From Lentisphaerae bacterium GWF2_44_16 (GTDB taxonomy: Bacteria > Verrucomicrobiota > Lentisphaeria > Victivallales > GWF2-45-14): a stretch of 64,000 bases of DNA. Location of the stretch: the NCBI GenBank assembly GCA_001803225.1, contig MHBF01000081.1, forward strand, positions 1-64,000. The letters are read 5' to 3'. Both the position numbers and the translations under genes were made by a program. Every line of letters begins with the position of its first letter. Position 1 is the stretch's first letter. The notes beneath the pieces were generated by a model. It was not told where the DNA came from. It was given only the letters and a program-made list of their open reading frames with translations, and made no database searches. Of the stretch, positions 1 through 64,000 are shown in pieces.

Positions 1-1
1 T

Positions 2-406
2 GAAAGAGGACAGGCCGTTGATAAGAAAGTAGAAAAATACGAGAGAGAAAAAATTGAAAGTATGGCGCTCCTGAAAAGCGGGGACCTTGTCGAAATAGAA
101 CTTGTGATAGACAGTAAAAATGATTACGAATATATATTGTTTGAGGACATGAAAGCGGCCGGATTTGAACCGTGCGAAGTGCGTAGCGGGTACAGTGGAA
201 ACTCCCTGGGCGCATATATAGAATACCGGGACACAAAAGTATGTTTCTTTGTAAGGGCCTTGGCCCGTGGCAGGCACAGCGTGTCCTACAGGATGAGGGC
301 TGAAATACCCGGGAAATTCAGCGCCCTTCCGACTACGGCTTATGGGATGTACGCGCCGGAGCTAAAGGCAAATTCAGATGAGATTAAATTGAAGATTGAA
401 GATTAA
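2..406 (+). CDS. Alpha-2-macroglobulin family protein, C-terminal fragment (cut by window edge)
   Basis: The frame is open from base 2, so the gene begins to the left of the window; the first ATG at 62 is internal. The visible ~134 residues match the C-terminal domain of bacterial alpha-2-macroglobulins: the stretch [11 protein letters not shown], the [11 protein letters not shown] segment, [19 protein letters not shown] and the terminal [14 protein letters not shown] are characteristic. Family members are large periplasmic or outer-membrane-anchored proteins that trap proteases; the thioester and bait regions would lie upstream and cannot be checked. The stop codon overlaps the stop of the convergent neighbour by four bases (403-406). 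Family assignment is confident from the C-terminal signature alone. Confidence 0.9.
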
Positions 407-2544
407 TTCTTGTTCATTTTGCGGAGCTGTTCTATTGTTATCTGAAGGTTTTTCAGAGCGTCTTTATAGTCAGGTTTAATGCGGAGCGCTTCCTGAAAGT
501 GTTCCGCCGCCTTTTGCGGATTCTTAAGCATTGCCGAAGCAATGCCGGCGTTGTTGTAGGTTTCCGCGTCTGAATTGTCAAGGGCTATGGCTTTGTCAAA
601 GAATTCAATCGCCTTCGAAGGCTCGTTCTTAAAGAGGTATGCCGTGCCGAGATTTTTGTAGGAACGTGGCTTGTCGGGATTTCTTCTCAGAACTTCATTA
701 TAGTTTTTCAGGGCTTCTTCAAAGTTTTTTGTTTTTAATTGGATGGCCGCTAGATTTTCGCGGGCTTCAATATGGGATGGATTTATCTTCAGGGCTTTTT
801 CAAATTCAATGGCGGCTTCGGAAAGACGTCCTTCTTTCGTCAGGGCAGTTCCGAGATTGTAGGATATCTGATCTTCCTTTGTCCATTCCTGGCCTTTCGC
901 GAAATGGGACTTGCCGAAGAATGCGTTTTTCCCTTTCATGGCTTCGGCATAATGAGCTTTTGCCTCTTCAAATTTACCCATCTTTGAAAGCGCGTTTCCC
1001 ATGCAGTTGTGAGCTTCCGCGAAAGACGGATCTATTCTCAGCGCCTCTCTGAAATAATAAACAGCTTCTTCAGGTTTGTTTTGTCTCAGGAGCACCGCGC
1101 CTATTGAATTTATTATCAGATGGTTTTCCGGGGACATCTGATTTGCCTTTACCAGATGGAAGAGGGCATCATCGCTTTTGCCGCTGTTGAAATATGCCGT
1201 TGCCAGATTTACTCTGGGCCTGAGTTTGCCGGGGGCTTTTCTGACGTTGTCAGCCCAGAGTTCGACGGGGTCAAGCCATACTTCATTTCTCTGGTATGTC
1301 CATACCGAGAGGAAGAAAACCGGTATTATTATCAGCAGCCATCTCACATACTGGTCGCGGACAAACCTGAATATCAGGAACACTGTGAGAAAAATTATGA
1401 ATACCGACGGCAGATATGTCCTGTGCTCGAAAACGAGATTTACTGGTATGAATGAAGACTCAAGCGCCAAATTGCCGAAATACCAGAGTACGCAGAACGA
1501 AATAAGCCGTTCTCTGCGGGCGATAAGAATGGCGGAAATAATCAGTCCGGAGATGAGAATAAACGAAAGAAGAGTTGTAAAAGGATTGAAGAAAGAAACA
1601 GAATAAGGGAAATCGTAATCTATCATGAGCCTTGAGGGATTGGGATAAAATATCAGGCCCAGATAATGGATTATCACCCTGAATTCGGTAATCATTCTTT
1701 GAAGAGGCGGAGGACTGTCCGAATTGCCTTCGAGGGTGAAGGATGAGAGGGTTTCTTTCAGGGGATAATATAAGAGCAGGCAGACAACTATTATAATAAG
1801 AAACGGCAATACCGTAATAAGTGATTTTTTTATGAATGATTTCAGCCAGTCTTTTTTCATGTCCTGAAAGAAATACCACTCGTAGAGCAATATGAAAAAC
1901 GGAAGCGTTATCGCTATTTCCTTGCTGCCGAACGCGAGGATGCCTGATATCGCGGAAAAAACATAAAGTGTCAAGGAGCGGTATTTTCTGCCGGAAAGAT
2001 ATAAGAGAAATGATAAAAGATAAAACATGACACAGAGGCTGTTTACTCTCTGAAAAATGTAAGTTACGGACTGTGTGTGCAGAGGATGTACAAGCCATAT
2101 CAGCGCGGAACTGAAAGCTATGGCGGTAATGTTCGATGCAGGAATTTTTACCCGCGAAAGAGTTATACTGAAGATATAAAAAAGAAGTATGGAGTTAATC
2201 AGATGAATAAGAATGTTCGTCAAGTGAAAACCTGTCAGGCTTAAATTTCCGGCATAATAATTCATGGCGAAGCTGAACATTGAGACCGGCCTTATTTTGC
2301 CCATGAAGCCCTTGAATACGTTCACTATGTTTTCAGTGGATAGGCTTTCCATTTGGATATTGGGGTTTTCCACTATCGCGTGTATGTCATCAAGGGTGAA
2401 CGGTACTTGAAAAGAGTTTGAATATATGAGAAAGCATGTCAGAGAAAGTACCGCTGAGACAATAAGGAATCTTTTAAATCCCCCGCTGTTTTGCGAAAGG
2501 TATTGTTCTATGCCGTCAGTACTTTTTGTTTCAAGGATTTCCAT
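403..2544 (-). CDS. Polytopic membrane protein with C-terminal TPR repeats (TMTC/PMT-like)
   Basis: 713 residues. About eleven or twelve hydrophobic segments occupy residues 25-420, then a long TPR array (roughly 430-705) with repeated units such as [17 protein letters not shown] and [18 protein letters not shown]. Near the N-terminus, in the first extracytoplasmic loop, sits the acidic [14 protein letters not shown] segment, followed by [18 protein letters not shown]. This layout is that of TMTC-type proteins (predicted GT-C protein O-mannosyltransferases fused to TPRs), common in PVC bacteria. The acidic DD pair is where GT-C enzymes place catalytic acids. Function in bacteria is inferred only; transfer of a lipid-linked sugar to exported proteins is the likely chemistry. 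The start ATG has no strong ribosome-binding site. No partner gene is adjacent. Confidence 0.75.
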
Positions 2545-2661
2545 AGTATCAGCTAAATGTATTAATGAGTTTGTTTATTATAACGGCGGTGAACAGAAAA
2601 ACAATTGTGCCGTATCAAATACTTTGTTTTATGAAAAAACGGAGATTTTTCCGTTAAGCTA

Positions 2662-2689
2662 TTGACATTAACAAAAATTATGTTAAAAT
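2662..2689 (+). promoter_or_regulatory. Sigma70-type promoter of the LacI-family gene
   Basis: TTGACA at 2662-2667 and TAAAAT at 2684-2689 are separated by 16 bases, with an extended -10 TG at 2681-2682. The predicted transcript start falls at about 2696, the first base of the ATG, which would make a leaderless mRNA. Motif match is direct; activity is inferred. Confidence 0.6.
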
Positions 2690-2695
2690 AACAAT

Positions 2696-3727
2696 ATGAA
2701 CTCAAAAAATGCTAAGAATAAGAAATCGATAGCTGTAATAGCGGAGAAGTGCGGCGTCAGTGTAATGACCGTGAGCAGGGCTTTGAGAAATCATACCCCG
2801 GTCAGGGAGGTCACACGCAAGCGCATAATCAGAATGGCTGAAAAACTGGGTTATAACCATGCCATAAAAACAGGTCGTCCGGCACGGGCCATGAATGGCG
2901 CGGCGCGTCCTGCCGTGGAATTAGTGCTGGGCGTTTCAGGCAGGAATATAGCCATGTTTTATTCAGAGCTCATTGGTTCGGTGGAGAGAGAACTTTCGCG
3001 CAACGGTTATGACTGTATCGTAAGGACATACGATGGAGAGTACAGTGATTTTCTGGGGCTGAGGGATACTTTGCGGAAGTCGCCGTCTCAAGGTCTCATA
3101 ATTACCGGTTCTTTTATGCCGGAACAATTGAAGGCCCTGATTGATGTTGCGCCGAATTCGATACTCCTTGACAATACCGGAGATATTCCGGCGAGTTCTC
3201 TGAGTTTTGACAATGTCGAAGCCGCAAGAATGGCGATGAAACATCTTCTGGAGACGGGACGGAAAAAAATAGTACTGCTTAAAGGTCTTCAAGAGCATTA
3301 TTTTTCAAAGGAAATTGAACAGGGTTACAGGGATATCCTGAACGATTCTGGAATTGGAATAAAAAAAGAATATATATTGAATGCCGATTTTACATCAAAC
3401 GGAGCCTTTGAAGTTTTAAATTCAGCTCTTGAAAGAGGCTTGGAATTTGACGCTGTCTTTACAAATGACGAGATGGCGTGCGGCGTTTACCGCGCCTTGA
3501 ATGGGCGAAGCCTTAAAATACCCGATGACGTGGCGGTGTGCGGATGTGACGGCTTGCCTGTCGGAGAACAGATCATGCCTTCCTTATCGACAGTTTTTCT
3601 TGACTACAGGGAACTGGGACGGATGGCGGTGGAAAATATTCTCAATGCCCATGCCTCCCGGCATCCATGCAGAATAAAGCTTCTCCCTGAATTGCGCATA
3701 CGTGAAAGTACTATAAAAAATAAATAA
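2696..3727 (+). CDS. LacI-family transcriptional regulator
   Basis: 343 residues. N-terminal helix-turn-helix (about residues 9-35, with CGVSVMTVSRALRNH) followed by the LacI hinge region ending at EKLGYNHA, then a periplasmic-binding-protein type I effector domain (residues ~70-335) with typical segments DNVEAARMAMKHLLETGRKKI, DAVFTNDEMACGVYRAL and CGCDGLPVGEQIMPSLSTV. It should repress or activate the downstream carbohydrate genes in response to a sugar ligand; target and ligand are unknown. There is no Shine-Dalgarno sequence, and the only other early Met (residue 24) lies inside the HTH, so the ATG at 2696 must be the start. The gene is 17 bases ahead of the M24-like gene and heads the rightward cluster. 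Confidence 0.93.
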   Translation: MNSKNAKNKKSIAVIAEKCGVSVMTVSRALRNHTPVREVTRKRIIRMAEKLGYNHAIKTGRPARAMNGAARPAVELVLGVSGRNIAMFYSELIGSVERELSRNGYDCIVRTYDGEYSDFLGLRDTLRKSPSQGLIITGSFMPEQLKALIDVAPNSILLDNTGDIPASSLSFDNVEAARMAMKHLLETGRKKIVLLKGLQEHYFSKEIEQGYRDILNDSGIGIKKEYILNADFTSNGAFEVLNSALERGLEFDAVFTNDEMACGVYRALNGRSLKIPDDVAVCGCDGLPVGEQIMPSLSTVFLDYRELGRMAVENILNAHASRHPCRIKLLPELRIRESTIKNK

Positions 3728-3744
3728 AAAAGGAGTGTTTAAAA

Positions 3745-4917
3745 ATGCCATATCTTGAAACGTCTGAATGTGTTGAGAGGATTGCGAAAGTCAAAGAGCT
3801 TCTTAAAAAGGAAAAACTTGACCTGGCTTTGGTTTATTATGATGAGTTCAATATTGGGAACGGCTGGTATTTGACAGGCTGGTGTCCGCAGTTTGAAAGC
3901 GGCGCGGTGCTTATAAGCAGAAAGGGCAAAGCCATGATTCTCGGAGGGCCTGAAAGCGAGCCTTTCGCAAAGCTTGACAGCACAATTACCGAAACCAGAA
4001 ATTTTCCTGTTTTCATGGTACCTGATGAAGAATACCCGAATGCTACAATCATAGATTTTCCGAAGCTTTTCAAGGAACTTAATGCGGAACTCGGAACAGT
4101 TAAAAGAGTCGGGCTTGTAGGCGCGGGACGTATGCCTGCGGCATGTTACAGACAGATAGTTGAAGGTTTCAAGGGCGTTGAACTGGTGGACATAACTGAA
4201 GAGTATGTACAGTTCCGTTTCATGAAATCAAAGTGGGAAATAAAACAGATAAGGGAAGCGTTCAAGCTTGCGGATTTTGCCTATGAAGCAATGAAGAAAA
4301 AAATAGCTTCAGGGGTCAGTGAAATTGAAATAGCCGCCGCCGGGGAATATGCCGCCAGAAGCCGTGGTGCCAGCGGTTTCGGTTTTGGCGCAATTGTTGG
4401 AAGCGGCGTGCGTTCAAACGCTGTCGTGCCTACGGCCAGTTCCAAAAAAGCGAAAAAGGGCGAAATGGTCATGATAGGTTTGGCCCCTAAGGTAAAAGGA
4501 TATGCCGGTGTCATGGGTGATTCGCTTCCGGTAAACGGCAAATATACGGCAAAGCAGAAAGAATGCATGAGGCACCTGAGGGAAGCTTTCCGTCTCACGA
4601 AAAAAATGCTTGTGCCGGGAAAGACAGGCAGAGAGATAGACGCGCCTGCGAGAGCTTATTTCGAGAAAACAGGACTTTCAAAATATCTGGTATGTCCGTT
4701 TGTTCACACCATAGGGCTCCATGAAGCTGAATCGCCTTTTTTCGGCCCCGGCAGCAAGGATGTCCTGAAACCAGGAATGACCGTGTGTATCGACGTCAGC
4801 TTCTTCGGACATCCTGAATTTAACGGCGTCAGGATTGAGACGGGTTATGAAATTACTGTGAAAGGGGCTGTGCCTTTCAGCAAAATGATGGACGAACTGC
4901 ATTGTTCCGATATATAA
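3745..4917 (+). CDS. M24-family (aminopeptidase P/creatinase-like) protein with degenerate metal site
   Basis: 390 residues: an N-terminal creatinase-like domain (~1-150) and a C-terminal pita-bread domain (~155-390). Residues around MVMIGLAPKVKGYAGVMGD occupy the place of the DLG...SDITR metal motif; the first aspartate is a glycine and the second may be kept (GD). The histidine of VHTIGLHE and the final glutamate in GVRIETGYEI are present, while the penultimate glutamate is replaced by aspartate (ICIDVSFF-like context: TVCIDVSFFG). Canonical M24 peptidases use D, D, H, E, E, so this is probably not a normal dimetal peptidase; creatinase-type, metal-free hydrolysis or another role is possible. 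RBS AAAAGGAG precedes the ATG. It is followed 19 bases later by the deacetylase gene. Confidence 0.8.
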   Translation: MPYLETSECVERIAKVKELLKKEKLDLALVYYDEFNIGNGWYLTGWCPQFESGAVLISRKGKAMILGGPESEPFAKLDSTITETRNFPVFMVPDEEYPNATIIDFPKLFKELNAELGTVKRVGLVGAGRMPAACYRQIVEGFKGVELVDITEEYVQFRFMKSKWEIKQIREAFKLADFAYEAMKKKIASGVSEIEIAAAGEYAARSRGASGFGFGAIVGSGVRSNAVVPTASSKKAKKGEMVMIGLAPKVKGYAGVMGDSLPVNGKYTAKQKECMRHLREAFRLTKKMLVPGKTGREIDAPARAYFEKTGLSKYLVCPFVHTIGLHEAESPFFGPGSKDVLKPGMTVCIDVSFFGHPEFNGVRIETGYEITVKGAVPFSKMMDELHCSDI

Positions 4918-4936
4918 TTTTCTGAAAGGGAAAAAT

Positions 4937-5836
4937 GTGAAAGAGAAATGCGAAAGGTCTTTTGACGTTGTCTTCGGGATAGACATGGAGACGGACATAG
5001 GTTCCTTCACTTCCTCTTATGAGGGAGTGAAACACGGAACGCCGAGGCTTCTTGAAATCATGAAAAAACATGATATAGAGGCGACGTATTTCTGGACTGG
5101 ACACGCCGCGGAAAATAATTCTGACATGGTAAAAAAAGTCAGAGACGCCGGTCATGAGACAGGGTGTCATGGCCTTGTCCATGAAACATTGGGAGACCCT
5201 TTGTTTCCATTGCCCAATAACTGGCCTGTTTTTCCATTTGAAGTTGAAGGGAGAATAAAAGAAGCCGACAGAATAGTGAAGAAAATATCAGGAGTGAAAC
5301 CGAAAAGTTTCAGATGTCCGCGACTCTGGGGAAGTACGAAGGTACTGAGCGTTCTTGAAAAGCTCGGCTACAAAGCAGACGCGTCCCTGCCGATGTTTTA
5401 TTACAGAAAGATGTTTATGCCGTATCATCCGTCCATAAAGGACTGGACGGGCAGGGGCAAAATGAAGATAGTGGAGATACCCAACTTCTGTGATCTGACC
5501 ATGAAAAGTAATGACCCATACAACAGGGACAGGGACCAGTGGCCTCTCTTCAGAACAAAATCTGCCAAGGCGCTTATGGGGAAAATAAATTCTTTCATCA
5601 AGTATGTGACGGCAAAAGGTGAGCGTCCGGTATTGTGTTTTTATTTTCATCCCTGGGAATTTCATGAGATGCCGCAGGGAGCGATCGATTACGGCGAAGC
5701 CAGGGTTATACCACAGAAATTTATTACTAAAAACTGCGGTGCTTTCGCATGTGCTGAATTTGATAAACTTTGTAACATTTTAAAAAATAAAAGAGCGCGT
5801 TTTATTACGTGCAGGGAGCTTGCGGGTGAATATTGA
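4937..5836 (+). CDS. Polysaccharide deacetylase (NodB/CE4 family)
   Basis: 299 residues with a NodB-type fold. The N-terminal strand FGIDMETDIG carries the catalytic acids, ATYFWTGHAAE is the conserved second segment, HETGCHGLVHE gives the two zinc histidines spaced HxxxH, FRCPRLWGSTKV is the conserved Arg motif and FYFHPWEFHE near residue 235 supplies the C-terminal histidine. The family removes N- or O-acyl groups from sugars or related C-N bonds; it has no signal peptide, so it is cytoplasmic, resembling the PuuE-like branch. The GTG start at 4937 has AAAGGG about eight bases upstream. It overlaps the next gene by 11 bases, indicating translational coupling in the LacI-led cluster. Confidence 0.85.
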   Translation: MKEKCERSFDVVFGIDMETDIGSFTSSYEGVKHGTPRLLEIMKKHDIEATYFWTGHAAENNSDMVKKVRDAGHETGCHGLVHETLGDPLFPLPNNWPVFPFEVEGRIKEADRIVKKISGVKPKSFRCPRLWGSTKVLSVLEKLGYKADASLPMFYYRKMFMPYHPSIKDWTGRGKMKIVEIPNFCDLTMKSNDPYNRDRDQWPLFRTKSAKALMGKINSFIKYVTAKGERPVLCFYFHPWEFHEMPQGAIDYGEARVIPQKFITKNCGAFACAEFDKLCNILKNKRARFITCRELAGEY

Positions 5837-7967
5837 AGATTTGCCGTCCGGTGAAAAACATGAGGCTTTGAATTACAGTTATTTTCCGGCGAAGCATCAG
5901 GCCGTTATCTGGAGAAACTGGGAGCTTGTTCCTGTTGAAAGGCTTGCGGCAGTCCTGAAAACTTCTGAAAATGATATACTGAACGCCGCGGCGGAAATGG
6001 GATTGCCCGTGCCTCCCGACATTGAGGAAAAATGGCTTTCGCGGGGATATGTTACGATAATAAGGAACAACTGGCATCTGTTGCCTTATGAGCAGCTCCT
6101 CCAGCTACTGGGATGGACGCCTGAAAAAATGGCATATGTCCTGAAAGAGGAAGATTTTCTCTGGCATAAACTGGGATATTTAAAACCGCAGACAGAGTCT
6201 GTTTCTTTCAGAATACTGACGGAGGATGAGAAAAACAGGACCTCGGGAATAAAGGATATTGTCAGGAAAAATTTTTCTGTTCTAAAATTTACCGAGAAGC
6301 CTTTCGGCTTTCTGAAAGAATTTGAGAAACCGCTCAGGAAATCGCCTCCGCTAAAGAAAAAATTTGCTCCTCAATTTATTTATTCCTATTCGGCGATTTA
6401 CGGGGACGCGCTTTTGAATCCGGAACTTGATCCGTTTCCTGAAGGGATGCTGAAACGCTATGCGGACATGGGGGTATCAGGGGTATGGATGCAGGCTATA
6501 CTTTATACTCTTTGCCCTATGAAAAACGCTCCTGAACTTTCAAACGGCTGGGAGAAGCGTATAGAAAATTTGAAAAAACTGGTGGAAAAAGCAAGCAGAC
6601 ACGGCATAGGAATCTATCTTTATCTGAACGAACCGCGCGGAATGCAGGAGGCTTTTTATGAAAAATATCCAGAGTGGAAAGGAGTTTCTGAAAAATCTAC
6701 CGGAAATTACGCGATGTGCACGTCGAGGGAAAATGTTCTCGAAAATTTGAGAAACGCCTGCGCGCATGTTTTCAGGGAAGTTCCGAAGCTTGCCGGAGCC
6801 TTTACCATAAGCATGTCGGAAAACCTTACGCATTGCCATTCGAGAAGGAATGGCAACGAATGTCCGTTCTGTTCAACGCGTCCGGTACATGAGATTGTCG
6901 CGGAAGTGAATCGCGCCATAGAGGAAGGCGTTCATTCAGCGGCGCCATCAGCCGATGTAATTGTGTGGACTTGGGCATGGGACCCGGAATGGGCAAGAAA
7001 GGCTATTGACCTGCTTCCTGAAAAAGTAAAACTGATGTGCGTCAGCGAATGGGGCAAAAAAATAGAAATAGGCGGAGTGAAGAATAATATCCGCGATTAT
7101 TCAATTTCAAATCCTGGACCGAGTCCCGCGCATGTCGCGTTATGGGAACATGCTCGGAAAAGAGGTTTGAAGACCGTTGCCAAAGTGCAGTTGAACAATT
7201 CATGGGAATGTTCGGCGATACCATATATTCCGGTGCCGTACCTTGTCAAAGAACACCTGGACAATCTTGAGAAAGCCGGCATTGACGGGCTGATGCTCAG
7301 CTGGACGCTTGGCGGTTATCCAGGTGGAAATCTGGAACTTGTCAATAAAGATATTGAAACTCTGGCATTGGAAAAATTTGGGAAAAAAGCAATGTCGAAA
7401 ATACTTGAAGCATGGAAACTTTTCAGTGACGCGTTCAGGGATTTTCCCTTCCACATCGGAGTGCTTTATCAGGGACCGCAGAATGCGGGGCCTATGAATA
7501 TTCTTTTCAAAGAGAAAAGCGGCTACAAGTCTTCGATGGTTGGCTTTCCCTATGATGACCTTGACAGCTGGAGAGCGAATTATCCTGAAGACGTTTTTGA
7601 GAATCAATTCAAACTTCTCAGCGAAAGATGGAAGGAGGGACTTGATGTCCTTTTCAGCGTTGAATGTGAAATTGATGAAAAACATATGGCCGATTATACG
7701 GAACTGAAGAATGCCGCGGTCGGAGTATATTGTCATTTCAGGAGTGCGTATTTGCAGACGAGATTTATCCGCAATCGGAAAGATGAAGCCTCCAAAGCGG
7801 AAATAATGCTGATATTGGATGAGGAAAAGGAATTGGCAGTAACGCTTCATGAAATCGCGATGAAAGATTCGAGAATTGGTTTTGAGGCCACAAACCATTA
7901 TGCCTATACGGTCAATGACCTGAGAGAAAAAGTTTTGAACTGCGAATATCTTAAAAAGCAATTTTAA
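5826..7967 (+). CDS. Large TIM-barrel glycoside-hydrolase-like protein
   Basis: 713 residues; no named family can be assigned with certainty. The N-terminal ~130 residues form a helical domain with tryptophan-rich repeats (AVIWRNWELVPVERL and IRNNWHLLPYEQLLQLL are two copies). The central part (~190-560) reads like a (beta/alpha)8 glycosidase barrel: YADMGVSGVWMQAI, HGIGIYLYLNEPR, TISMSENLTHCHS, VIVWTWAWDPEW, KAGIDGLMLSWTLGGYP. Acidic residues in NEPR and SMSEN are candidate catalytic groups. A possible metal site CHSRRNGNECPFC lies near residue 335. GTG at 5826 is chosen because AGGGAG sits seven bases upstream; TTG at 5820 would be only one base from it. No signal peptide. Context suggests intracellular processing of a deacetylated oligosaccharide. 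Confidence 0.6.
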   Translation: MNIEDLPSGEKHEALNYSYFPAKHQAVIWRNWELVPVERLAAVLKTSENDILNAAAEMGLPVPPDIEEKWLSRGYVTIIRNNWHLLPYEQLLQLLGWTPEKMAYVLKEEDFLWHKLGYLKPQTESVSFRILTEDEKNRTSGIKDIVRKNFSVLKFTEKPFGFLKEFEKPLRKSPPLKKKFAPQFIYSYSAIYGDALLNPELDPFPEGMLKRYADMGVSGVWMQAILYTLCPMKNAPELSNGWEKRIENLKKLVEKASRHGIGIYLYLNEPRGMQEAFYEKYPEWKGVSEKSTGNYAMCTSRENVLENLRNACAHVFREVPKLAGAFTISMSENLTHCHSRRNGNECPFCSTRPVHEIVAEVNRAIEEGVHSAAPSADVIVWTWAWDPEWARKAIDLLPEKVKLMCVSEWGKKIEIGGVKNNIRDYSISNPGPSPAHVALWEHARKRGLKTVAKVQLNNSWECSAIPYIPVPYLVKEHLDNLEKAGIDGLMLSWTLGGYPGGNLELVNKDIETLALEKFGKKAMSKILEAWKLFSDAFRDFPFHIGVLYQGPQNAGPMNILFKEKSGYKSSMVGFPYDDLDSWRANYPEDVFENQFKLLSERWKEGLDVLFSVECEIDEKHMADYTELKNAAVGVYCHFRSAYLQTRFIRNRKDEASKAEIMLILDEEKELAVTLHEIAMKDSRIGFEATNHYAYTVNDLREKVLNCEYLKKQF

Positions 7968-7983
7968 ACATGGGCGGACAAAC

Positions 7984-8919
7984 ATGAAAGTTGATGAATT
8001 TATCAGGCTTCTGGATAAAGCGAAAAGACGCTGGCATCTTATCGGAGAGAATGAAAACGGGCTTATCGCGGTTTTAGATCTTGAGGGACGGCTTTTCACT
8101 TTCATAAAAGGCGAAATGCTGAGCCGTGTCAATGAGGAGGCTGTTTCGGAACAGTCAACAAGAGATAAATACCAGAACCCCGGAGGCGACGTATTGTGGC
8201 CCGCGCCTGAAGGGACATGTTTTGGTTATGAGTATTCGACGGGTAAATGGAGAGTTCCGCCGGGGATTACGGGAGCACGGTATCTCGTTAAAGAGAGCGG
8301 CGAAAATAGGGCCGTCATAGAGGCGGAAATAGATTTGATAAACAGCCGCGGTTTGGGATTGCCGTGCATTTTCAGGAGGGATATAAGGCTGAAACATGAA
8401 GCGCGTGCGATGACGGTCAATGTCGTGGAGACTATAATATATATAGGAAATAAAACGCTTTCAGCGGACGACTGCATGATGGCCCCGTGGTCCCTTTGCC
8501 AGTTTGACAGCGGAGAGGGAGCGGAGGTTGTTTTCCCGCATGTTGAAGGATCTGTGAGAGACCTTTATGAACCGAGTGACTCACAGCGTTTTCTCCGGGA
8601 TGGATTCTGCCATACAAAAACTGACGGCGCGCAGCGTTACCAGATAGCGATTGACGAAAGGGTTGACTGGATTGAATACCGCTATCCGGAACGGAATTTA
8701 AGAGTGCATCGAACAGCGCTTAAATGCGTTCCTGGTCTGAAATACATTGATATCGCGGATGCCGCACCAGAGAGCTGTCCTTCTGAAAAAGGCGTCAGGT
8801 TCAGCGTATACAGCGACATGAACAAATTCATGGAAATAGAAGCTGTAGGGGCATCTCCAGCTTTGATTTCAAACGGTATTTCGATGAGTGTGGAAGTTTA
8901 CACCAAATTTGCTTTCTAA
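7984..8919 (+). CDS. Hypothetical protein, probable galactose-mutarotase-like fold
   Basis: 311 residues, no signal peptide. The segments GRLFTFIKGEMLSRVNEE, NPGGDVLWPAPEG, TVNVVETIIYIGN and a run of beta-rich text recall the carbohydrate-binding, aldose-epimerase-like superfamily (DUF4380/DUF6786-type proteins carry a comparable NPGG..W..PEG block). The fold assignment is an inference from this pattern and the predicted all-beta character; no catalytic residues are assigned. It begins 16 bases after the glycosidase-like gene with a GGCGGA ribosome-binding site and is the last gene of the LacI-led carbohydrate cluster, so it probably acts on the same sugar. Confidence 0.5.
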   Translation: MKVDEFIRLLDKAKRRWHLIGENENGLIAVLDLEGRLFTFIKGEMLSRVNEEAVSEQSTRDKYQNPGGDVLWPAPEGTCFGYEYSTGKWRVPPGITGARYLVKESGENRAVIEAEIDLINSRGLGLPCIFRRDIRLKHEARAMTVNVVETIIYIGNKTLSADDCMMAPWSLCQFDSGEGAEVVFPHVEGSVRDLYEPSDSQRFLRDGFCHTKTDGAQRYQIAIDERVDWIEYRYPERNLRVHRTALKCVPGLKYIDIADAAPESCPSEKGVRFSVYSDMNKFMEIEAVGASPALISNGISMSVEVYTKFAF

Positions 8920-8930
8920 AAATTTTTCAC

Positions 8931-8955
8931 AATTGAAAAGCGTTATTTTTCAATT
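8931..8955 (+). terminator. Weak A+T-rich hairpin after the carbohydrate cluster
   Basis: A 9-bp perfect inverted repeat (AATTGAAAA / TTTTCAATT) with a 7-base loop starts 11 bases after the stop codon at 8919. The stem lacks G+C pairs and no long U-tract follows, so termination is only a possibility. Confidence 0.25.
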
Positions 8956-8993
8956 ATTACGCTTGATTCATGTCCGAATGAGTACTTTTTCCC

Positions 8994-9022
8994 TTTACAA
9001 ACTTCGCTGTTTATGGTAGATT
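8994..9022 (+). promoter_or_regulatory. Putative sigma70 promoter of the ior operon
   Basis: TTTACA (8994-8999) and TAGATT (9017-9022) with a 17-base spacer. The predicted start near 9029 leaves a leader of about 42 bases containing AAAGGG before the iorA ATG. No attenuator or riboswitch was recognised in this leader. Confidence 0.4.
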
Positions 9023-9070
9023 CTCTTCTTTTATTTCTATTCAATTGTTTATAAAGGGATTGTCACCAAA

Positions 9071-10663
9071 ATGGAAAAAATCTTAATGTCCGGGAACGAG
9101 GCGATAGCTCTGGGCGCTTATGAGGCCGGAGTGAAAGTCGGGGCCGGATATCCCGGTACGCCGTCAACGGAAATACTTGAAAATCTCTGCCGTTACCCGG
9201 AAGTAAGCACCGAATGGTCCGTAAATGAAAAAGTCGCCCTTGAAGTGGGGATCGGTTCTGCGCTTGCCGGAGGCAGGGCGCTTATAACGATGAAACATGT
9301 GGGGCTGAATGTCGCCGCCGATCCGCTTTTTACGGCATCGTATATAGGAGTAAAAGGCGGGCTGGTGGTTGTTACCGCCGATGACCCTGAAATGCATTCT
9401 TCACAGAATGAACAGGACAACAGGCATTATGCCAGGGCCGCCAAAATACCGATGCTTGAACCTTCCGATTCGGAGGAGGCCAGGGACTTTACGAAAATCG
9501 CTTTTGAAATCAGCGAAAAATATGACACTCCCGTGCTTTTGCGCACCACTACCAGGATATCGCATTCTATGTCGGGACTTGTGAAAGGACAGAGGGTGGA
9601 AGCAAAAACTCCTGAAGGATTTATTCCCAATCAGCCTAAATACGTGATGATACCGCTTAACGCCAAAAAGCGCCATCCTGTCGTTGAAAGACGCATGTTC
9701 CAGATAGCGGAGGATGCCGAGAATATGGAATTCAACTTTATTGAGGGAGGGACCGGAGATTTCGGAATTATCACTTCCGGCGTTTCATATACTTATGTAA
9801 GAGAGGCGTACCCGGATGTTCCTGTCCTGAAGCTGGGCATGGTTTACCCTCTGCCCGAACTGATGATAAGGGAATTCTGTTCAAAATACAGTACGGTGTA
9901 TGTTGTGGAGGAACTTGACCCTTTCATTGAGGACCAGATAAAAGCATGGGGACTGAAAGTCAGAGGAAAGGATATTTTCCCGATAATAGGGGAATACAGT
10001 CCTGAACTTATCAGATGCGCGATAGGGGGAAAAAGCATTCCTGAAAATATTTCATTGTCTGTGAAGCTTCCTCCGCGTCCTCCATCCCTCTGTCCGGGTT
10101 GTCCTCACAGAATTGTTTACAGTGTTCTCAGCAGAATGAAATTGAAAGTTTCCGGCGATATTGGATGTTACTCTCTGGGAGCGCTTCCCCCTTTTACCGC
10201 GATGCACACCTGTATTGACATGGGCGCGAGCATTACTGTAGCGCAGGGCATAGAAATGGCGATGGGCGGGGACTGTTGCGATACAGTGGCGCTGCTGGGT
10301 GATTCAACATTTGCGCACTCGGGCATTACCGGGCTGCTTAATGCCGCTTACAACAAGCGCCATTCGCTCATCATAGTTCTCGACAATGGCACTACGGCCA
10401 TGACCGGGATACAGCCTAATCCACTCTCCGGCGAAACCATAAACGGGCACGAAACCGTGGCGCTGGATTATGCCAAATTCGGAGAAGCCTGCGGATTGAA
10501 AACAGAAGACATACGGACTGTTGATGCCTACAAGGAAGAGGACATCGAAAAAGCGATAAGTGAAATGACGGCTTCCGGCAGGCTTTCGCTTCTTATAGTA
10601 AAGGGGCTCTGCATAATTCTGAAACGCAGACAGCAGGCCGCGCGCAAAGAGAGAGGAGCTTAA
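9071..10663 (+). CDS. iorA: Indolepyruvate ferredoxin oxidoreductase, alpha subunit (lacks C-terminal ferredoxin domain)
   Basis: 530 residues. IorA with IorB oxidatively decarboxylates arylpyruvates to arylacetyl-CoA, or runs in reverse. Visible parts: the pyrimidine-binding domain with VGAGYPGTPSTEI at the start, the conserved CPGCPHR (~residue 343), and the thiamine-diphosphate domain with GDIGCYSLG and GDSTFAHSGITG...LDNGTTAMTG. Typical IorA proteins run past 600 residues and end with two CxxCxxCxxxC [4Fe-4S] motifs. Here the protein stops after LLIVKGLCIILKRRQQ with no such cluster motifs, and the next gene starts four bases later, so the domain is truly absent rather than frameshifted. 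Electron transfer would need a separate ferredoxin. First gene of a five-gene operon. Confidence 0.93.
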   Translation: MEKILMSGNEAIALGAYEAGVKVGAGYPGTPSTEILENLCRYPEVSTEWSVNEKVALEVGIGSALAGGRALITMKHVGLNVAADPLFTASYIGVKGGLVVVTADDPEMHSSQNEQDNRHYARAAKIPMLEPSDSEEARDFTKIAFEISEKYDTPVLLRTTTRISHSMSGLVKGQRVEAKTPEGFIPNQPKYVMIPLNAKKRHPVVERRMFQIAEDAENMEFNFIEGGTGDFGIITSGVSYTYVREAYPDVPVLKLGMVYPLPELMIREFCSKYSTVYVVEELDPFIEDQIKAWGLKVRGKDIFPIIGEYSPELIRCAIGGKSIPENISLSVKLPPRPPSLCPGCPHRIVYSVLSRMKLKVSGDIGCYSLGALPPFTAMHTCIDMGASITVAQGIEMAMGGDCCDTVALLGDSTFAHSGITGLLNAAYNKRHSLIIVLDNGTTAMTGIQPNPLSGETINGHETVALDYAKFGEACGLKTEDIRTVDAYKEEDIEKAISEMTASGRLSLLIVKGLCIILKRRQQAARKERGA

Positions 10664-10667
10664 ATCA

Positions 10668-11243
10668 ATGGACAAGGTTACAAACATACTGATGGTTGGC
10701 GTCGGCGGACAGGGCATACTGCTTTCCAGCAATATTCTTTCATCCGCCGCGTTGAGAGACGGTTTTGATGTCAAAAAGAGCGAGATACACGGTATGAGCC
10801 AGAGAGGCGGTTCGGTATTCAGTCACATACGCTTCGGGAGCATAGTATATTCTCCGGTAATATCCAGAAGACAGGCCGATATCATACTGGCGCTGGAGGA
10901 GATGGAAGTGCTCCGCTGGATTGATTACGCCTCCGAAGACTGTAAAATAATTTTCAGCAGGGAACGCATTCTTCCCGCCGGCACGACATCTTATCCTGAA
11001 GGCGTGGAAGATGAAATACGCAGGCTTTGTCCAAACGTTTATCCGGTTTGTCCTGATGAACTGAAAAAGAAAATAGAAAACGTTAAAACCCTTAATGTAG
11101 CGCTACTGGGGATATTGTCGGATTTCGTCAGTATTTCAGATGCTTCATGGCAAAGCGCCATTAAAGAGTTTGTTCCTGCCGCCACTCTGGAAAGCAATCT
11201 CAAGGCGTTTCAGGCGGGCAGAAATATAATTTCAGAAAAGTGA
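10668..11243 (+). CDS. iorB: Indolepyruvate ferredoxin oxidoreductase, beta subunit
   Basis: 191 residues, the gamma-type domain of 2-oxoacid:ferredoxin oxidoreductases. Diagnostic segments are MVGVGGQGILLSSNILSSAA at the N-terminus and KSEIHGMSQRGGSVFSHIRFG about residue 45, both typical of IorB. Partner of IorA, immediately upstream, with which it forms the active heteromer. Start ATG has GGAG upstream, inside the end of iorA. It is seven bases from the paaK start, so the genes are clearly cotranscribed. Confidence 0.93.
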   Translation: MDKVTNILMVGVGGQGILLSSNILSSAALRDGFDVKKSEIHGMSQRGGSVFSHIRFGSIVYSPVISRRQADIILALEEMEVLRWIDYASEDCKIIFSRERILPAGTTSYPEGVEDEIRRLCPNVYPVCPDELKKKIENVKTLNVALLGILSDFVSISDASWQSAIKEFVPAATLESNLKAFQAGRNIISEK

Positions 11244-11250
11244 GGCACAT

Positions 11251-12546
11251 ATGTGGAACATTAAATGTGAAAATATGGAACATCTGGAACTGAAAAATCT
11301 TCAGTCGGAACGTCTTTCAAACTTGATAGAAAAACTCTATCGCAAGGTGGCTTTTTACAGAAAAAAAATGGATGACGCGAAAGTTTCCCCTTCCGATATA
11401 AAAGACATAAGCGACATAAGAAAACTTCCGTTTACGTCAAAGCAGGAGGTTCTTGACCTCTACCCTTACGGGTTGCTTTGTGCTGATATGAAAGACGTAG
11501 TGGAAATACACATGTCTTCGGGGACGACAGGGAGGCCTGTTGTCGGAGCGTATACCGCGAATGATATAGAATTATGGGGCGAGGCGATGGCGCGTACCTT
11601 GAGCATGGGCGGAGTAAATTCCGAGGATATCGTTCAGAACGCTTACGGCTACGGGCTCTTTACAGGTGGAATGGGCGCTCATTACGGGGCAGGCAAAATA
11701 GGCGCTACCGTCATCCCCATATCCGGAGGCAATACCAAGCGTCAGTTGACGGTGATGAAGGATTTTAAAAGTACCGTGCTTACATGTACCCCCTCATACA
11801 GCCTTTATCTTGCGGAAACTGCCGCCGAACACGGTTTCAAAATGAAGGATATGGCTTTGAAAGCCGGATTTTTTGGTGCTGAACCGTGGAGCGAAAACAT
11901 GCGCCGCGAAATTCAGGAAAGGCTTCATGTTAAAGCTTATGACATATATGGACTGACAGAGATAATCGGGCCTGGAGTGGCTTCCGAATGCGAGGCCCAG
12001 GACGGGCTTCATATACAGGAAGATCTTTTTTATCCCGAAATAATAGATCCGGTAACAGGAGAAGTTCTTCTTGATGGTGAAAAAGGTGAGCTGGTCATAA
12101 CCACACTTACTCGTGAAGGTACTCCGATTATAAGATACAGGACGCGGGACATAACTTATTTTCTGACTGGAAAATGTTCTTGCGAACGTACGCTTCGCAG
12201 AATACACCGTCTGCTCGGGCGCAATGACGACATGCTGATTATAAGAGGCGTAAATATTTTTCCGTCACAGATTGAGCATGTGCTTTTCAATATCGAAGGA
12301 GTCGAGCCGCATTACCAACTGCTTGTTGATAGGAAAGCCCAATTGGATTATCTTGAAGTGCAGGTTGAAGTAAATGAAAGCATCTTTTCGGATGAAATAA
12401 GAAAACTCGAAGGACTTGAAAAGGATATAGAAAAGGAATTATATTCAGCTCTCGGTATTCATACAAAGGTGAAGCTGGTAGAACCGAAAAGCATCGCCAG
12501 AAGCGAAGGAAAAGCTAAACGCATTATAGATAAACGTTCAATATAA
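11251..12546 (+). CDS. paaK: Phenylacetate-CoA ligase family protein
   Basis: 431 residues. AMP-forming ligase that activates arylacetates to arylacetyl-CoA. The P-loop-like motif HMSSGTTGRPVVGAYT (~residue 88), the acceptor motif YDIYGLTEIIGPGVASEC (~230), the hinge TREGTPIIRYRTRDIT and the C-terminal GRNDDMLIIRGVNIFPSQIE are all present as in PaaK. Coupled with IorAB it would interconvert arylpyruvate, arylacetyl-CoA and arylacetate: substrate-level ATP formation in the degradative direction or arylacetate salvage in the reverse. GAGG precedes the ATG; an internal ATG at 11275 is less likely given spacing. Confidence 0.9.
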   Translation: MWNIKCENMEHLELKNLQSERLSNLIEKLYRKVAFYRKKMDDAKVSPSDIKDISDIRKLPFTSKQEVLDLYPYGLLCADMKDVVEIHMSSGTTGRPVVGAYTANDIELWGEAMARTLSMGGVNSEDIVQNAYGYGLFTGGMGAHYGAGKIGATVIPISGGNTKRQLTVMKDFKSTVLTCTPSYSLYLAETAAEHGFKMKDMALKAGFFGAEPWSENMRREIQERLHVKAYDIYGLTEIIGPGVASECEAQDGLHIQEDLFYPEIIDPVTGEVLLDGEKGELVITTLTREGTPIIRYRTRDITYFLTGKCSCERTLRRIHRLLGRNDDMLIIRGVNIFPSQIEHVLFNIEGVEPHYQLLVDRKAQLDYLEVQVEVNESIFSDEIRKLEGLEKDIEKELYSALGIHTKVKLVEPKSIARSEGKAKRIIDKRSI

Positions 12547-12562
12547 TAAGGAGGCTCTGATT

Positions 12563-12994
12563 ATGCTGATAAAACAGATTTCGGTATTTCTGGAGAACAG
12601 GGCGGGAAGGCTTTTTGAGATAGCTGAACTGCTGGGAAATGAGAACATAAACATCAGGGCGCTTTCGCTTGCCGACGCTTCGGATTTCGGAGTAATAAGG
12701 CTGATTGTTGACAAACCTGAAAAAGCTGCCGAGCGTCTTAAAAAGGAAGGATTTTCCGTGGGACTCACTTCGGTGGTCGCGGTGGAAGTGCCGGATAATC
12801 CCGGCGGGCTGGCGTCTGTTCTCAAGGTGATGACCGATGCTGGAATCAATGTCGAATACATGTATGCTTTCGTAGAGAAGACCAGCGATAACGCGATTGT
12901 TATTTTCAGACTTGAAAATATGGAAAAAACTGTAGAGCTGCTTCTTGGAAAAGGATTGAAAATCCTGCAGGAAAAAGAAGTGCTTTCATTGTAA
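12563..12994 (+). CDS. Tandem ACT-domain protein
   Basis: 143 residues comprising two ACT domains: residues 1-70 ([21 protein letters not shown]) and 71-143 ([31 protein letters not shown] pattern). ACT domains bind amino acids and regulate enzymes. Such two-domain proteins are repeatedly found next to iorAB and paaK, and here the gene sits between paaK and trpB, so sensing an aromatic amino acid is a sensible inference. Strong AAGGAGG ribosome-binding site. No catalytic domain. Confidence 0.88.
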
Positions 12995-13011
12995 TTGGAG
13001 GATTAGAAACT

Positions 13012-14214
13012 ATGCGCAAAACTGATTTTGGACCAATGCCTGATGAAAATGGTTATTTTGGAAATTACGGTGGACAGGAAATACCGCCTCATCTCAAAAA
13101 AGCCATGGATGATATCTGCGAATCTTATCTGGAAATACGAGAAAAAAAAGAATTCTGGAACGAACTTGAGTACCTCTATAAGTATTACGTAGGTCGCCCA
13201 AGTCCCGTTTATCATTCGAGAAGACTCTCTGAAAAAATTGGCGGCGCTCAGATATATCTTAAAAGAGAAGACCTGAATCATACCGGGGCGCACAAAATAA
13301 ATCACTGTCTCGGACAGGCGCTTCTCGCAAAATACATGGGTAAAACAAAAGTACTCGCGGAAACCGGTGCCGGACAGCATGGCGTGGCCCTTGCCGCCGC
13401 ATGTGCCCTTGTCGGGATAAAATGCGAAATTCACATGGGCACTGTCGATATTAAAAAGGAACATCCGAATGTTACTAAAATGAAAATACTTGGAGCTACA
13501 GTGATTCCCGTCAGCAGAGGTACTGCCACTTTGAAAGACGCCGTGGACAGCGCTTTCGAGGAATACCTTAAAGACCCTGATAATTTTATTTACGCCATTG
13601 GTTCAGTTGTCGGTCCTCATCCGTTTCCGATGATGGTCAGGGATTTTCAGAGCATTGTGGGGAAGGAGGCCCGCGCGCAGTTCCTTGAAATTACAGGAAA
13701 GCTTCCCGATTACGTTATGGCCTGTGTCGGCGGCGGAAGCAATGCCATGGGTATTTTTACGGCTTTTCTTGAGGATGAAAGTGTTCATCTCATTGGAGTG
13801 GAACCTGCGGGTTTGGGACTGCATACTCCGGATCACGCGGCGACTATAACGAAAGGGAGTCCCGGCGTTATTCACGGTTTCAAATGTTATCTGCTTCAGG
13901 ATGAAAAAGGAAATCCACTGCCTGTATATTCCATTGCTTCAGGGCTTGATTATCCGGGCGTTGGCCCTCAGCATTCTTATCTGAAAGACCTTAAGAGAGT
14001 GGAATATGCTTCAGTAGACGATAATGAATGCCTTGACGCTTTCATCACATTATCCCGCACGGAAGGAATAATTCCGGCGCTCGAGAGCGCCCATGCTGTA
14101 GCGTATGCTATGAAGCTGTCGCCATCTTTGGGTAAAGATGTAAACATCCTTGTAAATCTCAGCGGGCGCGGTGATAAAGACGCCGATTTTGTAGCGAAAA
14201 AACTGAAGCTCTAA
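13012..14214 (+). CDS. trpB: Tryptophan synthase beta subunit
   Basis: 400 residues, PLP-dependent enzyme joining indole and serine to make tryptophan. The PLP lysine lies in [16 protein letters not shown] (~residue 95), [10 protein letters not shown] is the catalytic-glutamate loop and [12 protein letters not shown] is the phosphate-binding loop; the HTGAHKIN form marks the TrpB1 class that normally partners TrpA. No trpA or other trp gene is adjacent; instead the gene closes the iorA-iorB-paaK-ACT operon (17 bases from the ACT gene, TTGGAGG ribosome-binding site). It may salvage free indole, or partner a TrpA encoded elsewhere. It converges on the leftward gene 12 bases away, with no clear terminator between. 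Confidence 0.94.
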
Positions 14215-14226
14215 GATACGGCAAGC

Positions 14227-15420
14227 TCAGTTCTTCAGCGGATTGAAAACTGAATTTTTCTCAATCCCTTCTGCAAGGGAAAGTCCCGCGAAGCCTGTTG
14301 CCTGCACCGCAAAGGCCCCATATGATTCGTCAGGGTCTGATGCTACTCCGCTCATTCTCGCCTTCAACGGATTGCTCAGATATTTCAGACCGAGCTCTGT
14401 TTTTTCTCTTAACTCTGGAGTTTCTTCTATATTGTTAAGATAATAGAGAAAAGCGTGAATTATCCCGTTTGATTTGGCAAGTTCCCATCCATGTCTCAGA
14501 CTCAGGCGCGAAGACATCATTTCGCCGGGGGCGGGAAGATGTCCGGGGCTGGTGAAACTGAACCAGGAGTCTTTCCACTGCTTGAGAAGCCCTCTTTCTC
14601 CGAATATCCAATCGCGCATACGGGAAGCTATCATATTTCTGGTATAACTGTTCTGAGAAACAAAGTGCGTCCAGCACATTCCTTCAAGAAGATAAAACGA
14701 GTGACCGAAATCATCAAGCGTTTTTTCATTGGGCAGAGGGTAGCAGTCCATAAAAACAGGCCTTCCGTCATCAAGCCATTTGGAACATTGAAAATCCATG
14801 CACCTTTCGGCGTTTTCAATATATTCGCTTTCACCTGTCGCCTGTGTGAATGCCGAGAGCGCCATGACTACTGTTGACATCGCGCATGTGTACGGGGAAT
14901 TCAGCTTGTGCCCCACCCATATCCCGTTGCCGTAACCGCCGTCTTTCAGCGCCCATATCGGCACCCAGTTGTCCAGCCATTTCCTTGCGGACTCCAGATA
15001 TTTTTCTTTTCTGTTTTTGTCCGCAAAGGCGGCGGCCTGTATTATCGCGGTGGCGTTCGAGCCCACATCGGCTATGTTTATTTTTCCTGAGCGGAGGAGT
15101 TCATGAAATTCTTTTTTGCTCAGCTGTTCAGTGTTTTTCTGGCGGTAATTCGACGTGAAGCCTCCATTTGGGAGCTGTTCTGAAATATAAATATCAACAT
15201 ATTTAAAGGCGGCATCAATATATTTCTGCTGTTTGAAGATTTTTCCGCAAAGCAGAAGCGTTCTTACAGGATAAAAAATCATGTACCATTCAAACTTCAG
15301 GTTTCCACCTTCATAACATCTGAAGAAATTAACGGGTTTGTCTATCTGCTGTTCGAGAAGCCAGTCTCCGTATGTTTTCAGTGCCTCGCTGAGAGATAGC
15401 TGATGATATTTAATCTCCAT
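14227..15420 (-). CDS. Hypothetical alpha/alpha-barrel (six-hairpin glycosidase-like) protein
   Basis: 397 residues, no signal peptide. Helical pairs with aromatic- and glycine-rich loops (FRCYEGGNLKFEWYM, LPNGGFTSNYRQK, KDGGYGNGIWVGHKLNSPY, DESYGAFAVQATGFAG) fit an (alpha/alpha)6 toroid as in GH88/GH105 or cyclase-type folds. Specific family and catalytic residues cannot be assigned from sequence alone. AAGGA lies upstream of the ATG. A consensus-like promoter whose -35 is covered by a perfect inverted repeat (separate entries) precedes it, so it is probably under specific control. Likely a cytoplasmic carbohydrate-processing enzyme; the substrate is unknown. Confidence 0.5.
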   Translation of the reverse strand: MEIKYHQLSLSEALKTYGDWLLEQQIDKPVNFFRCYEGGNLKFEWYMIFYPVRTLLLCGKIFKQQKYIDAAFKYVDIYISEQLPNGGFTSNYRQKNTEQLSKKEFHELLRSGKINIADVGSNATAIIQAAAFADKNRKEKYLESARKWLDNWVPIWALKDGGYGNGIWVGHKLNSPYTCAMSTVVMALSAFTQATGESEYIENAERCMDFQCSKWLDDGRPVFMDCYPLPNEKTLDDFGHSFYLLEGMCWTHFVSQNSYTRNMIASRMRDWIFGERGLLKQWKDSWFSFTSPGHLPAPGEMMSSRLSLRHGWELAKSNGIIHAFLYYLNNIEETPELREKTELGLKYLSNPLKARMSGVASDPDESYGAFAVQATGFAGLSLAEGIEKNSVFNPLKN

Positions 15421-15459
15421 GCTGATTCCTTAATTCTATTTGATATTAATGGTTTCTTT

Positions 15460-15488
15460 ATTATAGAATATAAGCGTGTTTTAATCAA
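15460..15488 (-). promoter_or_regulatory. Promoter of the alpha/alpha-barrel gene
   Basis: On the minus strand TTGATT (15488-15483) and a perfect TATAAT (15465-15460) are 17 bases apart. The transcript would start near 15453, giving a ~33-base leader with AAGGA before the ATG at 15420. The -35 lies within the left arm of the inverted repeat at 15483-15524. Confidence 0.6.
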
Positions 15489-15524
15489 TGCGTGAAATTG
15501 ATTTTTGTTTGTCACGCATTGATT
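15483..15524. repeat. 13-bp perfect inverted repeat, probable operator
   Basis: AATCAATGCGTGA (15483-15495) and its exact complement TCACGCATTGATT (15512-15524) are separated by 16 bases. One arm covers the -35 box of the leftward promoter at 15460-15488. It also lies 27 bases beyond the ATPase stop codon, so a terminator role is possible, but in the leftward direction no T-tract follows the stem. An operator is the better reading. Confidence 0.55.
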
Positions 15525-15550
15525 TTAACGGATGAATGATGAGACTTTTT

Positions 15551-18250
15551 TCAAGCTCTTATTCTTCTGAGTATCAATTTGAATATTTCCATTGCTATTA
15601 ACGGAAACAAGGACATTGCCGCTATGAAAGCCCAGTCTGGGAAATTCAGGTCTTCCACCTTGAATACTTCCTTTGTGAACGGCAGTTCTGTAATGACTAT
15701 CTGAAGAAAAAGTGAAACAATTACCGCGTATATAAGTTTCATGTTTGTGAAAAAGCCTATTGTGAAAATCGATTCGATATTGCTTCTGCAGTTGAACGCG
15801 TGCACCAGCTGAGAGCATGAGAGCACCATGAAAGCGGCTGTGCGGGCCTGTTCAACGGATTCATTGTGATAATAACGGACAAACATAAACGCTCCCAGCG
15901 TACATGCCGCTATGAAAAGTCCCTGAGCTATCATTATCAGTCCGCTCATTTTTGTAACGACGGCTTCATTGGGGCTTCGCGGATGCCGTTTCATGATATC
16001 TTTACCCACCGGATCAACGCCGAGGGCCAGTGCTGGAAGCCCGTCAGTTACGAGGTTCACCCACAGGATGTGTATAGGCAGCAGCGGTATCGGCATTCCA
16101 GCGATTGAAGCTATAAGCATTACCAATATTTCCCCGGCGTTGCATGAAAGCAGGAAACGCACGAATTTAAGGATATTGTCATATATTCCGCGTCCTTCCT
16201 CCACTGCCGATACAATCGACGCGAAGTTGTCATCCGTTACAATCATGTCGGAAACTTCCTTTGTAACGTCTGTGCCGGTAATGCCCATTGCCACGCCTAT
16301 GTCCGCTTCTTTTATAGCGGGAGCGTCGTTAACACCATCTCCCGTCATTGCCACTATGTGGCCCTTTTTGCGCCATGCTTTTACTATCCTGAGTTTATGC
16401 TCCGGCGATACTCTGGCGTAAACAGGAATATTTTCCACTTCTTTTTCAAGTTCGATATCGGAGATGCTTTCCAGTTCTTCGCCTGTGAGGGATTTCGAGT
16501 TTTGCTTATAAAGACCGAGTTGTCTGGCAATGGCTACGGCAGTATTTCTGTGATCGCCTGTTATCATTACCGCTTTTATTCCGGCGCTGTCGCATTTTTT
16601 TATGGCTTCCTTTGCTTCTTCGCGCGGCGGGTCTATCATGGCTATCAGGCCGAGGAAGGTGAGATTGTTTTCTATTTCGGAAGTTTCAAATTTTTCAGGT
16701 ATGCTCTCAAATTTACGGTATGCCACGGCCAATATTCTCATTGCTTCATTAGCCAGAGTGGCGTTTACTTTGTTTATTTCGTCCCGGTCAGCATCCGTCA
16801 ACGGCCTGGATTTCCCATCTGATTCTATTGAGACGCAGTCTTTCAGCATCAGATCGGGAGCGCCTTTTACCCAGGCGACTATTTCGCCCGATTGGTCTTT
16901 GCGTATTACTGACATCTTTTTGCGATCGGAGTCAAAGGGCAGTTCTTCAATGTAAATGTTTATTTTTTCCGCATCGCCCTTGAGTATTCCGCCTTTCGCG
17001 GCGCAGACGAGGATTGAGCTTTCGGTCGGATCGCCGAACATCTTAAATGATGAACTTCCGTCTTCCCTGTTGATATTTGCGCCATTACAGAGGACACCGC
17101 AGAGAAGAGTTTTATGTAAAGCGGCGCTTTCTTCAATCTTTACGTTTTGACCTTCGAGCTGAAACTCGCCGGACACGTCAGAGCCTATTCCTGTAACGCG
17201 GAAAAGTTTTCCGTCCGCGTAAATTCCCTGTACGGTCATTTCATTTTTCGTCAGGGTCCCTGTTTTATCCGAACAGATGACGGTAGCACAGCCGAGGGTT
17301 TCGACGGAAGGCAGTTTTCTTATGAGTACGTGGCGTTTCACCATTCTGTGAACGCCAAGCGCGAGGGCAATGGTAACAACAGCCGGCAGACCTTCGGGAA
17401 TTGCCGCTACCGCAAGGCTTATCGACGTGATGAAAACTTCTATCAGGGTACCGCCTCTCAATAGTTGCAGCGCAAATACGATTATCACTAGAACAAAACA
17501 TATTTTGACTATAAGTTTTCCGAATTCATCAAGCTTTTTCTGAAGCGGCGTTTCTTCTTTTTCTATGTCCTGAATCATTCCGGCTATGTGCCCAAGCTGG
17601 GTTTTCATTCCGGTGAGAACAATCATGGCGCGGCCTCTTCCCGATACGACTGACGTACCCATGAATGCCATGTTTTTTCTGTCAGCCAGCTGGACATCTT
17701 TCTCTGCTATGGCCTTTTCTGATTTAGCCACGGGCGTTGATTCTCCGGTAAGGCTGGCTTCCTGTACACTGAAATTGGCTGTGTGGGATATAATTCTGCA
17801 GTCAGCGGGAATATTATCACCGGATTCGAGCTCAACTATGTCGCCCGGCACGAGTTCTGCCGAGGGTACGCTTGTGATATTTCCGTTCCTGATTGTTTTT
17901 GTTGACGGACTTGAAAGCTTGCGTAGTGCGGCCATTGACTTTTCGGCGCGGTATTCCTGAATGAAACCGAGTATGGCATTGATTATCACGATCGCTATGA
18001 TGGCGAGGGAATCCACCCATTCACCAACACAGCCGGATATTATCGATGCTCCTATAAGTATCCATATTATAAGGTCTTTGAACTGGTCCAGCAGTATTTT
18101 CCAGGGGGATGAGGCTTCTTTTTCGGTCAACTGGTTGTTTCCGTATTCTTTCAGCCTTTCGGAAGCTTCCTGTGTGTTCAGCCCGGTATTGAGGTCCACT
18201 TTGAATTGAGAGGCAAGTTCTTTCGGTTCCTGCTGCCAGAAATTGATCAT
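15551..18250 (-). CDS. P-type ATPase, calcium-transporting type (P2A)
   Basis: 899 residues. All P-type motifs are intact: the actuator loop SLTGES, the membrane motif AAIPEGLPAVVTIALALG in M4, the phosphorylation site CSDKTGTLTKNE (~residue 328), the nucleotide-binding KGAPD, and hinge MTGDGVNDAPAIKEADIGVAMG. The M6 sequence NLVTDGLPALALGVDPVGKDIM and PEGL in M4 follow the SERCA/PacL pattern rather than Na/K pumps, so calcium export is the likely role. Ten membrane segments and the N-terminal cation-ATPase domain (LNTGLNTQEASERLKEYGNN) are present. AAAGGG precedes the ATG. No neighbouring gene explains its placement; it is divergent from recO. Confidence 0.93.
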   Translation of the reverse strand: MINFWQQEPKELASQFKVDLNTGLNTQEASERLKEYGNNQLTEKEASSPWKILLDQFKDLIIWILIGASIISGCVGEWVDSLAIIAIVIINAILGFIQEYRAEKSMAALRKLSSPSTKTIRNGNITSVPSAELVPGDIVELESGDNIPADCRIISHTANFSVQEASLTGESTPVAKSEKAIAEKDVQLADRKNMAFMGTSVVSGRGRAMIVLTGMKTQLGHIAGMIQDIEKEETPLQKKLDEFGKLIVKICFVLVIIVFALQLLRGGTLIEVFITSISLAVAAIPEGLPAVVTIALALGVHRMVKRHVLIRKLPSVETLGCATVICSDKTGTLTKNEMTVQGIYADGKLFRVTGIGSDVSGEFQLEGQNVKIEESAALHKTLLCGVLCNGANINREDGSSSFKMFGDPTESSILVCAAKGGILKGDAEKINIYIEELPFDSDRKKMSVIRKDQSGEIVAWVKGAPDLMLKDCVSIESDGKSRPLTDADRDEINKVNATLANEAMRILAVAYRKFESIPEKFETSEIENNLTFLGLIAMIDPPREEAKEAIKKCDSAGIKAVMITGDHRNTAVAIARQLGLYKQNSKSLTGEELESISDIELEKEVENIPVYARVSPEHKLRIVKAWRKKGHIVAMTGDGVNDAPAIKEADIGVAMGITGTDVTKEVSDMIVTDDNFASIVSAVEEGRGIYDNILKFVRFLLSCNAGEILVMLIASIAGMPIPLLPIHILWVNLVTDGLPALALGVDPVGKDIMKRHPRSPNEAVVTKMSGLIMIAQGLFIAACTLGAFMFVRYYHNESVEQARTAAFMVLSCSQLVHAFNCRSNIESIFTIGFFTNMKLIYAVIVSLFLQIVITELPFTKEVFKVEDLNFPDWAFIAAMSLFPLIAMEIFKLILRRIRA

Positions 18251-18417
18251 TATTTTCCCTTTTTGGTTACGTTTCTATGTTTGGATAGAGAAAATAATTC
18301 AGATTTGTGATATAAGCAAGGGCGAAGTGCAGGAAAATAATGGATATCGGAAAGTCAAAAGCCGCTTTTTATTTTCCAGATGTTTTGTATAGTAATGCAT
18401 TATCCGGGAGAATAGCT

Positions 18418-19032
18418 TTGAATACAACAGAACTGCTAGTGCTCAGGAAAACAGCATATAAGGAAAGCAGCTTTATAATAAGCGGCCTGAGCGCCGAATA
18501 CGGCAAGCTGGATTTTATGGTAAAGGGCGCCAGGCAGGTCAGCAGAAAAAAATTCCCGGTGATAGACCTTTTCCGTGAAATAAGCGTTCAGTTCAATAAA
18601 AAGAAAAGCGGGCTTCAGGCTTTGTATTCCGTGGAACTCGTTTCTTCGCATGATGGCATTTCCTCCATTCCAGAAAATTTCATAAGTGCCTGTGACCTCT
18701 CGTCTTTTATTCTTCTGAATCTCCATCCCATGATTGAATGCCATGTTCTTTATACAGCTTTTAAAACAGCGCTGAACAGAATGAGCTCTGAAAAAAGCTC
18801 TGTTCCATGGCCTGCTCTCGTGAAACTTGCTTTTCTTGAAGAAAACGGCTTTCTTCCCGAAAAGGATTTCGGCGATGGAAAAGAGAAACTTCTGGAAAGG
18901 CTTATTGCCGCTGCCGCCGGAAAAATTGAAGCCCCCTCATTGTCCCCCGAATACTGGGCGCGTCTGGCGCGCTGGATAGATTCCCTCTGCGATTATCACG
19001 ATTTAAAGAGAGGGACATATCGCCCCGTGTAA
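18418..19032 (+). CDS. recO: DNA repair protein RecO
   Basis: RecO helps RecR load RecA on SSB-coated DNA. The N-terminal OB-fold signature is clear: LLVLRKTAYKESSFIISGLS followed by GKLDFMVKGARQVSRKKFP; a helical domain follows. The zinc-finger cysteines seen in some RecO proteins are missing. TTG at 18418 is chosen because the family alignment begins here and CGGGAG lies seven bases upstream; an in-frame ATG at 18340 with AGGA would add 26 residues not typical of the family, and cannot be excluded. The protein is shorter (204 residues) than the usual ~240. Divergent from the ATPase gene. Confidence 0.82.
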   Translation: MNTTELLVLRKTAYKESSFIISGLSAEYGKLDFMVKGARQVSRKKFPVIDLFREISVQFNKKKSGLQALYSVELVSSHDGISSIPENFISACDLSSFILLNLHPMIECHVLYTAFKTALNRMSSEKSSVPWPALVKLAFLEENGFLPEKDFGDGKEKLLERLIAAAAGKIEAPSLSPEYWARLARWIDSLCDYHDLKRGTYRPV

Positions 19033-19047
19033 AAACAGCTGCGATGC

Positions 19048-20337
19048 TCAGATAATAATAGAGCCTTCTTTTCTAAGTGTTTCGCGGAGTTTGTTGGTGT
19101 TTATGGCTGGAATTTCGATGCTGCTGTCGAGGGCAAGTGTCGCCGCGGCGCCGGCGGCTTCCCCTGTCTGGTTGCAGTTGACCATTACGCACAGGGAATT
19201 GTAAGCATTTTTATCCACGTCTATCAGCCTTCCAGCGGTAATGACGTTTTTAGAACCGTTCGGAACAAGACTGCGGAATGGTATCTGATAAAAAGGGAGG
19301 GCTGATTTTTCTTCACCATCATAATTTTCTTTTTTTATGTTCTCCCTGTAACTTCCGTTTGCGACAGCATCGGGAAAGCGGGTACCTTCACTAAGTTCTC
19401 TTTCGCTTATGCGATGCTGGCAGGACGCATGACGTGTTTCCCTTATGGATATATATGAAGGAAGGCTTACAAGTGATACCTTTTCTCCGCCTTCAAAGTT
19501 TTCTTTGAGTATGTCGCAAACTGTTCTTATCTGCCGCCGCCCTTCCATTTCGGAATAAGTCAGCTGATCGGCATTGCTGCAATCCATATCGTGAACGCAT
19601 GCGCCGGTCAGGATTCTAGCGCCGGGCAGGCCGACAAGCTCTGAATCGCATAAGAGACTGTTCTTAATCAAATCAGTATATTTAGAGTTGCGGATGGCGT
19701 CATGAATATTGAAATCAGGATATTTCTTATGTATTTCAGCCAGTCCGTAAATTATGGCGCAGGCCGCAGGCGGTTGAAAAGAACTGTTCGTTGTGTAGGG
19801 AAGTTTTGCTCTGGATATAAGGTCTCCGTCCCCGCTGGCGTCAATGAAATAGTCCGCCTTTATAGCGCGTCTTCCAGACTTATCTTCTATTATAGCGTGA
19901 GTTACCCATCCGTTTTCCACGACGGCATCCGCAAAACGCGCATGAAGGAATGGTCTGATGCCGGGTTGTTCCGTCAGAAGCAGGTCGAGTTCAATCATGA
20001 GTTCGGCGCTGTTGAATATATAATATCCTGCGTTTTCACCGTGTTCATTAAAGGTAAGGGCCGATTTTTTCTGAAGGCGTTCAATCAGTTCCCATGTAAG
20101 GCCCCTTATGATTTGCTTGGAGCCGGAGGGGTCATAAAGCGAATGCCATATATTTACAAGGCCCGCGGTGGCGGAGCCTCCGAAGCAACCGTTGTTTTCG
20201 ATGATTGCTACTTTAGCCCCGAGCCTGGCCGCCTGTATTGCCGCAAAAACTCCTGTGCAACTTCCACCCACAATGCATATATTGCATTCGTGCGCTACAG
20301 GAGTCTGCCGTTCTTTTTCCCTGATTGTGTCGCTCAT
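19048..20337 (-). CDS. FAD-dependent oxidoreductase
   Basis: 429 residues. N-terminal dinucleotide-binding fold ICIVGGSCTGVFAAIQAARLG with the acidic residue in AIIENNGCFGG, then the SATAGLVNIWHSLYDP block typical of the FAD_oxidored family (pfam12831-like) that is widespread in PVC and Bacteroidetes carbohydrate loci. A second FAD contact is DYFIDASGDGDLI. Substrate unknown; oxidation of a sugar or sugar alcohol is guessed from context. It follows the beta-helix gene after 79 bases containing a strong hairpin that includes the likely ribosome-binding region, and is the last gene of the left arm of the divergent pair. Confidence 0.8.
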   Translation of the reverse strand: MSDTIREKERQTPVAHECNICIVGGSCTGVFAAIQAARLGAKVAIIENNGCFGGSATAGLVNIWHSLYDPSGSKQIIRGLTWELIERLQKKSALTFNEHGENAGYYIFNSAELMIELDLLLTEQPGIRPFLHARFADAVVENGWVTHAIIEDKSGRRAIKADYFIDASGDGDLISRAKLPYTTNSSFQPPAACAIIYGLAEIHKKYPDFNIHDAIRNSKYTDLIKNSLLCDSELVGLPGARILTGACVHDMDCSNADQLTYSEMEGRRQIRTVCDILKENFEGGEKVSLVSLPSYISIRETRHASCQHRISERELSEGTRFPDAVANGSYRENIKKENYDGEEKSALPFYQIPFRSLVPNGSKNVITAGRLIDVDKNAYNSLCVMVNCNQTGEAAGAAATLALDSSIEIPAINTNKLRETLRKEGSIII

Positions 20338-20343
20338 TATGTT

Positions 20344-20397
20344 ATGCGCCGTCCCGTGGCTTTGTTATTTTAACAAGATAGTCCGGGAACGGCGCAT
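20344..20397 (-). promoter_or_regulatory. Branched hairpin immediately upstream of the FAD oxidoreductase start
   Basis: ATGCGCCGTCCC (20344-20355) pairs with GGGAACGGCGCAT (20385-20397), with one bulged A; the loop itself holds a second hairpin TTGTTA-TTT-TAACAA (20362-20376). In the leftward mRNA the structure ends seven bases before the ATG and contains the only GGGAC-like ribosome-binding sequence. It may mask translation or protect/terminate the beta-helix mRNA; on the plus strand TTTT follows it. Confidence 0.55.
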
Positions 20398-20416
20398 TTT
20401 CAATGCGGAAGTTAAG

Positions 20417-23400
20417 CTATTGTATCTTAAAAGCCGCCGGGTCAAGGCCTATCGGCCTGCCGTCTCCGGCTTTCATGCATTTGGGATTGCTCGATAAGAA
20501 ATCCTCAAAGTCAATCGGGGAAAAAGTTTTTTCTTTTTCATTATATTTGTATTCTTCGATCTTATTTTTCTGATTTATCGATTCCCAGTCATCGCCTTTG
20601 AATGTCAGTATTTCCTTTATTATTTTCATGCCGGGATTTGCGAAAAAGGAAGTTTTGCCCTGTCCAAAGGCCTCCGTAAATTCCTTCCATGTCATTTTGT
20701 TGCCGCCTTCGATGATTTTCCCGCCGATGCGGTTATACCCGTATAAGGGCTTTTCCTCGCCTTTGCGCATGAAATAACAGTTGTATTCATCCTCTACGCA
20801 TTCAATCTGCCATACGTTGACAACCGGGTTGCGGTATTTCATGGCTGTATTGTCCACATAAATATTATGGCTCAATATCATTTTTTCTTCCGGCAGGTTG
20901 TAAGCGAAAACTGAATTTATCTGATTCATGTACAGAACGCAGTTTTCGATTCTGAGATTGGGACATTTCCAGAATGATGTGCCGTGAAAAGCATGGGTCC
21001 ATACACAGTTGCGGACAGTCAGGTCTTTGCATGCGTTGGCGTAGATGAACGGAGGAGTATATGTCGCGGAACGCCCGTCATAGAGGCAACGGTTTATATT
21101 GATGTTCTCACCTCCGATTATTATAATTCCTGAATTCGGCAAATTCGGATAAAAATCGTGCAGATAAAACCCGTTCAGATTGATAAAACTTTTTTCAGGA
21201 AGCAGAAAAGAGCAGGGCAGTGTCTGATTTTTTCCGTCAAGCAGAACTTTTTCACCTTCCGCCGCGGTAAAAGTTATCGGTTTTTCTTTTCTCCCTGTCG
21301 CGCGTACCGGAATGCTTTCCGAATATTTGCCGCCGTGAATAATTACCGTATCGCCGGGCTTCACTTTGGACGCGGCATACCTTATTGTCTGAAATGCCCT
21401 GTTCAGAGAACTGCCATCCTGAGTATCAGAACCGTTTACGGCGACATGATAAGTCAGGGATGGCAAATCGGCTTTCAGTGTTTCAAATGTCCTGACTCCG
21501 CTCTTTACGCCTTCCCTTATTTTTTTTCTGTCCTGTTCTCCGAGCTCCGGGTTTGAGTGATATTCCCTTGGTTCTCTCTTTGACGTGACTCTGTAGAAAT
21601 AAGTTTTGCCGGGTTGGAGCCCTGTAAGACTGACGGCATGATATGCCGATCCGTAAAACATATTGCCCGCTTTATTTTTGCAGTCAGCTGTTTCTCCCCA
21701 TTCAAGTTCAGTACTGCAATTCCCTATATTTGTCCACCATTCTATATTTGCTGTCGTAGCGCTTGTTGAATGTATGAAAGGTCCTATGATTTCCAAATCC
21801 TTTTTATTTTGCCTGAACTGATGAAACGGCCCTATCGCGGCGGCGAACTTCCCATTGCCGTTGAACGCGAAAGTATTACTTATGGAGTTTCCGGCAAATT
21901 CAGGTTTTACTTCTATGGAATGTCCTTCCATACCTGTGCTTTTCTTCCATTCTTCCAGTGAAAACGGCGTGTTATCCAGATTAAAACAGCTTGTGTTATT
22001 GTTGAAAAAACTATTGTAATCGGAATAGAGTGTTGTGGCCGAATGACTGTCAATCTTTACAGCGGATTTTTTGTTTCCTGACAGGATATTGCTGCTGATT
22101 TCAATCATTGATGATTTTTCAACGGCAATGCCGGAGACGGCGCAGTCCGCGAATATATTGTGACTGACATGAAGCCCTTCAGTGTTTTTGACCAGCAATC
22201 CATCCTGTCCGTTCCTTACTATGCAGTTCGTAAGTTCAATGTTCTTGCAATTGCTTACATTTATTCCTTTTGACGCGATGCCTCTAATCTTTATGTCTGA
22301 TACTCCGGAAATGTTTATTTTTCCTGAAATCTCCACAATGCCGTATCCACGGGAACTCAAAGTCAGAGGGCCGGAAGCTTTGATGTTCAGGTCTCCGTCA
22401 TATTTTCCGGGAAGAATGTAAATGCTTTGCCCTGACTTTAAATTTTTTAAAGCCCTTGCTATTGTTTTCCATGCCTTTTTAACTGATGTTCCTTCGGCAT
22501 TGTCATCACCTTTGGAACTGATAAAAAATACATCGTCTTTATATTGATAAGGCCCCCGGTCTTTTCCGTCCGGCAGTGTTTTTCTGAATTTCGAATCGGA
22601 CTGGGGCCGGTAATCCAGATTCACGGGATCGGCGAATTCTTCTACAGTCTTTACGGGTGTCCGGCTTGTCTGAATGTTTGAATCATTGGCGCTTGTCGTT
22701 GGATGAAAGCTGATGTAATTGCTGAAGTTATTATTCACGTTTGCCGCCGGGCCGTACATGGCAATCATGCCGATGCTGACATTGTTTTCTATTTTTCCGG
22801 TGGAATTGTCACCGCCCTTTATCCAGATTTCACCTGCTTCGCAACCCCATGAAATATTGTTCGAAATAAAGCAGTTTTTTGTTCCGCCTCCATAGAACCT
22901 TATGCCGTTCCTGTCAGAGGCGTAAGCAATGTTGTTCCGTTCTATTGTATTTTCCCCGGGAGTATAACAGATAAAATTTCCGCCGGAGGAATTGAAAGGT
23001 GTCGAGATGCCATAGGAGACACAATTTTCAATCAGGCAGTCTTTCGGCCTTACCATGCCTATGCCGCCTCCATTTAAAAACGATATGCAGTTACGGACAA
23101 TACAACGTTCCGGCTCCACAAAATAGAGTCCCCATCTGGAACCGCCCCCCGGTAAAGGAGCTTGAAACTTTGAAAGAAAGCCTGAAAAGGCCAGACCATC
23201 CACTATCACATCATGGACTGTTTTTTCTCCCTTGGGGGCTGTGAAAATCAAGCCATGTTCGGGATTATTGAAAAAAACAATATTGTGCTTTTCCGGAGCT
23301 GAAGAATTCGACGTATGTATATAGAGTTTTTGGACGGTTTCATCGTGGAAATATGAAGAAACGGTATCTTCCACATCTATTATTGATGGAGCTGATTTAT

Positions 23401-23821
23401 AGGAAATGAGGGTGTTTTTTTCCGCTACACCCTGAAGTTTCAAATCAATATCGCATTCATAAGTGAATCTGGCATCGCCATGTTTTCTAAATGAGTCCTT
23501 TGCCGCGTCAATACAGCCGCTGATTGATACTGTACCCGGTCGCGCCGCACGAATTGTTATCGGCTTATCAGGCAATCCGGATATCTGTGCCGCTATATTT
23601 TCCTGATAATCCCCCGGGAGTATTGTCAGTATGTCTCCGGCTTTGAGAATGGAGATTCCCTTTTGGAGAGTCGCGAAAGCCGAATTTGAAACATCACCGC
23701 TATTCAAATCTGAGCCGTCTTTCGATACAAAGTATTCCTTTGAAAAAAGTGGAGTGGTGAGAAGCAGTACTGAAGAGAGAAACAATACATTCGAACCCCT
23801 TTTAAAGATTTTTAAATCCAT
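20417..23821 (-). CDS. Secreted right-handed beta-helix protein with FN3-like domain
   Basis: 1134 residues with a signal peptide (VLFLSSVLLLTTPLFS). Three DUF1565-type beta-helix modules begin at about residues 29 (EYFVSKDGSDLNSG), 430 (VFFISSKGDDNAEG) and 788 (TYHVAVNGSDTQDG), each followed by AGDTLTI/LPGxY-type coils and Asn/Cys-rich N-x-I rungs. An FN3-like domain with ANIEWWTNIG...LQPGKTYFYRV sits at ~680-770 between modules two and three. Such proteins bind or cleave polysaccharides; no lyase active site is assigned. It has the same module order as the gene at 29209-32553, showing they are paralogues. AAGGAGCG ribosome-binding site; preceded by the pseudopilin gene. Confidence 0.85.
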   Translation of the reverse strand: MDLKIFKRGSNVLFLSSVLLLTTPLFSKEYFVSKDGSDLNSGDVSNSAFATLQKGISILKAGDILTILPGDYQENIAAQISGLPDKPITIRAARPGTVSISGCIDAAKDSFRKHGDARFTYECDIDLKLQGVAEKNTLISYKSAPSIIDVEDTVSSYFHDETVQKLYIHTSNSSAPEKHNIVFFNNPEHGLIFTAPKGEKTVHDVIVDGLAFSGFLSKFQAPLPGGGSRWGLYFVEPERCIVRNCISFLNGGGIGMVRPKDCLIENCVSYGISTPFNSSGGNFICYTPGENTIERNNIAYASDRNGIRFYGGGTKNCFISNNISWGCEAGEIWIKGGDNSTGKIENNVSIGMIAMYGPAANVNNNFSNYISFHPTTSANDSNIQTSRTPVKTVEEFADPVNLDYRPQSDSKFRKTLPDGKDRGPYQYKDDVFFISSKGDDNAEGTSVKKAWKTIARALKNLKSGQSIYILPGKYDGDLNIKASGPLTLSSRGYGIVEISGKINISGVSDIKIRGIASKGINVSNCKNIELTNCIVRNGQDGLLVKNTEGLHVSHNIFADCAVSGIAVEKSSMIEISSNILSGNKKSAVKIDSHSATTLYSDYNSFFNNNTSCFNLDNTPFSLEEWKKSTGMEGHSIEVKPEFAGNSISNTFAFNGNGKFAAAIGPFHQFRQNKKDLEIIGPFIHSTSATTANIEWWTNIGNCSTELEWGETADCKNKAGNMFYGSAYHAVSLTGLQPGKTYFYRVTSKREPREYHSNPELGEQDRKKIREGVKSGVRTFETLKADLPSLTYHVAVNGSDTQDGSSLNRAFQTIRYAASKVKPGDTVIIHGGKYSESIPVRATGRKEKPITFTAAEGEKVLLDGKNQTLPCSFLLPEKSFINLNGFYLHDFYPNLPNSGIIIIGGENININRCLYDGRSATYTPPFIYANACKDLTVRNCVWTHAFHGTSFWKCPNLRIENCVLYMNQINSVFAYNLPEEKMILSHNIYVDNTAMKYRNPVVNVWQIECVEDEYNCYFMRKGEEKPLYGYNRIGGKIIEGGNKMTWKEFTEAFGQGKTSFFANPGMKIIKEILTFKGDDWESINQKNKIEEYKYNEKEKTFSPIDFEDFLSSNPKCMKAGDGRPIGLDPAAFKIQ

Positions 23822-23861
23822 AATACGCTCCTTGATTTATGAATATTATAAGTTTACTTAT

Positions 23862-24500
23862 TTACTGTTCCCAATATCTTCTGTCATAATAAAAGAGGTC
23901 TTCAACTGTTACGGGAGTATTTGAACTTGAAAGCCAGTTAACATGTCCGTCATAAAACGATACATTCCAGCCGCTTGAATGACGATATCCGTGAGTGTCA
24001 ACAACATAACCGAAAGATCCAGCTGGACTGGGGACATTATCTGCGAACATCCCTATCCGGGTAGTGTTTTTTGAGAAAGACAGTTTCTCCCAGTCCGTGA
24101 TACTCTCTGCTCCTTCAATTCCGTTTAGAAGCTTACCGTTTATGGAATAATGAGAACCCCTGAAAGTTGTGACTTTGTTTGTTTCAGACGGGCATTTATA
24201 AACTCCCGTTGGCGAGTCGTAATTATTGATGGTCGGGACTTTTATGTAATCATTCTCAACTAATTTTCTGAACCAGTAATCAGTCCAGTGACTGCGTCGT
24301 GTCATGGTGTATCTGTTGTAATCGTCGAGGTATTGCCCGTAGGCATAATATATTTGTTTGAGATTGGAAGCGCATGCTATGCTCTGAGTCTTTGCCCTAG
24401 CCTTTCCCAATGCGGGGAGCAATATCCCAGCCAAAATAATAATAATTGATATCACAATGAGGAGCTCAATGAGAGTAAAAGTATTTTTCAGATGCCTCAT
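23862..24500 (-). CDS. Prepilin-like protein (type II pseudopilin family of PVC bacteria)
   Basis: 212 residues. N-terminal class III signal NTFTLIELLIVISIIIILAG with the Glu5 after the cleavage site, then the LPALGKARAKTQSIACASNLKQI helix and a globular domain ending in the FYDGHVNWLS motif (H-x-G/D-G-type C-terminus). This is the expanded family of prepilin N-terminal methylation proteins in Lentisphaerae and Planctomycetes, thought to be exported by type II/IV-pilus-like machinery. The ATG at 24500 is preferred: GGAG lies six bases upstream, whereas ATG 24512 has none. It sits between the aspartoacylase-like gene (17 bases) and the beta-helix gene (40 bases), one leftward operon. Confidence 0.9.
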   Translation of the reverse strand: MRHLKNTFTLIELLIVISIIIILAGILLPALGKARAKTQSIACASNLKQIYYAYGQYLDDYNRYTMTRRSHWTDYWFRKLVENDYIKVPTINNYDSPTGVYKCPSETNKVTTFRGSHYSINGKLLNGIEGAESITDWEKLSFSKNTTRIGMFADNVPSPAGSFGYVVDTHGYRHSSGWNVSFYDGHVNWLSSSNTPVTVEDLFYYDRRYWEQ

Positions 24501-24517
24501 AATATTCTCCATTATTT

Positions 24518-25618
24518 TTAAACAGCTATCATTTCCGTTTTCAGTTCAGTTTTTTTATTGAAAAAGTTTTCCGGGAGTTTTTCGAGTTTTTCTCCTGCGG
24601 GGGCCGCAAGCTCAGGAGTTATCACATAACAGGGACTTTCTCCGATCTTCATGACAGGGATATGATTTTTTCTACCGAATATGCCATCTATAGGAGATGT
24701 GGCTTCCTCAAGAATCTCAAGCGTCTGGATATCTCTTATTTCATATAGTTTATCACCTTTTTTTATTTTGTCATAGAGATTGAAAAAATATCTGATGTGT
24801 CCTGCTGCTTTTGCTTTTATCGGAATTACAGCGTCAGGTTTTACTATCCATACCGGCCTGTCAAGGATGATATCTCCCGGAAGCATGCGCATCGCTTTCA
24901 TGGTGTTTCTTATGCCTTCCAAGCCGAGAGGATATTCGGATTCTTTCAGGCCGTGCTGCATTGAAAATTCCACGCAGAAACCATAATGGCCCGGGAGTGT
25001 GTTTACCTGATACAGGAGATTGTGTCCATTGTATTCATCGGGGTGAGGATTTGTCATATAAATAGCTTCTATTCCGAAGTATTTAGCTATTGGATTATTG
25101 ACGGGATTCCCATTATAAATCAGAGGTTTTTCTGATTGCAGGCAGTGCATGTCAATTGTAACGTCGGCCTTGACGCAGATTTCTTTCCAGAGCCAGTCGG
25201 TGATTTCTCCGGCGACACCGTGGATTTCCTTTCGGTTCCAGAGACGGTTCATGTTGTACATGGTGTTTGTTTTTGCGCGTTCCAGTCCGAATATGCAATA
25301 ATCATGCCTGAATCTTGAATAGTAATAATCTTTAAGTTTATTGAGGTCTTCTTTTTCAGGATAAGTCTCATAGTCCAGTTCAAGAGCGAGCGGATTCGCG
25401 CAGGGGCATATATATAGTGTGCCTGAAAAATCCTCTTCCTTTATTTCCTCAATGAATTGCGTGAGTATATTTGGCCCGCTGTGTTCCATCCCGTGCTGTC
25501 CCGCCATCAATGTCAGGACAGGGCCCGGCTTTGAGCCTTTCACTTTACAGTAGCTGACAGTGAATTCTCTTTTATTGTAAGAACTGAAAGACTTCCTTAT
25601 GAATTTGATTTCCGGCAT
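24518..25618 (-). CDS. Succinylglutamate desuccinylase/aspartoacylase family protein
   Basis: 366 residues. M14-like zinc hydrolase fold: the zinc motif GQHGMEHSGP (~residue 40, H..E) and the third ligand in TIDMHC (~residue 155), with NMNRLWN supplying the substrate-binding Asn-Arg pair. The C-terminal part (KAKAAGHIRYFFN..DKIKKGDKLYEI) is the biotinyl-lipoyl-like domain seen in this family. Cleaves an N-acyl amino acid or similar amide or ester; the substrate here is unknown. AGGA precedes the ATG. It lies 30 bases after the GntR-type gene in the left arm of the divergent pair and has no counterpart in the right arm. Confidence 0.85.
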   Translation of the reverse strand: MPEIKFIRKSFSSYNKREFTVSYCKVKGSKPGPVLTLMAGQHGMEHSGPNILTQFIEEIKEEDFSGTLYICPCANPLALELDYETYPEKEDLNKLKDYYYSRFRHDYCIFGLERAKTNTMYNMNRLWNRKEIHGVAGEITDWLWKEICVKADVTIDMHCLQSEKPLIYNGNPVNNPIAKYFGIEAIYMTNPHPDEYNGHNLLYQVNTLPGHYGFCVEFSMQHGLKESEYPLGLEGIRNTMKAMRMLPGDIILDRPVWIVKPDAVIPIKAKAAGHIRYFFNLYDKIKKGDKLYEIRDIQTLEILEEATSPIDGIFGRKNHIPVMKIGESPCYVITPELAAPAGEKLEKLPENFFNKKTELKTEMIAV

Positions 25619-25648
25619 AAAAATTTTCCTATGTTAATTTATGTACGA

Positions 25649-26980
25649 CTAATAAACTTCGAGGAGATTTTTCTTTTCTATTTTTCTTTCAGTTTCGATG
25701 AGTTCCCTCCTCATATATATAGCTTTTTCCACTTGTTCGAGAAACGTTTCAAAGTCATATTTTTTCTCAATCAACCCGAAATAGAGGGAGAAAAGCATAA
25801 GGTTGAAATCCTGTTCCATGGCATTATTGAGAAGCAGGGATGGAATTTCGCTGACAAAAATATCATCCCTGTAATGACGTGTATCCAATGTGTCGGGAAT
25901 AAGTGATTTCATGACAGGCAGACCGCATTTATTTTTAGCGATTATTTTCTGAATTTCAGGGGACAGGAAGGCTTCCGCTATTTCAAATGCGGCTTCTTTA
26001 TCCGCCGTTTTGTTGGAAACCATCAGGAATTCGCCTGTTACAGGGACAGCCCTCTCCTGAAGCGAAGGCAAGGGAAGAATGTCCCACTTGAACGGGGCAT
26101 CTTTATATAACGCCAGCCCCTGGCGGCATGAATATTTGAACAGAACATTTCCGTCCATGAAATCGTGATTTTTCCCGGAGATTAACATGTCTTCAAAAAG
26201 TTTCCAGAAAATCCTGAGCCTTTTTTTCAGTCCGTCAAGGTTTATCCGGCTGACGGAGCCTTCATTATCTTCTCCTGAAAAAACAAAATATCGCAGTTGG
26301 GCATCTTCAAAATAACGCTCAAAAAGATATATGCCTCTCTGCTTTTTAATTTTGTTTTTAAGTTCAAGCATGTCTTCTATTTGGAAATCATAAGGAGATT
26401 CTATTTTCATGAAACGGTTGAGAAGTTCCCTGTTATACAGTAATACTATGGGCGAAAAGAGTATCGGCAAACTATAGTGGATGGAATTATCGCGGTGTAC
26501 ATTAAAAGCATTTTTGAAATAAGTTTCGCCATGAAGATATTTTTCTTTTAAATCAGAGGGCAGGGGCTCAACATATTTGCTGTATGAAACGTTAAACGTG
26601 GCTACATTTCTGATAATGTCATATTCGGATTCGAACGGGTTTTGTCTGTAGTTGGATGAATCCATTTCAATATCACGATTGGGGAATTTACGTTTCAGAA
26701 CGGCTTTTATTTCCGAATTCATACTTTCACTGAAGATAGATTTTCCCCAGTATATCTTTAAGGGCTTGTTGTACTCTTTATTTACAAAAGACCCGAGCCG
26801 GGGTACCCTAACAATAAGATTTTTGCGGCGGAGCAGGTTTAACGCTTTTCCCGCGGTTACGGAAGTGGTTGAATATGTCCTGGCTATTTCCTGTTCGGAG
26901 GGGAGTTTATCAGAAAGTTTGCCTCTGGCTATTTCAGCCTGGAGTTTGTCCGCTATGATTTCTGTTTTTGTTTTAAGCAT
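25649..26980 (-). CDS. GntR-type HTH regulator fused to a solute-binding-protein-like domain
   Basis: 443 residues. A winged helix of the GntR type at residues 1-70 (KLPSEQEIARTYSTTSVTAGKA, RVPRLGSFVNK) is followed by ~370 residues that look like a type II extracellular solute-binding protein, with features such as HYSLPILFSPIVLLYNRELL and the late QKIIAKNKCGLPVMKSL block, but without a signal peptide. GntR proteins usually carry FCD, UTRA or aminotransferase effector domains, so this is an unusual fusion. ATG 26980 is chosen (AGGA upstream; matches the paralogue's length of 442) over TTG 26992. A perfect consensus promoter lies upstream. Probably senses a sugar and controls the leftward operon; paralogue of the gene at 27150. 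Confidence 0.8.
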   Translation of the reverse strand: MLKTKTEIIADKLQAEIARGKLSDKLPSEQEIARTYSTTSVTAGKALNLLRRKNLIVRVPRLGSFVNKEYNKPLKIYWGKSIFSESMNSEIKAVLKRKFPNRDIEMDSSNYRQNPFESEYDIIRNVATFNVSYSKYVEPLPSDLKEKYLHGETYFKNAFNVHRDNSIHYSLPILFSPIVLLYNRELLNRFMKIESPYDFQIEDMLELKNKIKKQRGIYLFERYFEDAQLRYFVFSGEDNEGSVSRINLDGLKKRLRIFWKLFEDMLISGKNHDFMDGNVLFKYSCRQGLALYKDAPFKWDILPLPSLQERAVPVTGEFLMVSNKTADKEAAFEIAEAFLSPEIQKIIAKNKCGLPVMKSLIPDTLDTRHYRDDIFVSEIPSLLLNNAMEQDFNLMLFSLYFGLIEKKYDFETFLEQVEKAIYMRRELIETERKIEKKNLLEVY

Positions 26981-27012
26981 GACTTCCTGCAATATTGTAC
27001 ACTAATGCAGAT

Positions 27013-27041
27013 ATTATAACATAAACTTTCCGCGTTGTCAA
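27013..27041 (-). promoter_or_regulatory. Perfect consensus sigma70 promoter, leftward operon
   Basis: Minus-strand TTGACA (27041-27036) and TATAAT (27018-27013) separated by exactly 17 bases. The transcript should start near 27006, giving a ~26-base leader that contains AGGAAG before the ATG at 26980. Back-to-back with the rightward promoter at 27079-27107. Confidence 0.8.
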
Positions 27042-27078
27042 GACTGGATTTTTAATTGCTGATTTTTTTGAAACGCTC

Positions 27079-27107
27079 TTGCCTTGTATGAAAATTCAGT
27101 TTATAAT
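27079..27107 (+). promoter_or_regulatory. Sigma70 promoter of the rightward operon
   Basis: TTGCCT (27079-27084) and TATAAT (27102-27107), 17-base spacer. The transcript starts near 27114, downstream of the in-frame TTG at 27084, which therefore cannot be the start codon of the regulator gene. Only 37 bases separate it from the divergent leftward -35. Confidence 0.65.
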
Positions 27108-27149
27108 ATTGCTATAGAGCAGATATATGGCAATATGGGAGATGGCACT

Positions 27150-28478
27150 TTGGATACTAAATTCGAACATATAGCGTCAGACTTGATTGAGAACATAAAA
27201 AGCGGTAAATACCGCGATAAGCTTCCTTCGGAAAGGGAACTTGCCAGGGTTTATGATACTACCCCCGTTACAGCCGCCAAGGCGCTGAATTATCTTCAGG
27301 GAAAAAATATAGTCATCAGGAAACGCGGCAACGGCACTTTTCTGAACACCGCTTCAGAAAAGCGCACGACAATCAGGATGTCCATGTCAAATCAGTTCAT
27401 TCATGAGGATATCGAAGAACTGCTTGCAAAGCGCTTCCCTGAATATTCATTCAGTATCACTGCGCCTCTGCGCGGAAACGGCAGAGAGCATTTCAGGAAC
27501 AATGACATCGTATGGCATTCAAGCAGTGTCATGCCGTCCGGATATGACAATCTCTGCCGGCCTCTGCCTTTTTCATTTATCTCGGAAAAAATTGAAAATC
27601 CCGCTTATAACGGAGAGGTTTTCAAGACGCACAGGAGCCACATGCATTATTATGGTCTGACAGTACTTTATTCCCCTGTTCTTCTCTGTTACAACAAGAC
27701 GCTTTTCAGGAAGCTTGGAATCCCTCTGCCGGAGGCCCCTTATACTGTCGTCCGGATATATGAACTCCGCAAAGCGCTTGAAAAGCATAAAAACATATAC
27801 CTTTTTGATGCCGCCAGGATGCATTTTTCGCCAGCGATGAACTGTATCCTGGCAAACCTTCCTTACGGGGCCGCTCTTTCAGAAATGAAATGGGGCAATC
27901 TGAAAAAAGGGCTGGAAATGCTTGATGAACTTTATTCGGAGAGCATTTCCGGTAAAGCGCTGTTTGCCTCCGGGAATGTTTTATTCACATATAGCTGCCG
28001 CCAGACCATAGAAAAATATGTAATTGGCAAATTTGATTTTGAATGGGACATTCTCCCCGTCTTTTATGTGAATGCAGGCTTCTGTACAATTGCCGGAGAG
28101 AGTTGTTTTATTTCTGCCTCCAGTCCTCTGTCTGATGAAGTCCTGCTTCCTGTCCTTGATTTTCTCGTCGGCAAGGAAGTCCAGGATTTCATAGCGGAGA
28201 AACGCTTCGGCATTCCCGTCCTTAAATCTTCCGCTCTGGACAGCATGAAAAACTCTTCATACCGCGATGATTATTTTTTCAGGGAGATACGGAGCATAAT
28301 TTATGAAAACACTCTTTTTGAAAAAGACACGCTCTGGATATTCAGTTCCCTTATCAATGATTATTTCGACAGAAAAGTGACCTTTCAGAAATTCATGTCC
28401 GACACGGAAGCTCTTTTCAGGAGTGACAGGCTTCGGAAAAATGCCAGGGAGAATATTAATTTTAAAATGGAGATATAG
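27150..28478 (+). CDS. GntR-type HTH regulator fused to a solute-binding-protein-like domain (paralogue)
   Basis: 442 residues and colinear with the divergent gene at 25649: HTH with [22 protein letters not shown], wing with [11 protein letters not shown], then a binding-protein-like domain with [20 protein letters not shown] and the late [21 protein letters not shown] block. No signal peptide. The TTG at 27150 is preferred because TGGGAG is eight bases upstream, the alignment with the paralogue begins there and the mapped promoter excludes the farther TTG at 27084; ATG at 27135 remains possible. First gene of the rightward operon, one base before the pseudopilin gene. Effector and operators are unknown. 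Confidence 0.8.
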
Positions 28479-28479
28479 C

Positions 28480-29193
28480 ATGAAGAAATTCTATAGAGGG
28501 TATGGATGCTGCATGAAATTCATTGCGTTCACGCTTATCGAGCTCCTCGTTGTGATTTCCATAATAGCGATATTGGCGTCTCTTCTTCTGCCCGCATTAG
28601 GGAAAGTGAAGGAGAAAGGCAAAGGCATTGTATGCACCGGAAATCTGAAGCAGCTTGGAAGTGCGTATATAAGTTATTCGGACGATTACAGCGGGAATGC
28701 CATTGACACAGGCTATACTTCCAATTTCATATTCGGGCCGGCCAAAACAGCCGCAGTATTGGATATGACATTGTGTCCATACCTCAATTATACGGTACTA
28801 AGCAGTGTCCTGCCTTCAGCCCCGTCTTCCCTCTGTCCATCGGGAAGACTCGATGGCACTTTTAATGCCAGAAGAGCATCCAGCAATCCCAATCCCAGTT
28901 ATGGGGTTAATACTTACTTCAGGACGTATCAGAATCCGAATTCATCCTATTATTGCAGCCTGATTTCCCGGGTACCCAAACCTTCCATAAGGATTACAAT
29001 GGTCGATGCTACGAATACGATAGTGGACGGATATCCAGGATCCGTCGCATACAATGAGAATATAGCAAGACGGCATACAGGAGGCTCTAATATTTTATTT
29101 CTGGACCAGCATGTAAGCTTCTTGACGGATGCCAAGCTCAAAGAGCTTGGTTCGGGCCCCGGAGGCAATCATGAGAATTGGCATAATAACTGA
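28480..29193 (+). CDS. Prepilin-like protein (type II pseudopilin family)
   Basis: 237 residues. Leader of ~16 residues then [18 protein letters not shown] with the conserved Glu5, [23 protein letters not shown], and a C-terminal [19 protein letters not shown] motif corresponding to the H-x9-DG signature, with Gln in place of Gly. Counterpart of the protein at 23862-24500. ATG 28480 is used (GGAG seven bases upstream, one base after the regulator's stop); ATG 28513 would give a shorter leader. Fifteen bases ahead of the beta-helix gene. Probably exported to the cell surface; whether it builds a pseudopilus or serves as a surface display subunit is unknown. Confidence 0.9.
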
Positions 29194-29208
29194 AAAAAGA
29201 GGTTTTAT

Positions 29209-32200
29209 ATGTTGAAAAAAGAATGGAAAAAATTACTGGCTGGCATCTGTTTTCTGGGTGGGCTTCTCTTTGCGGACGCTTCGGATTTCACTCCTGACAG
29301 GACGCTTTATGTTTCGGGCAATGGTTCGGATGCCAATGACGGGATTTCCGAAAAAACAGCCTTAAAAACGATAGGAAGGGCCGCCGAACTGGCAAAGCCC
29401 GGGGACCTTGTGATAGTGAAAGGCGGCAAATACCGCGAACAGGTTACCCTGGAGAAGTCAGGTACTCCTGAAAAACCGATTGTCTTTCGTGCGGCTCCTG
29501 ATGAAACGGTGCTCATGACATGGGGATGGGATATCGAAGGATGGAAAAAACTTAAAGGGACGCGTTTTGTTTATGAATCTTCGTTTCCTTATGCCATAAA
29601 CATGTTATGGGAAAAGAGGACTTTAAGCCGCTACCTTGAACTTGAAAGCATGGAGTTGCTTGAGAAACAGCCGGGAGGATTTGTCTTCGATAAGAAAACA
29701 GGGAAGATTTTCATACACGCCTTTGACGGCGGAAATCCCGCATCTGCCGGAATAGTCGCAGTCCCGTACAAGAAGCGCGACGTGAAAGACCCATCGCCTG
29801 TTCCATTCAGTGTCGATGTCGAACAGAATAATATGGACAGTTCCAGATTGAGAATTTTCACGGAACTCAGCGGGATTACGGTAAGAGGGGATTACAATAT
29901 TCTGGAAGGCTTCGAATTCGCATTTTTCCCCGGCGCTGCCTTGATTACGGGAATTACGAATAAAGCATTTAATACCGGATCGGTCCTGAAAAAAAATGTT
30001 GCCTACGGATGTAGCGGAGGATTCCGGATAAGGCATGCCTGTGATGCGGCAATTGAAAACAACCGGGCCTATAAAGCTGATGGTTCGGGCATTCATATCG
30101 GCGGCGGAGCAGGCTCAGATGTAAAGGGAAAGAATAAAAACATTCTTGTCAGCGGCAACTACTTGCTTAACAACGGCCCATGCGCGCCATTCGACGTGCA
30201 AAGGAGAGTAACAAGCGGGCATCCGTTCAGCCTGGCGGTGTATGGCAGGTCGGAAGACGTCCGCTTCATAGGCAATACAGTGATTTCCGACGATCCGTCA
30301 AGGCTCTATGGTACGATGCGTTGCAAGAGTGGTGTATTGGGCAATATGGATGTTTGCGGAAATGTTTTTGTGGGCGGCGGGCCTGTTTTCTATGCGTCAT
30401 CTGGTACTGCCTTGATTCAGAACAATACCGTAATCGGTGGTAATATCCGCTATGACAAAACGCTTGCGGACGGCAGTGAGTACAAACCTGAGTTGAAGGA
30501 TAATCTCTATCTGAATGGCAATAAGGAAAAACCTTGCTTTGCCGACACCTTTTTTTATGATTACCGCCTCAGGAAGGACAGCCCTTTCATAGGGAAGGGC
30601 GCATATCCCGAGGCCGGGCAGATATTGTATGTAAACGTTTCCGCAAAAGACGGAGGCGATGGCTCCTCCCCTGGAAAGGCTTTCAAATCTCTTTCGGCTG
30701 CCCTGGAAAAAGCTGTTCCGGGAAATTGCATTTATATGCTTCCCGGAACTTACGGGGAGAATATTTCCATCGCAAAGAAGAAAAGCGTGACATTGCGCAA
30801 TTACGGCAAGGGAAAAGTCGTACTTGAAAACGCATCGTTCGTCCTGAAGGATTGCGGTAAACTCTGCGTTGACGGAATGATATTCCGGAATTCGAAAGTG
30901 CGGCTTGAGAATTCAGACGGCATGGAATTCCTTCACTGCGTATTTGAAGGAGAGGGGATCGCGGCTGAAAATTGCGGAAGCCTCAAAGCGGTGAACAACA
31001 CATTTGTAAAAAGCAGCCTTTCCGCTCCCGGCGCCCGTCTTGTTCTCAGAAACAATCTCTTCGCCGACTGCAAATCCCTGCCTGTGCAGTCCGACCTCGG
31101 AAAGACAATAAGCGAGAACAATGTATTCTCTGGCGGGAATGCCGGAACGCTGCTGAAGGAATGGAAGGACAGATACAGCGAAGGGCATCCGAGTTTTGCG
31201 GAGAAGGTGAAATTGCAGGACGATTATCTGCTGCCTGATGAGAGTAGGCTTGTCTATTCGGGATTGGGCTGGACCTTTGTCGGGGCACTGGGGCCTGAGA
31301 AGAAAAAAAGAGAGATAATGGTTGAAGAGCTGAAAGCTATGAATGTCCTTCCAGACCGTATCGTGCTGAAATGGTATACGCCGTTCGACTATCCGGACGT
31401 GAGAATCACATGCAAGGACGGAAAGGGAAAGAACATCTGCAATATCGAAGTCAGGCAGGGAGAGTATAAGCAGACGGAAAGAACCAAATGCCTGAAAGGG
31501 TTTGATCCGGAAACGGATTATGAAATTGGTTTTGTTTTTACTAATTCAGGAGGAACGGAGAGAACCGAAAAGAAATTGAAAGTGAGGACGGCGGAAAGGA
31601 AAGAATTTACTCCGAAAACATTGCATGTTTCAAAATCCGGCAACGATACCAATGACGGTCTTTCTTTTGAAAAAGCGAAGAAAACTATCGGAGCTGCACT
31701 GTTTTCTGCCTTGCCCAGTGATACTGTTCTGGTGGCGCCCGGGGTTTATACTGAGCAGAATGAGATTTTCATCGACGGCCTTTCAAAAGAGAAGCCTTTT
31801 ACTCTGAAAAGTGAAAAGCCGGGACAGGCTGTCATATCAGCGGGCAATATACTTGAAAACCTTATCAATATCCAGAATTGTGAAAATATCCTTATTGAAG
31901 GGTTTATATTCACTGACATGTATTATTCCTCAATAGTAAGCGGGATTTTGATAGATAGATCCAAATCGGTATCCATTAAAAATTGCCTTTTCCTGAAAAT
32001 GAAAAATAATGTGAGCAATATATATATGAGAGCCTTAAACTCCTCCGGGATTACTGTCGGCAACTGTGTATTTTACCGCGGTTTTCAGGGAATATGGATG
32101 AGAGACTGCGATGGAGTTGAAATATTTAACAACACATTTCTTGAAAATGCCGTGATAACGTTGGCTGTTGAGAGCGGCAATAATGCCGGGATCAGGATAT

Positions 32201-32553
32201 ATAACAATATATTTATGCAATATGCCGTGTTTCCCAAGAAAAATCCGGCTGTTTATTTCAGGAAAGGAGAGAAAGTGTTTTGCGATTACAATTTATATTG
32301 GAAAGGGGATAACCCTAATTTAAGGATTGCCACTTTCGGCAATGGCTTATGGGATATTTCTGATAAAGACACCGCTGGAGCTTTTGAGGAAGCACAGAAA
32401 AAATACGGAATTGAAAAGCATGGACAGTTTGCCGACCCTCTCCTCAAAGATCCGAAAAACGGCGATTTCAGACTCAAGTCAGGTTCCCCGGCAATCGGCA
32501 AAGGGAAAAATGGTTCCAACATAGGCACTGATATGAGCGTATTTTTAAAATAA
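29209..32553 (+). CDS. Secreted right-handed beta-helix protein with FN3-like domain (paralogue)
   Basis: 1114 residues with an N-terminal signal peptide (LLAGICFLGGLLFADA). DUF1565-like beta-helix modules start at about residues 33 (LYVSGNGSDANDGISE), 473 (LYVNVSAKDGGDGSS) and 805 (LHVSKSGNDTNDGLS); an FN3-like domain (DRIVLKWYTPFDYPD, then DPETDYEIGFVFTN) sits at ~710-800. The order helix-helix-FN3-helix is identical to the protein at 20417-23821. Likely an extracellular carbohydrate-binding or -degrading protein; no catalytic residues are claimed. GAGG ribosome-binding site; twelve bases ahead of the CapA-like gene. Confidence 0.85.
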   Translation: MLKKEWKKLLAGICFLGGLLFADASDFTPDRTLYVSGNGSDANDGISEKTALKTIGRAAELAKPGDLVIVKGGKYREQVTLEKSGTPEKPIVFRAAPDETVLMTWGWDIEGWKKLKGTRFVYESSFPYAINMLWEKRTLSRYLELESMELLEKQPGGFVFDKKTGKIFIHAFDGGNPASAGIVAVPYKKRDVKDPSPVPFSVDVEQNNMDSSRLRIFTELSGITVRGDYNILEGFEFAFFPGAALITGITNKAFNTGSVLKKNVAYGCSGGFRIRHACDAAIENNRAYKADGSGIHIGGGAGSDVKGKNKNILVSGNYLLNNGPCAPFDVQRRVTSGHPFSLAVYGRSEDVRFIGNTVISDDPSRLYGTMRCKSGVLGNMDVCGNVFVGGGPVFYASSGTALIQNNTVIGGNIRYDKTLADGSEYKPELKDNLYLNGNKEKPCFADTFFYDYRLRKDSPFIGKGAYPEAGQILYVNVSAKDGGDGSSPGKAFKSLSAALEKAVPGNCIYMLPGTYGENISIAKKKSVTLRNYGKGKVVLENASFVLKDCGKLCVDGMIFRNSKVRLENSDGMEFLHCVFEGEGIAAENCGSLKAVNNTFVKSSLSAPGARLVLRNNLFADCKSLPVQSDLGKTISENNVFSGGNAGTLLKEWKDRYSEGHPSFAEKVKLQDDYLLPDESRLVYSGLGWTFVGALGPEKKKREIMVEELKAMNVLPDRIVLKWYTPFDYPDVRITCKDGKGKNICNIEVRQGEYKQTERTKCLKGFDPETDYEIGFVFTNSGGTERTEKKLKVRTAERKEFTPKTLHVSKSGNDTNDGLSFEKAKKTIGAALFSALPSDTVLVAPGVYTEQNEIFIDGLSKEKPFTLKSEKPGQAVISAGNILENLINIQNCENILIEGFIFTDMYYSSIVSGILIDRSKSVSIKNCLFLKMKNNVSNIYMRALNSSGITVGNCVFYRGFQGIWMRDCDGVEIFNNTFLENAVITLAVESGNNAGIRIYNNIFMQYAVFPKKNPAVYFRKGEKVFCDYNLYWKGDNPNLRIATFGNGLWDISDKDTAGAFEEAQKKYGIEKHGQFADPLLKDPKNGDFRLKSGSPAIGKGKNGSNIGTDMSVFLK

Positions 32554-32565
32554 GGAAATAAGAAG

Positions 32566-33783
32566 GTGCATCTAAAAGATCTTGATGGCAGGATTCGTTT
32601 CAAAGACAAAAGAAGCGAGGAATTAAAATTGATTGTAACAGGGGATTTATGTCCTATAAATATTGCTGAAAAAAAGCTTATTGACGGCAGAGCGGAAGAG
32701 CTTTTCGGAAACATCTTGCCGGAGCTTCTTGACAAAGATATTTCGGTAACGAACCTTGAAACTGTGTTGACAGGAGCAGATACGCCGATTGTAAAATGCG
32801 GGCCCAATCTGAAAATATCTCCCGATGCCATTGCCGGAATAAATACAGCAGGATTTGACGTTTATACTCTGGCTAATAATCACACGAGGGACTTTGGGGA
32901 CGACGCTTTTCTTGAGACCATGGAACATATCATGAAGAGCGGAAGAAAATATGTCGGTGGCGGTCGTAATCTTGAAGCTGCCGCTAAACCGCTCAGAATG
33001 GAAATCAAAGGATTGAAAATAAGCATTATCAACGCGACTATGCATAATATCTGTGTGGCAGGAAAGAATTCTCCCGGCGCAAATCCTCTTTTACCCGCGA
33101 CCATAGCTGTAACGATAACGCGTGAGAAAAAAGATAATGATTTTGTTCTCGTCATAATACATGACGGCAAGGAGCACATACCTTTCCCGTCAGCGCGCAT
33201 AAGAGAGAATTACCGTGCTTTTGCCGATGCCGGGGCGGATGCTATAATCGGACACCATCCGCATATTTATCAGGGCTTTGAAGTTTATAAGGGGGCGTTC
33301 ATAGCATACAGTCTCGGTAATTTTCTTTTTCCTTCCAGAGATCCAGCGACAGCACCTGATTTCTGGTGGAAGAGTTACGCCTTGAGGCTCCATATAAGCG
33401 CCAATGGTGTTTCAGGGATAGATGTGATCCCTCACAAATTATCTCAGGATGGAAGAATGGAGTTGATGTCCGGCGATGAACGGAAAAACTTTTTAGAGAA
33501 GATCTCAGGATTGAACAAGATTGTTTCTGATGATGAACTATGCGAGCAATATTATGATGCCGCGTCATTGCGTTTTGCTTATTATGAGAAGAAAGTTTCG
33601 GAGCTTATCAAACTGAGGGAAGCTGGCGATACGGCGGGCGAGGCGCATTTCAAAAGTGTTTTCTACTGTCATCACATGCTGACAACGGAAGAACATCTTG
33701 ATGTTCTTCAGAGCATTACCAAAACATATTCGTCTGGTAAAAAACTAATAATACCGGATGATTTGGATTATTACATGAAATAG
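32566..33783 (+). CDS. CapA-family protein (metallophosphatase-like)
   Basis: 405 residues. The PGA_cap family pattern is clear: LKLIVTGDLCPI near the start, VTNLETVLTGADTPIVKCGP, the LANNHTRDFG motif, and a late HHPHIYQGFEVYKGAFIAYSLGNFLF block; these supply the metal-binding D, N and H residues of the calcineurin-like fold. CapA is associated with poly-gamma-glutamate export in Bacillus, but most homologues have unknown substrates, and this one has no signal peptide or anchor. GTG start at 32566 with AAGGA upstream. Last gene of the right arm of the divergent pair and the only one without a left-arm counterpart type. Confidence 0.85.
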   Translation: MHLKDLDGRIRFKDKRSEELKLIVTGDLCPINIAEKKLIDGRAEELFGNILPELLDKDISVTNLETVLTGADTPIVKCGPNLKISPDAIAGINTAGFDVYTLANNHTRDFGDDAFLETMEHIMKSGRKYVGGGRNLEAAAKPLRMEIKGLKISIINATMHNICVAGKNSPGANPLLPATIAVTITREKKDNDFVLVIIHDGKEHIPFPSARIRENYRAFADAGADAIIGHHPHIYQGFEVYKGAFIAYSLGNFLFPSRDPATAPDFWWKSYALRLHISANGVSGIDVIPHKLSQDGRMELMSGDERKNFLEKISGLNKIVSDDELCEQYYDAASLRFAYYEKKVSELIKLREAGDTAGEAHFKSVFYCHHMLTTEEHLDVLQSITKTYSSGKKLIIPDDLDYYMK

Positions 33784-33784
33784 A

Positions 33785-33990
33785 TTGAAGAGAAAGAATA
33801 TGAGTGCGCCAAGCATAGCTGAGAATCAGATAAAGGCAAGGGACTGGTGGAAAATCCTCGCGTCAAAACTGCGGGGACACTACACAATCCGGAGCACCTG
33901 TAAATGGCTTAACAGACGCAGTCAAAAGCGGATGATGGATTCACAGGGAAAAAATACTATGTTTGTTTGTAACTTATTTTTAATTATCTG
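33785..33990 (+). pseudogene. Remnant of a group II intron reverse transcriptase/maturase
   Basis: A short open frame contains WWKILASKLRGHY directly joined to CKWLNRRSQKRMM. In group II intron-encoded proteins the LRGHYxYYG segment and the later KWLNRRSQKR segment are separated by roughly 20-25 residues, so this is the last maturase portion with an internal deletion. Nothing resembling the RT domain (YADD) or intron domain V is visible nearby, so only a scar remains, between capA and pyrF. Confidence 0.6.
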
Positions 33991-34796
33991 TATTGGTTGA
34001 TTGTATCTTTCAATTCGGAAGCGGCATTTCTTGCGGCATCGGCGAAATCATTTCCTGAACTGGCATAGATAATCGCTCTGGATGAATTGATTATCAGGCC
34101 CCTGCCATCTGGTGTTTTTCCTTTTTCCAATACTTTCTGCACATCGCCGCCTTGTGCGCCCACCCCGGGAACAAGGAAAACCGTATTTCCCGCAATCCGG
34201 CGGACTTCGCCCAGTTCGTCGGGACATGTCGCGCCTATTACCAGCAGGACGTTTTTATTGTAATTCCACTTTGTCACGGCGTAACCGGCTATTATCTCGT
34301 ATAACTTTCTGCCGCCGGATTCGAGTTCCTGTATTTCTTTCGAGCCGGGATTGGATGTCCTGCACAGAATGACAACGCCCTTGTCCGCCCTGTCCAGAAA
34401 CGGCTTCATCGAGTCCTCTCCCATGAAAGGGTTTACGGTAACGGCATCGGCTTTATATCTGTCAAAAGCTTCTTTGGCGTACATTTCGGCGGTACTGCCT
34501 ATGTCGCTTCTTTTGGAGTCGAGTATCACGGGAATTTCCGGATATTTTTCACGGAGATAATCCATCGTCATCTGGAGCTGTTCTTCGGCGTTCTGTCCGG
34601 CGTAATATGCTATCTGTGGCTTGTAACAGCAGACAAGATCATGCGTGGCGTCTATAAGCGCCTTGTTAAAATCGAAAATCGGATAGTATGAAGCTTTGAC
34701 GCATTCAGGAAGTTTTTTGATGTCGGGGTCGAGTCCGACGCAGACGAGTGAATCATTGGCGGCCCATATTCTTTTGAGTTTTTCAGAAAATGTCAT
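33984..34796 (-). CDS. pyrF: Orotidine-5'-phosphate decarboxylase
   Basis: 270 residues; last step of UMP synthesis. The group 2 (mycobacterial/long) form is indicated: SLVCVGLDPDIKKLP at the N-terminus, FNKALIDATHDLVCCYKPQIAYY, catalytic LDSKRSDIGSTAEMYA, and C-terminal FLVPGVGAQGGDVQKVLEKG. The frame is open far upstream, but the family begins at the ATG at 34796, which has AAGGA eight bases upstream. No other pyrimidine gene is adjacent. It is divergent from amrS with ~147 bases between. Confidence 0.95.
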   Translation of the reverse strand: MTFSEKLKRIWAANDSLVCVGLDPDIKKLPECVKASYYPIFDFNKALIDATHDLVCCYKPQIAYYAGQNAEEQLQMTMDYLREKYPEIPVILDSKRSDIGSTAEMYAKEAFDRYKADAVTVNPFMGEDSMKPFLDRADKGVVILCRTSNPGSKEIQELESGGRKLYEIIAGYAVTKWNYNKNVLLVIGATCPDELGEVRRIAGNTVFLVPGVGAQGGDVQKVLEKGKTPDGRGLIINSSRAIIYASSGNDFADAARNAASELKDTINQYR

Positions 34797-34943
34797 GGTA
34801 CAATCCTTATAATTAATTATCGCTGTCATACAGAAAGAGAAAATATTTAAGAAAAGCCCAAGTTCAAGAAATATATTGAAAATTGGCGTTATTATGTTAA
34901 ATTCTAAAAAGCGGAAATTGTCGGTATTAACGGAGAATCGCTC

Positions 34944-35915
34944 ATGACAGTTCAATGCGATATATGTCCGCGGCATTGTTCTCTGAACCCGGGGCAGTAC
35001 GGTAACTGCCGGGTAAGGAAAAATGTTGACGGAAAAGTTACCCTCGTTACCTACGGCTATCCGTGCGCGATGCATGTCGACCCTGTGGAGAAAAAGCCCC
35101 TTTTTCATTTTCTGCCGGGCTCCGAAACTTTTTCCATAGCCACCGCCGGATGCAATCTGCACTGCAAAAATTGTCAGAACTGGGAAATATCCCAGTCTTC
35201 GGCGGAACAAGTTTCAGCAACTCACGCTCCGCCCGAAAAAATAGCCGAACTCGCCCTGAAATATAAATGCAAATCAGTAGCATACACCTATACCGATCCC
35301 GTGGTTTTTTATGAGTACGCCTATGACTGTTCGGTGAAAGTCCATGAAGCAGGTTTGAAAAATATACTCGTAACGGCAGGATACATAAATAAGGGGCCCT
35401 TAAAGAAAATAGCTAAATACACAGATGGCGCGCATTTCGATCTGAAGGCTTTTTCTGACAAGTTTTACCGTGAAGTCTGCGGGGCCACTCTCCAGCCCGT
35501 CCTTGACGCGCTTGTCACCGCCAAATCCTGCGGCGTATGGGTGGAAGTCATAAACCTTATCATACCTACCTTGAACGATAAGGACGAAGATATAGCTAAA
35601 CTTTGCAAGTGGGTCAAGGAAAATCTGGGCGGGGAAACCCCGCTGCATATTTCCCGTTTCTTTCCCAATTATCTCATGAAGAACCTGCCGCCTACTTCCC
35701 CGAAAACATTGGAAAACGCCAAGAAAATAGCGAACGATGCCGGGCTTGATTTCGTATATATAGGCAACATAGCCACGGAAAACGGGGAAAATACATACTG
35801 CCCGGGATGTAAAAAACTTCTCATAAAAAGGAGCAGATACGAGATACTGGAAAACAATATAAGCGCCGGAAAATGTCCGGCCTGCAAAAGGGAGATACCG
35901 GGAATATGGACATGA
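34944..35915 (+). CDS. amrS: AmmeMemoRadiSam system radical SAM enzyme
   Basis: 323 residues. A zinc- or iron-binding N-terminal CDICPRHCSLNPGQYGNC block precedes the radical SAM motif CNLHCKNCQNW (~residue 70, CxxxCxxC). The later KYTDGAHFDLKAFSDKFYREVC is typical of the pyruvate-formate-lyase-activating-like AmrS subfamily, and a C-terminal rubredoxin-like CPGCKKL/CPACKRE knuckle pair ends the protein. Generates a 5'-deoxyadenosyl radical; the target of the AmmeMemoRadiSam system is unknown. GGAG eight bases before the ATG. Its stop overlaps the start of the next small gene (ATGA), so the locus is an operon. Confidence 0.93.
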   Translation: MTVQCDICPRHCSLNPGQYGNCRVRKNVDGKVTLVTYGYPCAMHVDPVEKKPLFHFLPGSETFSIATAGCNLHCKNCQNWEISQSSAEQVSATHAPPEKIAELALKYKCKSVAYTYTDPVVFYEYAYDCSVKVHEAGLKNILVTAGYINKGPLKKIAKYTDGAHFDLKAFSDKFYREVCGATLQPVLDALVTAKSCGVWVEVINLIIPTLNDKDEDIAKLCKWVKENLGGETPLHISRFFPNYLMKNLPPTSPKTLENAKKIANDAGLDFVYIGNIATENGENTYCPGCKKLLIKRSRYEILENNISAGKCPACKREIPGIWT

Positions 35916-36088
35916 AAAGAAGAACTTTTTTAAAACTCGCGGGGCTTTTTTCCCTTGCCGCGTTCATCGATTTCTCTAAATTGGCGGCGGAGTTTCCGGG
36001 AAGCTTCTCGACAGAGCTGTCTTATCCGGGAAGAGTGAAGCCTCTTAATGAAGCGGGGATACGTTCAATGGGTAAATGGGCGGGATGA
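35912..36088 (+). CDS. Very small Tat-signal protein in the AmmeMemoRadiSam locus
   Basis: 58 residues. It opens with a twin-arginine signal (MKRRTFLKLAGLFSLAAF), followed by about 30 residues ending YPGRVKPLNEAG...MGKWAG. The start overlaps the amrS stop in an ATGA arrangement, with GGGA eight bases upstream; ATG 35906 is an alternative. Its tiny exported mature part might be a substrate, a maturation partner or a cofactor-bearing peptide of the system; no homologous family is named here. It precedes the AmrB-AmrA fusion by 19 bases. Coding status is supported by the Tat motif and the coupling. Confidence 0.65.
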   Translation: MKRRTFLKLAGLFSLAAFIDFSKLAAEFPGSFSTELSYPGRVKPLNEAGIRSMGKWAG

Positions 36089-36107
36089 GTAAATGGAAGG
36101 GAATATG

Positions 36108-37655
36108 ATGAAAGCTTCAATATATGTTTTTTTGACGGCTGTGCTTTTTTTATCAGCAGGCATGAAAGGAGATAACACGACTTCTCCTGAGAAGTATGTC
36201 ATCCAGTCAAGACTGGCCGGTTCATGGTACAGCGCTGACAAAAACACACTCCAGGCGGAGATTAAAAAATATTTTGACAATGTTAAACAGACAAAAGAAT
36301 TAAAGGACGTAATAGCTTTGATACTTCCCCATGCCGGGTACAGGTATTCAGGCCAGACCGCCGCTTACGGGACAAAGCAGATAGAGGGAAAAAATTTCAG
36401 CCGCATAATAGTCATAGGCCCCAGTCACAGGGCGCGCATGAATAATTGCATAAGCGTTCCTTCCGCCACTCACTATTCAACGCCGCTTGGTGAAATTCCT
36501 CTGGATACCCAGTTTATTTCGGAACTGAACAAGAACCCTTTCGCTAAAAGCATTCCCCTGGCCGATGTACTTGAACACAGCGTTCAGATCGAGCTGCCGT
36601 TGCTTCAGTGCGCGGTGAAAAATTTCAAGCTTGTCCCGATAGTGGTCGGAGAACTCGACAAGGAAACTTCTCAGAAAATAGCACAGGTACTTCTTTCACT
36701 CATGGACAATGAAACTCTTGTTATCGCCAGTTCGGATTTTACTCATTTCGGAGAAAACTATGGTTATCTTCCGTTCAGGAGCGACATAAATGATAACATC
36801 GAAAAACTCGATATGGGTGCTTTAGAGCAGATAAAAAAACTGGATTCGGCCGCCTTTAAAACGTATATAGATAAAACAGGCGACACCATCTGCGGCAGGA
36901 ACAGCATATCGCTGCTGCTTGATATGCTTCCGCCCAAAACAGGAGTAGAACTCCTGAAATATGATACGTCCGGGGCGATTACCTCAGACTTTTCAAATTC
37001 CGTCAGTTATCTGAGCATAGCTTTTTGCGGCAGATGGAATCTTGCCCGTAAAGCTTCTGATACTCCGAAAGATGATGCCATGCTCAGCATGGAAGATAAA
37101 AAAGAACTTCTCAAACTTGCCCGTGAAAGTCTTGTTTATTACATGAAGAACGGTAAAAAAGCCACGCCGGAAGAGCTGGGAATAAAACTGACTCCAGCTA
37201 TGAAAAAGCAGATGGGGGCTTTTGTAACGCTTCATAAAAATGGAGAACTTCGCGGCTGCATAGGCGAAATAGTACCGCGCCGGGCTTTGTATGAGGCAGT
37301 AATGGACCATGCCGTTAATTCGGCGTTGAACGATTACCGTTTTCCTCCGGTGAAGCTCCTCGAAATACCTCAGCTGGAATTTGAGATATCAGCCCTGACC
37401 CCGCCGAAAGCGGTTGATTCATACAAGGACATTATCATAGGTAAAAATGGAATGACCCTTACTAAAAATGGACGTTCAGCCGTGTTTTTGCCGCAGGTGG
37501 CGACGGAACAGGGCTGGGGGCTTGATGAAACGCTTTCACATCTTGCCGCAAAGGCGGGACTGCCCCCTGACGCATGGAAGGACGGAGCGAAATTCACGGT
37601 TTTTGAAGCAGTAGTATTCAGCGAGCATGATTTCAGTTCCGGGGACAGAAAATAA
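36108..37655 (+). CDS. amrB/amrA: AmrB-AmrA fusion (MEMO1 domain + AMMECR1 domain), secreted
   Basis: 515 residues. A signal peptide (IYVFLTAVLFLSAG) is followed by a MEMO1-like domain (~30-310) with LPHAGYRYSGQTAA, GPSHRARM, LEHSVQIELPLLQ, SSDFTHFG and DTICGRNS, the His/Cys metal-like site, then an AMMECR1 domain (~330-515) holding the family hallmark GELRGCIGEI. The two are usually separate AmrB and AmrA proteins. ATG 36108 is favoured by GGAAGGGA six bases upstream; ATGs at 36093 and 36105 are in frame. Its export together with the Tat peptide suggests that part of the system works outside the cytoplasm, although AmrS has no signal. Confidence 0.92.
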   Translation: MKASIYVFLTAVLFLSAGMKGDNTTSPEKYVIQSRLAGSWYSADKNTLQAEIKKYFDNVKQTKELKDVIALILPHAGYRYSGQTAAYGTKQIEGKNFSRIIVIGPSHRARMNNCISVPSATHYSTPLGEIPLDTQFISELNKNPFAKSIPLADVLEHSVQIELPLLQCAVKNFKLVPIVVGELDKETSQKIAQVLLSLMDNETLVIASSDFTHFGENYGYLPFRSDINDNIEKLDMGALEQIKKLDSAAFKTYIDKTGDTICGRNSISLLLDMLPPKTGVELLKYDTSGAITSDFSNSVSYLSIAFCGRWNLARKASDTPKDDAMLSMEDKKELLKLARESLVYYMKNGKKATPEELGIKLTPAMKKQMGAFVTLHKNGELRGCIGEIVPRRALYEAVMDHAVNSALNDYRFPPVKLLEIPQLEFEISALTPPKAVDSYKDIIIGKNGMTLTKNGRSAVFLPQVATEQGWGLDETLSHLAAKAGLPPDAWKDGAKFTVFEAVVFSEHDFSSGDRK

Positions 37656-37656
37656 T

Positions 37657-39939
37657 ATGCCGGAATTTTCAAAACGTTTCGTAATTTTCTGTCTTGGTTT
37701 TTTCTCGCTTGTGGCGCAGACCCTACTTTTCAGGGATTTTCTGACAGTGATGGAAGGGAATGAACTGGCAATAGGTTTTTTCTTTTTTTCATGGCTGATA
37801 TGGATATCGGCAGGAGCGTTGGCAGGGAGGCTGAATTTATTTTCAAAAAAGTCAGTGGCTGATAGTTTCGAATTAGTGGCGCTGATTTACATACCGGCGC
37901 TGCTGATTCAGCAGTATCTGCTTTTAAATATAAGGCAAATAAGCGGAACGGCCTCCTTTGAACAGTTGTCGCTGGCGAAAGCCATACCCCTGCTTTTCAT
38001 TTCAAACGCGCCAGTCAGTTTCATGACTGGGCTTCTGTTTGTCCTCGCGTGCAGGTGGATGACCGCTGTAATTCCTGCGTCGTCAGTTTATATAGCGGAA
38101 GCGCTCGGGAGTTTCGCCGGGGCCATCGCGGTAACAATACTGCTGTTTTATAAAATCAGTCCGGGGACTATAATACCATCCGCATCTTTACTTCTTATAA
38201 CTTCATCATTTCTATGTCTTTTTATTCTGAGAAAAAATACAGTGCGCATATTGACCGCGTTCCTGTTTCTTATTGCAAATGCCGTGTTTCTCATTACTGG
38301 ATGCGGAGAAAAAATGCAGAGGCATTATGTGTTGAGTGCCTGGGAACGGATGCTGCCTGGAGGGGAGTATCGCGGAAATTTCACAACCTCACAGGCTAAA
38401 TACAGCTATGGAAAATACGCTGATCAGTTCATTATAAGCGCATGGGGTTCTGTTTATGAAAGCCTTCCAGATTCCATCAACGCCATTGAGACGGCCGCTT
38501 TGAACTTGGCGGAAAAGCCGGACGCGCAGAACATACTTGTCGCCGGAAACGGTTCTTTTTCACTCTGTTCAGTTCTGGCTTCCCTGAAGCAGGTACGGAA
38601 GGTGTACTGGCTGGACCCTGACGTCGAATATCCTGAAAATCTTCTCAAGGTAATTCCCCCTGAATACAGGAAAGCTTCCGGCAAAATACAAATTCCATCC
38701 CGTGACATAAGGCACTTTCTGAACGGGAACAGAATAAAATATGATTTGATAATAATGAACATGCCCAATCCATCAACACTTCTTCTGAACAGGTATTTTA
38801 CGCTTGAAAATTTCATGCTGTTGAAAAACAGCTTATCGGAGCAAGGTGTGCTCAGCGTGAGTTTTCCGGGCGGCGATAATTACATGGGGAGCGAACTGAG
38901 TTATTCCGGGGCATCATTGTTTATGACTTTGAAAAAAGCTTTCAGATACATTGCGTTCAAGCCGGGGGACAGCAGTATTTTTTTCGTGTCCGATGAAGAA
39001 GGCGTCCTGAGCGAAGACGCTTCCGTTCTTGAAAAAAGACTTTTATCCGTGGAGGGGATCAGCATGATATACTCTCCCAAAAATGTCGCTTCCTCATTCA
39101 TGAAGGAAAGAATAAAATTTCAGAAAGACAAGTATTTGGAAATAATGAAAATTTCCCGGCAGGGAGAGCTTGTAAATTCAGACAGTCATCCCAAATCCTA
39201 TCTTTACTGCCTGCTCTTCGCACTTAAGAAAACAGGGGGTATGAGTTTTGATATTTTCTATTTGAGACAGCTTACGCGGTTGCTTTTTCCTGTCCTTGCC
39301 GTGATGTTGACAGCATATGGCATTTTCAGGATTCTGCTGTTTTCCGGGAAAAATGGAAAATTCAAATTTTCCATCCCGCCAGTCGGCATTCCCGGGGAAT
39401 GGGATATTCTGTTTATAATTTTTGCCGCGTCTCTGGCTGGAATGGTACTTAATATAATACTGATATTCAGGTATCAGATGGTTTTCGGTTCAGTTTTTCT
39501 TAATTTCGGGATACTGAGTTCACTTTTCATGCTCGGGAATTTTGGTGGCGGCAACATAGCGGAGAGGATAGTTAAAAACAGAGGCTGGAACTGGTATTAT
39601 ATTCCGCTGACGACATTATTTTTTGCTTTTTTCGTAATCTGGACAGACATGTTGCCGACACCTTCACAAACGCTTTTCGGGGTATTGATTTTTCTTTCCG
39701 GATTTTTCAGCGGCGTGTATTTTCCGCTTGCGGCTTTTCTACTGAGGGCGGAAGGGAAGGGTGTCGCGCTTACGGGTTCAAGCCTTGAAGCGCTTGACTG
39801 TCTGGGGGGCGCGACGGGTTCGATGATTACAGCGTTAATAATGCTTCCTCTCATTGGAGCGCGGATGTCAATGGCCCTGCTTTTGGTTATTCTTGCGATT
39901 GTTCTTGTCCATTCGATAATTCTTTCCTGTCGGAGTTAG
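37657..39939 (+). CDS. Polytopic membrane protein with spermidine-synthase-like domain
   Basis: 760 residues. About seven N-terminal membrane segments (FVIFCLGFFSLVAQTLLFRDF onward), a Rossmann methyltransferase-like domain at ~295-500 (ILVAGNGSFSLCSVL, VYWLDPDVEYPENL, DLIIMNMPNPSTLLLNRYFT), then about seven C-terminal membrane segments. Fused spermidine synthases normally have an acidic gatekeeper in DLPDP-type motifs; here the two aspartates are asparagines (MNMPNP), so aminopropyl transfer is doubtful. ATG 37657 is one base beyond the amrBA stop; an internal upstream ATG 37627 overlaps that gene. Similar proteins occur at AmmeMemoRadiSam loci, so it is probably the membrane partner. Confidence 0.8.
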   Translation: MPEFSKRFVIFCLGFFSLVAQTLLFRDFLTVMEGNELAIGFFFFSWLIWISAGALAGRLNLFSKKSVADSFELVALIYIPALLIQQYLLLNIRQISGTASFEQLSLAKAIPLLFISNAPVSFMTGLLFVLACRWMTAVIPASSVYIAEALGSFAGAIAVTILLFYKISPGTIIPSASLLLITSSFLCLFILRKNTVRILTAFLFLIANAVFLITGCGEKMQRHYVLSAWERMLPGGEYRGNFTTSQAKYSYGKYADQFIISAWGSVYESLPDSINAIETAALNLAEKPDAQNILVAGNGSFSLCSVLASLKQVRKVYWLDPDVEYPENLLKVIPPEYRKASGKIQIPSRDIRHFLNGNRIKYDLIIMNMPNPSTLLLNRYFTLENFMLLKNSLSEQGVLSVSFPGGDNYMGSELSYSGASLFMTLKKAFRYIAFKPGDSSIFFVSDEEGVLSEDASVLEKRLLSVEGISMIYSPKNVASSFMKERIKFQKDKYLEIMKISRQGELVNSDSHPKSYLYCLLFALKKTGGMSFDIFYLRQLTRLLFPVLAVMLTAYGIFRILLFSGKNGKFKFSIPPVGIPGEWDILFIIFAASLAGMVLNIILIFRYQMVFGSVFLNFGILSSLFMLGNFGGGNIAERIVKNRGWNWYYIPLTTLFFAFFVIWTDMLPTPSQTLFGVLIFLSGFFSGVYFPLAAFLLRAEGKGVALTGSSLEALDCLGGATGSMITALIMLPLIGARMSMALLLVILAIVLVHSIILSCRS

Positions 39940-40089
39940 AGCTCCTTGAATTTAATTTGACGGGCAATTCACAAAGATAGCGAAGTATGCTTTCATAGCA
40001 TTCTTCAGGACCGGCGTCAAGGACTATTTTTCCATCTTTGATCAGACAGAGATTTATCTTATCAGAATTCTTTTTAATGGTGATGCCCT

Positions 40090-42621
40090 CTAAAATTTTT
40101 TAATGAGTTTGTTTATGGCGGAGGCCATGTCTTTTCTGGATACCGGCTTGATGAGGAACATTTCTATGCCCATTTTTAATGCCAGTTCAGAATTAATTGA
40201 ATCGCTGTAGCCGGTGCAGAGTATTACCGGGATATCATTTCTGATATTCTTGATTTCTATAAAAAGTTTTGAGCCGTTTATTCCCGGCATTGTCTGGTCA
40301 ATTATAGCCAGCGCGAATTTTTCGGGATCTGCACTGAAAATTTTCAGCGCGTCATTACCGTTAACGGTGGCGGTGACTTTATAATTCAATGATACAAGCA
40401 TGTCTTTTACAACTTCAACAAGGGCTTCCTCGTCGTCCACGAAGAGCAGGCGCTCGCCATTTCCAGACGGGAGGCGCGGATTTTTGATTTCTTCATTTAC
40501 AAAAACCTGATCGAGCCTCGGAATATAAATTTTAAAAGACGCGCCTTTTCCCGGAGTACTTTCGACTATTATTTCCCCTTTCAGTCCTCTTATTATTCCA
40601 TGCACAACTGAGAGTCCGAGCCCAGTCCCTTCTCCGACTTTTTTAGTCGTGAAGAATGGATCGAAGACGCGGTCAATAATATTTTTTTCAATACCGTGCC
40701 CGGTGTCGCTTACCGCCAGTTCGACGTATTCTCCCGCTTTGACATTTTTGAATTTCATTGAGCTATAGCTGTCTATTGTCGTGTTTTTCACGCTGACTGA
40801 TAATACGCCGTTCTGATTTTTCATGGCATGGGAGGCGTTTGAACAGAGGTTCATGATTATCTGATGTATTTCGCCTGGGTCGGCAATCACCATGCCTGCG
40901 GCAGTATCGATATCCTGATGTATTTCGATGCTTGACGGCATGGTGGCCCTGATGAGTTTCAGGGCCTCTTTTATCACGTAGTGGACTTGAAGCGGCTGGT
41001 GTTTTGCTTCGCTTTGTCTGCTGAAGGTCAATATTTGCCTTACCAGGTCCTTTGCCCTGTTGGCGCCTTTGATAATTCTCTCGACATAAAGTTTCTCGGC
41101 GTCTTCCACAGTGCATTCCAACGCCATTTCGGCATTTGCCGTCAATGCCATCAGTATATTATTGAAGTCATGGGCTATCCCCCCGGCCAGTGTGCCTATG
41201 GCTTCCATTTTTTGGGATTGTGTCAATTGTCTCTCGAGTTTGCTTTTTTCTGTGACATCATGCTCGATAATGATATAATTACTTATCTCGTCCTGCGCGT
41301 CGTATATTGGCGAAACGGTCACTTCCACTTCCAGGTCGGCATTGTCTTTTTTCTTTTTCTTCAGCAATCCGTTCCATATTTTATCTGTGGCAAGTGCGCC
41401 GATGATTTTTCCATTTGCTTTTTTCTCGTTTTTTCCAAAAATTTCGGCAAGCTTGCCTTTCAGCTCGTCCAGATTATATCCTGTTATTTTTTCATAAGCC
41501 GGATTTGAATACTGTATAGTTCCGTTAGCGTTGGTGATGAGTATGCCTTCGGCGGCCTGTTCGATTGCGGCTGAAAGAAGATTTTTTTCATTTATTTTCC
41601 GTGTCAGGTCTTTTTTTATTGTATTAAGTTCAATGTTATATTTTTTGACCCGGGTTTCCAAATCATTGCGGACTTTGAGGAGGACGTCCTGAGTTTCTTT
41701 AAGTTCTGTGACATCTATAACCGAGCTGAGAACAGCCCAAATATTGCCGTCTTTGTCTTTTATAGGGCTTGTACTTACTTTGAAAGTTCTTTCAGCCAAA
41801 GGCCCTTGATGTGAAGTTGTTATTCTGGATAGCTGTGTTCTTGCGGAAAGGGTCTCGGGGACAGGACAACTTCTACATGGGATTTTTCTGCACTTGAATG
41901 CATCGTAACATTTTTTTCCCAGCACTGACGCCTTATCCGGGATATTATAGAGGCTAAGAAGATTTTCGCTGATGTCAAGAATTTTGAAATCCTTATCTAT
42001 AAGAACAATATACCCGTTGATTGAGTTGACTATGGTTTTGAGTTGATTATTGGTCTCGTTCAATATTTTTTCAAAGTTTTTTCGTTCTTTTATTTCCAGT
42101 TCCATCTTTCTTATAAGTTCTTCAGGATTGAGCTTTTTCGGATTTTCATTTTTCCCGGGCGCGAGAGAGATGAGAATTTGAGAGGCGCCGCGGCCTGTTA
42201 TGTTTTCGAGGGATGCTTTTACCTTGAAAGAATGGCGGCCGTTTTTCAGAAGGTTGAACTCTTCCCGGCAGACTGTTCCTGTATCTTTGAGTTTTCTGAC
42301 GGCGTCCTTGAATTTGTTTTTGCTTTCGCCGTTCAGAAAAGAATCAAAAGATTGCGACGATACCTTGTCCGGCGCAATCCCCAGCATACGCGTTCCCGCG
42401 TTGTTGTTCCATATAACTTTCAAGTCATCGGAGCTTATGATAAAAAGCGCGTTCCGATTTTCATCGAAGGAAAAAGTCTGATAGCGGTCATCTTCCAGTT
42501 TGTCGATAAAACCGTTAAACTCCTGAAAAAATTTATCAGATGAAAGATCCTGACTTTCAACGAGGCGTGAAATTTTTTTCAGCAACTGATTACAGTCGTT
42601 GTTAAAAGATCTCTCTTTCAT
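40090..42621 (-). CDS. Hybrid sensor histidine kinase with PAS domains and receiver
   Basis: 843 residues, soluble (no membrane segment). Three PAS-like domains at ~45-160, ~205-320 and ~355-460; the second carries a cysteine cluster CRKIPCRSC (~245) that could bind a metal or a heme/cluster. HisKA with LAGGIAHDFNNIL (phosphorylated His ~485), HATPase with NLCSNASHAM, SDTGHGI and GEGTGLGLSVVHGI, and a C-terminal receiver with phospho-acceptor in LAIIDQTMPG (~770). Coiled segments lie between PAS domains. Cytoplasmic signal, possibly redox, is inferred. Its start overlaps the response regulator stop by four bases (ATGA). Confidence 0.92.
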   Translation of the reverse strand: MKERSFNNDCNQLLKKISRLVESQDLSSDKFFQEFNGFIDKLEDDRYQTFSFDENRNALFIISSDDLKVIWNNNAGTRMLGIAPDKVSSQSFDSFLNGESKNKFKDAVRKLKDTGTVCREEFNLLKNGRHSFKVKASLENITGRGASQILISLAPGKNENPKKLNPEELIRKMELEIKERKNFEKILNETNNQLKTIVNSINGYIVLIDKDFKILDISENLLSLYNIPDKASVLGKKCYDAFKCRKIPCRSCPVPETLSARTQLSRITTSHQGPLAERTFKVSTSPIKDKDGNIWAVLSSVIDVTELKETQDVLLKVRNDLETRVKKYNIELNTIKKDLTRKINEKNLLSAAIEQAAEGILITNANGTIQYSNPAYEKITGYNLDELKGKLAEIFGKNEKKANGKIIGALATDKIWNGLLKKKKKDNADLEVEVTVSPIYDAQDEISNYIIIEHDVTEKSKLERQLTQSQKMEAIGTLAGGIAHDFNNILMALTANAEMALECTVEDAEKLYVERIIKGANRAKDLVRQILTFSRQSEAKHQPLQVHYVIKEALKLIRATMPSSIEIHQDIDTAAGMVIADPGEIHQIIMNLCSNASHAMKNQNGVLSVSVKNTTIDSYSSMKFKNVKAGEYVELAVSDTGHGIEKNIIDRVFDPFFTTKKVGEGTGLGLSVVHGIIRGLKGEIIVESTPGKGASFKIYIPRLDQVFVNEEIKNPRLPSGNGERLLFVDDEEALVEVVKDMLVSLNYKVTATVNGNDALKIFSADPEKFALAIIDQTMPGINGSKLFIEIKNIRNDIPVILCTGYSDSINSELALKMGIEMFLIKPVSRKDMASAINKLIKKF

Positions 42622-43028
42622 TTAGTTTTTTCACAGTGATTTGTTTTTTTGATTAGGGCGTCCTGGAGCTTTTTGAGCAGTTCTTCAGGTTTGAACGGTT
42701 TCTGGACAAATTCATCGCATCCGTTATTTTTCAACTCATCTACAGTTTTCTTGTCTCCGTAACCGCTTATCGCCATTATCAGGTCCGGCTGTATCTTCTT
42801 TTCTCTCAATTCGTTTATCAAATCGAAACCTGACATATTGGGCATTTGTATATCGGTCATGAGAATATGGATGTGTTCGCCGTTTCCTGATATTGCCAGG
42901 GCCATGCAGAGAGCCTCTTTGCCGTCTTCCGCGGCATTTACCCTGTAGCCGGCCTCGGTCAGTATGAACGCTAAACCGGTACGTATCCGTCTCTCGTCTT
43001 CTACAAGAAGTATATTTTTTCTGTCCAT
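42618..43028 (-). CDS. Single-domain response regulator (CheY-like)
   Basis: 136 residues, one receiver domain: acidic pocket LLVEDERRI, phospho-acceptor in ILMTDIQMPNMSG, conserved Thr/Ser position AISGYGD and Lys in VQKPFKPEELL. No output domain, so it relays phosphate or binds a partner. ATG 43028 gives the canonical N-terminus MDRKNILLVEDE; upstream in-frame ATG 43040 (MGGLMDRKN) is possible since GGGGGA is only three bases from 43028. Upstream of, and coupled with, the hybrid kinase. The 233 bases between this gene and the next one (43059-43291) show no feature I can name. Confidence 0.9.
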   Translation of the reverse strand: MDRKNILLVEDERRIRTGLAFILTEAGYRVNAAEDGKEALCMALAISGNGEHIHILMTDIQMPNMSGFDLINELREKKIQPDLIMAISGYGDKKTVDELKNNGCDEFVQKPFKPEELLKKLQDALIKKTNHCEKTK

Positions 43029-43291
43029 TAATCCCCCCATATTAAAAAGTTCTAACAAGAAAGAATTATGCCAAAATCGATACTCTTTAATATACTACTG
43101 ATAAGCATGTTATAAAATCCAGACGCCGGACGTGAAATTGAACTGTATAAAGAAAAATTGAGGCTTTGCTTGTCTCTTGAAGCATAAGCTCTTAATTTGC
43201 AAGGAATAAGGGGTGAAAACAACATTAAGCGTTAATAAGAATAAGTTGAAGCCCCCGCTTGTCTGCGGATTCTGGTACAGAACGTTGTGTT

Positions 43292-44509
43292 TTATTTTGA
43301 GAGAAAGCTTTCAAGCAATGTTTTCAGGCGGTTTGCCCATGTATGGTTTTCGATGATGTATTTCCTGGCGTTTTTCTTTATTTCACGGCAAAGTTCAGTT
43401 TCTCTTTTGTAAAAAGAACACAGTTCCGCGAGTTCACCGCAGGAAGACGCCCTGATATAAATCTGGCGGTTGAGTTTTCCCTGAGGATCGAAGTCAGGGA
43501 ATTTTCCTATATATGCCAAAAGGGCTTCGCAGGACATTATCTCATAGGAACGCATATTAGTGCCTGTGAAGCTTTGTCCATTTCCGAGGTCAAGATTAAT
43601 GAAAGAGTTCAGGTAACGGGCCGTCAGGTCTTCGGGGCGGTAAATTTTTTTGCCGGACGCTTTGAACTTTTCAGGCCAGTTGTCTCCGGCAAAGAAAAAA
43701 GAGTTAAAGTGAAGAAGTATTTTTTCGAGTATTTCATTCCGTCTTTTTATTTCTGTCAGAGAATTTACAAGGGAGCGTCGGCAGGAAAGCTTTTCAGGGA
43801 ACAGTTTTCCGCTTTTTTCAACGGCATTGCGTATTTCAGTGCCGAAAAGAGGAAGTTTTTCCGGGCACTCATTAATTATTTTGAAATAGTTTTTTTCTGG
43901 AAAATTAACGCGCTGGTCTGCTAGAAATTCCAGTTCGTCCTTCCATGCCGTACAGTTTTCCCCGGGAAACGTGTTATAAAAAGTACCCAGAAAAGAGATA
44001 TCAGAAGGAGCGAAGCGGGCGGCGGAGTATTGTTCCGCGGCCGGATTGAAAGCTCCGGGGTGAGTGGCGGTGGGAAGCCATAGGCATTTTTTTCCGAACC
44101 ATACGGAATATTCCTCAGCCAGGATTTTGTCCCAGAAAAAATGCCGTATATTTTCTGCGGTCAGAGACGTATGCCACTTTGCAATGCAGTCAGTAAAGTG
44201 ATTGTAATAATTTATCGGGTCGTCCCACCACCATTCAATCCACGGGACACCCGCTTTCTCAACCGTCCAGTTCTTTTTATCATCATCAAGCGGAAGTATT
44301 CCGGCGCCGTTGATGTCGAGGATGAAAAGAGGTTTTTCTATTTCCGCCAAATCGACTATAAGCCTGGAGATTTTGCGTTTAAGCTCCGGCTTGGCATTCC
44401 AGTCAGCTACCGGCAGAGGCAGGCTTCTTATTTCAATGTTTCCGTTTTCCTGCCATGAATGCAGCATCATTTCTGTCCATGCGGTATGGTATAAAACCAT
44501 GATTTTCAT
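43292..44509 (-). CDS. CgeB-like glycosyltransferase (paralogue of 45328)
   Basis: 405 residues. The C-terminal region NLDLGNGQSFTGTNMRSYEIMSCEALL followed by ARKYIIENHTWANRLKTLL is the Glyco_trans_1_2/CgeB-type signature. The N-terminal half has the LFILDINGAGILPLDDDK and PWIEWWWDDP segments, shared with the protein at 45328-46551, to which it is colinear. ATG 44509 gives matching lengths (405 versus 407 residues) and its start codon overlaps the stop of the membrane protein (ATGA); the frame is open further upstream but inside that gene. Likely transfers a sugar to a surface glycan or lipid; donor and acceptor unknown. Conserved motif PGAFNP is in both copies. Confidence 0.8.
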   Translation of the reverse strand: MKIMVLYHTAWTEMMLHSWQENGNIEIRSLPLPVADWNAKPELKRKISRLIVDLAEIEKPLFILDINGAGILPLDDDKKNWTVEKAGVPWIEWWWDDPINYYNHFTDCIAKWHTSLTAENIRHFFWDKILAEEYSVWFGKKCLWLPTATHPGAFNPAAEQYSAARFAPSDISFLGTFYNTFPGENCTAWKDELEFLADQRVNFPEKNYFKIINECPEKLPLFGTEIRNAVEKSGKLFPEKLSCRRSLVNSLTEIKRRNEILEKILLHFNSFFFAGDNWPEKFKASGKKIYRPEDLTARYLNSFINLDLGNGQSFTGTNMRSYEIMSCEALLAYIGKFPDFDPQGKLNRQIYIRASSCGELAELCSFYKRETELCREIKKNARKYIIENHTWANRLKTLLESFLSK

Positions 44510-45234
44510 AGGCTCACCCCGATAAACCATAAAGCCCAATGCAGCAGTGTTGCCGCGGAACCCAGCAGGTAAGCCGTATATACCGCCAGTGTGAGCGGAA
44601 GCGCGGCAATACGTCTGCCGTAAATGAATTGTATAAAAATGGACAGAAACGCGATAAAAATCAGGACAGCTATATCCAGAGTTGTTTTTTCCCTTACCAT
44701 GTTGAAATAAATAACCGCCGCGCAAATCAATCCCATGACGAGAAAACTCAGAAGATATTTAAATTTCAAAGCATTGTTCAGAGGATTGCGGTTTTCCGCC
44801 CATATCACGGCTATTGTAATGGCGGAGAAAGAAGCAAAGAAAATCCAGTGGCCCAGTTTATCATCGAAAAAAAACAGGCTCGCCTTTACCGCCCCAGGGA
44901 GGGCTTTTGAATAAACCGATACCGCGATATTCGCTGGCTCGTGCATTCCGAAACCGGCCCCCCCAAGGTAAACACCCGCTAAAAAAAGAAGGGTCCCGCC
45001 TGTGAAGGAGTCGCCTTTGTATTCGCGGAAGATGAGCCATACCATCAGAAGGGAGAGCGGGGCGAAAATAAACATGACATTAACATCGCAAAGCCTCAAT
45101 ATATCCCATACCGGCTGTTTCAGGGGCACTGTTTTCCAGAGGCGGTTGACCCCGGCCAGCACGATTACGAAACATAAGACGTACGAGAACGTGAGTATTC
45201 TTCCGGCCCGTTTTTTTTCTGTTTCATTGTCCAT
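44506..45234 (-). CDS. Polytopic membrane protein of unknown function
   Basis: 242 residues with about seven hydrophobic segments (ILTFSYVLCFVIVLAGV, VMFIFAPLSLLMVWLIF, LLFLAGVYLGGAGFGM, HWIFFASFSAITIAVIW, LLSFLVMGLICAAVIYF, IAVLIFIAFLSIFIQFIY, LLGSAATLLHWALWFIG). Histidines in GMHEPAN, DKLGHW and LLHWAL fall near segment ends and could form a metal or heme site; I do not recognise a family. It has no clear ribosome-binding site. It lies between two paralogous glycosyltransferases and is translationally coupled to the leftward one, hinting at a role in glycan assembly. Confidence 0.7.
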   Translation of the reverse strand: MDNETEKKRAGRILTFSYVLCFVIVLAGVNRLWKTVPLKQPVWDILRLCDVNVMFIFAPLSLLMVWLIFREYKGDSFTGGTLLFLAGVYLGGAGFGMHEPANIAVSVYSKALPGAVKASLFFFDDKLGHWIFFASFSAITIAVIWAENRNPLNNALKFKYLLSFLVMGLICAAVIYFNMVREKTTLDIAVLIFIAFLSIFIQFIYGRRIAALPLTLAVYTAYLLGSAATLLHWALWFIGVSL

Positions 45235-45327
45235 GGCAGATAAAATTGTTAATGTAAAAAACTATTCCATGTTGATTTTATTCAAAACGGTAATATAACA
45301 TATTTGCTATAAATATCCCGGTATTAT

Positions 45328-46551
45328 ATGAAGATTTTAATATTACACCATACGTTTTGGATAGAGATGCTGGCCGAATGCTGGCGGGAATTGACGGGCC
45401 TTGAAATCATAACGTTCCATTTGCCTGTAATGTCTTGGACAGAAAATCCCGCCGCCAAATTCGAATCGGCGCGTCTTCTCATGGAAACGGTAAAGAAAGA
45501 AAAGCCGTCTTTCATATTGGATATCAACGGCGCCGGAATAATTCCCTTTGATGAAACCCATAAGCATTGGACGGCCTCTGAGTTTTCCGTACCATGCGTT
45601 GAATGGTGGTGGGATGACCCGAACAACAACTCCGCACTCTTTTACGATATCCACTATCAGGCATGGTTTGAGGCGCTTACTTCATCAGCGATGATACATT
45701 TTTTCTGGGACGCGGTGCTGGCGGAGGAATATTCCGTATGGTTCGGGAAAAAATGTTTCTTCGCTCCTACGGCTGTTCACCCTGGAGCGTTCAATCCTGA
45801 TGCCGGAAAACTTTCGGGACGTAAGTTCAAAGGCTCCGATGTATCATTCCTCGGTTCCTGTTACCCGTCCCCCGACTTGAGCAGAGAGGAGTTTAGGGAG
45901 CTTGATTTTCTCAGTGAAAAAAGACTGGCTTTCCCTCAAAAAAATTATTTTGAGCTTATGAAAGATTTGTCAGGAGAAGCGCCGCTTTTTTTCAAAACAC
46001 TCAAGGCATCCCTTGAAATTCCATCCGCTATTTTTTCGTCAGACACGCACAGATTGAGAAATTCCCTGAACACCCTCACCGGTATCAAAAGACGGAAAAA
46101 ACCGCTTGCCGAAATAATGGAAAAATTCAAATCATGCCTTATTGTCGGCAATGGCTATCCGCCATCTTTCAATGCGTCAACCGATACTTTTTTCCAGCCT
46201 CTTGAGCTCTCTGCATGTTATAAAGCGTCCGTCTTTAATCTTGATTTGGGCAACGCCCAGAGCTTTACGGGCACCAATATGCGCTCTTATGAAATAATGT
46301 CCTGCGGAGCTCTTCTCGTCCGCAATGAAAAGCCTGACTTCGACCCGGACGCATCTCTGGAAAAACACGTTTACCTGCGTTTCTCGTCCGCGGGAGAACT
46401 CCATGAGCTTTACAGGGAATACAGCGCTGACAAAGGCAAGTTTAGCGAAATATGCGCCAACGCCCGGCAATATGTTATCGAAAACCACAGCTGGCTGAAC
46501 AGGCTTGCCGCAATTATCCCGGTATTATCCGAAAAAATATCCTTAAAGTGA
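45328..46551 (+). CDS. CgeB-like glycosyltransferase (paralogue of 43292)
   Basis: 407 residues, same architecture as the gene at 43292-44509: FILDINGAGIIPFDETHK, CVEWWWDDPNN, WFGKKCF, VHPGAFNPDAGK, NLDLGNAQSFTGTNMRSYEIMSCGALL and ARQYVIENHSWLNRLAA. Here the late motif reads SCGALL whereas the other copy has SCEALL. Start ATG directly follows the promoter-like A+T-rich region; no strong ribosome-binding site. It is divergent from the membrane protein gene and ends 14 bases before ligA, so the three glycan genes are split over both strands. Confidence 0.8.
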   Translation: MKILILHHTFWIEMLAECWRELTGLEIITFHLPVMSWTENPAAKFESARLLMETVKKEKPSFILDINGAGIIPFDETHKHWTASEFSVPCVEWWWDDPNNNSALFYDIHYQAWFEALTSSAMIHFFWDAVLAEEYSVWFGKKCFFAPTAVHPGAFNPDAGKLSGRKFKGSDVSFLGSCYPSPDLSREEFRELDFLSEKRLAFPQKNYFELMKDLSGEAPLFFKTLKASLEIPSAIFSSDTHRLRNSLNTLTGIKRRKKPLAEIMEKFKSCLIVGNGYPPSFNASTDTFFQPLELSACYKASVFNLDLGNAQSFTGTNMRSYEIMSCGALLVRNEKPDFDPDASLEKHVYLRFSSAGELHELYREYSADKGKFSEICANARQYVIENHSWLNRLAAIIPVLSEKISLK

Positions 46552-46565
46552 GGCTTTACCCTTTT

Positions 46566-48509
46566 ATGACCGATTTAAAAAAACTGAACGAAATGTCCGA
46601 ACAGGAACTCGCCCGACTTATAGAGTACCACAATAAACTTTATTGGGAAAAAGGCGAAACGGAAATAAGCGATACCGAATATGATATAATATTCCGCAGA
46701 TTGCAGGAACTAAACCCTGCCCACACTCTGCTTCACGCCGTAAACGCGCCGAAAGTCTCAAGCATCGGAAAAATCAAGCTTTCAAGACCCATGCTTTCTC
46801 TTGACAAGGTTTATACCCTCCAAGAACTCCTGACATGGGCCGCTAAAATCGCGCGTTCTCAGGATGAACTATTCCTAGTACAACCCAAATATGATGGCAT
46901 GTCAGTTAACTTTGAAAATGGTGTACTTGTAACACGAGGAAAGGGAGAAGAAGGAGAAAATATTACCGACAAATTACCTCTAATAGAACTTGAAACAAAA
47001 GACTATAAGGGACCTGTAAATAGAGCTGTTAGAGGGGAAATAATAATGTGCTATAACGATTTTGAAGAATTTAGTAAAGACCCTTCAGCAATAAAAACAA
47101 CTAGTGGCAAGCCTTTTACAAATCGCAGAAGTGTTGTTACTGGTATTATGAGCCTTGATTCTAAAAAGAATAGTGATAAGGCGTTAATCGAAGAGATAGC
47201 AAAGAAAAAATACAAACTTACCCTTATTGACTATGACTTTATTTCTTATCCTGTAAAGTTTGTTGACCTTGAAAAAAAATGGCCTGATTTTCTGGAAAGC
47301 ATTAAAAATCTCCCTTATCCTATGGATGGGCTTGTTATTAAGCTTTCTGACATTCTCTATAGTGAATCTCTTGGTAATACTGCACATCATCCCAGAGGTC
47401 AGATAGCCTTTAAATTCAGCGGTATCAAAAAAGAAACAAAACTCTTGGATGTGGAATGGAGTTTTGGTAAAGCCTGCCTGACCCCGGTTGCTTTACTAGA
47501 ACCCGTAAAAATTGGAGGTACTACAATTAAGCGTGTCACACTCCACAATCTTCAAAACATCATTGATAATGATATTCAAATCGGGGATACTGTTACCGTT
47601 GAAAGGGCCGGGGATGTCATACCTCATATCATAAGCTCCATACCTGGTAAAAACCGCAAATCGTGTGTAATTTCAAATTGTCTATGCTGTGGCGCAAAAC
47701 TTATCCAAGACGGCCCGGAGTTGGTGTGTACTAATCCAGAGTGTTCCGAGATACTTCTTCAACGCCTTTTGGCCGCTGTAAAAAACATTGGAATTGAAAA
47801 TCTTGGCGAACCCAATATAAGAAAAATGATGAAAAATCTTAATGTTAAGAATCTGCGGGATATTTTTGAATTGAATGTAGAGAAAATTTTGAAGCTCGAA
47901 GGATTTCAGTTAAAATCTGCATCAAATCTCTATAAGGAAATACAGTCCGCTAGAAGAGTCAATGACTATCAGCTCCTTGCCGCCATGAACATTTACGGCA
48001 TCGGAAAAAACGTCGCCAAATCAATACTTGCGGAATACACAATTGCTGAATTAAGAAACCTCAATAAGGAACAGCTTTCTGAAATTAACGGTATTGGCCC
48101 CGAACGCGCGGAAGCACTCGAAATCGAATTGAAAAGCCAGTCTGTATTTCTGGATGAATTGCTCAAATGCGTTGAATTGGTTCAAACCAAAGGCGGAGAA
48201 GGACAAAATAAACCGACTATCTGTTTCACCGGAAAAATGCCTAAACAGAGAAGTTATTACGAAAATCTAGCTGTACAACAGGATTATGAGCCAGTTGATA
48301 CGGTTACATCTGAATTGTCCCTCTTAGTCACAGCCGATATTTCCGGGGAAAGTTCCAAGCTGAACAAAGCAAAAAGTTTAGGTGTCAGAATTATATCTTT
48401 GGATGAGTGGTTTCAGAATTTTAAAGAGATAAAACAAAAAGAGGGAAGTGTTGATGAGGATGATCTGAGTGACCTTCCGCTTTTCAATTTTTCAAATGAC
48501 AAAGGGTGA
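46566..48509 (+). CDS. ligA: NAD-dependent DNA ligase, divergent
   Basis: 647 residues. Domain order is complete: NMN-binding Ia (LIEYHNKLYWEKGETEISDTEYDII pattern), adenylation with the nucleophile in QPKYDGMS (~Lys108) and VRGEIIM, OB fold with ITLHNLQNI-type VTLHNLQN and VERAGDVIPHI, the zinc finger CLCCGAK...CTNPEC (~370-395), HhH repeats and a C-terminal BRCT domain. It is shorter and more divergent than typical LigA (KYDG in place of KLDG, RGKGEEGENIT in place of TRGDG..GEDVT). The first ~300 bases use host-like codons, after which the gene turns A+T-rich with CTA/TTA codons until ~47,580. ATG 46566 matches the family N-terminus. Followed by an exonuclease. Confidence 0.88.
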   Translation: MTDLKKLNEMSEQELARLIEYHNKLYWEKGETEISDTEYDIIFRRLQELNPAHTLLHAVNAPKVSSIGKIKLSRPMLSLDKVYTLQELLTWAAKIARSQDELFLVQPKYDGMSVNFENGVLVTRGKGEEGENITDKLPLIELETKDYKGPVNRAVRGEIIMCYNDFEEFSKDPSAIKTTSGKPFTNRRSVVTGIMSLDSKKNSDKALIEEIAKKKYKLTLIDYDFISYPVKFVDLEKKWPDFLESIKNLPYPMDGLVIKLSDILYSESLGNTAHHPRGQIAFKFSGIKKETKLLDVEWSFGKACLTPVALLEPVKIGGTTIKRVTLHNLQNIIDNDIQIGDTVTVERAGDVIPHIISSIPGKNRKSCVISNCLCCGAKLIQDGPELVCTNPECSEILLQRLLAAVKNIGIENLGEPNIRKMMKNLNVKNLRDIFELNVEKILKLEGFQLKSASNLYKEIQSARRVNDYQLLAAMNIYGIGKNVAKSILAEYTIAELRNLNKEQLSEINGIGPERAEALEIELKSQSVFLDELLKCVELVQTKGGEGQNKPTICFTGKMPKQRSYYENLAVQQDYEPVDTVTSELSLLVTADISGESSKLNKAKSLGVRIISLDEWFQNFKEIKQKEGSVDEDDLSDLPLFNFSNDKG

Positions 48510-48513
48510 AAAC

Positions 48514-49155
48514 ATGAAAGTAGTATGTATAGATTTTGAAACGGCAAATGAATTCAGGGGAAGTATCTGTTCCGTGGGAATTGCGACTATTATTGACGGT
48601 CATTTTCATGAGACGGAAGAATTTCTGATAAAACCTCATTCCAGATATGATTATTTTGACCCTTTCAATGTTTCCATTCACGGCATAACCAAGTCGGCCA
48701 CCAGAAACGCGTTGGAGATAAACCAGCTTTTGCCGCAAATAATTCCTCTCTTGGAAAATGCTGTTGTGATTGCTCATAATGCGGCTTTTGATATGTCTGC
48801 CATGAGATATGCGCTCCAGCTTTACAATATCCCTTTTCCAGTTTTTGATTATATGTGCACATGCAAAATTGCAAATCAAGTATGGAAGGACTTGGAAAAC
48901 TATAAATTGGATACTTTGTGCAGGCATTTGAAACATGAGTTCAAGCATCACAACGCTAAAGAAGATGCCATAGCAGCCGGAAAAATCCTGCTTGCCGCAA
49001 TGTCCCGTATAAATGTCGCTGACCCTTATGACCTTGCAAAGGCCATAAACTTAAAAACAGGCAAAATGTATCCCGACAGATATACCCCGTGCAGTCTTAA
49101 AGGCCCTTCTAAAAAGAAAAAAGACAATACCTGTTTAGGTGTAAAAAATATTTAG
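48514..49155 (+). CDS. DEDDh 3'-5' exonuclease (DnaQ-like)
   Basis: 213 residues. Exo I FVCIDFETANEF-like VVCIDFETANEFRG supplies the D and E, Exo II VIAHNAAFDMSAMRYAL the second D, and Exo III epsilon-type KHHNAKEDAIAAG the catalytic histidine and aspartate. Acts on DNA or RNA 3' ends in proofreading or repair. AAAGGGTGA ribosome-binding site; the ligase stop is four bases upstream, so both form an operon, and both share A+T-rich codon use relative to neighbours. The C-terminus is a basic tail (KKKKDN). A large inverted repeat follows the stop. Confidence 0.88.
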   Translation: MKVVCIDFETANEFRGSICSVGIATIIDGHFHETEEFLIKPHSRYDYFDPFNVSIHGITKSATRNALEINQLLPQIIPLLENAVVIAHNAAFDMSAMRYALQLYNIPFPVFDYMCTCKIANQVWKDLENYKLDTLCRHLKHEFKHHNAKEDAIAAGKILLAAMSRINVADPYDLAKAINLKTGKMYPDRYTPCSLKGPSKKKKDNTCLGVKNI

Positions 49156-49157
49156 CT

Positions 49158-49236
49158 CGCAAAGCAAAGCATCCAGCGGTTCTGCCGCTTGAATACGCGC
49201 AGACTGACAATGCTTGTACATGATGTTTGCTTTGCG
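49158..49236. repeat. Large imperfect inverted repeat with nested hairpin
   Basis: CGCAAAGCAAAGCATC (49158-49173) pairs with GATGTTTGCTTTGCG (49222-49236), with one unpaired G. Inside, AGCGG-TTCTG-CCGCT (49175-49189) forms its own stem. It begins two bases after the exonuclease stop. It could be a terminator or a folded recombination site; no integron R motifs are evident and no T-tract follows. Confidence 0.5.
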
Positions 49237-49269
49237 GATTTATTTCAGTTGCACAAAATTTTCTTTGTT

Positions 49270-50643
49270 TTAAAATCCGTACTCCTCAAGTTTCACTTTG
49301 GCGGTGTCCAGAGACGGCTGTACCATTTCAACAAATTTATCTTCATCCAGGGGTATGGATAAAAGATCTTCCCTTATCCTTTCTATCCACAGGTTTTCCC
49401 GTTCGGAGGATTTCAATTCTCCCCTGCCGATGGATGCTTCAATTATTTCCAGTCCCTTGAGAGCGCTTTTTACGGAAGCGTCAATGTAATTGCGGCCTTT
49501 TACGATTTCCCTTGAAATTGCCAGAACATTTTCAGGCGCGAGTATCAGTGCCTGCGGGTCATGGTAAATATCCGATTTGACCAGCCAGTCCTGAAGTTTA
49601 TCCGCTCCTCCTTCTCTGCTTGAAGTGTTCATAAGCCTGACGTCATATTCAAGCTGTTCGAAATATACGGTCGGTGACATGGCTCCGAGAAGTTTTATGT
49701 TCTGTATAGATTCATTGCTCCATAAATCAGCGCAGGCGGCGGCTATATTGCCGAGCGGGCTTAAATGCGCGCAGGCCGCGGTTTTTCCCTCCATTGATAT
49801 TGGTATGCCCGTTATGGCTTTGAGAAAAACTCCCTCGTAAGCGCAGTCCTTGTCAGGCCCTCTGGCGCCTTCTTCAACAGCGACAAGGCTCCTGGTCGCG
49901 GTTACGACCCTGACAATGGCCGCGAATATTTTCGGGATATACTGTCTTTCCGCCAGCACCATCGCCGTATTTCCGAAACCACAGGCAGTATCGCCGCCAG
50001 CTATTTTTCCCTGTTTTTCTGCTATCCCAACAATTTTTTTCCAGAGAAATTTCATGTCACGGACACCAAGGACAGCCTGCGAAAATACCACATTCTTTAT
50101 ATCGCAGTTCATGAGGGCTTCGTCGCAGACTTCCTTTCCCCCGGTGCTTTCTATGGAGAGCAAATCTCCTCCAGCCGCCGCGCCTTTTTCGAAAAGCTCA
50201 AACATGCCCTCAAGGTATTTACCGCTTCTCATGAGAGGCGGACGGTCAAAGTCGCGCGTATCATTAGGCGTAAGGCGTATTTCGCTCTTCAGGCCGTATT
50301 TGGAAAAGAACTCGTCGCAGACCTCATTCATAGCCTTTACAAGTTCAACTCCTATGAAAGGATCAGTCGTCATTTCCAGCAGCGTTTCAAATTCGATGAC
50401 AAACCCTGCGGAATCCAGATGAACAGCGCGTTCAAGGGCGCCTTTTACCGCGGCGGAATAGGCTTCTTTCAAGTCGCCCAGAGTATGCCTGTTTATGACG
50501 GTGCCTTCCGGAACGGTAAAATTCAACTCAGGATATACCAGTCCTCCGCCTATGAGCAGCCCCCTGCTGGTTTTCACAGGTTTCGGAGCTGAACCGAATA
50601 TAAGCTTTTCTGTTTCATTGATTGCCAGTTTCTTGAATTTCAT
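49270..50643 (-). CDS. mtaB: Methanol:corrinoid methyltransferase-like protein
   Basis: 457 residues, full length for MtaB. The zinc ligands of Methanosarcina MtaB appear in place: Glu in LLSIESTGGKE (~164), Cys in AGGDTACGFGNTAM (~220) and Cys in GPDKDCAYEGVF (~268); further matches are EGKTAACAHLSPLGNIAAA and DLWSNESI. The enzyme moves a methyl group from methanol to a corrinoid protein (MtaC). Neither mtaC nor mtaA lies nearby, so the partner is elsewhere or a different corrinoid protein is used. Strong AAGGAG ribosome-binding site. The gene stands alone between A+T-rich regions, which could mean transfer from an acetogen or methanogen. Confidence 0.88.
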   Translation of the reverse strand: MKFKKLAINETEKLIFGSAPKPVKTSRGLLIGGGLVYPELNFTVPEGTVINRHTLGDLKEAYSAAVKGALERAVHLDSAGFVIEFETLLEMTTDPFIGVELVKAMNEVCDEFFSKYGLKSEIRLTPNDTRDFDRPPLMRSGKYLEGMFELFEKGAAAGGDLLSIESTGGKEVCDEALMNCDIKNVVFSQAVLGVRDMKFLWKKIVGIAEKQGKIAGGDTACGFGNTAMVLAERQYIPKIFAAIVRVVTATRSLVAVEEGARGPDKDCAYEGVFLKAITGIPISMEGKTAACAHLSPLGNIAAACADLWSNESIQNIKLLGAMSPTVYFEQLEYDVRLMNTSSREGGADKLQDWLVKSDIYHDPQALILAPENVLAISREIVKGRNYIDASVKSALKGLEIIEASIGRGELKSSERENLWIERIREDLLSIPLDEDKFVEMVQPSLDTAKVKLEEYGF

Positions 50644-51092
50644 CTTGCCTGCTCCTTCTTTAGCCTTTTGATAAACTTTTGAATTTCGAAAACTCTAAAT
50701 TGCTCTATTTTGTTATAATTTTAACATATTATTTTCTGTTTGTCTTGCCCTATTTTTACTTTCTATTGCTCTATATTATCATTTACTACTGTTTTGGTAA
50801 ACAATTGAGATAAATCAGGGAAATATTCTTAAGCAAACAAAGTTTAAGGCAAATGAGTTAATAGAGATTGACAAAAAAAACAAATAATAAATAGGAAGGG
50901 AAAAATTAAAATTAATAATGTTGAAACTTATTTAGCAGGGACGATTTTTGATGTATTTGCTCGCATAACGTGTTACATTTAGCAGAAGCCGTTTATAACA
51001 CACTCGGATTTTATGATACATAGTTTTAAATGCCGGGAAGCAGAAAAAATATTTAATCTGAGTTAAAAGGTCCGCAATGGATAAATAATAAT
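50644..51092. other. A+T-rich intergenic region, 449 bases, no gene seen
   Basis: Separates the leftward mtaB-like gene from a rightward membrane gene. It holds the mtaB ribosome-binding site, an isolated TTGACA at 50868 without a good -10, and a GTGTTA/TAACAC repeat (50970-51001). No convincing ORF, tRNA or small RNA could be recognised. Confidence 0.5.
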
Positions 51093-52301
51093 ATGAAAGT
51101 GCAAGTTTTTTTGCGTATAGTTAGGGATACCTTGTGTGGCGGCAGAGCAAGTTTAGGTGAAGGAACTTTGCTTTCAATCTTGAATGCCTATCTTTGCTAC
51201 TATACGGTGTCTGCTATCGCTGGTATTTTCTGCACATGTTTTGGATGGACCGTATCTGAGCTTTTTTTAAGTTTCAGCATCATGCTTTTCTCTTTTGTCG
51301 TATTACTCCTATTTCTCTCACCGCGTGTGCCTAAGAGATTCTTTCTGATGCCAATACTCTACATCCCCACTGCGATAGTGGTCAGCTTGCAATTCTTCCT
51401 GTTGTCGGAAGTGAACAGTACATTGATAAGTGTCTTGTTTTCCGCATTTCAATTTATGATTGGGATATTGATGCTGTTACTGATAAGGACGTGTTGCGGC
51501 GCTTGGCTGCTACGGGTGGGAGACTTGAACTCAAACTCCTTCAGTAGAGCTTATCTGTTGAGGTTGTCTGGAGGAATGGCGCTAATCATTATCATCTTTA
51601 TTTCGGCAATGTTTGGGATGTTTATGTTTGCTGTAAGGCACTACTCCTCTGACTTTATCCGGGTCACACCTGCTTCAATAAAGTTGGCCAATAAAACGTT
51701 CGAGAAGGGAGGCAAGCGAGTAATACTTTTCGGAATGAGCCATATTGCCGGGAAGGACTTCTATGAAGGCCTGAAAGAAAAGTTCCCATCGCGGGGAACA
51801 ATCATTTTGAGTGAAGGAACTTCAGACAAGAAAAACTTGATTAAGGAAGAATCAGATTACAAAGGAATGGCTACCTTGATTGGAGGTGTCATGCAGCCAT
51901 CTAAGTTTTCGGATACTATTGTTCACAGAAATGCCGATATGGATGTATCTGACTTTTCTTCCGAAACTATAGATAGTCTGAATTTGATAATGAAATTCCA
52001 TTCTTTGCTTGATAGAAAGATTGATAGAAACGTGAATATCGTAAAAATTGTAATTCTATTGTTGAAAGAATGTAGTAATTTTTCCCGAAAAATATCCAAA
52101 GACACGGAGAATTCTTTTCTCGTTGAAGATGATATGATCACAAAGCGCAACGAGCATCTAATGAAAGAAATATTATCTGCTCTTGTGAAATACGATACTG
52201 TGATTGTGCCGTGGGGAGTTTGGCATATGCCTGGAGTTGAACAAATGCTTAAAAAAAGAGGGTTCATCTGCAAAGACATCAGTTACTCATCGCTTTTTTG
52301 A
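51093..52301 (+). CDS. Membrane-anchored TraB/TIKI-like protein
   Basis: 402 residues. The N-terminal ~195 residues carry five or six membrane segments (SAIAGIFCTCFGW, LFLSFSIMLFSFVVLLLFL, FLMPILYIPTAIVVSLQFF, LISVLFSAFQFMIGILMLLL, ALIIIIFISAMFGMFMF). The C-terminal ~200 residues show the spaced motifs of the TIKI/TraB/GumN superfamily: GMSHIAG (~214), ILSEGTSD with the glutamate (~245), KRNEHLM (~350) and WGVWHMPGVEQMLKKRGF (~374). Superfamily members are metal-dependent proteases or peptide-pheromone regulators. The assignment is by motif and is an inference. A+T-rich, no obvious operon partner; ORF starts just after a long intergenic region. Confidence 0.55.
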   Translation: MKVQVFLRIVRDTLCGGRASLGEGTLLSILNAYLCYYTVSAIAGIFCTCFGWTVSELFLSFSIMLFSFVVLLLFLSPRVPKRFFLMPILYIPTAIVVSLQFFLLSEVNSTLISVLFSAFQFMIGILMLLLIRTCCGAWLLRVGDLNSNSFSRAYLLRLSGGMALIIIIFISAMFGMFMFAVRHYSSDFIRVTPASIKLANKTFEKGGKRVILFGMSHIAGKDFYEGLKEKFPSRGTIILSEGTSDKKNLIKEESDYKGMATLIGGVMQPSKFSDTIVHRNADMDVSDFSSETIDSLNLIMKFHSLLDRKIDRNVNIVKIVILLLKECSNFSRKISKDTENSFLVEDDMITKRNEHLMKEILSALVKYDTVIVPWGVWHMPGVEQMLKKRGFICKDISYSSLF

Positions 52302-52363
52302 GGGAACACATACAGTTGATAAAATTATGTATCGCAAGAATTGAAGGTTTCAGAAAATTTGAA

Positions 52364-53056
52364 TTAATCAGTTCTTGAGAGTCTTGAAATGGCGATTACC
52401 AGCTCGCCTTTCCAGTTTTTGGAGGAACAGGCATCTTTCAGTTCCAGCGCTGTTCCGCGAAGGATTTCTTCATGTATTTTTGTGGCTTCCCTGATAATCG
52501 CTATAGGGGTATCGGGGCCGATATGCTGGACAATATCGTCAAGGGCTTTGCTCATCCGATAGGGCGATTCAAACATGAAAACGCTCTTGTCTTCATGCGC
52601 TATTTTCTCAAAAAAATCTTTGCGCCGTCCGCTCTTCACCGGGGCAAAACCGTAGAACGCGAAACGGTCAACGGGGAAACCAGTACACACTATTGAAAAA
52701 GTCAGCGAAGATACACCGGGTATGACCTCGGGCACAATACCTTCTTTAAGCGCTTCCCGCACCAGAAGAAACCCGGGATCGGCAATGCATGGGGTGCCCG
52801 CGTCTGAAACCAAGGCCACTTTTTGCCCGGCCAGGACTTTTTCGAGCAGTTCAGAGGTCTTTCTATGTTCGTTAAACGTGTGATAACTGATAAGGGGGGT
52901 TGTTATCTGATAGTGATTGAGAAGTATTTTGGAACGCCTTGTATCTTCCGCCGCCACAATATCGGCTTCTTTGAGTATTCTCAGCGCCCTCAGGGTGATG
53001 TCCTCAAGATTGCCTATGGGCGTTGAAACAATATATAAAGCGCCTTTTTCATTCAT
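52364..53056 (-). CDS. rsmI: 16S rRNA (cytidine(1402)-2'-O)-methyltransferase
   Basis: 230 residues. Tetrapyrrole methylase fold with LYIVSTPIGNLEDITLRAL, AAEDTRRSKILL, LVSDAGTPCIADPGF, PGVSSLTFSIVCTGF and the later FMFESPYRM. These are the standard RsmI blocks; the enzyme methylates the 2'-OH of C1402 in 16S rRNA using SAM. The C-terminal extension present in some members is absent. Divergent from the pseudouridine synthase gene 107 bases away. Confidence 0.95.
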   Translation of the reverse strand: MNEKGALYIVSTPIGNLEDITLRALRILKEADIVAAEDTRRSKILLNHYQITTPLISYHTFNEHRKTSELLEKVLAGQKVALVSDAGTPCIADPGFLLVREALKEGIVPEVIPGVSSLTFSIVCTGFPVDRFAFYGFAPVKSGRRKDFFEKIAHEDKSVFMFESPYRMSKALDDIVQHIGPDTPIAIIREATKIHEEILRGTALELKDACSSKNWKGELVIAISRLSRTD

Positions 53057-53163
53057 AAAATAAATTCCGGGCTTGATACTTGCCCATGCTGAAATATTAT
53101 TAATTTCCGTATCCTGAAATATATGTTTATGAATGCTTTTTTACAGGCAGTTTGAATATTTTT

Positions 53164-53889
53164 ATGAAAAATGATGAGACCTCAAAAGTTTTCCCGATGA
53201 ATTTGACGCATTATCTGAGCAGTTGCGGCGCGGCTTCAAGAAGGCGCAGCGCTGAACTGATAAAAGCCGGAAACGTCAAAGTCAACGGCGCGCCCGTCGC
53301 GGAACCAGGATTTAAGGTTAATGAAAAAGACATTGTAACTCTTAACGGAACTGAACTCAGGATTGGAAAGCGCTATTACATAATGCTGAACAAGCCGCGC
53401 GGCTATATATGCACTTCCGACGACCCTTACGCGCCTAAAAAAGCAATTGACCTCATAGGACTTGAAAATGTAAGGCTTTTTTCAGTAGGCAGGCTCGACA
53501 AGGAAAGCGAAGGAATGCTGATATTCACCAACGACGGCGACTATGCGGCAAAACTCACAGGCCCCGGGTATGGAATAGAAAAAATTTATATAGCCGGGAC
53601 GGACAAACCCTTGAGTGCCGAAATGATTGAAGCCCTTCAGCGCGGCATTGAGGATGAGGGCGAAAAGCTCTTTGCTGCCGCGATAGAGGAACTTGCTCCT
53701 CGAAAATACCGCTTCACGATGAAAGAAGGCAAAAAGAGGGAAATCAGAAGACTCCTGAAATACGCAAGTACAAGAACAGTTTACCTCAAACGCATAGCTA
53801 CCGGCAAGCTTTCCATCGGTGATTTAAGCACCGGCAAATGGCGTTATCTTTCAGATGAAGACATCAGGCTCAGCCTGGACAATAATTAA
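53164..53889 (+). CDS. Pseudouridine synthase, RsuA/RluB family
   Basis: 241 residues. An N-terminal S4 domain (LTHYLSSCGAASRRRSAELI, KAGNVKVNGA) is followed by the catalytic core with IMLNKPRGYICTSDD, catalytic Asp in SVGRLDKESEGMLIFTNDG, and the C-terminal KKREIRRLLK. Modifies uridine in 16S or 23S rRNA; the S4 plus KPRG pattern fits RluB/RluE/RsuA, and the precise site is not decidable. Start is uncertain: TTG 53152, ATG 53164 and ATG 53197 are all in frame with weak ribosome-binding sites. Immediately upstream of tRNA-Thr. Confidence 0.9.
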   Translation: MKNDETSKVFPMNLTHYLSSCGAASRRRSAELIKAGNVKVNGAPVAEPGFKVNEKDIVTLNGTELRIGKRYYIMLNKPRGYICTSDDPYAPKKAIDLIGLENVRLFSVGRLDKESEGMLIFTNDGDYAAKLTGPGYGIEKIYIAGTDKPLSAEMIEALQRGIEDEGEKLFAAAIEELAPRKYRFTMKEGKKREIRRLLKYASTRTVYLKRIATGKLSIGDLSTGKWRYLSDEDIRLSLDNN

Positions 53890-53960
53890 AAAATCAATAA
53901 TATCGCTGTTGCGCTTTTCCGACCTTATGGTAATTTATCGTATATATATGCTTGAAATGC

Positions 53961-54036
53961 GCCAATGTAGCTCAGTCGGTAGAGCAATTCATTCGTAATG
54001 AATAGGTCGTCGGTTCGATTCCGACCATTGGCTCCA
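53961..54036 (+). tRNA. tRNA-Thr (anticodon CGT)
   Basis: 76 bases with encoded CCA. Acceptor arms GCCAATG/CATTGGC are fully paired, D stem GCTC/GAGC, anticodon stem ATTCA/TGAAT with loop TTCGTAA giving CGT (reads ACG, Thr), and T arm GTCGG-TTCGATT-CCGAC. It borders a degraded A+T-rich region on its 3' side, so it is a candidate integration site, although no repeat of its 3' end was recognised. Confidence 0.95.
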
Positions 54037-54083
54037 CTTTTAAGACTCAAAAATTATAAATTCCCCAATGCTTCAATAAATAA

Positions 54084-54284
54084 TTTTTTTGCGGACAGCT
54101 TGAAGAATTCCCTAAATGGTATAAAAATACGTTAAAGGAAAAACTCAAAAACAGAAAACACGCAAGAGAAGCTTTCTGGAGCAGGGCTTTTGCTGTTGGA
54201 GACGTGGAATGGCTCAGCGCGTTAACATCGAAAACTGGCGTCCACCTGAAACTGCAACAGACAGGGGCTAAAAAAGGCCCTTGA
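54084..54284 (+). pseudogene. C-terminal fragment of a REP-type (Y1) transposase
   Basis: A start-less open frame encodes EEFPKWYKNTLKEKLKN then HAREAFWSRAFAVGDVEWL, which resembles the end of REP-associated tyrosine transposase-like proteins (typical FW..A.AVG...W segment). The catalytic HUH and Tyr parts are absent. It lies 48 bases after tRNA-Thr and upstream of the tandem small genes. The family call is tentative. Confidence 0.4.
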
Positions 54285-54330
54285 TTAAAAAATAAACTAT
54301 GTTGAAACAAAATGTTATGGAAAAATAGTA

Positions 54331-54430
54331 TCATGAAATCCAAGAAAAAGATATACATTGCAGTTTTTTTTTGCTTCGTAGTTTTGATATTATTTATTGC
54401 AAAAGGAGGTTGCGTGGCAATTGCAGGTAA
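54331..54430 (+). repeat. Direct repeat copy 1 (5' part of the small membrane-protein gene)
   Basis: Bases 54331-54430 match 55061-55160 with about four mismatches in 100, including the start codon and the entire TM-coding segment, while the rest of the two genes has diverged strongly. Confidence 0.85.
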
Positions 54431-54893
54431 GGAGATTACTGTAAATATAAATCCCAAGTTTGATCCAAGCAACTATAAGTGGACTAAGCTTGAAAAATTT
54501 TCAGACGGTAAGATTGCCCCAGTAGATGCTAAAATGGCAGATTTTTTTTGGAGAGAATTAAATATGCCATCACCGCCCCAAGGAACTAAAGATGGAATTA
54601 TGAATGTAAGTGTTTTTGAGGAACATGGTTTTTGTCTGCCACCTGGATTATCAATGCATTTTAAGCCACTTTTCTTCATGACCAAGAGGGCTGAAGTCAT
54701 AATCACAGATTACAAGAGCAAAGAGAAACTATTGTCTATTGTTTATCGCCGTGGCCTCTTCGCAAGTGTTGGGCTATGGTATGGCTACGGAGAAGCTGTG
54801 TTAAGTGGCCTACGAAAAGTTTTTCCCAAAGCCCAAACAGAAGCTGAAACTACAAGTTCCCCACCACCGCCAACTACGGGAAACAAGCATTGA
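54333..54893 (+). CDS. Membrane-anchored small protein, tandem paralogue 1
   Basis: 186 residues. A basic N-terminus (MKSKKKIY) and one hydrophobic segment (IAVFFCFVVLILFIA) are followed by an extracytoplasmic or cytoplasmic domain with the blocks ITVNINPKFDPSNYKW, FCLPPGLSMHFKPLFFM and KSKEKLLSIVYRRGLFAS. These blocks recur in the two genes downstream. No known family is recognised. The only Shine-Dalgarno-like run (AAAGGAGG, 54402-54409) is internal, inside the TM codons and four bases before an in-frame GTG at 54414. Frame stops at TGA 54891; the next open frame continues without a start, in the same phase, to a CWC-motif tail. Context: degraded RHS-type island, so an immunity-like role is one guess. 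Confidence 0.6.
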   Translation: MKSKKKIYIAVFFCFVVLILFIAKGGCVAIAGKEITVNINPKFDPSNYKWTKLEKFSDGKIAPVDAKMADFFWRELNMPSPPQGTKDGIMNVSVFEEHGFCLPPGLSMHFKPLFFMTKRAEVIITDYKSKEKLLSIVYRRGLFASVGLWYGYGEAVLSGLRKVFPKAQTEAETTSSPPPPTTGNKH

Positions 54894-55029
54894 AACTCAG
54901 TTCAATGTTCACAGAGCGTAAGTACATCGCAGAGATCATTGTCCATTTCCTTTACACAAAATAAATTTGCATTATATTTACCAAGATGGTTTTCTAAATG
55001 TTGGTGTACTTTTAAAGGCGGTTCCTAAT
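54894..55029 (+). pseudogene. Start-less tail with CWC motif, copy 1
   Basis: The frame directly after the TGA at 54891 remains open for 44 codons and ends ISFTQNKFALYL, RWFSKCWCTFKGGS, stop. The same motif ends the region before the third paralogue (55783-55860). About 17 of the last 27 positions agree. No start codon is visible, so it is a remnant or a readthrough extension of the upstream gene. Confidence 0.5.
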
Positions 55030-55060
55030 GAAAAACGACTATGCTATAAAGGAAATAAAA

Positions 55061-55160
55061 TCATGAAATCCAAGAAAAAGATATACATTGCAGTTTTTTT
55101 GTGCATCGTAGTTTTGATATTATTTATTGCAAAAGGAGGTTGCGTGGCAATCGCAGGCAA
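55061..55160 (+). repeat. Direct repeat copy 2
   Basis: Second copy of the ~100-base repeat that carries the start codon and TM codons; see 54331-54430. Confidence 0.85.
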
Positions 55161-55650
55161 AAAAACAACTATAAGTATAAGTCCAGATTTTAATCCCAAC
55201 GACTATAAATGGTGTGAAATAGAAGCAACTTTAAATGGGAAAATAGGTATGGTAGCTGTTGACCACACTGTAAGAAGCTTCTTTTGGGAAGATATGAAAA
55301 TGCCTTCTCCACCCAAAAGGGCTAAAGCTGGGATTTTGGATGTGAAAGTTTGTGAAGAACGAGGTTTTTGTTTGCCACCTAGACTATCAAGACATTTTAA
55401 ACCGATTTTTTTTATGCCCAAAAAGGTTGAAATCACAATCACAGATTCCAAAAACAAGAAAAAGTTGATATCTATTGTTTACCAGCGCGGACTTTTTGCC
55501 AGTGATGGAGCTTTTAAAGCTTGCATGGATGCCATTGAAGCAGCCTTGAGGGAAGCTTTTGCAAAAAGAAGCCAAACAGAAGCTGAAGAAAAACCAATGG
55601 GTAATCCATCACCCTCTCCAATTACAGAACAAAAAGTTACTGATAAATAA
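55063..55650 (+). CDS. Membrane-anchored small protein, tandem paralogue 2
   Basis: 195 residues. N-terminus nearly identical to paralogue 1 (MKSKKKIYIAVFLC, then VAIAG), followed by a diverged domain with ISISPDFNPNDYKW, FCLPPRLSRHFKPIFFM, SKNKKKLISIVYQRGLFAS and a charged tail. AAAGGA lies upstream of the ATG. Ends at TAA 55648; in-phase downstream codons lead without a start to the second CWC tail. Function unknown. The uneven divergence (nearly identical DNA for the first ~100 bases, strong divergence after) suggests gene conversion or recombination at the leader. Confidence 0.6.
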   Translation: MKSKKKIYIAVFLCIVVLILFIAKGGCVAIAGKKTTISISPDFNPNDYKWCEIEATLNGKIGMVAVDHTVRSFFWEDMKMPSPPKRAKAGILDVKVCEERGFCLPPRLSRHFKPIFFMPKKVEITITDSKNKKKLISIVYQRGLFASDGAFKACMDAIEAALREAFAKRSQTEAEEKPMGNPSPSPITEQKVTDK

Positions 55651-55860
55651 AAAATATATTTCTCAAATATAAAACCTTGTAGTTTTACATGGAATCCGTT
55701 TTACGGGTTTGGGGAACATGGAATGTATGAGCCAGGTGATGTAGCAGATGACTCGGATTCAAGAAGACAACAAGCTATTGCCTTTACATCGGGAAAATTT
55801 GATACATACTTGAGTGCATGGTTCCCCAAATGCTGGTGTGCATTCAAAAAAGGGAACTAG
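55651..55860 (+). pseudogene. Start-poor tail with CWC motif, copy 2
   Basis: Open frame in phase with the preceding stop, beginning with KIYFSNIKPCSFTWNPFYG and ending IAFTSGKFDTYL, AWFPKCWCAFKKGN, stop. A possible start ATG at 55725 (GGGG eight bases upstream) would give a 45-residue peptide. Homologous to 54894-55029. May be a toxin C-terminus remnant or a lost C-terminal extension of paralogue 2. Confidence 0.45.
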
Positions 55861-55916
55861 GATATTTGTTAGTTTATAAAGAGATACATAATTCAAAAAG
55901 GAAATTCACACGGAGT

Positions 55917-56483
55917 ATGAAAAGAAAAACAATGTATTTTATAATTTCAAGTGTTTTGGTATTACTTGTATTAATACTTGTATTTTACCTCACCTCTTCT
56001 GGAAAAGAAATCGCAATATACGTCAACCCGGACTTTGTTCCCAACTCTTATAAATATTTTAAGATGGACGATAAGAGTGACATTAATTTACCTTTAACTT
56101 TTGATATAACACTTTTTTTTGAAAAAGACTTAAAAATGGCGTTTCCTACCAAACACGCAAAAAAAAATAAGGTTATGAAAGTGGAAATTTATACGGAACG
56201 AGGCCTTTGTCTGCCTCCTGGATTGGGACATTTTACGGTGAGTTTCTTTATGACTAAAAAGGTTAAAGTAATAATAACAGATAATAAAAGTAAAGAAATA
56301 TTAGTATCTATTAATTATCACCGGAAACTGTTTCTCCTTGAAGGAAGTTTCAAAAATTGTAGAAAAACTATATTAACAGCCTTACGGAATGCATTTGAAA
56401 CCGCCGAAAAGAATGTCCGAGCCAAAGCGGAAAATCCAGCAATAAGTAATTCATCGTCCTCTCCTAACAGAGAACAGTTATGA
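55917..56483 (+). CDS. Membrane-anchored small protein, tandem paralogue 3
   Basis: 188 residues. Different leader (MKRKTMYFIISSVLVLLVLI) but the same domain: IAIYVNPDFVPNSYKYF, LCLPPGLGHFTVSFFM, NKSKEILVSINYHRKL. ATG 55917 has CGGAG just upstream and AAAAAGG slightly farther. The 3' end overlaps the frame of an RHS fragment, the junction lying near 56470. More diverged than paralogues 1 and 2 and without the near-identical leader. Confidence 0.6.
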   Translation: MKRKTMYFIISSVLVLLVLILVFYLTSSGKEIAIYVNPDFVPNSYKYFKMDDKSDINLPLTFDITLFFEKDLKMAFPTKHAKKNKVMKVEIYTERGLCLPPGLGHFTVSFFMTKKVKVIITDNKSKEILVSINYHRKLFLLEGSFKNCRKTILTALRNAFETAEKNVRAKAENPAISNSSSSPNREQL

Positions 56484-57074
56484 ATACGACAAGAAAGGCT
56501 ATGTCAGCTCCATGAAAGGCCCGGGCTATCTTGAGAACCGTACTTATGACAAGGGCGGACGACTGGTCTCAAAAACGCTTAACGGGAAACTTCTCTGCGC
56601 CTACGAATACGACAATATGAACCGCAGAATCAAAGTTGATATAAACGGCATCAAATGGGAATACAAATACGATGAATTCGGGCAGCTCGTTTCGGCTAAA
56701 TCCTCAGACGGAAAAGCTATGATTACAGTTACGATAAAATCGGCAACAGCCTTGCTTTCAGGGGAAATGCTTATGCATTCAACAAACTCAAGCAGTTCGC
56801 AAATCCGAGCTTCAAATACGATGAATACGGCAATATGACCGCCGCCCCCAACGGCTGGAAATATACCTGGGACGCGCAGAACAGGCTCATGAAGGCTGAA
56901 AAGGGCGACAAAAAACTTGAATTTGCGTATGATTTCATGAGCAGGAGGACAGGCCGGAAAGTTTTTGAGGACGGGAAACTCACAGCCGATGAGAAATTTG
57001 TTTTTGACAGCTTTAATATGGCGCTGAAATACGATATGCTCAACTCATCTTCGGATAGTGTTTGCCAACCATAG
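56470..57074 (+). pseudogene. RHS/YD-repeat protein fragment, frameshifted
   Basis: RHS-type YD repeats are readable: SYEYDKKGYVSSM, RTYDKGGRLVSK, YEYDNMNRRIKVDINGIKWEYKYDEFG, then after a one-base shift in the AAAA run at 56712-56715 the repeat resumes as SYDYSYDKIGNS and YDEYGNMTAA, YTWDAQNRLMK. The piece lacks an N-terminus and a start, and stops at 57074 without the conserved core end (DPxGL) or a toxin domain. It is a remnant of a polymorphic RHS-type protein adjacent to three small membrane-protein genes. Confidence 0.75.
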
Positions 57075-57098
57075 AATTTATAGACAGATTAATTTTTA

Positions 57099-57383
57099 TT
57101 ACTGTATAGGAGGTTTTTGCGGCGGCGGCTCATTCTGTCCACCGGCGGCTTTTTTCAGTTCGTCTTCATCCAGTTCCTCGTCAGTTGACGGAAAACTTAT
57201 GTTCCTGTTTTCGGTGAATTCTTCAGCACTGAAAAAGTCAAGTATATTTATGTGGTCATGGGTTTCCCTTATAAAAGTCCTGATGTTTTCATCACTTTCC
57301 TGAAGCCATTCCAGAAGGCGTTTGTTCTCTTCTGAAGAGCATTCATTATGAAGGTAGCTTTCAATAATTTTCATGATATTCAT
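57099..57383 (-). CDS. Small protein downstream of the ECF sigma factor, probable regulator
   Basis: 94 residues. The N-terminus (IESYLHNECSSEENKRLLEWLQESDENIRTF) resembles the short helical domain of FecR/anti-sigma proteins; the C-terminus is acidic then proline-rich (QNEPPPQKPPIQ). No membrane segment, so it may be a soluble anti-sigma factor. ATG 57383 is chosen since GGAGG lies eight bases upstream; ATG 57398 has nothing. Sixteen bases after the sigma gene on the same strand. Anti-sigma activity is inferred from context and the N-terminal pattern only. Confidence 0.55.
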   Translation of the reverse strand: MNIMKIIESYLHNECSSEENKRLLEWLQESDENIRTFIRETHDHINILDFFSAEEFTENRNISFPSTDEELDEDELKKAAGGQNEPPPQKPPIQ

Positions 57384-57399
57384 CGTTGTTTCCTCCATC

Positions 57400-57918
57400 T
57401 TATAGCGCGCTCATTCTCTGTTCAATGCATTTTTTCAGAGACCCTCTGATTCTTGAGACGGCAGTTCTGGCCGCTCCCGGAGCGATGCCGAGTTCAGATG
57501 CCGCTTTTTCAAAATTCATCGATTCCTTATAGCGAAGCTGAAGAAGGCTCAGGTTCTTTCCTTTGAGCTCTTCCATGCATTTTCTGAGGGCGGCGCTGCG
57601 TTCATCCAGTTCGTCAGTCATCTCCTCATGCAGGTCGGCAATGCGGTCAATTATGGGTTCCAGCGGGATAAACGGTGTCCGCGCGAAGTTTCTGCGGCTT
57701 CCTAATATCTCGTATTTGGCTATGCCTATTACCCATGAAAGAAAAGAACGGCTTTCCTCATACCGGTCAAATTTTTTCAAGGCCGCCAGCGCTGTATTCT
57801 GGATTATATCATCATGTTCAGAACGGTTCGGGAGCATTGAGAAGACATAACTTGAAACGGTCGGCATAGCGGCTGTCCAGAGGATGGTGAATCTTTTGTT
57901 TTTTTCATCGATGTCCAT
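57400..57918 (-). CDS. ECF-type sigma-70 factor
   Basis: 172 residues. Region 2 (SYVFSMLPNRSEHDDIIQNTALAALKKFDRY, RSFLSWVIGIAKYEIL) and region 4 (LQLRYKESMNFEKAASELGIAPGAARTAVSRIRGSL) are both present. The sequence is of the PVC sub-type often found with FecR-like partners. A promoter TTGCCA-N17-TAAATT (57987-58015, minus strand) lies upstream and AAAGGG nine bases before the ATG. The adjacent small protein is the likely partner. Targets unknown; it borders the RHS island. Confidence 0.9.
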   Translation of the reverse strand: MDIDEKNKRFTILWTAAMPTVSSYVFSMLPNRSEHDDIIQNTALAALKKFDRYEESRSFLSWVIGIAKYEILGSRRNFARTPFIPLEPIIDRIADLHEEMTDELDERSAALRKCMEELKGKNLSLLQLRYKESMNFEKAASELGIAPGAARTAVSRIRGSLKKCIEQRMSAL

Positions 57919-57986
57919 ATCCAGTACCCTTTTGTTCCTTACGTTTATCTACGGCAGATCCTGAATTGTTACATTGTTCTCCGTAG

Positions 57987-58015
57987 AATTTATCAATAAT
58001 TTTTGCTGTTGGCAA
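57987..58015 (-). promoter_or_regulatory. Putative promoter of the ECF sigma factor gene
   Basis: Minus-strand TTGCCA (58015-58010) and TAAATT (57992-57987) with a 17-base spacer, about 70 bases before the sigma-factor start. Motif match only. Confidence 0.4.
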
Positions 58016-58051
58016 TAGGAATTGGGAAAAAGATTGCTTTATTGTTTTCAT

Positions 58052-59179
58052 ATGGAAAAGCGGATGGATGTAAAAGTGACTGATGATTTCAGACGTTCTG
58101 TTCTCTCCGGACTCGGGATACCCGGGCCTGCGGCTGAAGAACTTATAGAATACAATAAGAATGTTTTTAAATTTCCGGAAAGAGGAAATGTTATAAGGCT
58201 GCCCTTGACGGACGAGGCGTTTGTTTCAGACTGGATTGAATACAGCCAAATCATTGAGAAGGCGCATTCCTTTATGGCATTGAAAGACAAGCTCATCGAG
58301 CTCAACTTCCCGGTAGTGGACGGAATAAGCAAAACACCCGGGTATAAAGCCACACAGGAAAAAGGTTTTGAAGCTTTAGAACGCGATGCCGAAGAGGGGT
58401 TGCGCCTTGATGCCCCTGAAAAGATAAAGATATATCTGCATCAGACAATCGCCGGAAAAATTCCCGTTATAAGCGTATCCGAAAGGGACGATTTCAAGAG
58501 CATAGTTTCGGCGTTGACTTGCAGGAATGAACCGGTCGAACTGCCCGCATCCGTCGGGGCTTTTGCGATAAGCGGATACAAAAACCGGGACAGACTGGCA
58601 AAAATATCCGGCAGTTTCCTTTTCGGGAAAATACCGAAAGAACTTTACCAGGATAAATTCATCATCATAAGCAGAGGCTTTTACAGCGGGATAGCTCCGG
58701 GGAAAATCGGAATGACGGAAACAGAGTGGCTGGAAAAATCAATGAAGATAAGGATTGAACACGAAGCCGCCCATTATGTGATGGAAAGACTCTTCGGTTC
58801 AATGCGCAAACGTCTGCTTGATGAAATCATAGCTGATTACATGGGTATAACCGCAGTCGAAAAATCATACAGTGCCCGGCTTTTTCTTGATTTTATGGGT
58901 ATTGACAGGGGGACTCTTTCGGAAACAGGAAAAGCAAGAATTGAGTATTACAGGGGCGAGCTTGGAGATGAAGCTTTCAACGCTCTGAAAAAGCTTGCGG
59001 AACTTGCGTCGTTAAATATTGAAACTCTTGACGCGGAGATGAGAAATCACGTTAAGACACGTTTCCATTTTATGCTTGCTTTGTCGCGTCTGAGCGTCGA
59101 GGAAATTGCGTCCGGCGATTGCGGGCGTTTGCTGGAAAATGCTTTCAGAATGAATGAACAGCTAATGCAATACGTCTGA
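58052..59179 (+). CDS. Hypothetical zincin-like protein (HEAAH)
   Basis: 375 residues. The motif RIEHEAAHYVMERLFG (~residue 243) has the HExxH zinc-protease pattern, with DEIIADYMG about 20 residues later giving the further acid ligand typical of gluzincins. Signal peptide and membrane segments are absent. No family is recognised, so cytoplasmic metalloprotease is the best guess. Start uncertain: ATG 58052 is used, with in-frame TTG 58022 and ATG 58064 as alternatives. It is divergent from the sigma factor gene and converges on the leftward small lipoprotein gene. Confidence 0.55.
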   Translation: MEKRMDVKVTDDFRRSVLSGLGIPGPAAEELIEYNKNVFKFPERGNVIRLPLTDEAFVSDWIEYSQIIEKAHSFMALKDKLIELNFPVVDGISKTPGYKATQEKGFEALERDAEEGLRLDAPEKIKIYLHQTIAGKIPVISVSERDDFKSIVSALTCRNEPVELPASVGAFAISGYKNRDRLAKISGSFLFGKIPKELYQDKFIIISRGFYSGIAPGKIGMTETEWLEKSMKIRIEHEAAHYVMERLFGSMRKRLLDEIIADYMGITAVEKSYSARLFLDFMGIDRGTLSETGKARIEYYRGELGDEAFNALKKLAELASLNIETLDAEMRNHVKTRFHFMLALSRLSVEEIASGDCGRLLENAFRMNEQLMQYV

Positions 59180-59189
59180 TTTTATTAAA

Positions 59190-59351
59190 TCAGCTTCCCA
59201 TATTCTTATAAGGTTTGCTTTCCCAATCCTGAGGTTGGTTCTGGGGAAGCGGGGTTATGCCTCTTCTTTCCTGGGGGCTTTCGCAACCGGAGAGACAGAA
59301 ACAAATAAGGACAATTGTAAAAATTGAAAATATAAGCAGAAAGCGCTTCAT
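59190..59351 (-). CDS. Small lipoprotein (53 residues)
   Basis: Encodes MKRFLLIFSIFTIVLICFCL then the lipobox SGC at residues 21-23, followed by a 30-residue hydrophilic tail rich in Pro, Gln and Arg. AAAGGG is eight bases before the ATG and the gene lies 12 bases after the tiny membrane peptide gene on the same strand. Short but well supported by the signal and ribosome-binding site. Probably an envelope lipoprotein of the operon headed by the coiled-coil gene. Confidence 0.7.
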   Translation of the reverse strand: MKRFLLIFSIFTIVLICFCLSGCESPQERRGITPLPQNQPQDWESKPYKNMGS

Positions 59352-59362
59352 AATACCGCCCT

Positions 59363-59470
59363 TTAGAACATTGAATAGGCTTTCATTTCAAGTACCTGCA
59401 TTACTATTGCTGCAATAAGGAGCACCAGGGCCACTATAGTCGTAACCGTAAATATCTTTGAAGAAAACAT
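59363..59470 (-). CDS. Tiny membrane peptide (35 residues)
   Basis: MFSSKIFTVTTIVALVLLIA... is a single transmembrane helix with a short tail ending KAYSMF. AAAGGA lies nine bases before the ATG. It sits 28 bases after the coiled-coil gene stop and 12 bases before the lipoprotein gene, forming a three-gene leftward operon. Function unknown. Confidence 0.65.
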   Translation of the reverse strand: MFSSKIFTVTTIVALVLLIAAIVMQVLEMKAYSMF

Positions 59471-59497
59471 TGTTTCAGTTCCTTTCCCTATACCCAG

Positions 59498-60829
59498 TTA
59501 CTCGTTGTTTTTTTCTTCTTTTTTCTCTACCGCTTTTTCTTCAGCGGGAGTGGCGGCAGCGTCAGTAGCGGCAGTTTTCTTTTTCGATGAATTTATGATT
59601 TTGTCAATGGTGTCATCGCTGAAGAAAACGATATCGCCGGGTTTTATTGAATTTGTGCCCATAGGAGAAGGAAGTACATTGGCGATGGAACAGGTATCAT
59701 AAACTTTCACTAATCTTATTCTGCCTACGAACTCACTCTTATCTCCGTTGAGCTCTCTTGCGACAAGCATATCTTCGTTATTCGGGAGGAAGACTTTCAA
59801 CGGAAGTTTTTTCTGTCCTACAGTCTGTTCGACATCATTCCTTGCACCCAGGTCAATGACAACAAAGTCCCATTTTTTGCTGACTTCAACAATTTTTCCC
59901 TTAAGGAGCCTGAGGTTTTTCGGGTCGCCTTCAGTGGCGATATTCAGAGGGTCACTGTCATCAGTAGTTCCGGCAAGTTTCCTGATTTCGCCCTGAAGTT
60001 TACCTATTTCTTTTTTCTGAGTAGTAATAATGTTTTTATCTTCATTGCTTTCCTGTCCGAGCTTATCAACGGAAGTCTGAAGCTTGGCGACCTCAGTCTT
60101 GAGGTTTTCTTTTTCCTTAACGGCCTGAGTATAGTCGCTTTTAAGCGTTGTAACTTTCGTTGAAATGTCTTTAAGGGCTGCGGGATATTCTTCAGAAGCG
60201 GGAGGGGGAGTAGCGCCGACGACCTGCGCGACCTGTTTCAGGTTTTCAGAATATTTGTCAACGCGTGTTTTGACTCTGTCAACCTGAGCGTTGAGTTTGC
60301 TTGTTTCCGCCTTGTATGCATCCGGTCCTTTGAGGGCTTTTTCATCAAGGCTGACGCCGACTTTGGTCCCGACTGTTCTGATGTCTTTAATCAAGCCGTT
60401 ATCTCTTTCCTGTATTTTTGCGACGGAGCCGAGAACTTCATCTTTCTTGGCGCTGTAACTGGCTATATTCTGAAGGTCGGTGGTTTCGACGGGAGTATCT
60501 ATTTCCAGTGTTGTCGCGACTTCTTTCAGAGCTCCGGCAAGGGTATTTCTCTGAGCGGCTACCTCTGATGCCTGTTTTTTGAGTTCGGGAAGGAGTTTGT
60601 CGAGTTCTTCATATTTTGTATGGTCAAGGGTGGCGGCTGTAAGTTTGGCGGCTGATTTTGTGCCGCTTCCCTTATCGAGTTCTGAGGCTGTGCTGTTTAT
60701 AGTCGAAGTCAATTTATTCCAACCGTCTACAAAAACTTCACGTTTCTGAAAGAGTAGAAAGGAAAAAGCCGCCGATGCTAATGCAAGTACGAGAATGACT
60801 ATATTGACAACCCTGTTCAGAATCCCCAT
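59498..60829 (-). CDS. Membrane-anchored coiled-coil protein
   Basis: 443 residues. One N-terminal membrane segment (NIVILVLALASAAFSFLLF), long heptad-type helices at ~70-280 with ELKKQASEVAAQRNTL and KENLKTEVAKLQTSVDKL, then a C-terminal beta domain (KIVEVSKKWDFVVIDLGAR, KVFLPNNEDMLVARELN, IKPGDIVFFSDDTI) and an Ala/Glu/Lys-rich tail. Similar proteins occur in PVC genomes with unknown function; an envelope scaffold is the likeliest role. A strong promoter TTGACA-N17-TAAACT lies upstream and AAGGAG precedes the ATG. First gene of the operon with the two tiny genes. Confidence 0.7.
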   Translation of the reverse strand: MGILNRVVNIVILVLALASAAFSFLLFQKREVFVDGWNKLTSTINSTASELDKGSGTKSAAKLTAATLDHTKYEELDKLLPELKKQASEVAAQRNTLAGALKEVATTLEIDTPVETTDLQNIASYSAKKDEVLGSVAKIQERDNGLIKDIRTVGTKVGVSLDEKALKGPDAYKAETSKLNAQVDRVKTRVDKYSENLKQVAQVVGATPPPASEEYPAALKDISTKVTTLKSDYTQAVKEKENLKTEVAKLQTSVDKLGQESNEDKNIITTQKKEIGKLQGEIRKLAGTTDDSDPLNIATEGDPKNLRLLKGKIVEVSKKWDFVVIDLGARNDVEQTVGQKKLPLKVFLPNNEDMLVARELNGDKSEFVGRIRLVKVYDTCSIANVLPSPMGTNSIKPGDIVFFSDDTIDKIINSSKKKTAATDAAATPAEEKAVEKKEEKNNE

Positions 60830-60884
60830 ATTGACTCCTTTTCAGTTGAAAGTAAAAAGTTATATTAAATCACTCCATTTGTAT

Positions 60885-60913
60885 AGTTTAGACCTTGTTT
60901 CAGTGCATGTCAA
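60885..60913 (-). promoter_or_regulatory. Sigma70 promoter of the coiled-coil operon
   Basis: Minus-strand TTGACA (60913-60908) and TAAACT (60890-60885) with a 17-base spacer. Transcript starts near 60878, leaving a ~49-base leader with AAGGAG. Confidence 0.65.
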
Positions 60914-60942
60914 ATACAAAAGCATTCTTGCTTTAAATAATT

Positions 60943-61509
60943 TCAAATTATTTTCAGATAAAGGAATTCGGTACTTCCGAATGCTCTTTTTTTTTCAATC
61001 CGCCAAGGGGCGATGCTTTGAAAATGTTTTATATCTCTTTTGCTGTCAGGAAGTTCCCATATAAGTAATGTTCCGGAAAAATATCCGGGATTTTCAGTTT
61101 TTCGCATAAATCTGTCGAAATATGAGGGGGAATCCGCATAAGGAGGATCGGCAAAAATCAGATCGGGGGCTTGGGTGTTCCGGGTACAGAAAGATGGGTT
61201 TGAGGCATCTCCGCATATCAGTTTCATATCGGCATCGACACCGGATTTTTTGAGTTTCTCTATATTTTCCTGAATGATTTTGCAGTGTTGTCTGGAGTTA
61301 TCTATGAATGTTACTGATGACGCGCCTCTGCTGGCGGCTTCAAGGCCCAGCGCGCCGGAACCGGCGAAGAGGTCAATGACGTTCAGTTCCTGAAATTCGC
61401 GGATGCTGTCGAAGAGCGCTTTTCTGGCGCGAACAGCGGTAGGGCGCAAATCGTAACCTTTTGGCGTTGAAAGAAACAAGCCTCTTGCGATGCCTGATAT
61501 TATCTGCAT
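60943..61509 (-). CDS. rsmD: 16S rRNA (guanine(966)-N(2))-methyltransferase
   Basis: 188 residues. RsmD hallmarks: MQIISGIARGLFLSTP and RPTAVRARKALFDSI, SAM motif VIDLFAGSGALGLEAASRGA, and the catalytic IFADPPYA. Methylates G966 of 16S rRNA. AGGTGA lies upstream; the preceding gene on this strand is a small membrane protein six bases away. Confidence 0.95.
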   Translation of the reverse strand: MQIISGIARGLFLSTPKGYDLRPTAVRARKALFDSIREFQELNVIDLFAGSGALGLEAASRGASSVTFIDNSRQHCKIIQENIEKLKKSGVDADMKLICGDASNPSFCTRNTQAPDLIFADPPYADSPSYFDRFMRKTENPGYFSGTLLIWELPDSKRDIKHFQSIAPWRIEKKRAFGSTEFLYLKII

Positions 61510-61514
61510 CGGGA

Positions 61515-61769
61515 TTATTTCACCTGATTAATGGTTTTTTCTATTTCGGCATCGATTTTTTCAACGCCTTTTTCAGCGTCCTCGGAAGCGTCGCCGAACG
61601 CTTTATGAATGGCTTCACTGATGGTGTTTATCCTTTCAGTGGTCTTGTCGACAAGTTCCCTGCCGTACATTGCTCCCATGATAAAAGCAGCAAGCAGCAG
61701 GAGAAGAAAAAAGAGGCATCCGCATCCGAACACATATGTCTTCCCTGAAGATTTTTTTCCGTCCGCCAT
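61515..61769 (-). CDS. Small single-pass membrane protein
   Basis: 84 residues. A short basic, glycine-rich start (KSSGKTYVFGCGCLFFLLLLLAAF) forms one membrane helix, followed by a helical acidic tail (TTERINTISEAIHKAFGDASED). GGGAG seven bases before the ATG. It precedes rsmD in the same operon. The CGC motif before the helix is not a lipobox. Function unknown; 126 bases to guaA hold only small hairpins. Confidence 0.6.
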   Translation of the reverse strand: MADGKKSSGKTYVFGCGCLFFLLLLLAAFIMGAMYGRELVDKTTERINTISEAIHKAFGDASEDAEKGVEKIDAEIEKTINQVK

Positions 61770-61884
61770 AAATCAACTCCCAATTAAAAGAATTTTTGCA
61801 TTTTCAGCCTCAACATAAGTGAGTGACAGTACCCAAAAGCATCTCCATCCCCCCTTCGCAAACGAAGTTGAGCGAAGACAATAA

Positions 61885-61901
61885 GAGTGACTCCGTCACT
61901 C
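61885..61901 (-). terminator. Hairpin overlapping the guaA stop codon
   Basis: GAGTGAC-TCC-GTCACTC is a 7-bp perfect stem with a 3-base loop, overlapping the TGA of guaA at 61896-61898. In the leftward transcript it is followed by TTATTGTCTT, a modest U-rich tail, so termination is plausible. Confidence 0.5.
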
Positions 61902-63440
61902 CCATTCGATGGTGCCGGGGGGTTTTGATGTCAGATCATAAACTACCCGGTTGATGCCGCTGACTTCATTTATTATCCGGCTCGATATGGTTTCCAGCAA
62001 ATCATACGGAAGTTTGACCCAATCGGCGGTCATGCCGTCCATGCTTTCGACGGCACGCAGGGCTATTACGTTTTCATAAGTCCGCTCATCGCCCATGACA
62101 CCAACTGTCTTGACCGGAAGAAAGACCGCGAACGCCTGCCATATCTTATAATAATAACCGGCTTTTTTCATTTCTTCGACAATTATATAGTCAGCTTCTC
62201 TCAAGGGAGTCAAAGCTTCTTTGCTTACGGGACCGATAATTCGGACGGCGAGGCCGGGGCCGGGAAAAGGTTGTCTCATGACGATTTCTTCGGGCAAACC
62301 GAGTTGCCGCCCGACTTCTCTTACTTCATCTTTAAAGAGACGGCCCAGGGGTTCGAGGAGCTTGAGTTTCATTTTTTCAGGGAGTCCGCCCACGTTGTGA
62401 TGGCTTTTTATCATGGAACTTGGATTGCCGTCTATGGGAACGCTTTCAATCACGTCCGGATAAGTAGTGCCTTGTGCCAGAAAGCTTGCGCCTTTTATTT
62501 TGGAAGCGGCTTCTTCAAAGACTTTGACGAACTCATTGCCGATAATTTTTCTTTTTCTTTCGGGATCAGTAATGCCGGCAAGTTTCTTTAAAAAACGGGT
62601 TTCAGCGTCTATATACGTCAAATCCATCTTGAAATTTTTCGCGAATACATCCCGTACTTTTTCGGCTTCACCTTTGCGGAGCACTCCGTTATTGACAAAA
62701 ATGCACTTGAGCTGTTTGCCTATGGCCTTGTGTATAAGGGCGGCGGCGACGGATGAGTCAACTCCTCCGCTCAGACCGAGGATGACTTTTTCTTTTCCTG
62801 TTTTTCCTTTTATGTCCTTAATATTCTGTTCTATGAAGGAGGCCATTGTCCAGTTGCCTTTGCATCCGCATATGGAACAAAAATTCTTTATGATCTCTTT
62901 TCCGCGCGGAGTGTGAACGACTTCCGGATGAAACTGTATGCCGTAGAAATTTCTATCTTTTGAGACGACGGCGGCGTATTCAGTGTTGCCGGTTTCCGCG
63001 AGTTTTTTGAAGCCGGCGGGGATTTTCTGGACTTTGTCTCCGTGGGACATCCAGACCTGAAGTTTGGCCGGGAGGCCCTTGAAAAGCTTGTCTTTTTCTG
63101 AAACCCTTAATTCGGCCTTTCCATATTCGCGGGCTTTGCCCCTGGTGACTTTGCCGCCGAGCGTCTGTATGGCAAGCTGGAGGCCGTAACATATACCGAG
63201 TACCGGAATGCCCAGAGTGAAAATGGCCTTGTCGCATTTCGGAGCTTTTGGGGCGTAAACGCTTGCCGGGCCGCCGCTCAGGATTATGCCGGAAGGCATT
63301 TCTTCGCGTATTTTAGCGGCGGAAGTATAATACGGAAGTATTTTACTGTAAACATTGCATTCCCTGATGCGCCTGGCTATCAGCTGGCTGTATTGAGAAC
63401 CGAAATCCAGAATCACGATAGTTTCAATTTTTTCAGACAT
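61896..63440 (-). CDS. guaA: GMP synthase (glutamine-hydrolysing)
   Basis: 514 residues. Class I glutamine amidotransferase domain with [18 protein letters not shown], oxyanion loop SGGPASVY, catalytic Cys in [11 protein letters not shown] and the HPEV histidine; then ATP-pyrophosphatase domain with [19 protein letters not shown], and the dimerisation end [15 protein letters not shown]. Converts XMP to GMP. ATG 63440 gives the normal N-terminus; ATG 63476 adds 12 residues and is unlikely. Divergent from the AsnC-type gene. A stem-loop overlaps its stop. Confidence 0.97.
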
Positions 63441-63625
63441 AGTATACCCGTTAAAAATTTTTGATGAATAAAACATTAAAAATAACGTCCTTTCCGCTAT
63501 TTTAAAACAGTAAAACCTGAATTATTGACAAATTTAAAGGCTTTATTATTTGATATTCGTTCTCTTCGTCGCTAAATTTGTAACTTATTTATGATATGAA
63601 CACAATATAAAAGAGGAGATAAATA

Positions 63626-63901
63626 ATGATAACAGGAATTGTATTAATCAATGTTGACCGCCCGCAGCTCAAAACTGTCATACAGGACGTTCTTAAAATC
63701 AAAGGGGTTACTGAAGTTTACGCTGTAGCGGGAGAATATGACCTCGTCGCGATGGTCAGGGTCAATGACAATAATGAGCTCTCATCCATCATAGCAGACC
63801 AGATGCCGCACCAGATAGAAGGTATTACGCATACCAAAACACTGATCGCGCTCAGCGCTTTTTCGGAAATTGATCTTGCTGAGGTTTTCAGCAAAAAATA
63901 A
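63626..63901 (+). CDS. AsnC/Lrp-type ligand-binding (RAM) domain protein
   Basis: 91 residues, a stand-alone effector domain with no HTH: GIVLINVDRPQLKTVIQDVL, AVAGEYDLVAMVRV and GITHTKTLIALSAF match the RAM fold of Lrp/AsnC proteins. Such domains bind small effectors and oligomerise. GAGGAG is directly before the ATG. A TTGACA at 63525 lies upstream without a good -10. Role unknown; it may regulate a partner protein. Confidence 0.85.
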   Translation: MITGIVLINVDRPQLKTVIQDVLKIKGVTEVYAVAGEYDLVAMVRVNDNNELSSIIADQMPHQIEGITHTKTLIALSAFSEIDLAEVFSKK

Positions 63902-63955
63902 CGATCAGCCCAAAGCTCTTTTTTATTTTTAATAAGTAGAGGGGAATTTGTTTTT

Positions 63956-64000
63956 ATGAAGATACTTCTTGCAAATCCCCCTTGGTATGAGGAAAATACT
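63956..64000 (+). CDS. Start of a probable B12-binding radical SAM protein (cut by window edge)
   Basis: Only 15 codons are visible: MKILLANPPWYEENT. This N-terminus is typical of B12-binding-domain radical SAM proteins, but the family cannot be confirmed because the radical SAM motif lies off the window. AGGGG lies 13 bases upstream. Confidence 0.5.
   Translation, partial: MKILLANPPWYEENT

Follow-up and report, generated by a model that had tools for sequence, protein, structure and literature searches.

The AmmeMemoRadiSam system unites a radical SAM enzyme (AmrS) with Memo (AmrB) and AMMECR1 (AmrA), families that to our knowledge are widely conserved (Memo from archaea to humans) and have no agreed reaction. 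A metal site formed by H49, H81 and C244 is described for MEMO1 (PMC11081632). Tat hitchhiker export is documented for E. coli PaoABC (PMC4273604), and a small signal-bearing hitchhiker subunit is known in the gamma subunit of the Burkholderia FAD glucose dehydrogenase (PMC6719666). In PceC, an FMN_bind domain of the type discussed below was placed outside the cytoplasm by experiment (PMC5928378). The locus analysed here, four genes in a 64,000-nucleotide stretch of DNA (the window), combines AmmeMemoRadiSam proteins with a small Tat-signal protein and a polytopic membrane partner.

Gene content and distribution of the cassette

ORFs and family profiles bear out the four genes described in the first-pass annotation, all on the + strand. 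The first, amrS (34944..35915), encodes a 323-residue radical SAM enzyme; its stop is overlapped by 4 nt by the start of a mini-Tat ORF (35912..36088, 58 aa; an alternative start at 35906 would give 60 aa). The third encodes an AmrB(Memo)–AmrA(AMMECR1) fusion with a predicted export signal (AmrBA, 36108..37655), from an ORF that opens at 36093 and probably starts at 36105 or 36108, after GGAAGGGA. The last, for a polytopic membrane protein with a spermidine-synthase-like loop (37657..39939), lies in an ORF that opens at 37627, with the likely start at 37657, one base past the AmrBA stop. AmrS scores 400 bits against TIGR04337 (cut-off 220), and the AmrBA ORF 213.6 bits against TIGR04336 (cut-off 26) and 161.7 bits against TIGR04335 (cut-off 99); with all three above their NCBIfam cut-offs, the set classifies as AmmeMemoRadiSam.

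The operon is flanked upstream by a divergent pyrF-like gene (named from its ORF reading) and downstream by a convergent histidine kinase gene. The window also holds a PGA_cap (capsule synthesis) family gene (32566-33783) and, upstream of it, a gene for a 1114-aa exported-type protein with the look of right-handed β-helix repeats (29209-32553). The genome also encodes TatC and ApbE. Outside the operon it carries a further copy each of AmrB and AmrA along with a canonical AmrS, a scattered set with no obvious signals (G000:C26, L095 6057-7040; G000:C97, L096 5822-6391; G000:C137, L034 7051-7929).

The four genes are found again, in unchanged order, within the same taxonomic order. Scanning named genomes with an AmrBA alignment gave 80 loci, 43 of them with an AmrS within 5 kb, and the cassette occurs in Verrucomicrobiota (including Lentisphaeria and Kiritimatiellia), Planctomycetota, Hydrogenedentota, Myxococcota and Bdellovibrionota. 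The comparative genomics of amr loci suggested in the first-pass annotation thus returns the same four genes, in the same order, across phyla. Because genes and order are identical over this range, and because a mini-Tat gene accompanies 57 of 58 split loci (defined below) against 2% of random positions, the cluster does not reflect chance.

Split AmrS and the mini-Tat protein

AmrS occurs in four builds: canonical, Tat-fused, TM-anchored and split. Canonical AmrS has a short EAxxYxxL element followed by VxCxLCP. In Tat-fused AmrS (n = 20; L033 in this genome, L049 and L223-L240) a Tat signal precedes the EAxxYxxL element, and several of these genes adjoin the same type of membrane protein and an exported AmrA or AmrBA. 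The TM-anchored proteins (n = 2; L043 and L046) are ambiguous in orientation. Split AmrS, the build found in the window, begins directly at VQCxLCP (VQCDICP here) and is without the EAxFYxKL element. The window protein, assigned from TIGR04337, alignments and the fold search of a relative's model, retains the radical SAM motif CX3CX2C as CNLHCKNC (PF04055, 67 bits); that model, of L112, adopts a confident PFL-activase-like fold, with PFL-AE (3cb8) as the top Foldseek match. Canonical and split AmrS each fall on one side of a branch in a tree built by a quick method (SH-aLRT 97 and 95). AF2 gives pLDDT values of 97-98 for the N-terminal element of Tat-fused AmrS and of 66-75 for the first 40 residues of split L112, a region that reaches 97 in Tat-fused L223; the gap is suggestive, the models being built from different alignments. 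The Tat-fused paralogue of this genome (G000:C68, L033 5675-6838) lies beside a PSP1-like gene (named by eye); neither AmrB/A nor the membrane partner was found within the stretch fetched around it.

The mini-Tat protein (MKRRTFLKLAGLFSLAAF...YPGRVKPLNEAGIRSMGKWAG) opens MKRRTFLK and runs from a KRRTFLK Tat motif through a hydrophobic stretch to YPGRVKPL...GKWAG at its extreme C-terminus. Its signal matches PF10518 below the cut-off, and signal peptides and Tat signals were judged throughout by eye and pattern. An ORF of 50-95 aa with a twin-arginine type start follows amrS in 57 of 58 distinct split loci; in the lone exception (G026) the mini-Tat sits upstream of AmrBA, on a separate contig. 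The RR pair is present in 56 of the 57, the C-terminal residue is glycine in all 57 and tryptophan occupies position −3 (W-x-G) in 53, counts that are partly built in for the ending, as our criterion required [WL]-x-G, but not for the tryptophan share or the position beside amrS. Applied to controls, the same criterion matched 1/47 canonical AmrS (a match that is not Tat-like), 0/18 Tat-fused and 0/2 TM-anchored. Judged by this conservation, the mini-Tat is a real, conserved gene; its absence from close relatives, which the first-pass annotation had named as the outcome that would speak against its reading, is not what we see. The pair also has the sequence features of Tat hitchhikers: RRx(F/L) on the small partner, a cargo free of such a signal, and adjacent genes, the signal being judged by sequence.

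Other origins of the small protein were considered. That it is a piece of a larger exported protein was rejected, as no fusion was found. Canonical AmrS (L193-L213) ends in a tail, PGxWGxRRxPV, similar to the PGkWaG that closes the mini-Tat; the idea that GkWaG is this tail in detached form is kept as a lead only, since Tat-fused AmrS is without the tail too. In an AF2 model of a read-through AmrS/mini-Tat chain, the mini-Tat C-terminus was unplaced (pLDDT under 60), with two alignment rows covering it.

AmrBA, the membrane partner and the missing AmrS element

Window AmrBA starts MKASIYVFLTAVLFLSAG, a Sec-type signal, and 7/7 aligned relatives likewise start with one. A signal peptide or lipobox is carried by 41-42 of the 43 AmrBA proteins beside split AmrS, against about half of those without a neighbouring amrS. 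These signals support the extracytoplasmic AmrBA proposed in the first-pass annotation. In an alignment with MEMO1, AmrB keeps PHAGY, GPSH and TICG stretches that align with the metal-site region, and a metal function of the exported protein is plausible. AmrB–AmrA fusions at six loci (L123, L131, L133, L162, L163 and L173) have no visible signal peptide and no amrS nearby; the fusion per se is therefore not tied to export.

The window membrane protein, defined by its ORF, TM prediction and a homologue profile, has 14 TM segments arranged as seven, a spermidine-synthase-like loop (38305..39279) and seven more, the loop being placed by its bounds, the consensus topology of 52 homologues and a PDB profile match. 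The family profile matches PDB spermidine synthases with E about 1e-16; the window protein itself scores 17.2 against Pfam spermidine synthase, below the cut-off of 22.9. MNMPNP stands where the enzymes have D-S-S-D-P, confirming by profile against PDB chains the lost catalytic Asp pair (D-x-x-D-P) already noted from the sequence; relatives usually have Asn for the first Asp and often retain the second acidic residue. A partner of this kind lies near split AmrS in 39/45 cases, Tat-fused in 8/19, TM-anchored in 2/2 and canonical in 0/20 and 0/4. At an unrelated place in the genome (G000:C50, L050 8908-11220) lies a gene for another polytopic protein of the spermidine-synthase-like type, which shares about 27% identity with that of the window.

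Most relatives have a longer fourth protein (1150-1320 aa), in which an FMN_bind domain (flavinylation motif) and two CX3CP motifs are joined by a C-terminal tail ending LSdhEAxYYxKL. The RdhC/NosR-type combination of FMN_bind with two CX3CP is seen among the long forms, for example in L112, L101, L127 and L152, and is absent from the window protein, and FMN_bind, NapH and the tail were not detected in the window protein or in its family relative G001; by sequence, the window's protein is a reduced form (G000, G001). Topology was taken from a consensus hydropathy profile of the 52 homologues, as single-sequence TM counts are noisy. It comprises 20 TM segments with Lys/Arg-rich even loops, and puts the spermidine-synthase-like loop and FMN_bind outside and CX3CP inside, agreeing for FMN_bind with PceC.

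A profile of 54 AmrS N-termini was run against 8108 ORF C-termini, and the top of this search consists of tails belonging to the membrane partner or to the small ORF just behind it (single E-values weak, 0.03 to 2; enrichment strong). Where the membrane protein ends behind its CX3CP region, the small ORF that follows comprises one TM and the same EAxYYxKL-type tail. The tail comes in four builds: directly behind FMN_bind in L132; behind an additional TM that succeeds the cytoplasmic CX3CP loops in L112; on a separate ORF with a single TM in L140, L149, L109 and L152; and on an FMN_bind protein with a signal peptide in L088 and G077, which in G077 has no other TM and is closed by the tail. Consensus topology and these architectures together predict the tail to be outside in all four. 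This second split piece is missing at the window locus (MAG about 91% complete).

Where AmrS would act

We consider it probable that this is an extracytoplasmic AmmeMemoRadiSam system in which AmrS itself is exported and the mini-Tat serves as its hitchhiker escort. AmrS would fold and receive its Fe-S cluster in the cytoplasm, bind YPGxxxPL...GxWxG at the C-terminus of the mini-Tat and pass through the Tat translocase together with it. On the far side it would encounter AmrBA, exported by Sec, as well as the membrane partner. In most relatives the outward tail at the C-terminus of this partner would provide the EAxFYxKL element that split AmrS is without, and the partner's FMN_bind/NosR-like modules could deliver electrons. 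One AmrS build would thus be exported by its own Tat signal and the other by a separate escort. We favour export because Tat signals are fused directly to AmrS and because an outward tail carries its missing element; the complementary distribution of the mini-Tat, beside split AmrS and absent with the canonical, Tat-fused and TM-anchored builds, counts for an escort. In favour too are the signals on AmrBA beside split AmrS, the membrane partner's presence near split, Tat-fused and TM-anchored but not canonical AmrS, the AmrS tree, the suggestive AF2 gap, and TatC and ApbE in the genome. From what the sequences support (gene set, signals, topology and split pieces) we infer the Tat export, the complex and the electron route.

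Two observations made here speak against an exported AmrS: the second split piece is missing from the membrane protein of the window and of G001, and AF2 left the mini-Tat C-terminus unplaced. In addition, neither SAM nor a strong reductant is known outside the cytoplasm, and radical SAM enzymes are a class assumed to act only inside the cell. We found no report of such an enzyme outside the cytoplasm in the open-access literature, and no AmrS in flavinylation surveys. A fuller scheme would meet both needs: AmrS would work wholly outside, as an enzyme assembled in trans from pieces of two partners, with electrons drawn through the flavinylated NosR-like module, and the outward spermidine-synthase-fold domain of the same polytopic protein would present or export SAM. 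We offer this version tentatively and think it rather doubtful in full.

Alternatively, in a stronger form of what the first-pass annotation proposed, AmrS may stay in the cytoplasm and modify the conserved end of the mini-Tat, with its Tyr, Trp and Gly; Tat would then export this small substrate to work with AmrBA outside. A radical SAM gene adjoining a small protein with an invariant C-terminus resembles modified-peptide systems, the nearest relatives of AmrS, the PFL-activases, act on a peptide loop, and the C-terminus holds Gly in 57/57 and Trp in 53/57; yet Tat-fused AmrS keeps the same partners without such a peptide, the AmrS N-terminal element sits on outward-facing tails, and an unfolded peptide of roughly 25 residues would not need Tat. 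We judge the substrate role less likely, and on balance improbable. The first-pass annotation had pointed to modification of an exported or membrane target rather than polyamine synthesis; its Tat peptide as the AmrS target gives way to export of AmrS, which Tat-fused AmrS and the outward tail favour, and its dismissal of polyamine synthesis holds.

The mini-Tat could instead be a membrane anchor that holds AmrS at the inner face, near the membrane partner, with no translocation. No conserved AxA cleavage site is obvious in it and L043 and L046 encode TM-anchored AmrS, but twin arginines in 56/57 exceed an anchor's need, Tat-fused AmrS bears ordinary Tat signals and the tail with the AmrS element faces outward, making an anchor very unlikely. 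Ordinary polyamine metabolism, with a membrane-bound spermidine synthase in a chance neighbourhood, has weak Pfam/NCBIfam matches in its favour and is rejected on the lost Asp motif and the predicted outside position of the domain, with gene order kept across phyla.

If AmrS works outside, as the escort reading has it, radical SAM chemistry is not bound to the cytoplasm, and a supply of SAM and low-potential electrons must exist there. A version that bears export signals, comes with a membrane partner of its own and has recognisable docking pieces would narrow where the chemistry of these families occurs and give testable interfaces.

Set beside the AmmeMemoRadiSam system (TIGR04335/04336/04337), to which all three window proteins belong, the locus differs in a fused, signal-bearing AmrBA, in an N-terminally trimmed AmrS paired with a Tat mini-protein, and in an added polytopic membrane partner, found in 0/24 canonical AmrS neighbourhoods. 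Like the described Tat hitchhikers, it has a small protein with the sole Tat signal, encoded beside a signal-less Fe-S enzyme; unlike them, the cargo, as deduced here from sequence, would be a radical SAM enzyme, and the escort measures no more than about 60 aa. The fourth protein in its long forms has FMN_bind with [ST]GAT.[ST] and two CX3CP in common with RdhC/PceC, NosR and NapH, as in PceC (PMC5928378), but adds about 15 TM segments and the spermidine-synthase-like loop before this module and an AmrS-like tail after it; the window's short form is without the module. With spermidine synthase the membrane protein shares a related fold region by PDB profile match, although its catalytic Asp motif is lost and the domain lies between TM bundles, on the predicted extracytoplasmic side.

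Follow-up and report, generated by a model that had tools for sequence, protein, structure and literature searches.

The locus described here raises the question of why three similar small-protein genes alternate with two short frames that lack a start and are followed by a piece of an RHS gene. It lies in a stretch of 64,000 nucleotides from Lentisphaerae bacterium GWF2_44_16 (contig MHBF01000081.1, positions 1 to 64,000), the whole of which is called the window below. A preliminary description, made from the DNA letters, had suggested an orphan toxin/immunity-like array in an RHS remnant island. The analysis leads us to interpret the locus, with considerable confidence, as a decayed RHS polymorphic-toxin locus that has turned into an orphan immunity array.

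Composition of the island

On the plus strand, the order was paralogue 1, tail 1, paralogue 2, tail 2, paralogue 3 and a frameshifted RHS remnant (Table 1). The window thus contained three candidate orphan immunity genes together with three scraps, two from toxins and one from an RHS gene. The GC content of the island was low, at 0.32-0.40 compared with mostly 0.42-0.49 in the surroundings, and the island adjoins a tRNA-Thr gene. No second copy of the tRNA-Thr 3' end was found in the window, nor was a tRNA-derived direct repeat bounding the island. The scrap between the tRNA and paralogue 1 had no Pfam or NCBIfam match and resembles, by eye and unconfirmed, a transposase C-terminus. No secretion-system genes were recognised in the island part of the window, and the promoter and terminator scans gave results near the chance level, with 12 promoter-like sites found and 8.9 expected. 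The island is bordered on the minus strand (57099-57918) by a sigma-70-family factor (Sigma70_r2, E 6.4e-10) and a 99 aa protein, and a DUF7005 protein of unknown function (58022-59179; Pfam E 8e-100) also adjoins it.

Table 1. Features of the island, in window positions
Feature	Position	Strand	Basis or remark
tRNA-Thr (CGT)	53961..54036	+	Directly 5' of the island; ARAGORN
Open-frame scrap, 66 aa	54084..54284	+	Between the tRNA and paralogue 1
Candidate orphan immunity paralogue 1, 186 aa, N-terminal anchor, predicted exported	54333..54893	+	Homologous to the L014 immunity gene
Toxin tail 1, final ~34 residues of the RHS C-terminal toxin domain	54921..55028	+	hhalign to profile A6, E 6.3e-9
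Candidate orphan immunity paralogue 2, 195 aa	55063..55650	+	Paralogue comparison; AF2 model
Toxin tail 2, final ~65 residues of the RHS C-terminal toxin domain	55666..55860	+	hhalign E 1.6e-16
Candidate orphan immunity paralogue 3, 188 aa	55917..56483	+	Paralogue comparison
RHS core remnant with a frameshift near 56715-56721	56470..57074	+	YD repeats E 1.6e-8; Pfam RHS_repeat E 3.2e-9

Paralogues 2 and 3 shared 59% and 39% identity, respectively, with paralogue 1, and no further copies of the family were found in the 5.16 Mb draft assembly. Searches of Pfam and NCBIfam with the paralogues and the tails returned nothing real. The dN/dS values between the paralogues were 0.28 (bootstrap 0.16-0.43), 0.41 and 0.57, and on this range the three genes look to be under purifying selection. 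The AF2 model of paralogue 2 (pLDDT 75) contained an N-terminal helix and a PelC-like domain, for which Foldseek returned a PelC match (E 2.0e-4); the predicted fold is common to PelC, LptE and TraT. From the model, the paralogues are predicted to hold a PelC-like domain in the periplasm through an N-terminal hydrophobic anchor. Furthermore, the first 36 codons of paralogues 1 (54333-54440) and 2 (55063-55170) were 92% identical at the DNA level versus 65% elsewhere (Fisher p 4.6e-9), and the identity fell 5' of the ATG. To judge from this pattern, the anchor segment has probably undergone recent gene conversion or exchange.

The two tails were homologous to each other (E 1.9e-8), and their translations end with ...LYLPRWFSKCWCTFKGGS before the stop codon in tail 1 (54921-55028) and run from SFTWNPFYGFGEHGMYEPGD... 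to YLSAWFPKCWCAFKKGN before the stop codon in tail 2 (55666-55860). These results confirmed the three paralogues and the pair of homologous start-less KCWC tails of the preliminary description. The pattern W..KC.C occurred twice in the six frames of the window, compared with 0.02 times per mononucleotide shuffle, and beyond tails 1 and 2 there was no other convincing tail match in the 5.16 Mb assembly. Tail 1 lies 35 bases 5' of paralogue 2, and tail 2 lies 57 bases 5' of paralogue 3. Both tails are indeed in phase with the stop codon of the preceding paralogue, as had been noted; the phase means little, since two in-frame tails have a 1-in-9 chance.

The RHS fragment reported after paralogue 3 proved to be real and frameshifted; besides the YD repeats in Table 1, it matched the RHS proteins of two related loci (L011 and L014) with E 5.2e-15. 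It ends before the core end and the toxin domain. Its homology begins at ~56470, overlapping the end of paralogue 3 (56483), and therefore the last codons of paralogue 3 sit on RHS-derived DNA read in another frame. In an RHS search of the 5.16 Mb draft, the remnant was the sole match and no intact RHS or toxin copy was found; an intact RHS gene could be missing from the assembly, because the draft is 91% complete.

RHS toxins of relatives and the genes that follow them

The origin of the tails was traced in related genomes. When 100 genomes were searched with tail 2, two RHS open frames were returned outside the window, on G033:C112 (E 1.7e-9) and G083:C58 (E 8.6e-9). The former, locus L014, matches contig CAIQLG010000112 of an uncultured Lentisphaerae bacterium. 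Its RHS protein possessed an Rhs_assc_core domain (E 1.4e-19) and ended in a 208 aa domain, the last ~68 residues of which matched tail 2. In the genome profile search, tail 2 was recovered with E 7.0e-13, and the toxin homology there begins at ~55663-55666, which is 13-16 bases past the stop codon of paralogue 2. Altogether, eight relatives (L014, L012, L015, L016/L020 and L021-L024) carried the toxin domain in frame after the RHS core end, where a self-cleavage motif of the DxxGL type was present, as defined in previous studies (PMC8636562, PMC9637101). Fusion of KCWC ends to RHS proteins, the search put forward in the preliminary description, was thus found. Among the members, L015 belongs to Verrucomicrobia UBA6082, and L016/L020 belongs to Lentisphaerae LJ_bin-4696 with an RHS protein of 1820 aa.

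Several observations were made on single loci. In L021-L024 (genus g78 of the same phylum), the gene after the RHS open frames of 1892-2139 aa encoded a secreted protein of ~340 aa. In the draw of 59 g78 genomes, the toxin domain was intact in 3 and decayed in 2, and L021/G260 was taken from the phylum draw. In L012/L045 (G083:C58), which adjoins an IS3-like transposase, the toxin domain and a downstream propeller-like protein share one frame without a stop, possibly a fusion or a sequence error. A further toxin match in G091 (L013) was discarded owing to its non-RHS context.

The gene just after an RHS toxin is, as a general rule, its immunity gene. In L014, the toxin stop codon overlapped by 11 bases the start of a 177 aa lipoprotein-like gene, the product of which was homologous to the window paralogues (E 8.9e-10; hhalign E 2.9e-15). 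Because a paralogue homologue overlaps the toxin end in this locus, the small proteins of the window are very likely an immunity family, as judged from sequence. A secreted or anchored small protein directly 3' of the toxin end was present in L014, L015, L016 and L021-L024. In the intact loci examined, the toxin end and the next gene commonly shared ATGA or a longer overlap, and every intact toxin seen had an ORF downstream. Among 137 genomes of the order, the toxin domain was strong in 3 and the immunity family was full-length in 3, with co-occurrence in 2 of the 137 (P about 0.001). The same toxin domain also had other downstream partners, namely propeller-like proteins (L012, L021-L024) and other secreted proteins (L015, L016). 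The pairing with the window family is accordingly drawn from L014 as the only such intact locus and from three scraps, because most other loci differ downstream. No description of this toxin-immunity pairing was found in the literature searched.

An independent genome, G095, carried three copies of the immunity family. Upstream of the first copy was a KCWC scrap ending with ...FDKWLSKCWCSYFNKIYAGVEL and a stop codon, the TGA of which overlapped the ATG of the immunity gene (ATGA). The same genome encoded a divergent RHS toxin (SLHPLQDYYAH ... KKCCKC); an ankyrin lipoprotein came next, and one similar to it stood after one of the immunity-family copies. Weak matches of the immunity profile in G069, G085, G087 and G091 covered the N-terminal ~60-70 positions only and were discarded as unrelated proteins of ~400 aa.

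Predicted metal site and enzyme class of the toxin

In the eight intact domains (alignments A8 and A9), W1, H6, D43, H53, H100, D104, H108 and H157 were invariant, and position 161 was acidic (E/D) in all eight. The five invariant His residues were the only invariant His of the domain. The zinc ligands of the PLC/P1 nuclease superfamily comprise one Trp, three Asp and five His (PMC4144908), and the toxin domain had, in order, all nine ligand types (1 Trp, 5 His and 3 acids) of the PLC/P1-nuclease/Het-C superfamily. Het-C has been described as a relative of PLC and S1-P1 that serves as a toxin domain (PMC3482391). Family searches gave fainter signals: VWA7_N matched weakly in 8/8 members (E 2.2e-4, below its cut-off), Zn_dep_PLPC gave E 0.011 against the toxin domain, and no Pfam family matched above its cut-off. 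The PDB sequence search with the domain, as a single sequence and as a profile, returned nothing. Foldseek with the toxin model gave no significant match, with two zinc PLC structures low in the list. In hhalign of the toxin profile against two zinc PLC homologues of the order, LGxxxHxxxD was aligned, with scores no better than the best shuffle. The toxin of the relatives is likely a periplasmic or membrane hydrolase of predicted activity, with lipid or nucleic acid as its possible substrate, and the anchored PelC-like model of the immunity protein favours a periplasmic or membrane target.

The position of the Trp suggests a link to toxin release. In RHS proteins, self-cleavage after the second DPxGL motif frees the toxin (PMC8636562, PMC9637101), and mature S1 nuclease begins with the Trp, whose main chain binds zinc (PMC5201275). 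All eight relatives had the Trp directly after the self-cleavage motif, as GL|W or GK|W; its N-terminal position depends on the predicted cleavage. Since the Trp comes right after the motif, RHS self-cleavage may complete the metal site: in the intact relatives it would leave the Trp at the N-terminus to serve as a zinc ligand, and cleavage would both free the toxin and complete its active site. The immunity proteins would, in turn, neutralise in the periplasm a metal-dependent hydrolase of the PLC/P1 nuclease/Het-C superfamily, delivered by neighbours. A combined model, which we consider possible though somewhat short of probable, is that self-cleavage makes the Trp a zinc ligand, with the caged enzyme incomplete until it is cut, that the PelC-like proteins are a new immunity family that blocks the enzyme in the periplasm, and that the window holds an immunity-only shield.

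Tail 2 included the last predicted metal-ligand pair (EHGMYE). Of the nine predicted ligands, it retained two and tail 1 none, so the tails themselves would not be toxins and nothing in the window should be toxic.

Proposed decay of the locus and competing readings

Each unit of the island would once have consisted of an RHS core with its toxin domain, followed by an immunity gene, as is shown by homology and gene order. Deletions would then have taken the RHS core together with the toxin's N-terminal portion, leaving the toxin 3' end directly 5' of the immunity gene, which stayed intact. Where immunity translation is spared, a deletion would tend to leave a tail, because the toxin end usually overlaps the immunity start, and this would explain why the tails have no start. 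Toxin scraps or broken toxins 5' of open ORFs were found in the window (two), G095, G269 (L025), G218 (L026) and G156. In G218, RHS repeats were joined directly to the last ~50 toxin residues, and in G156 there were stops within the toxin and a 338 aa ORF downstream. Open and apparently selected paralogues would fit the retention of immunity after toxin loss. The array in the preliminary description was supported, in that the tail is the RHS C-terminus in relatives and an immunity homologue comes next in L014; it needs correcting on one point, since what is intact in the window is the immunity side alone.

The tails might owe their persistence to a role of their own, for instance as translational leader, as promoter or as a small peptide aiding expression of the downstream immunity gene. 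Their closeness to paralogues 2 and 3 (35 and 57 bases), the overlap of the toxin end with the next start in relatives, and the recurrence of such scraps 5' of open ORFs in G000, G095, G269 and G218 agree with this. However, neither tail has a clear start, the promoter-like sites were about as frequent as expected by chance, and synonymous change between the tails is saturated and gives no reading of selection, and we regard such a function as unlikely. It is compatible with the decay of a toxin locus, since it concerns only the persistence of the tails. That the small proteins are lipoprotein-like passengers with another role, present in an RHS island by chance, is improbable. PelC, LptE and TraT share the predicted fold yet have other roles, and none of the three copies in G095 adjoins an intact toxin from the close family; against this stand the 11-base overlap with the toxin gene in L014, the KCWC scrap 5' of a G095 copy, the repetition of the window's small proteins beside toxin scraps, and the general rule on genes that follow RHS toxins. 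Finally, that the tails represent C-terminal extensions which the small proteins have lost, or readthrough products, the alternative first raised on account of their phase, is scarcely credible despite both being in frame (a 1-in-9 chance), because every intact tail homologue is an RHS C-terminus upstream of the next gene, the L014 homologue follows such an end, and no fusion of a tail to a small protein, the finding that would have favoured it, occurred in 137 genomes of the order or 388 of the phylum.

Orphan immunity arrays and displaced RHS tips are already known, and this locus joins them. In Enterobacteriaceae, RHS C-terminal tips are displaced sequentially, which gives arrays of dissociated RHS ends and fragments (PMC2935791); here, only the last 34-65 toxin residues are left, in another phylum and with no intact RHS in the assembly. 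In the T6SS orphan immunity arrays of Vibrio cholerae, effectors were lost successively and immunity genes were retained, with displaced effector 3' ends (PMC5361080). The arrays there contain several immunity families, whereas the window has three paralogues of one family. Tox-HET-C resembles the present toxin in HxxxDxxxH with further His and acidic residues and in a predicted relation to zinc PLC/S1-P1 (PMC3482391). It differs in its reported carriers, which are T2SS, T6SS and PVC-type rather than an RHS C-terminus; the KC.C end and the Trp at the cleavage site are features of the toxin here, whose membership is putative by profile scores. The working model also resembles the Tle/Tli pairs (PMC9860674) in a membrane-directed toxin with an envelope lipoprotein as immunity; the toxin here is of a different fold class, its phospholipase activity is putative, and it is not claimed as a member.

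Read as a decayed toxin locus, the island would be a legible fossil of a toxin locus becoming a shield, in which the toxin is lost from the 5' side and the immunity genes persist, and the tail would remain because the toxin end overlaps or abuts the immunity start. In addition, the analysis identified a family of RHS toxins, and a candidate family of periplasmic immunity proteins, in Lentisphaerae and Verrucomicrobia relatives, and the completion of a zinc site by RHS self-cleavage is raised as a testable idea.

In L016, homology of the lipoproteins to the window paralogues was not supported by comparison. At positions 7517-8397 of the same locus, 3' of an intact RHS-immunity pair, there was a second RHS scrap followed by another lipoprotein of ~180 aa, which is probably another orphan cassette.
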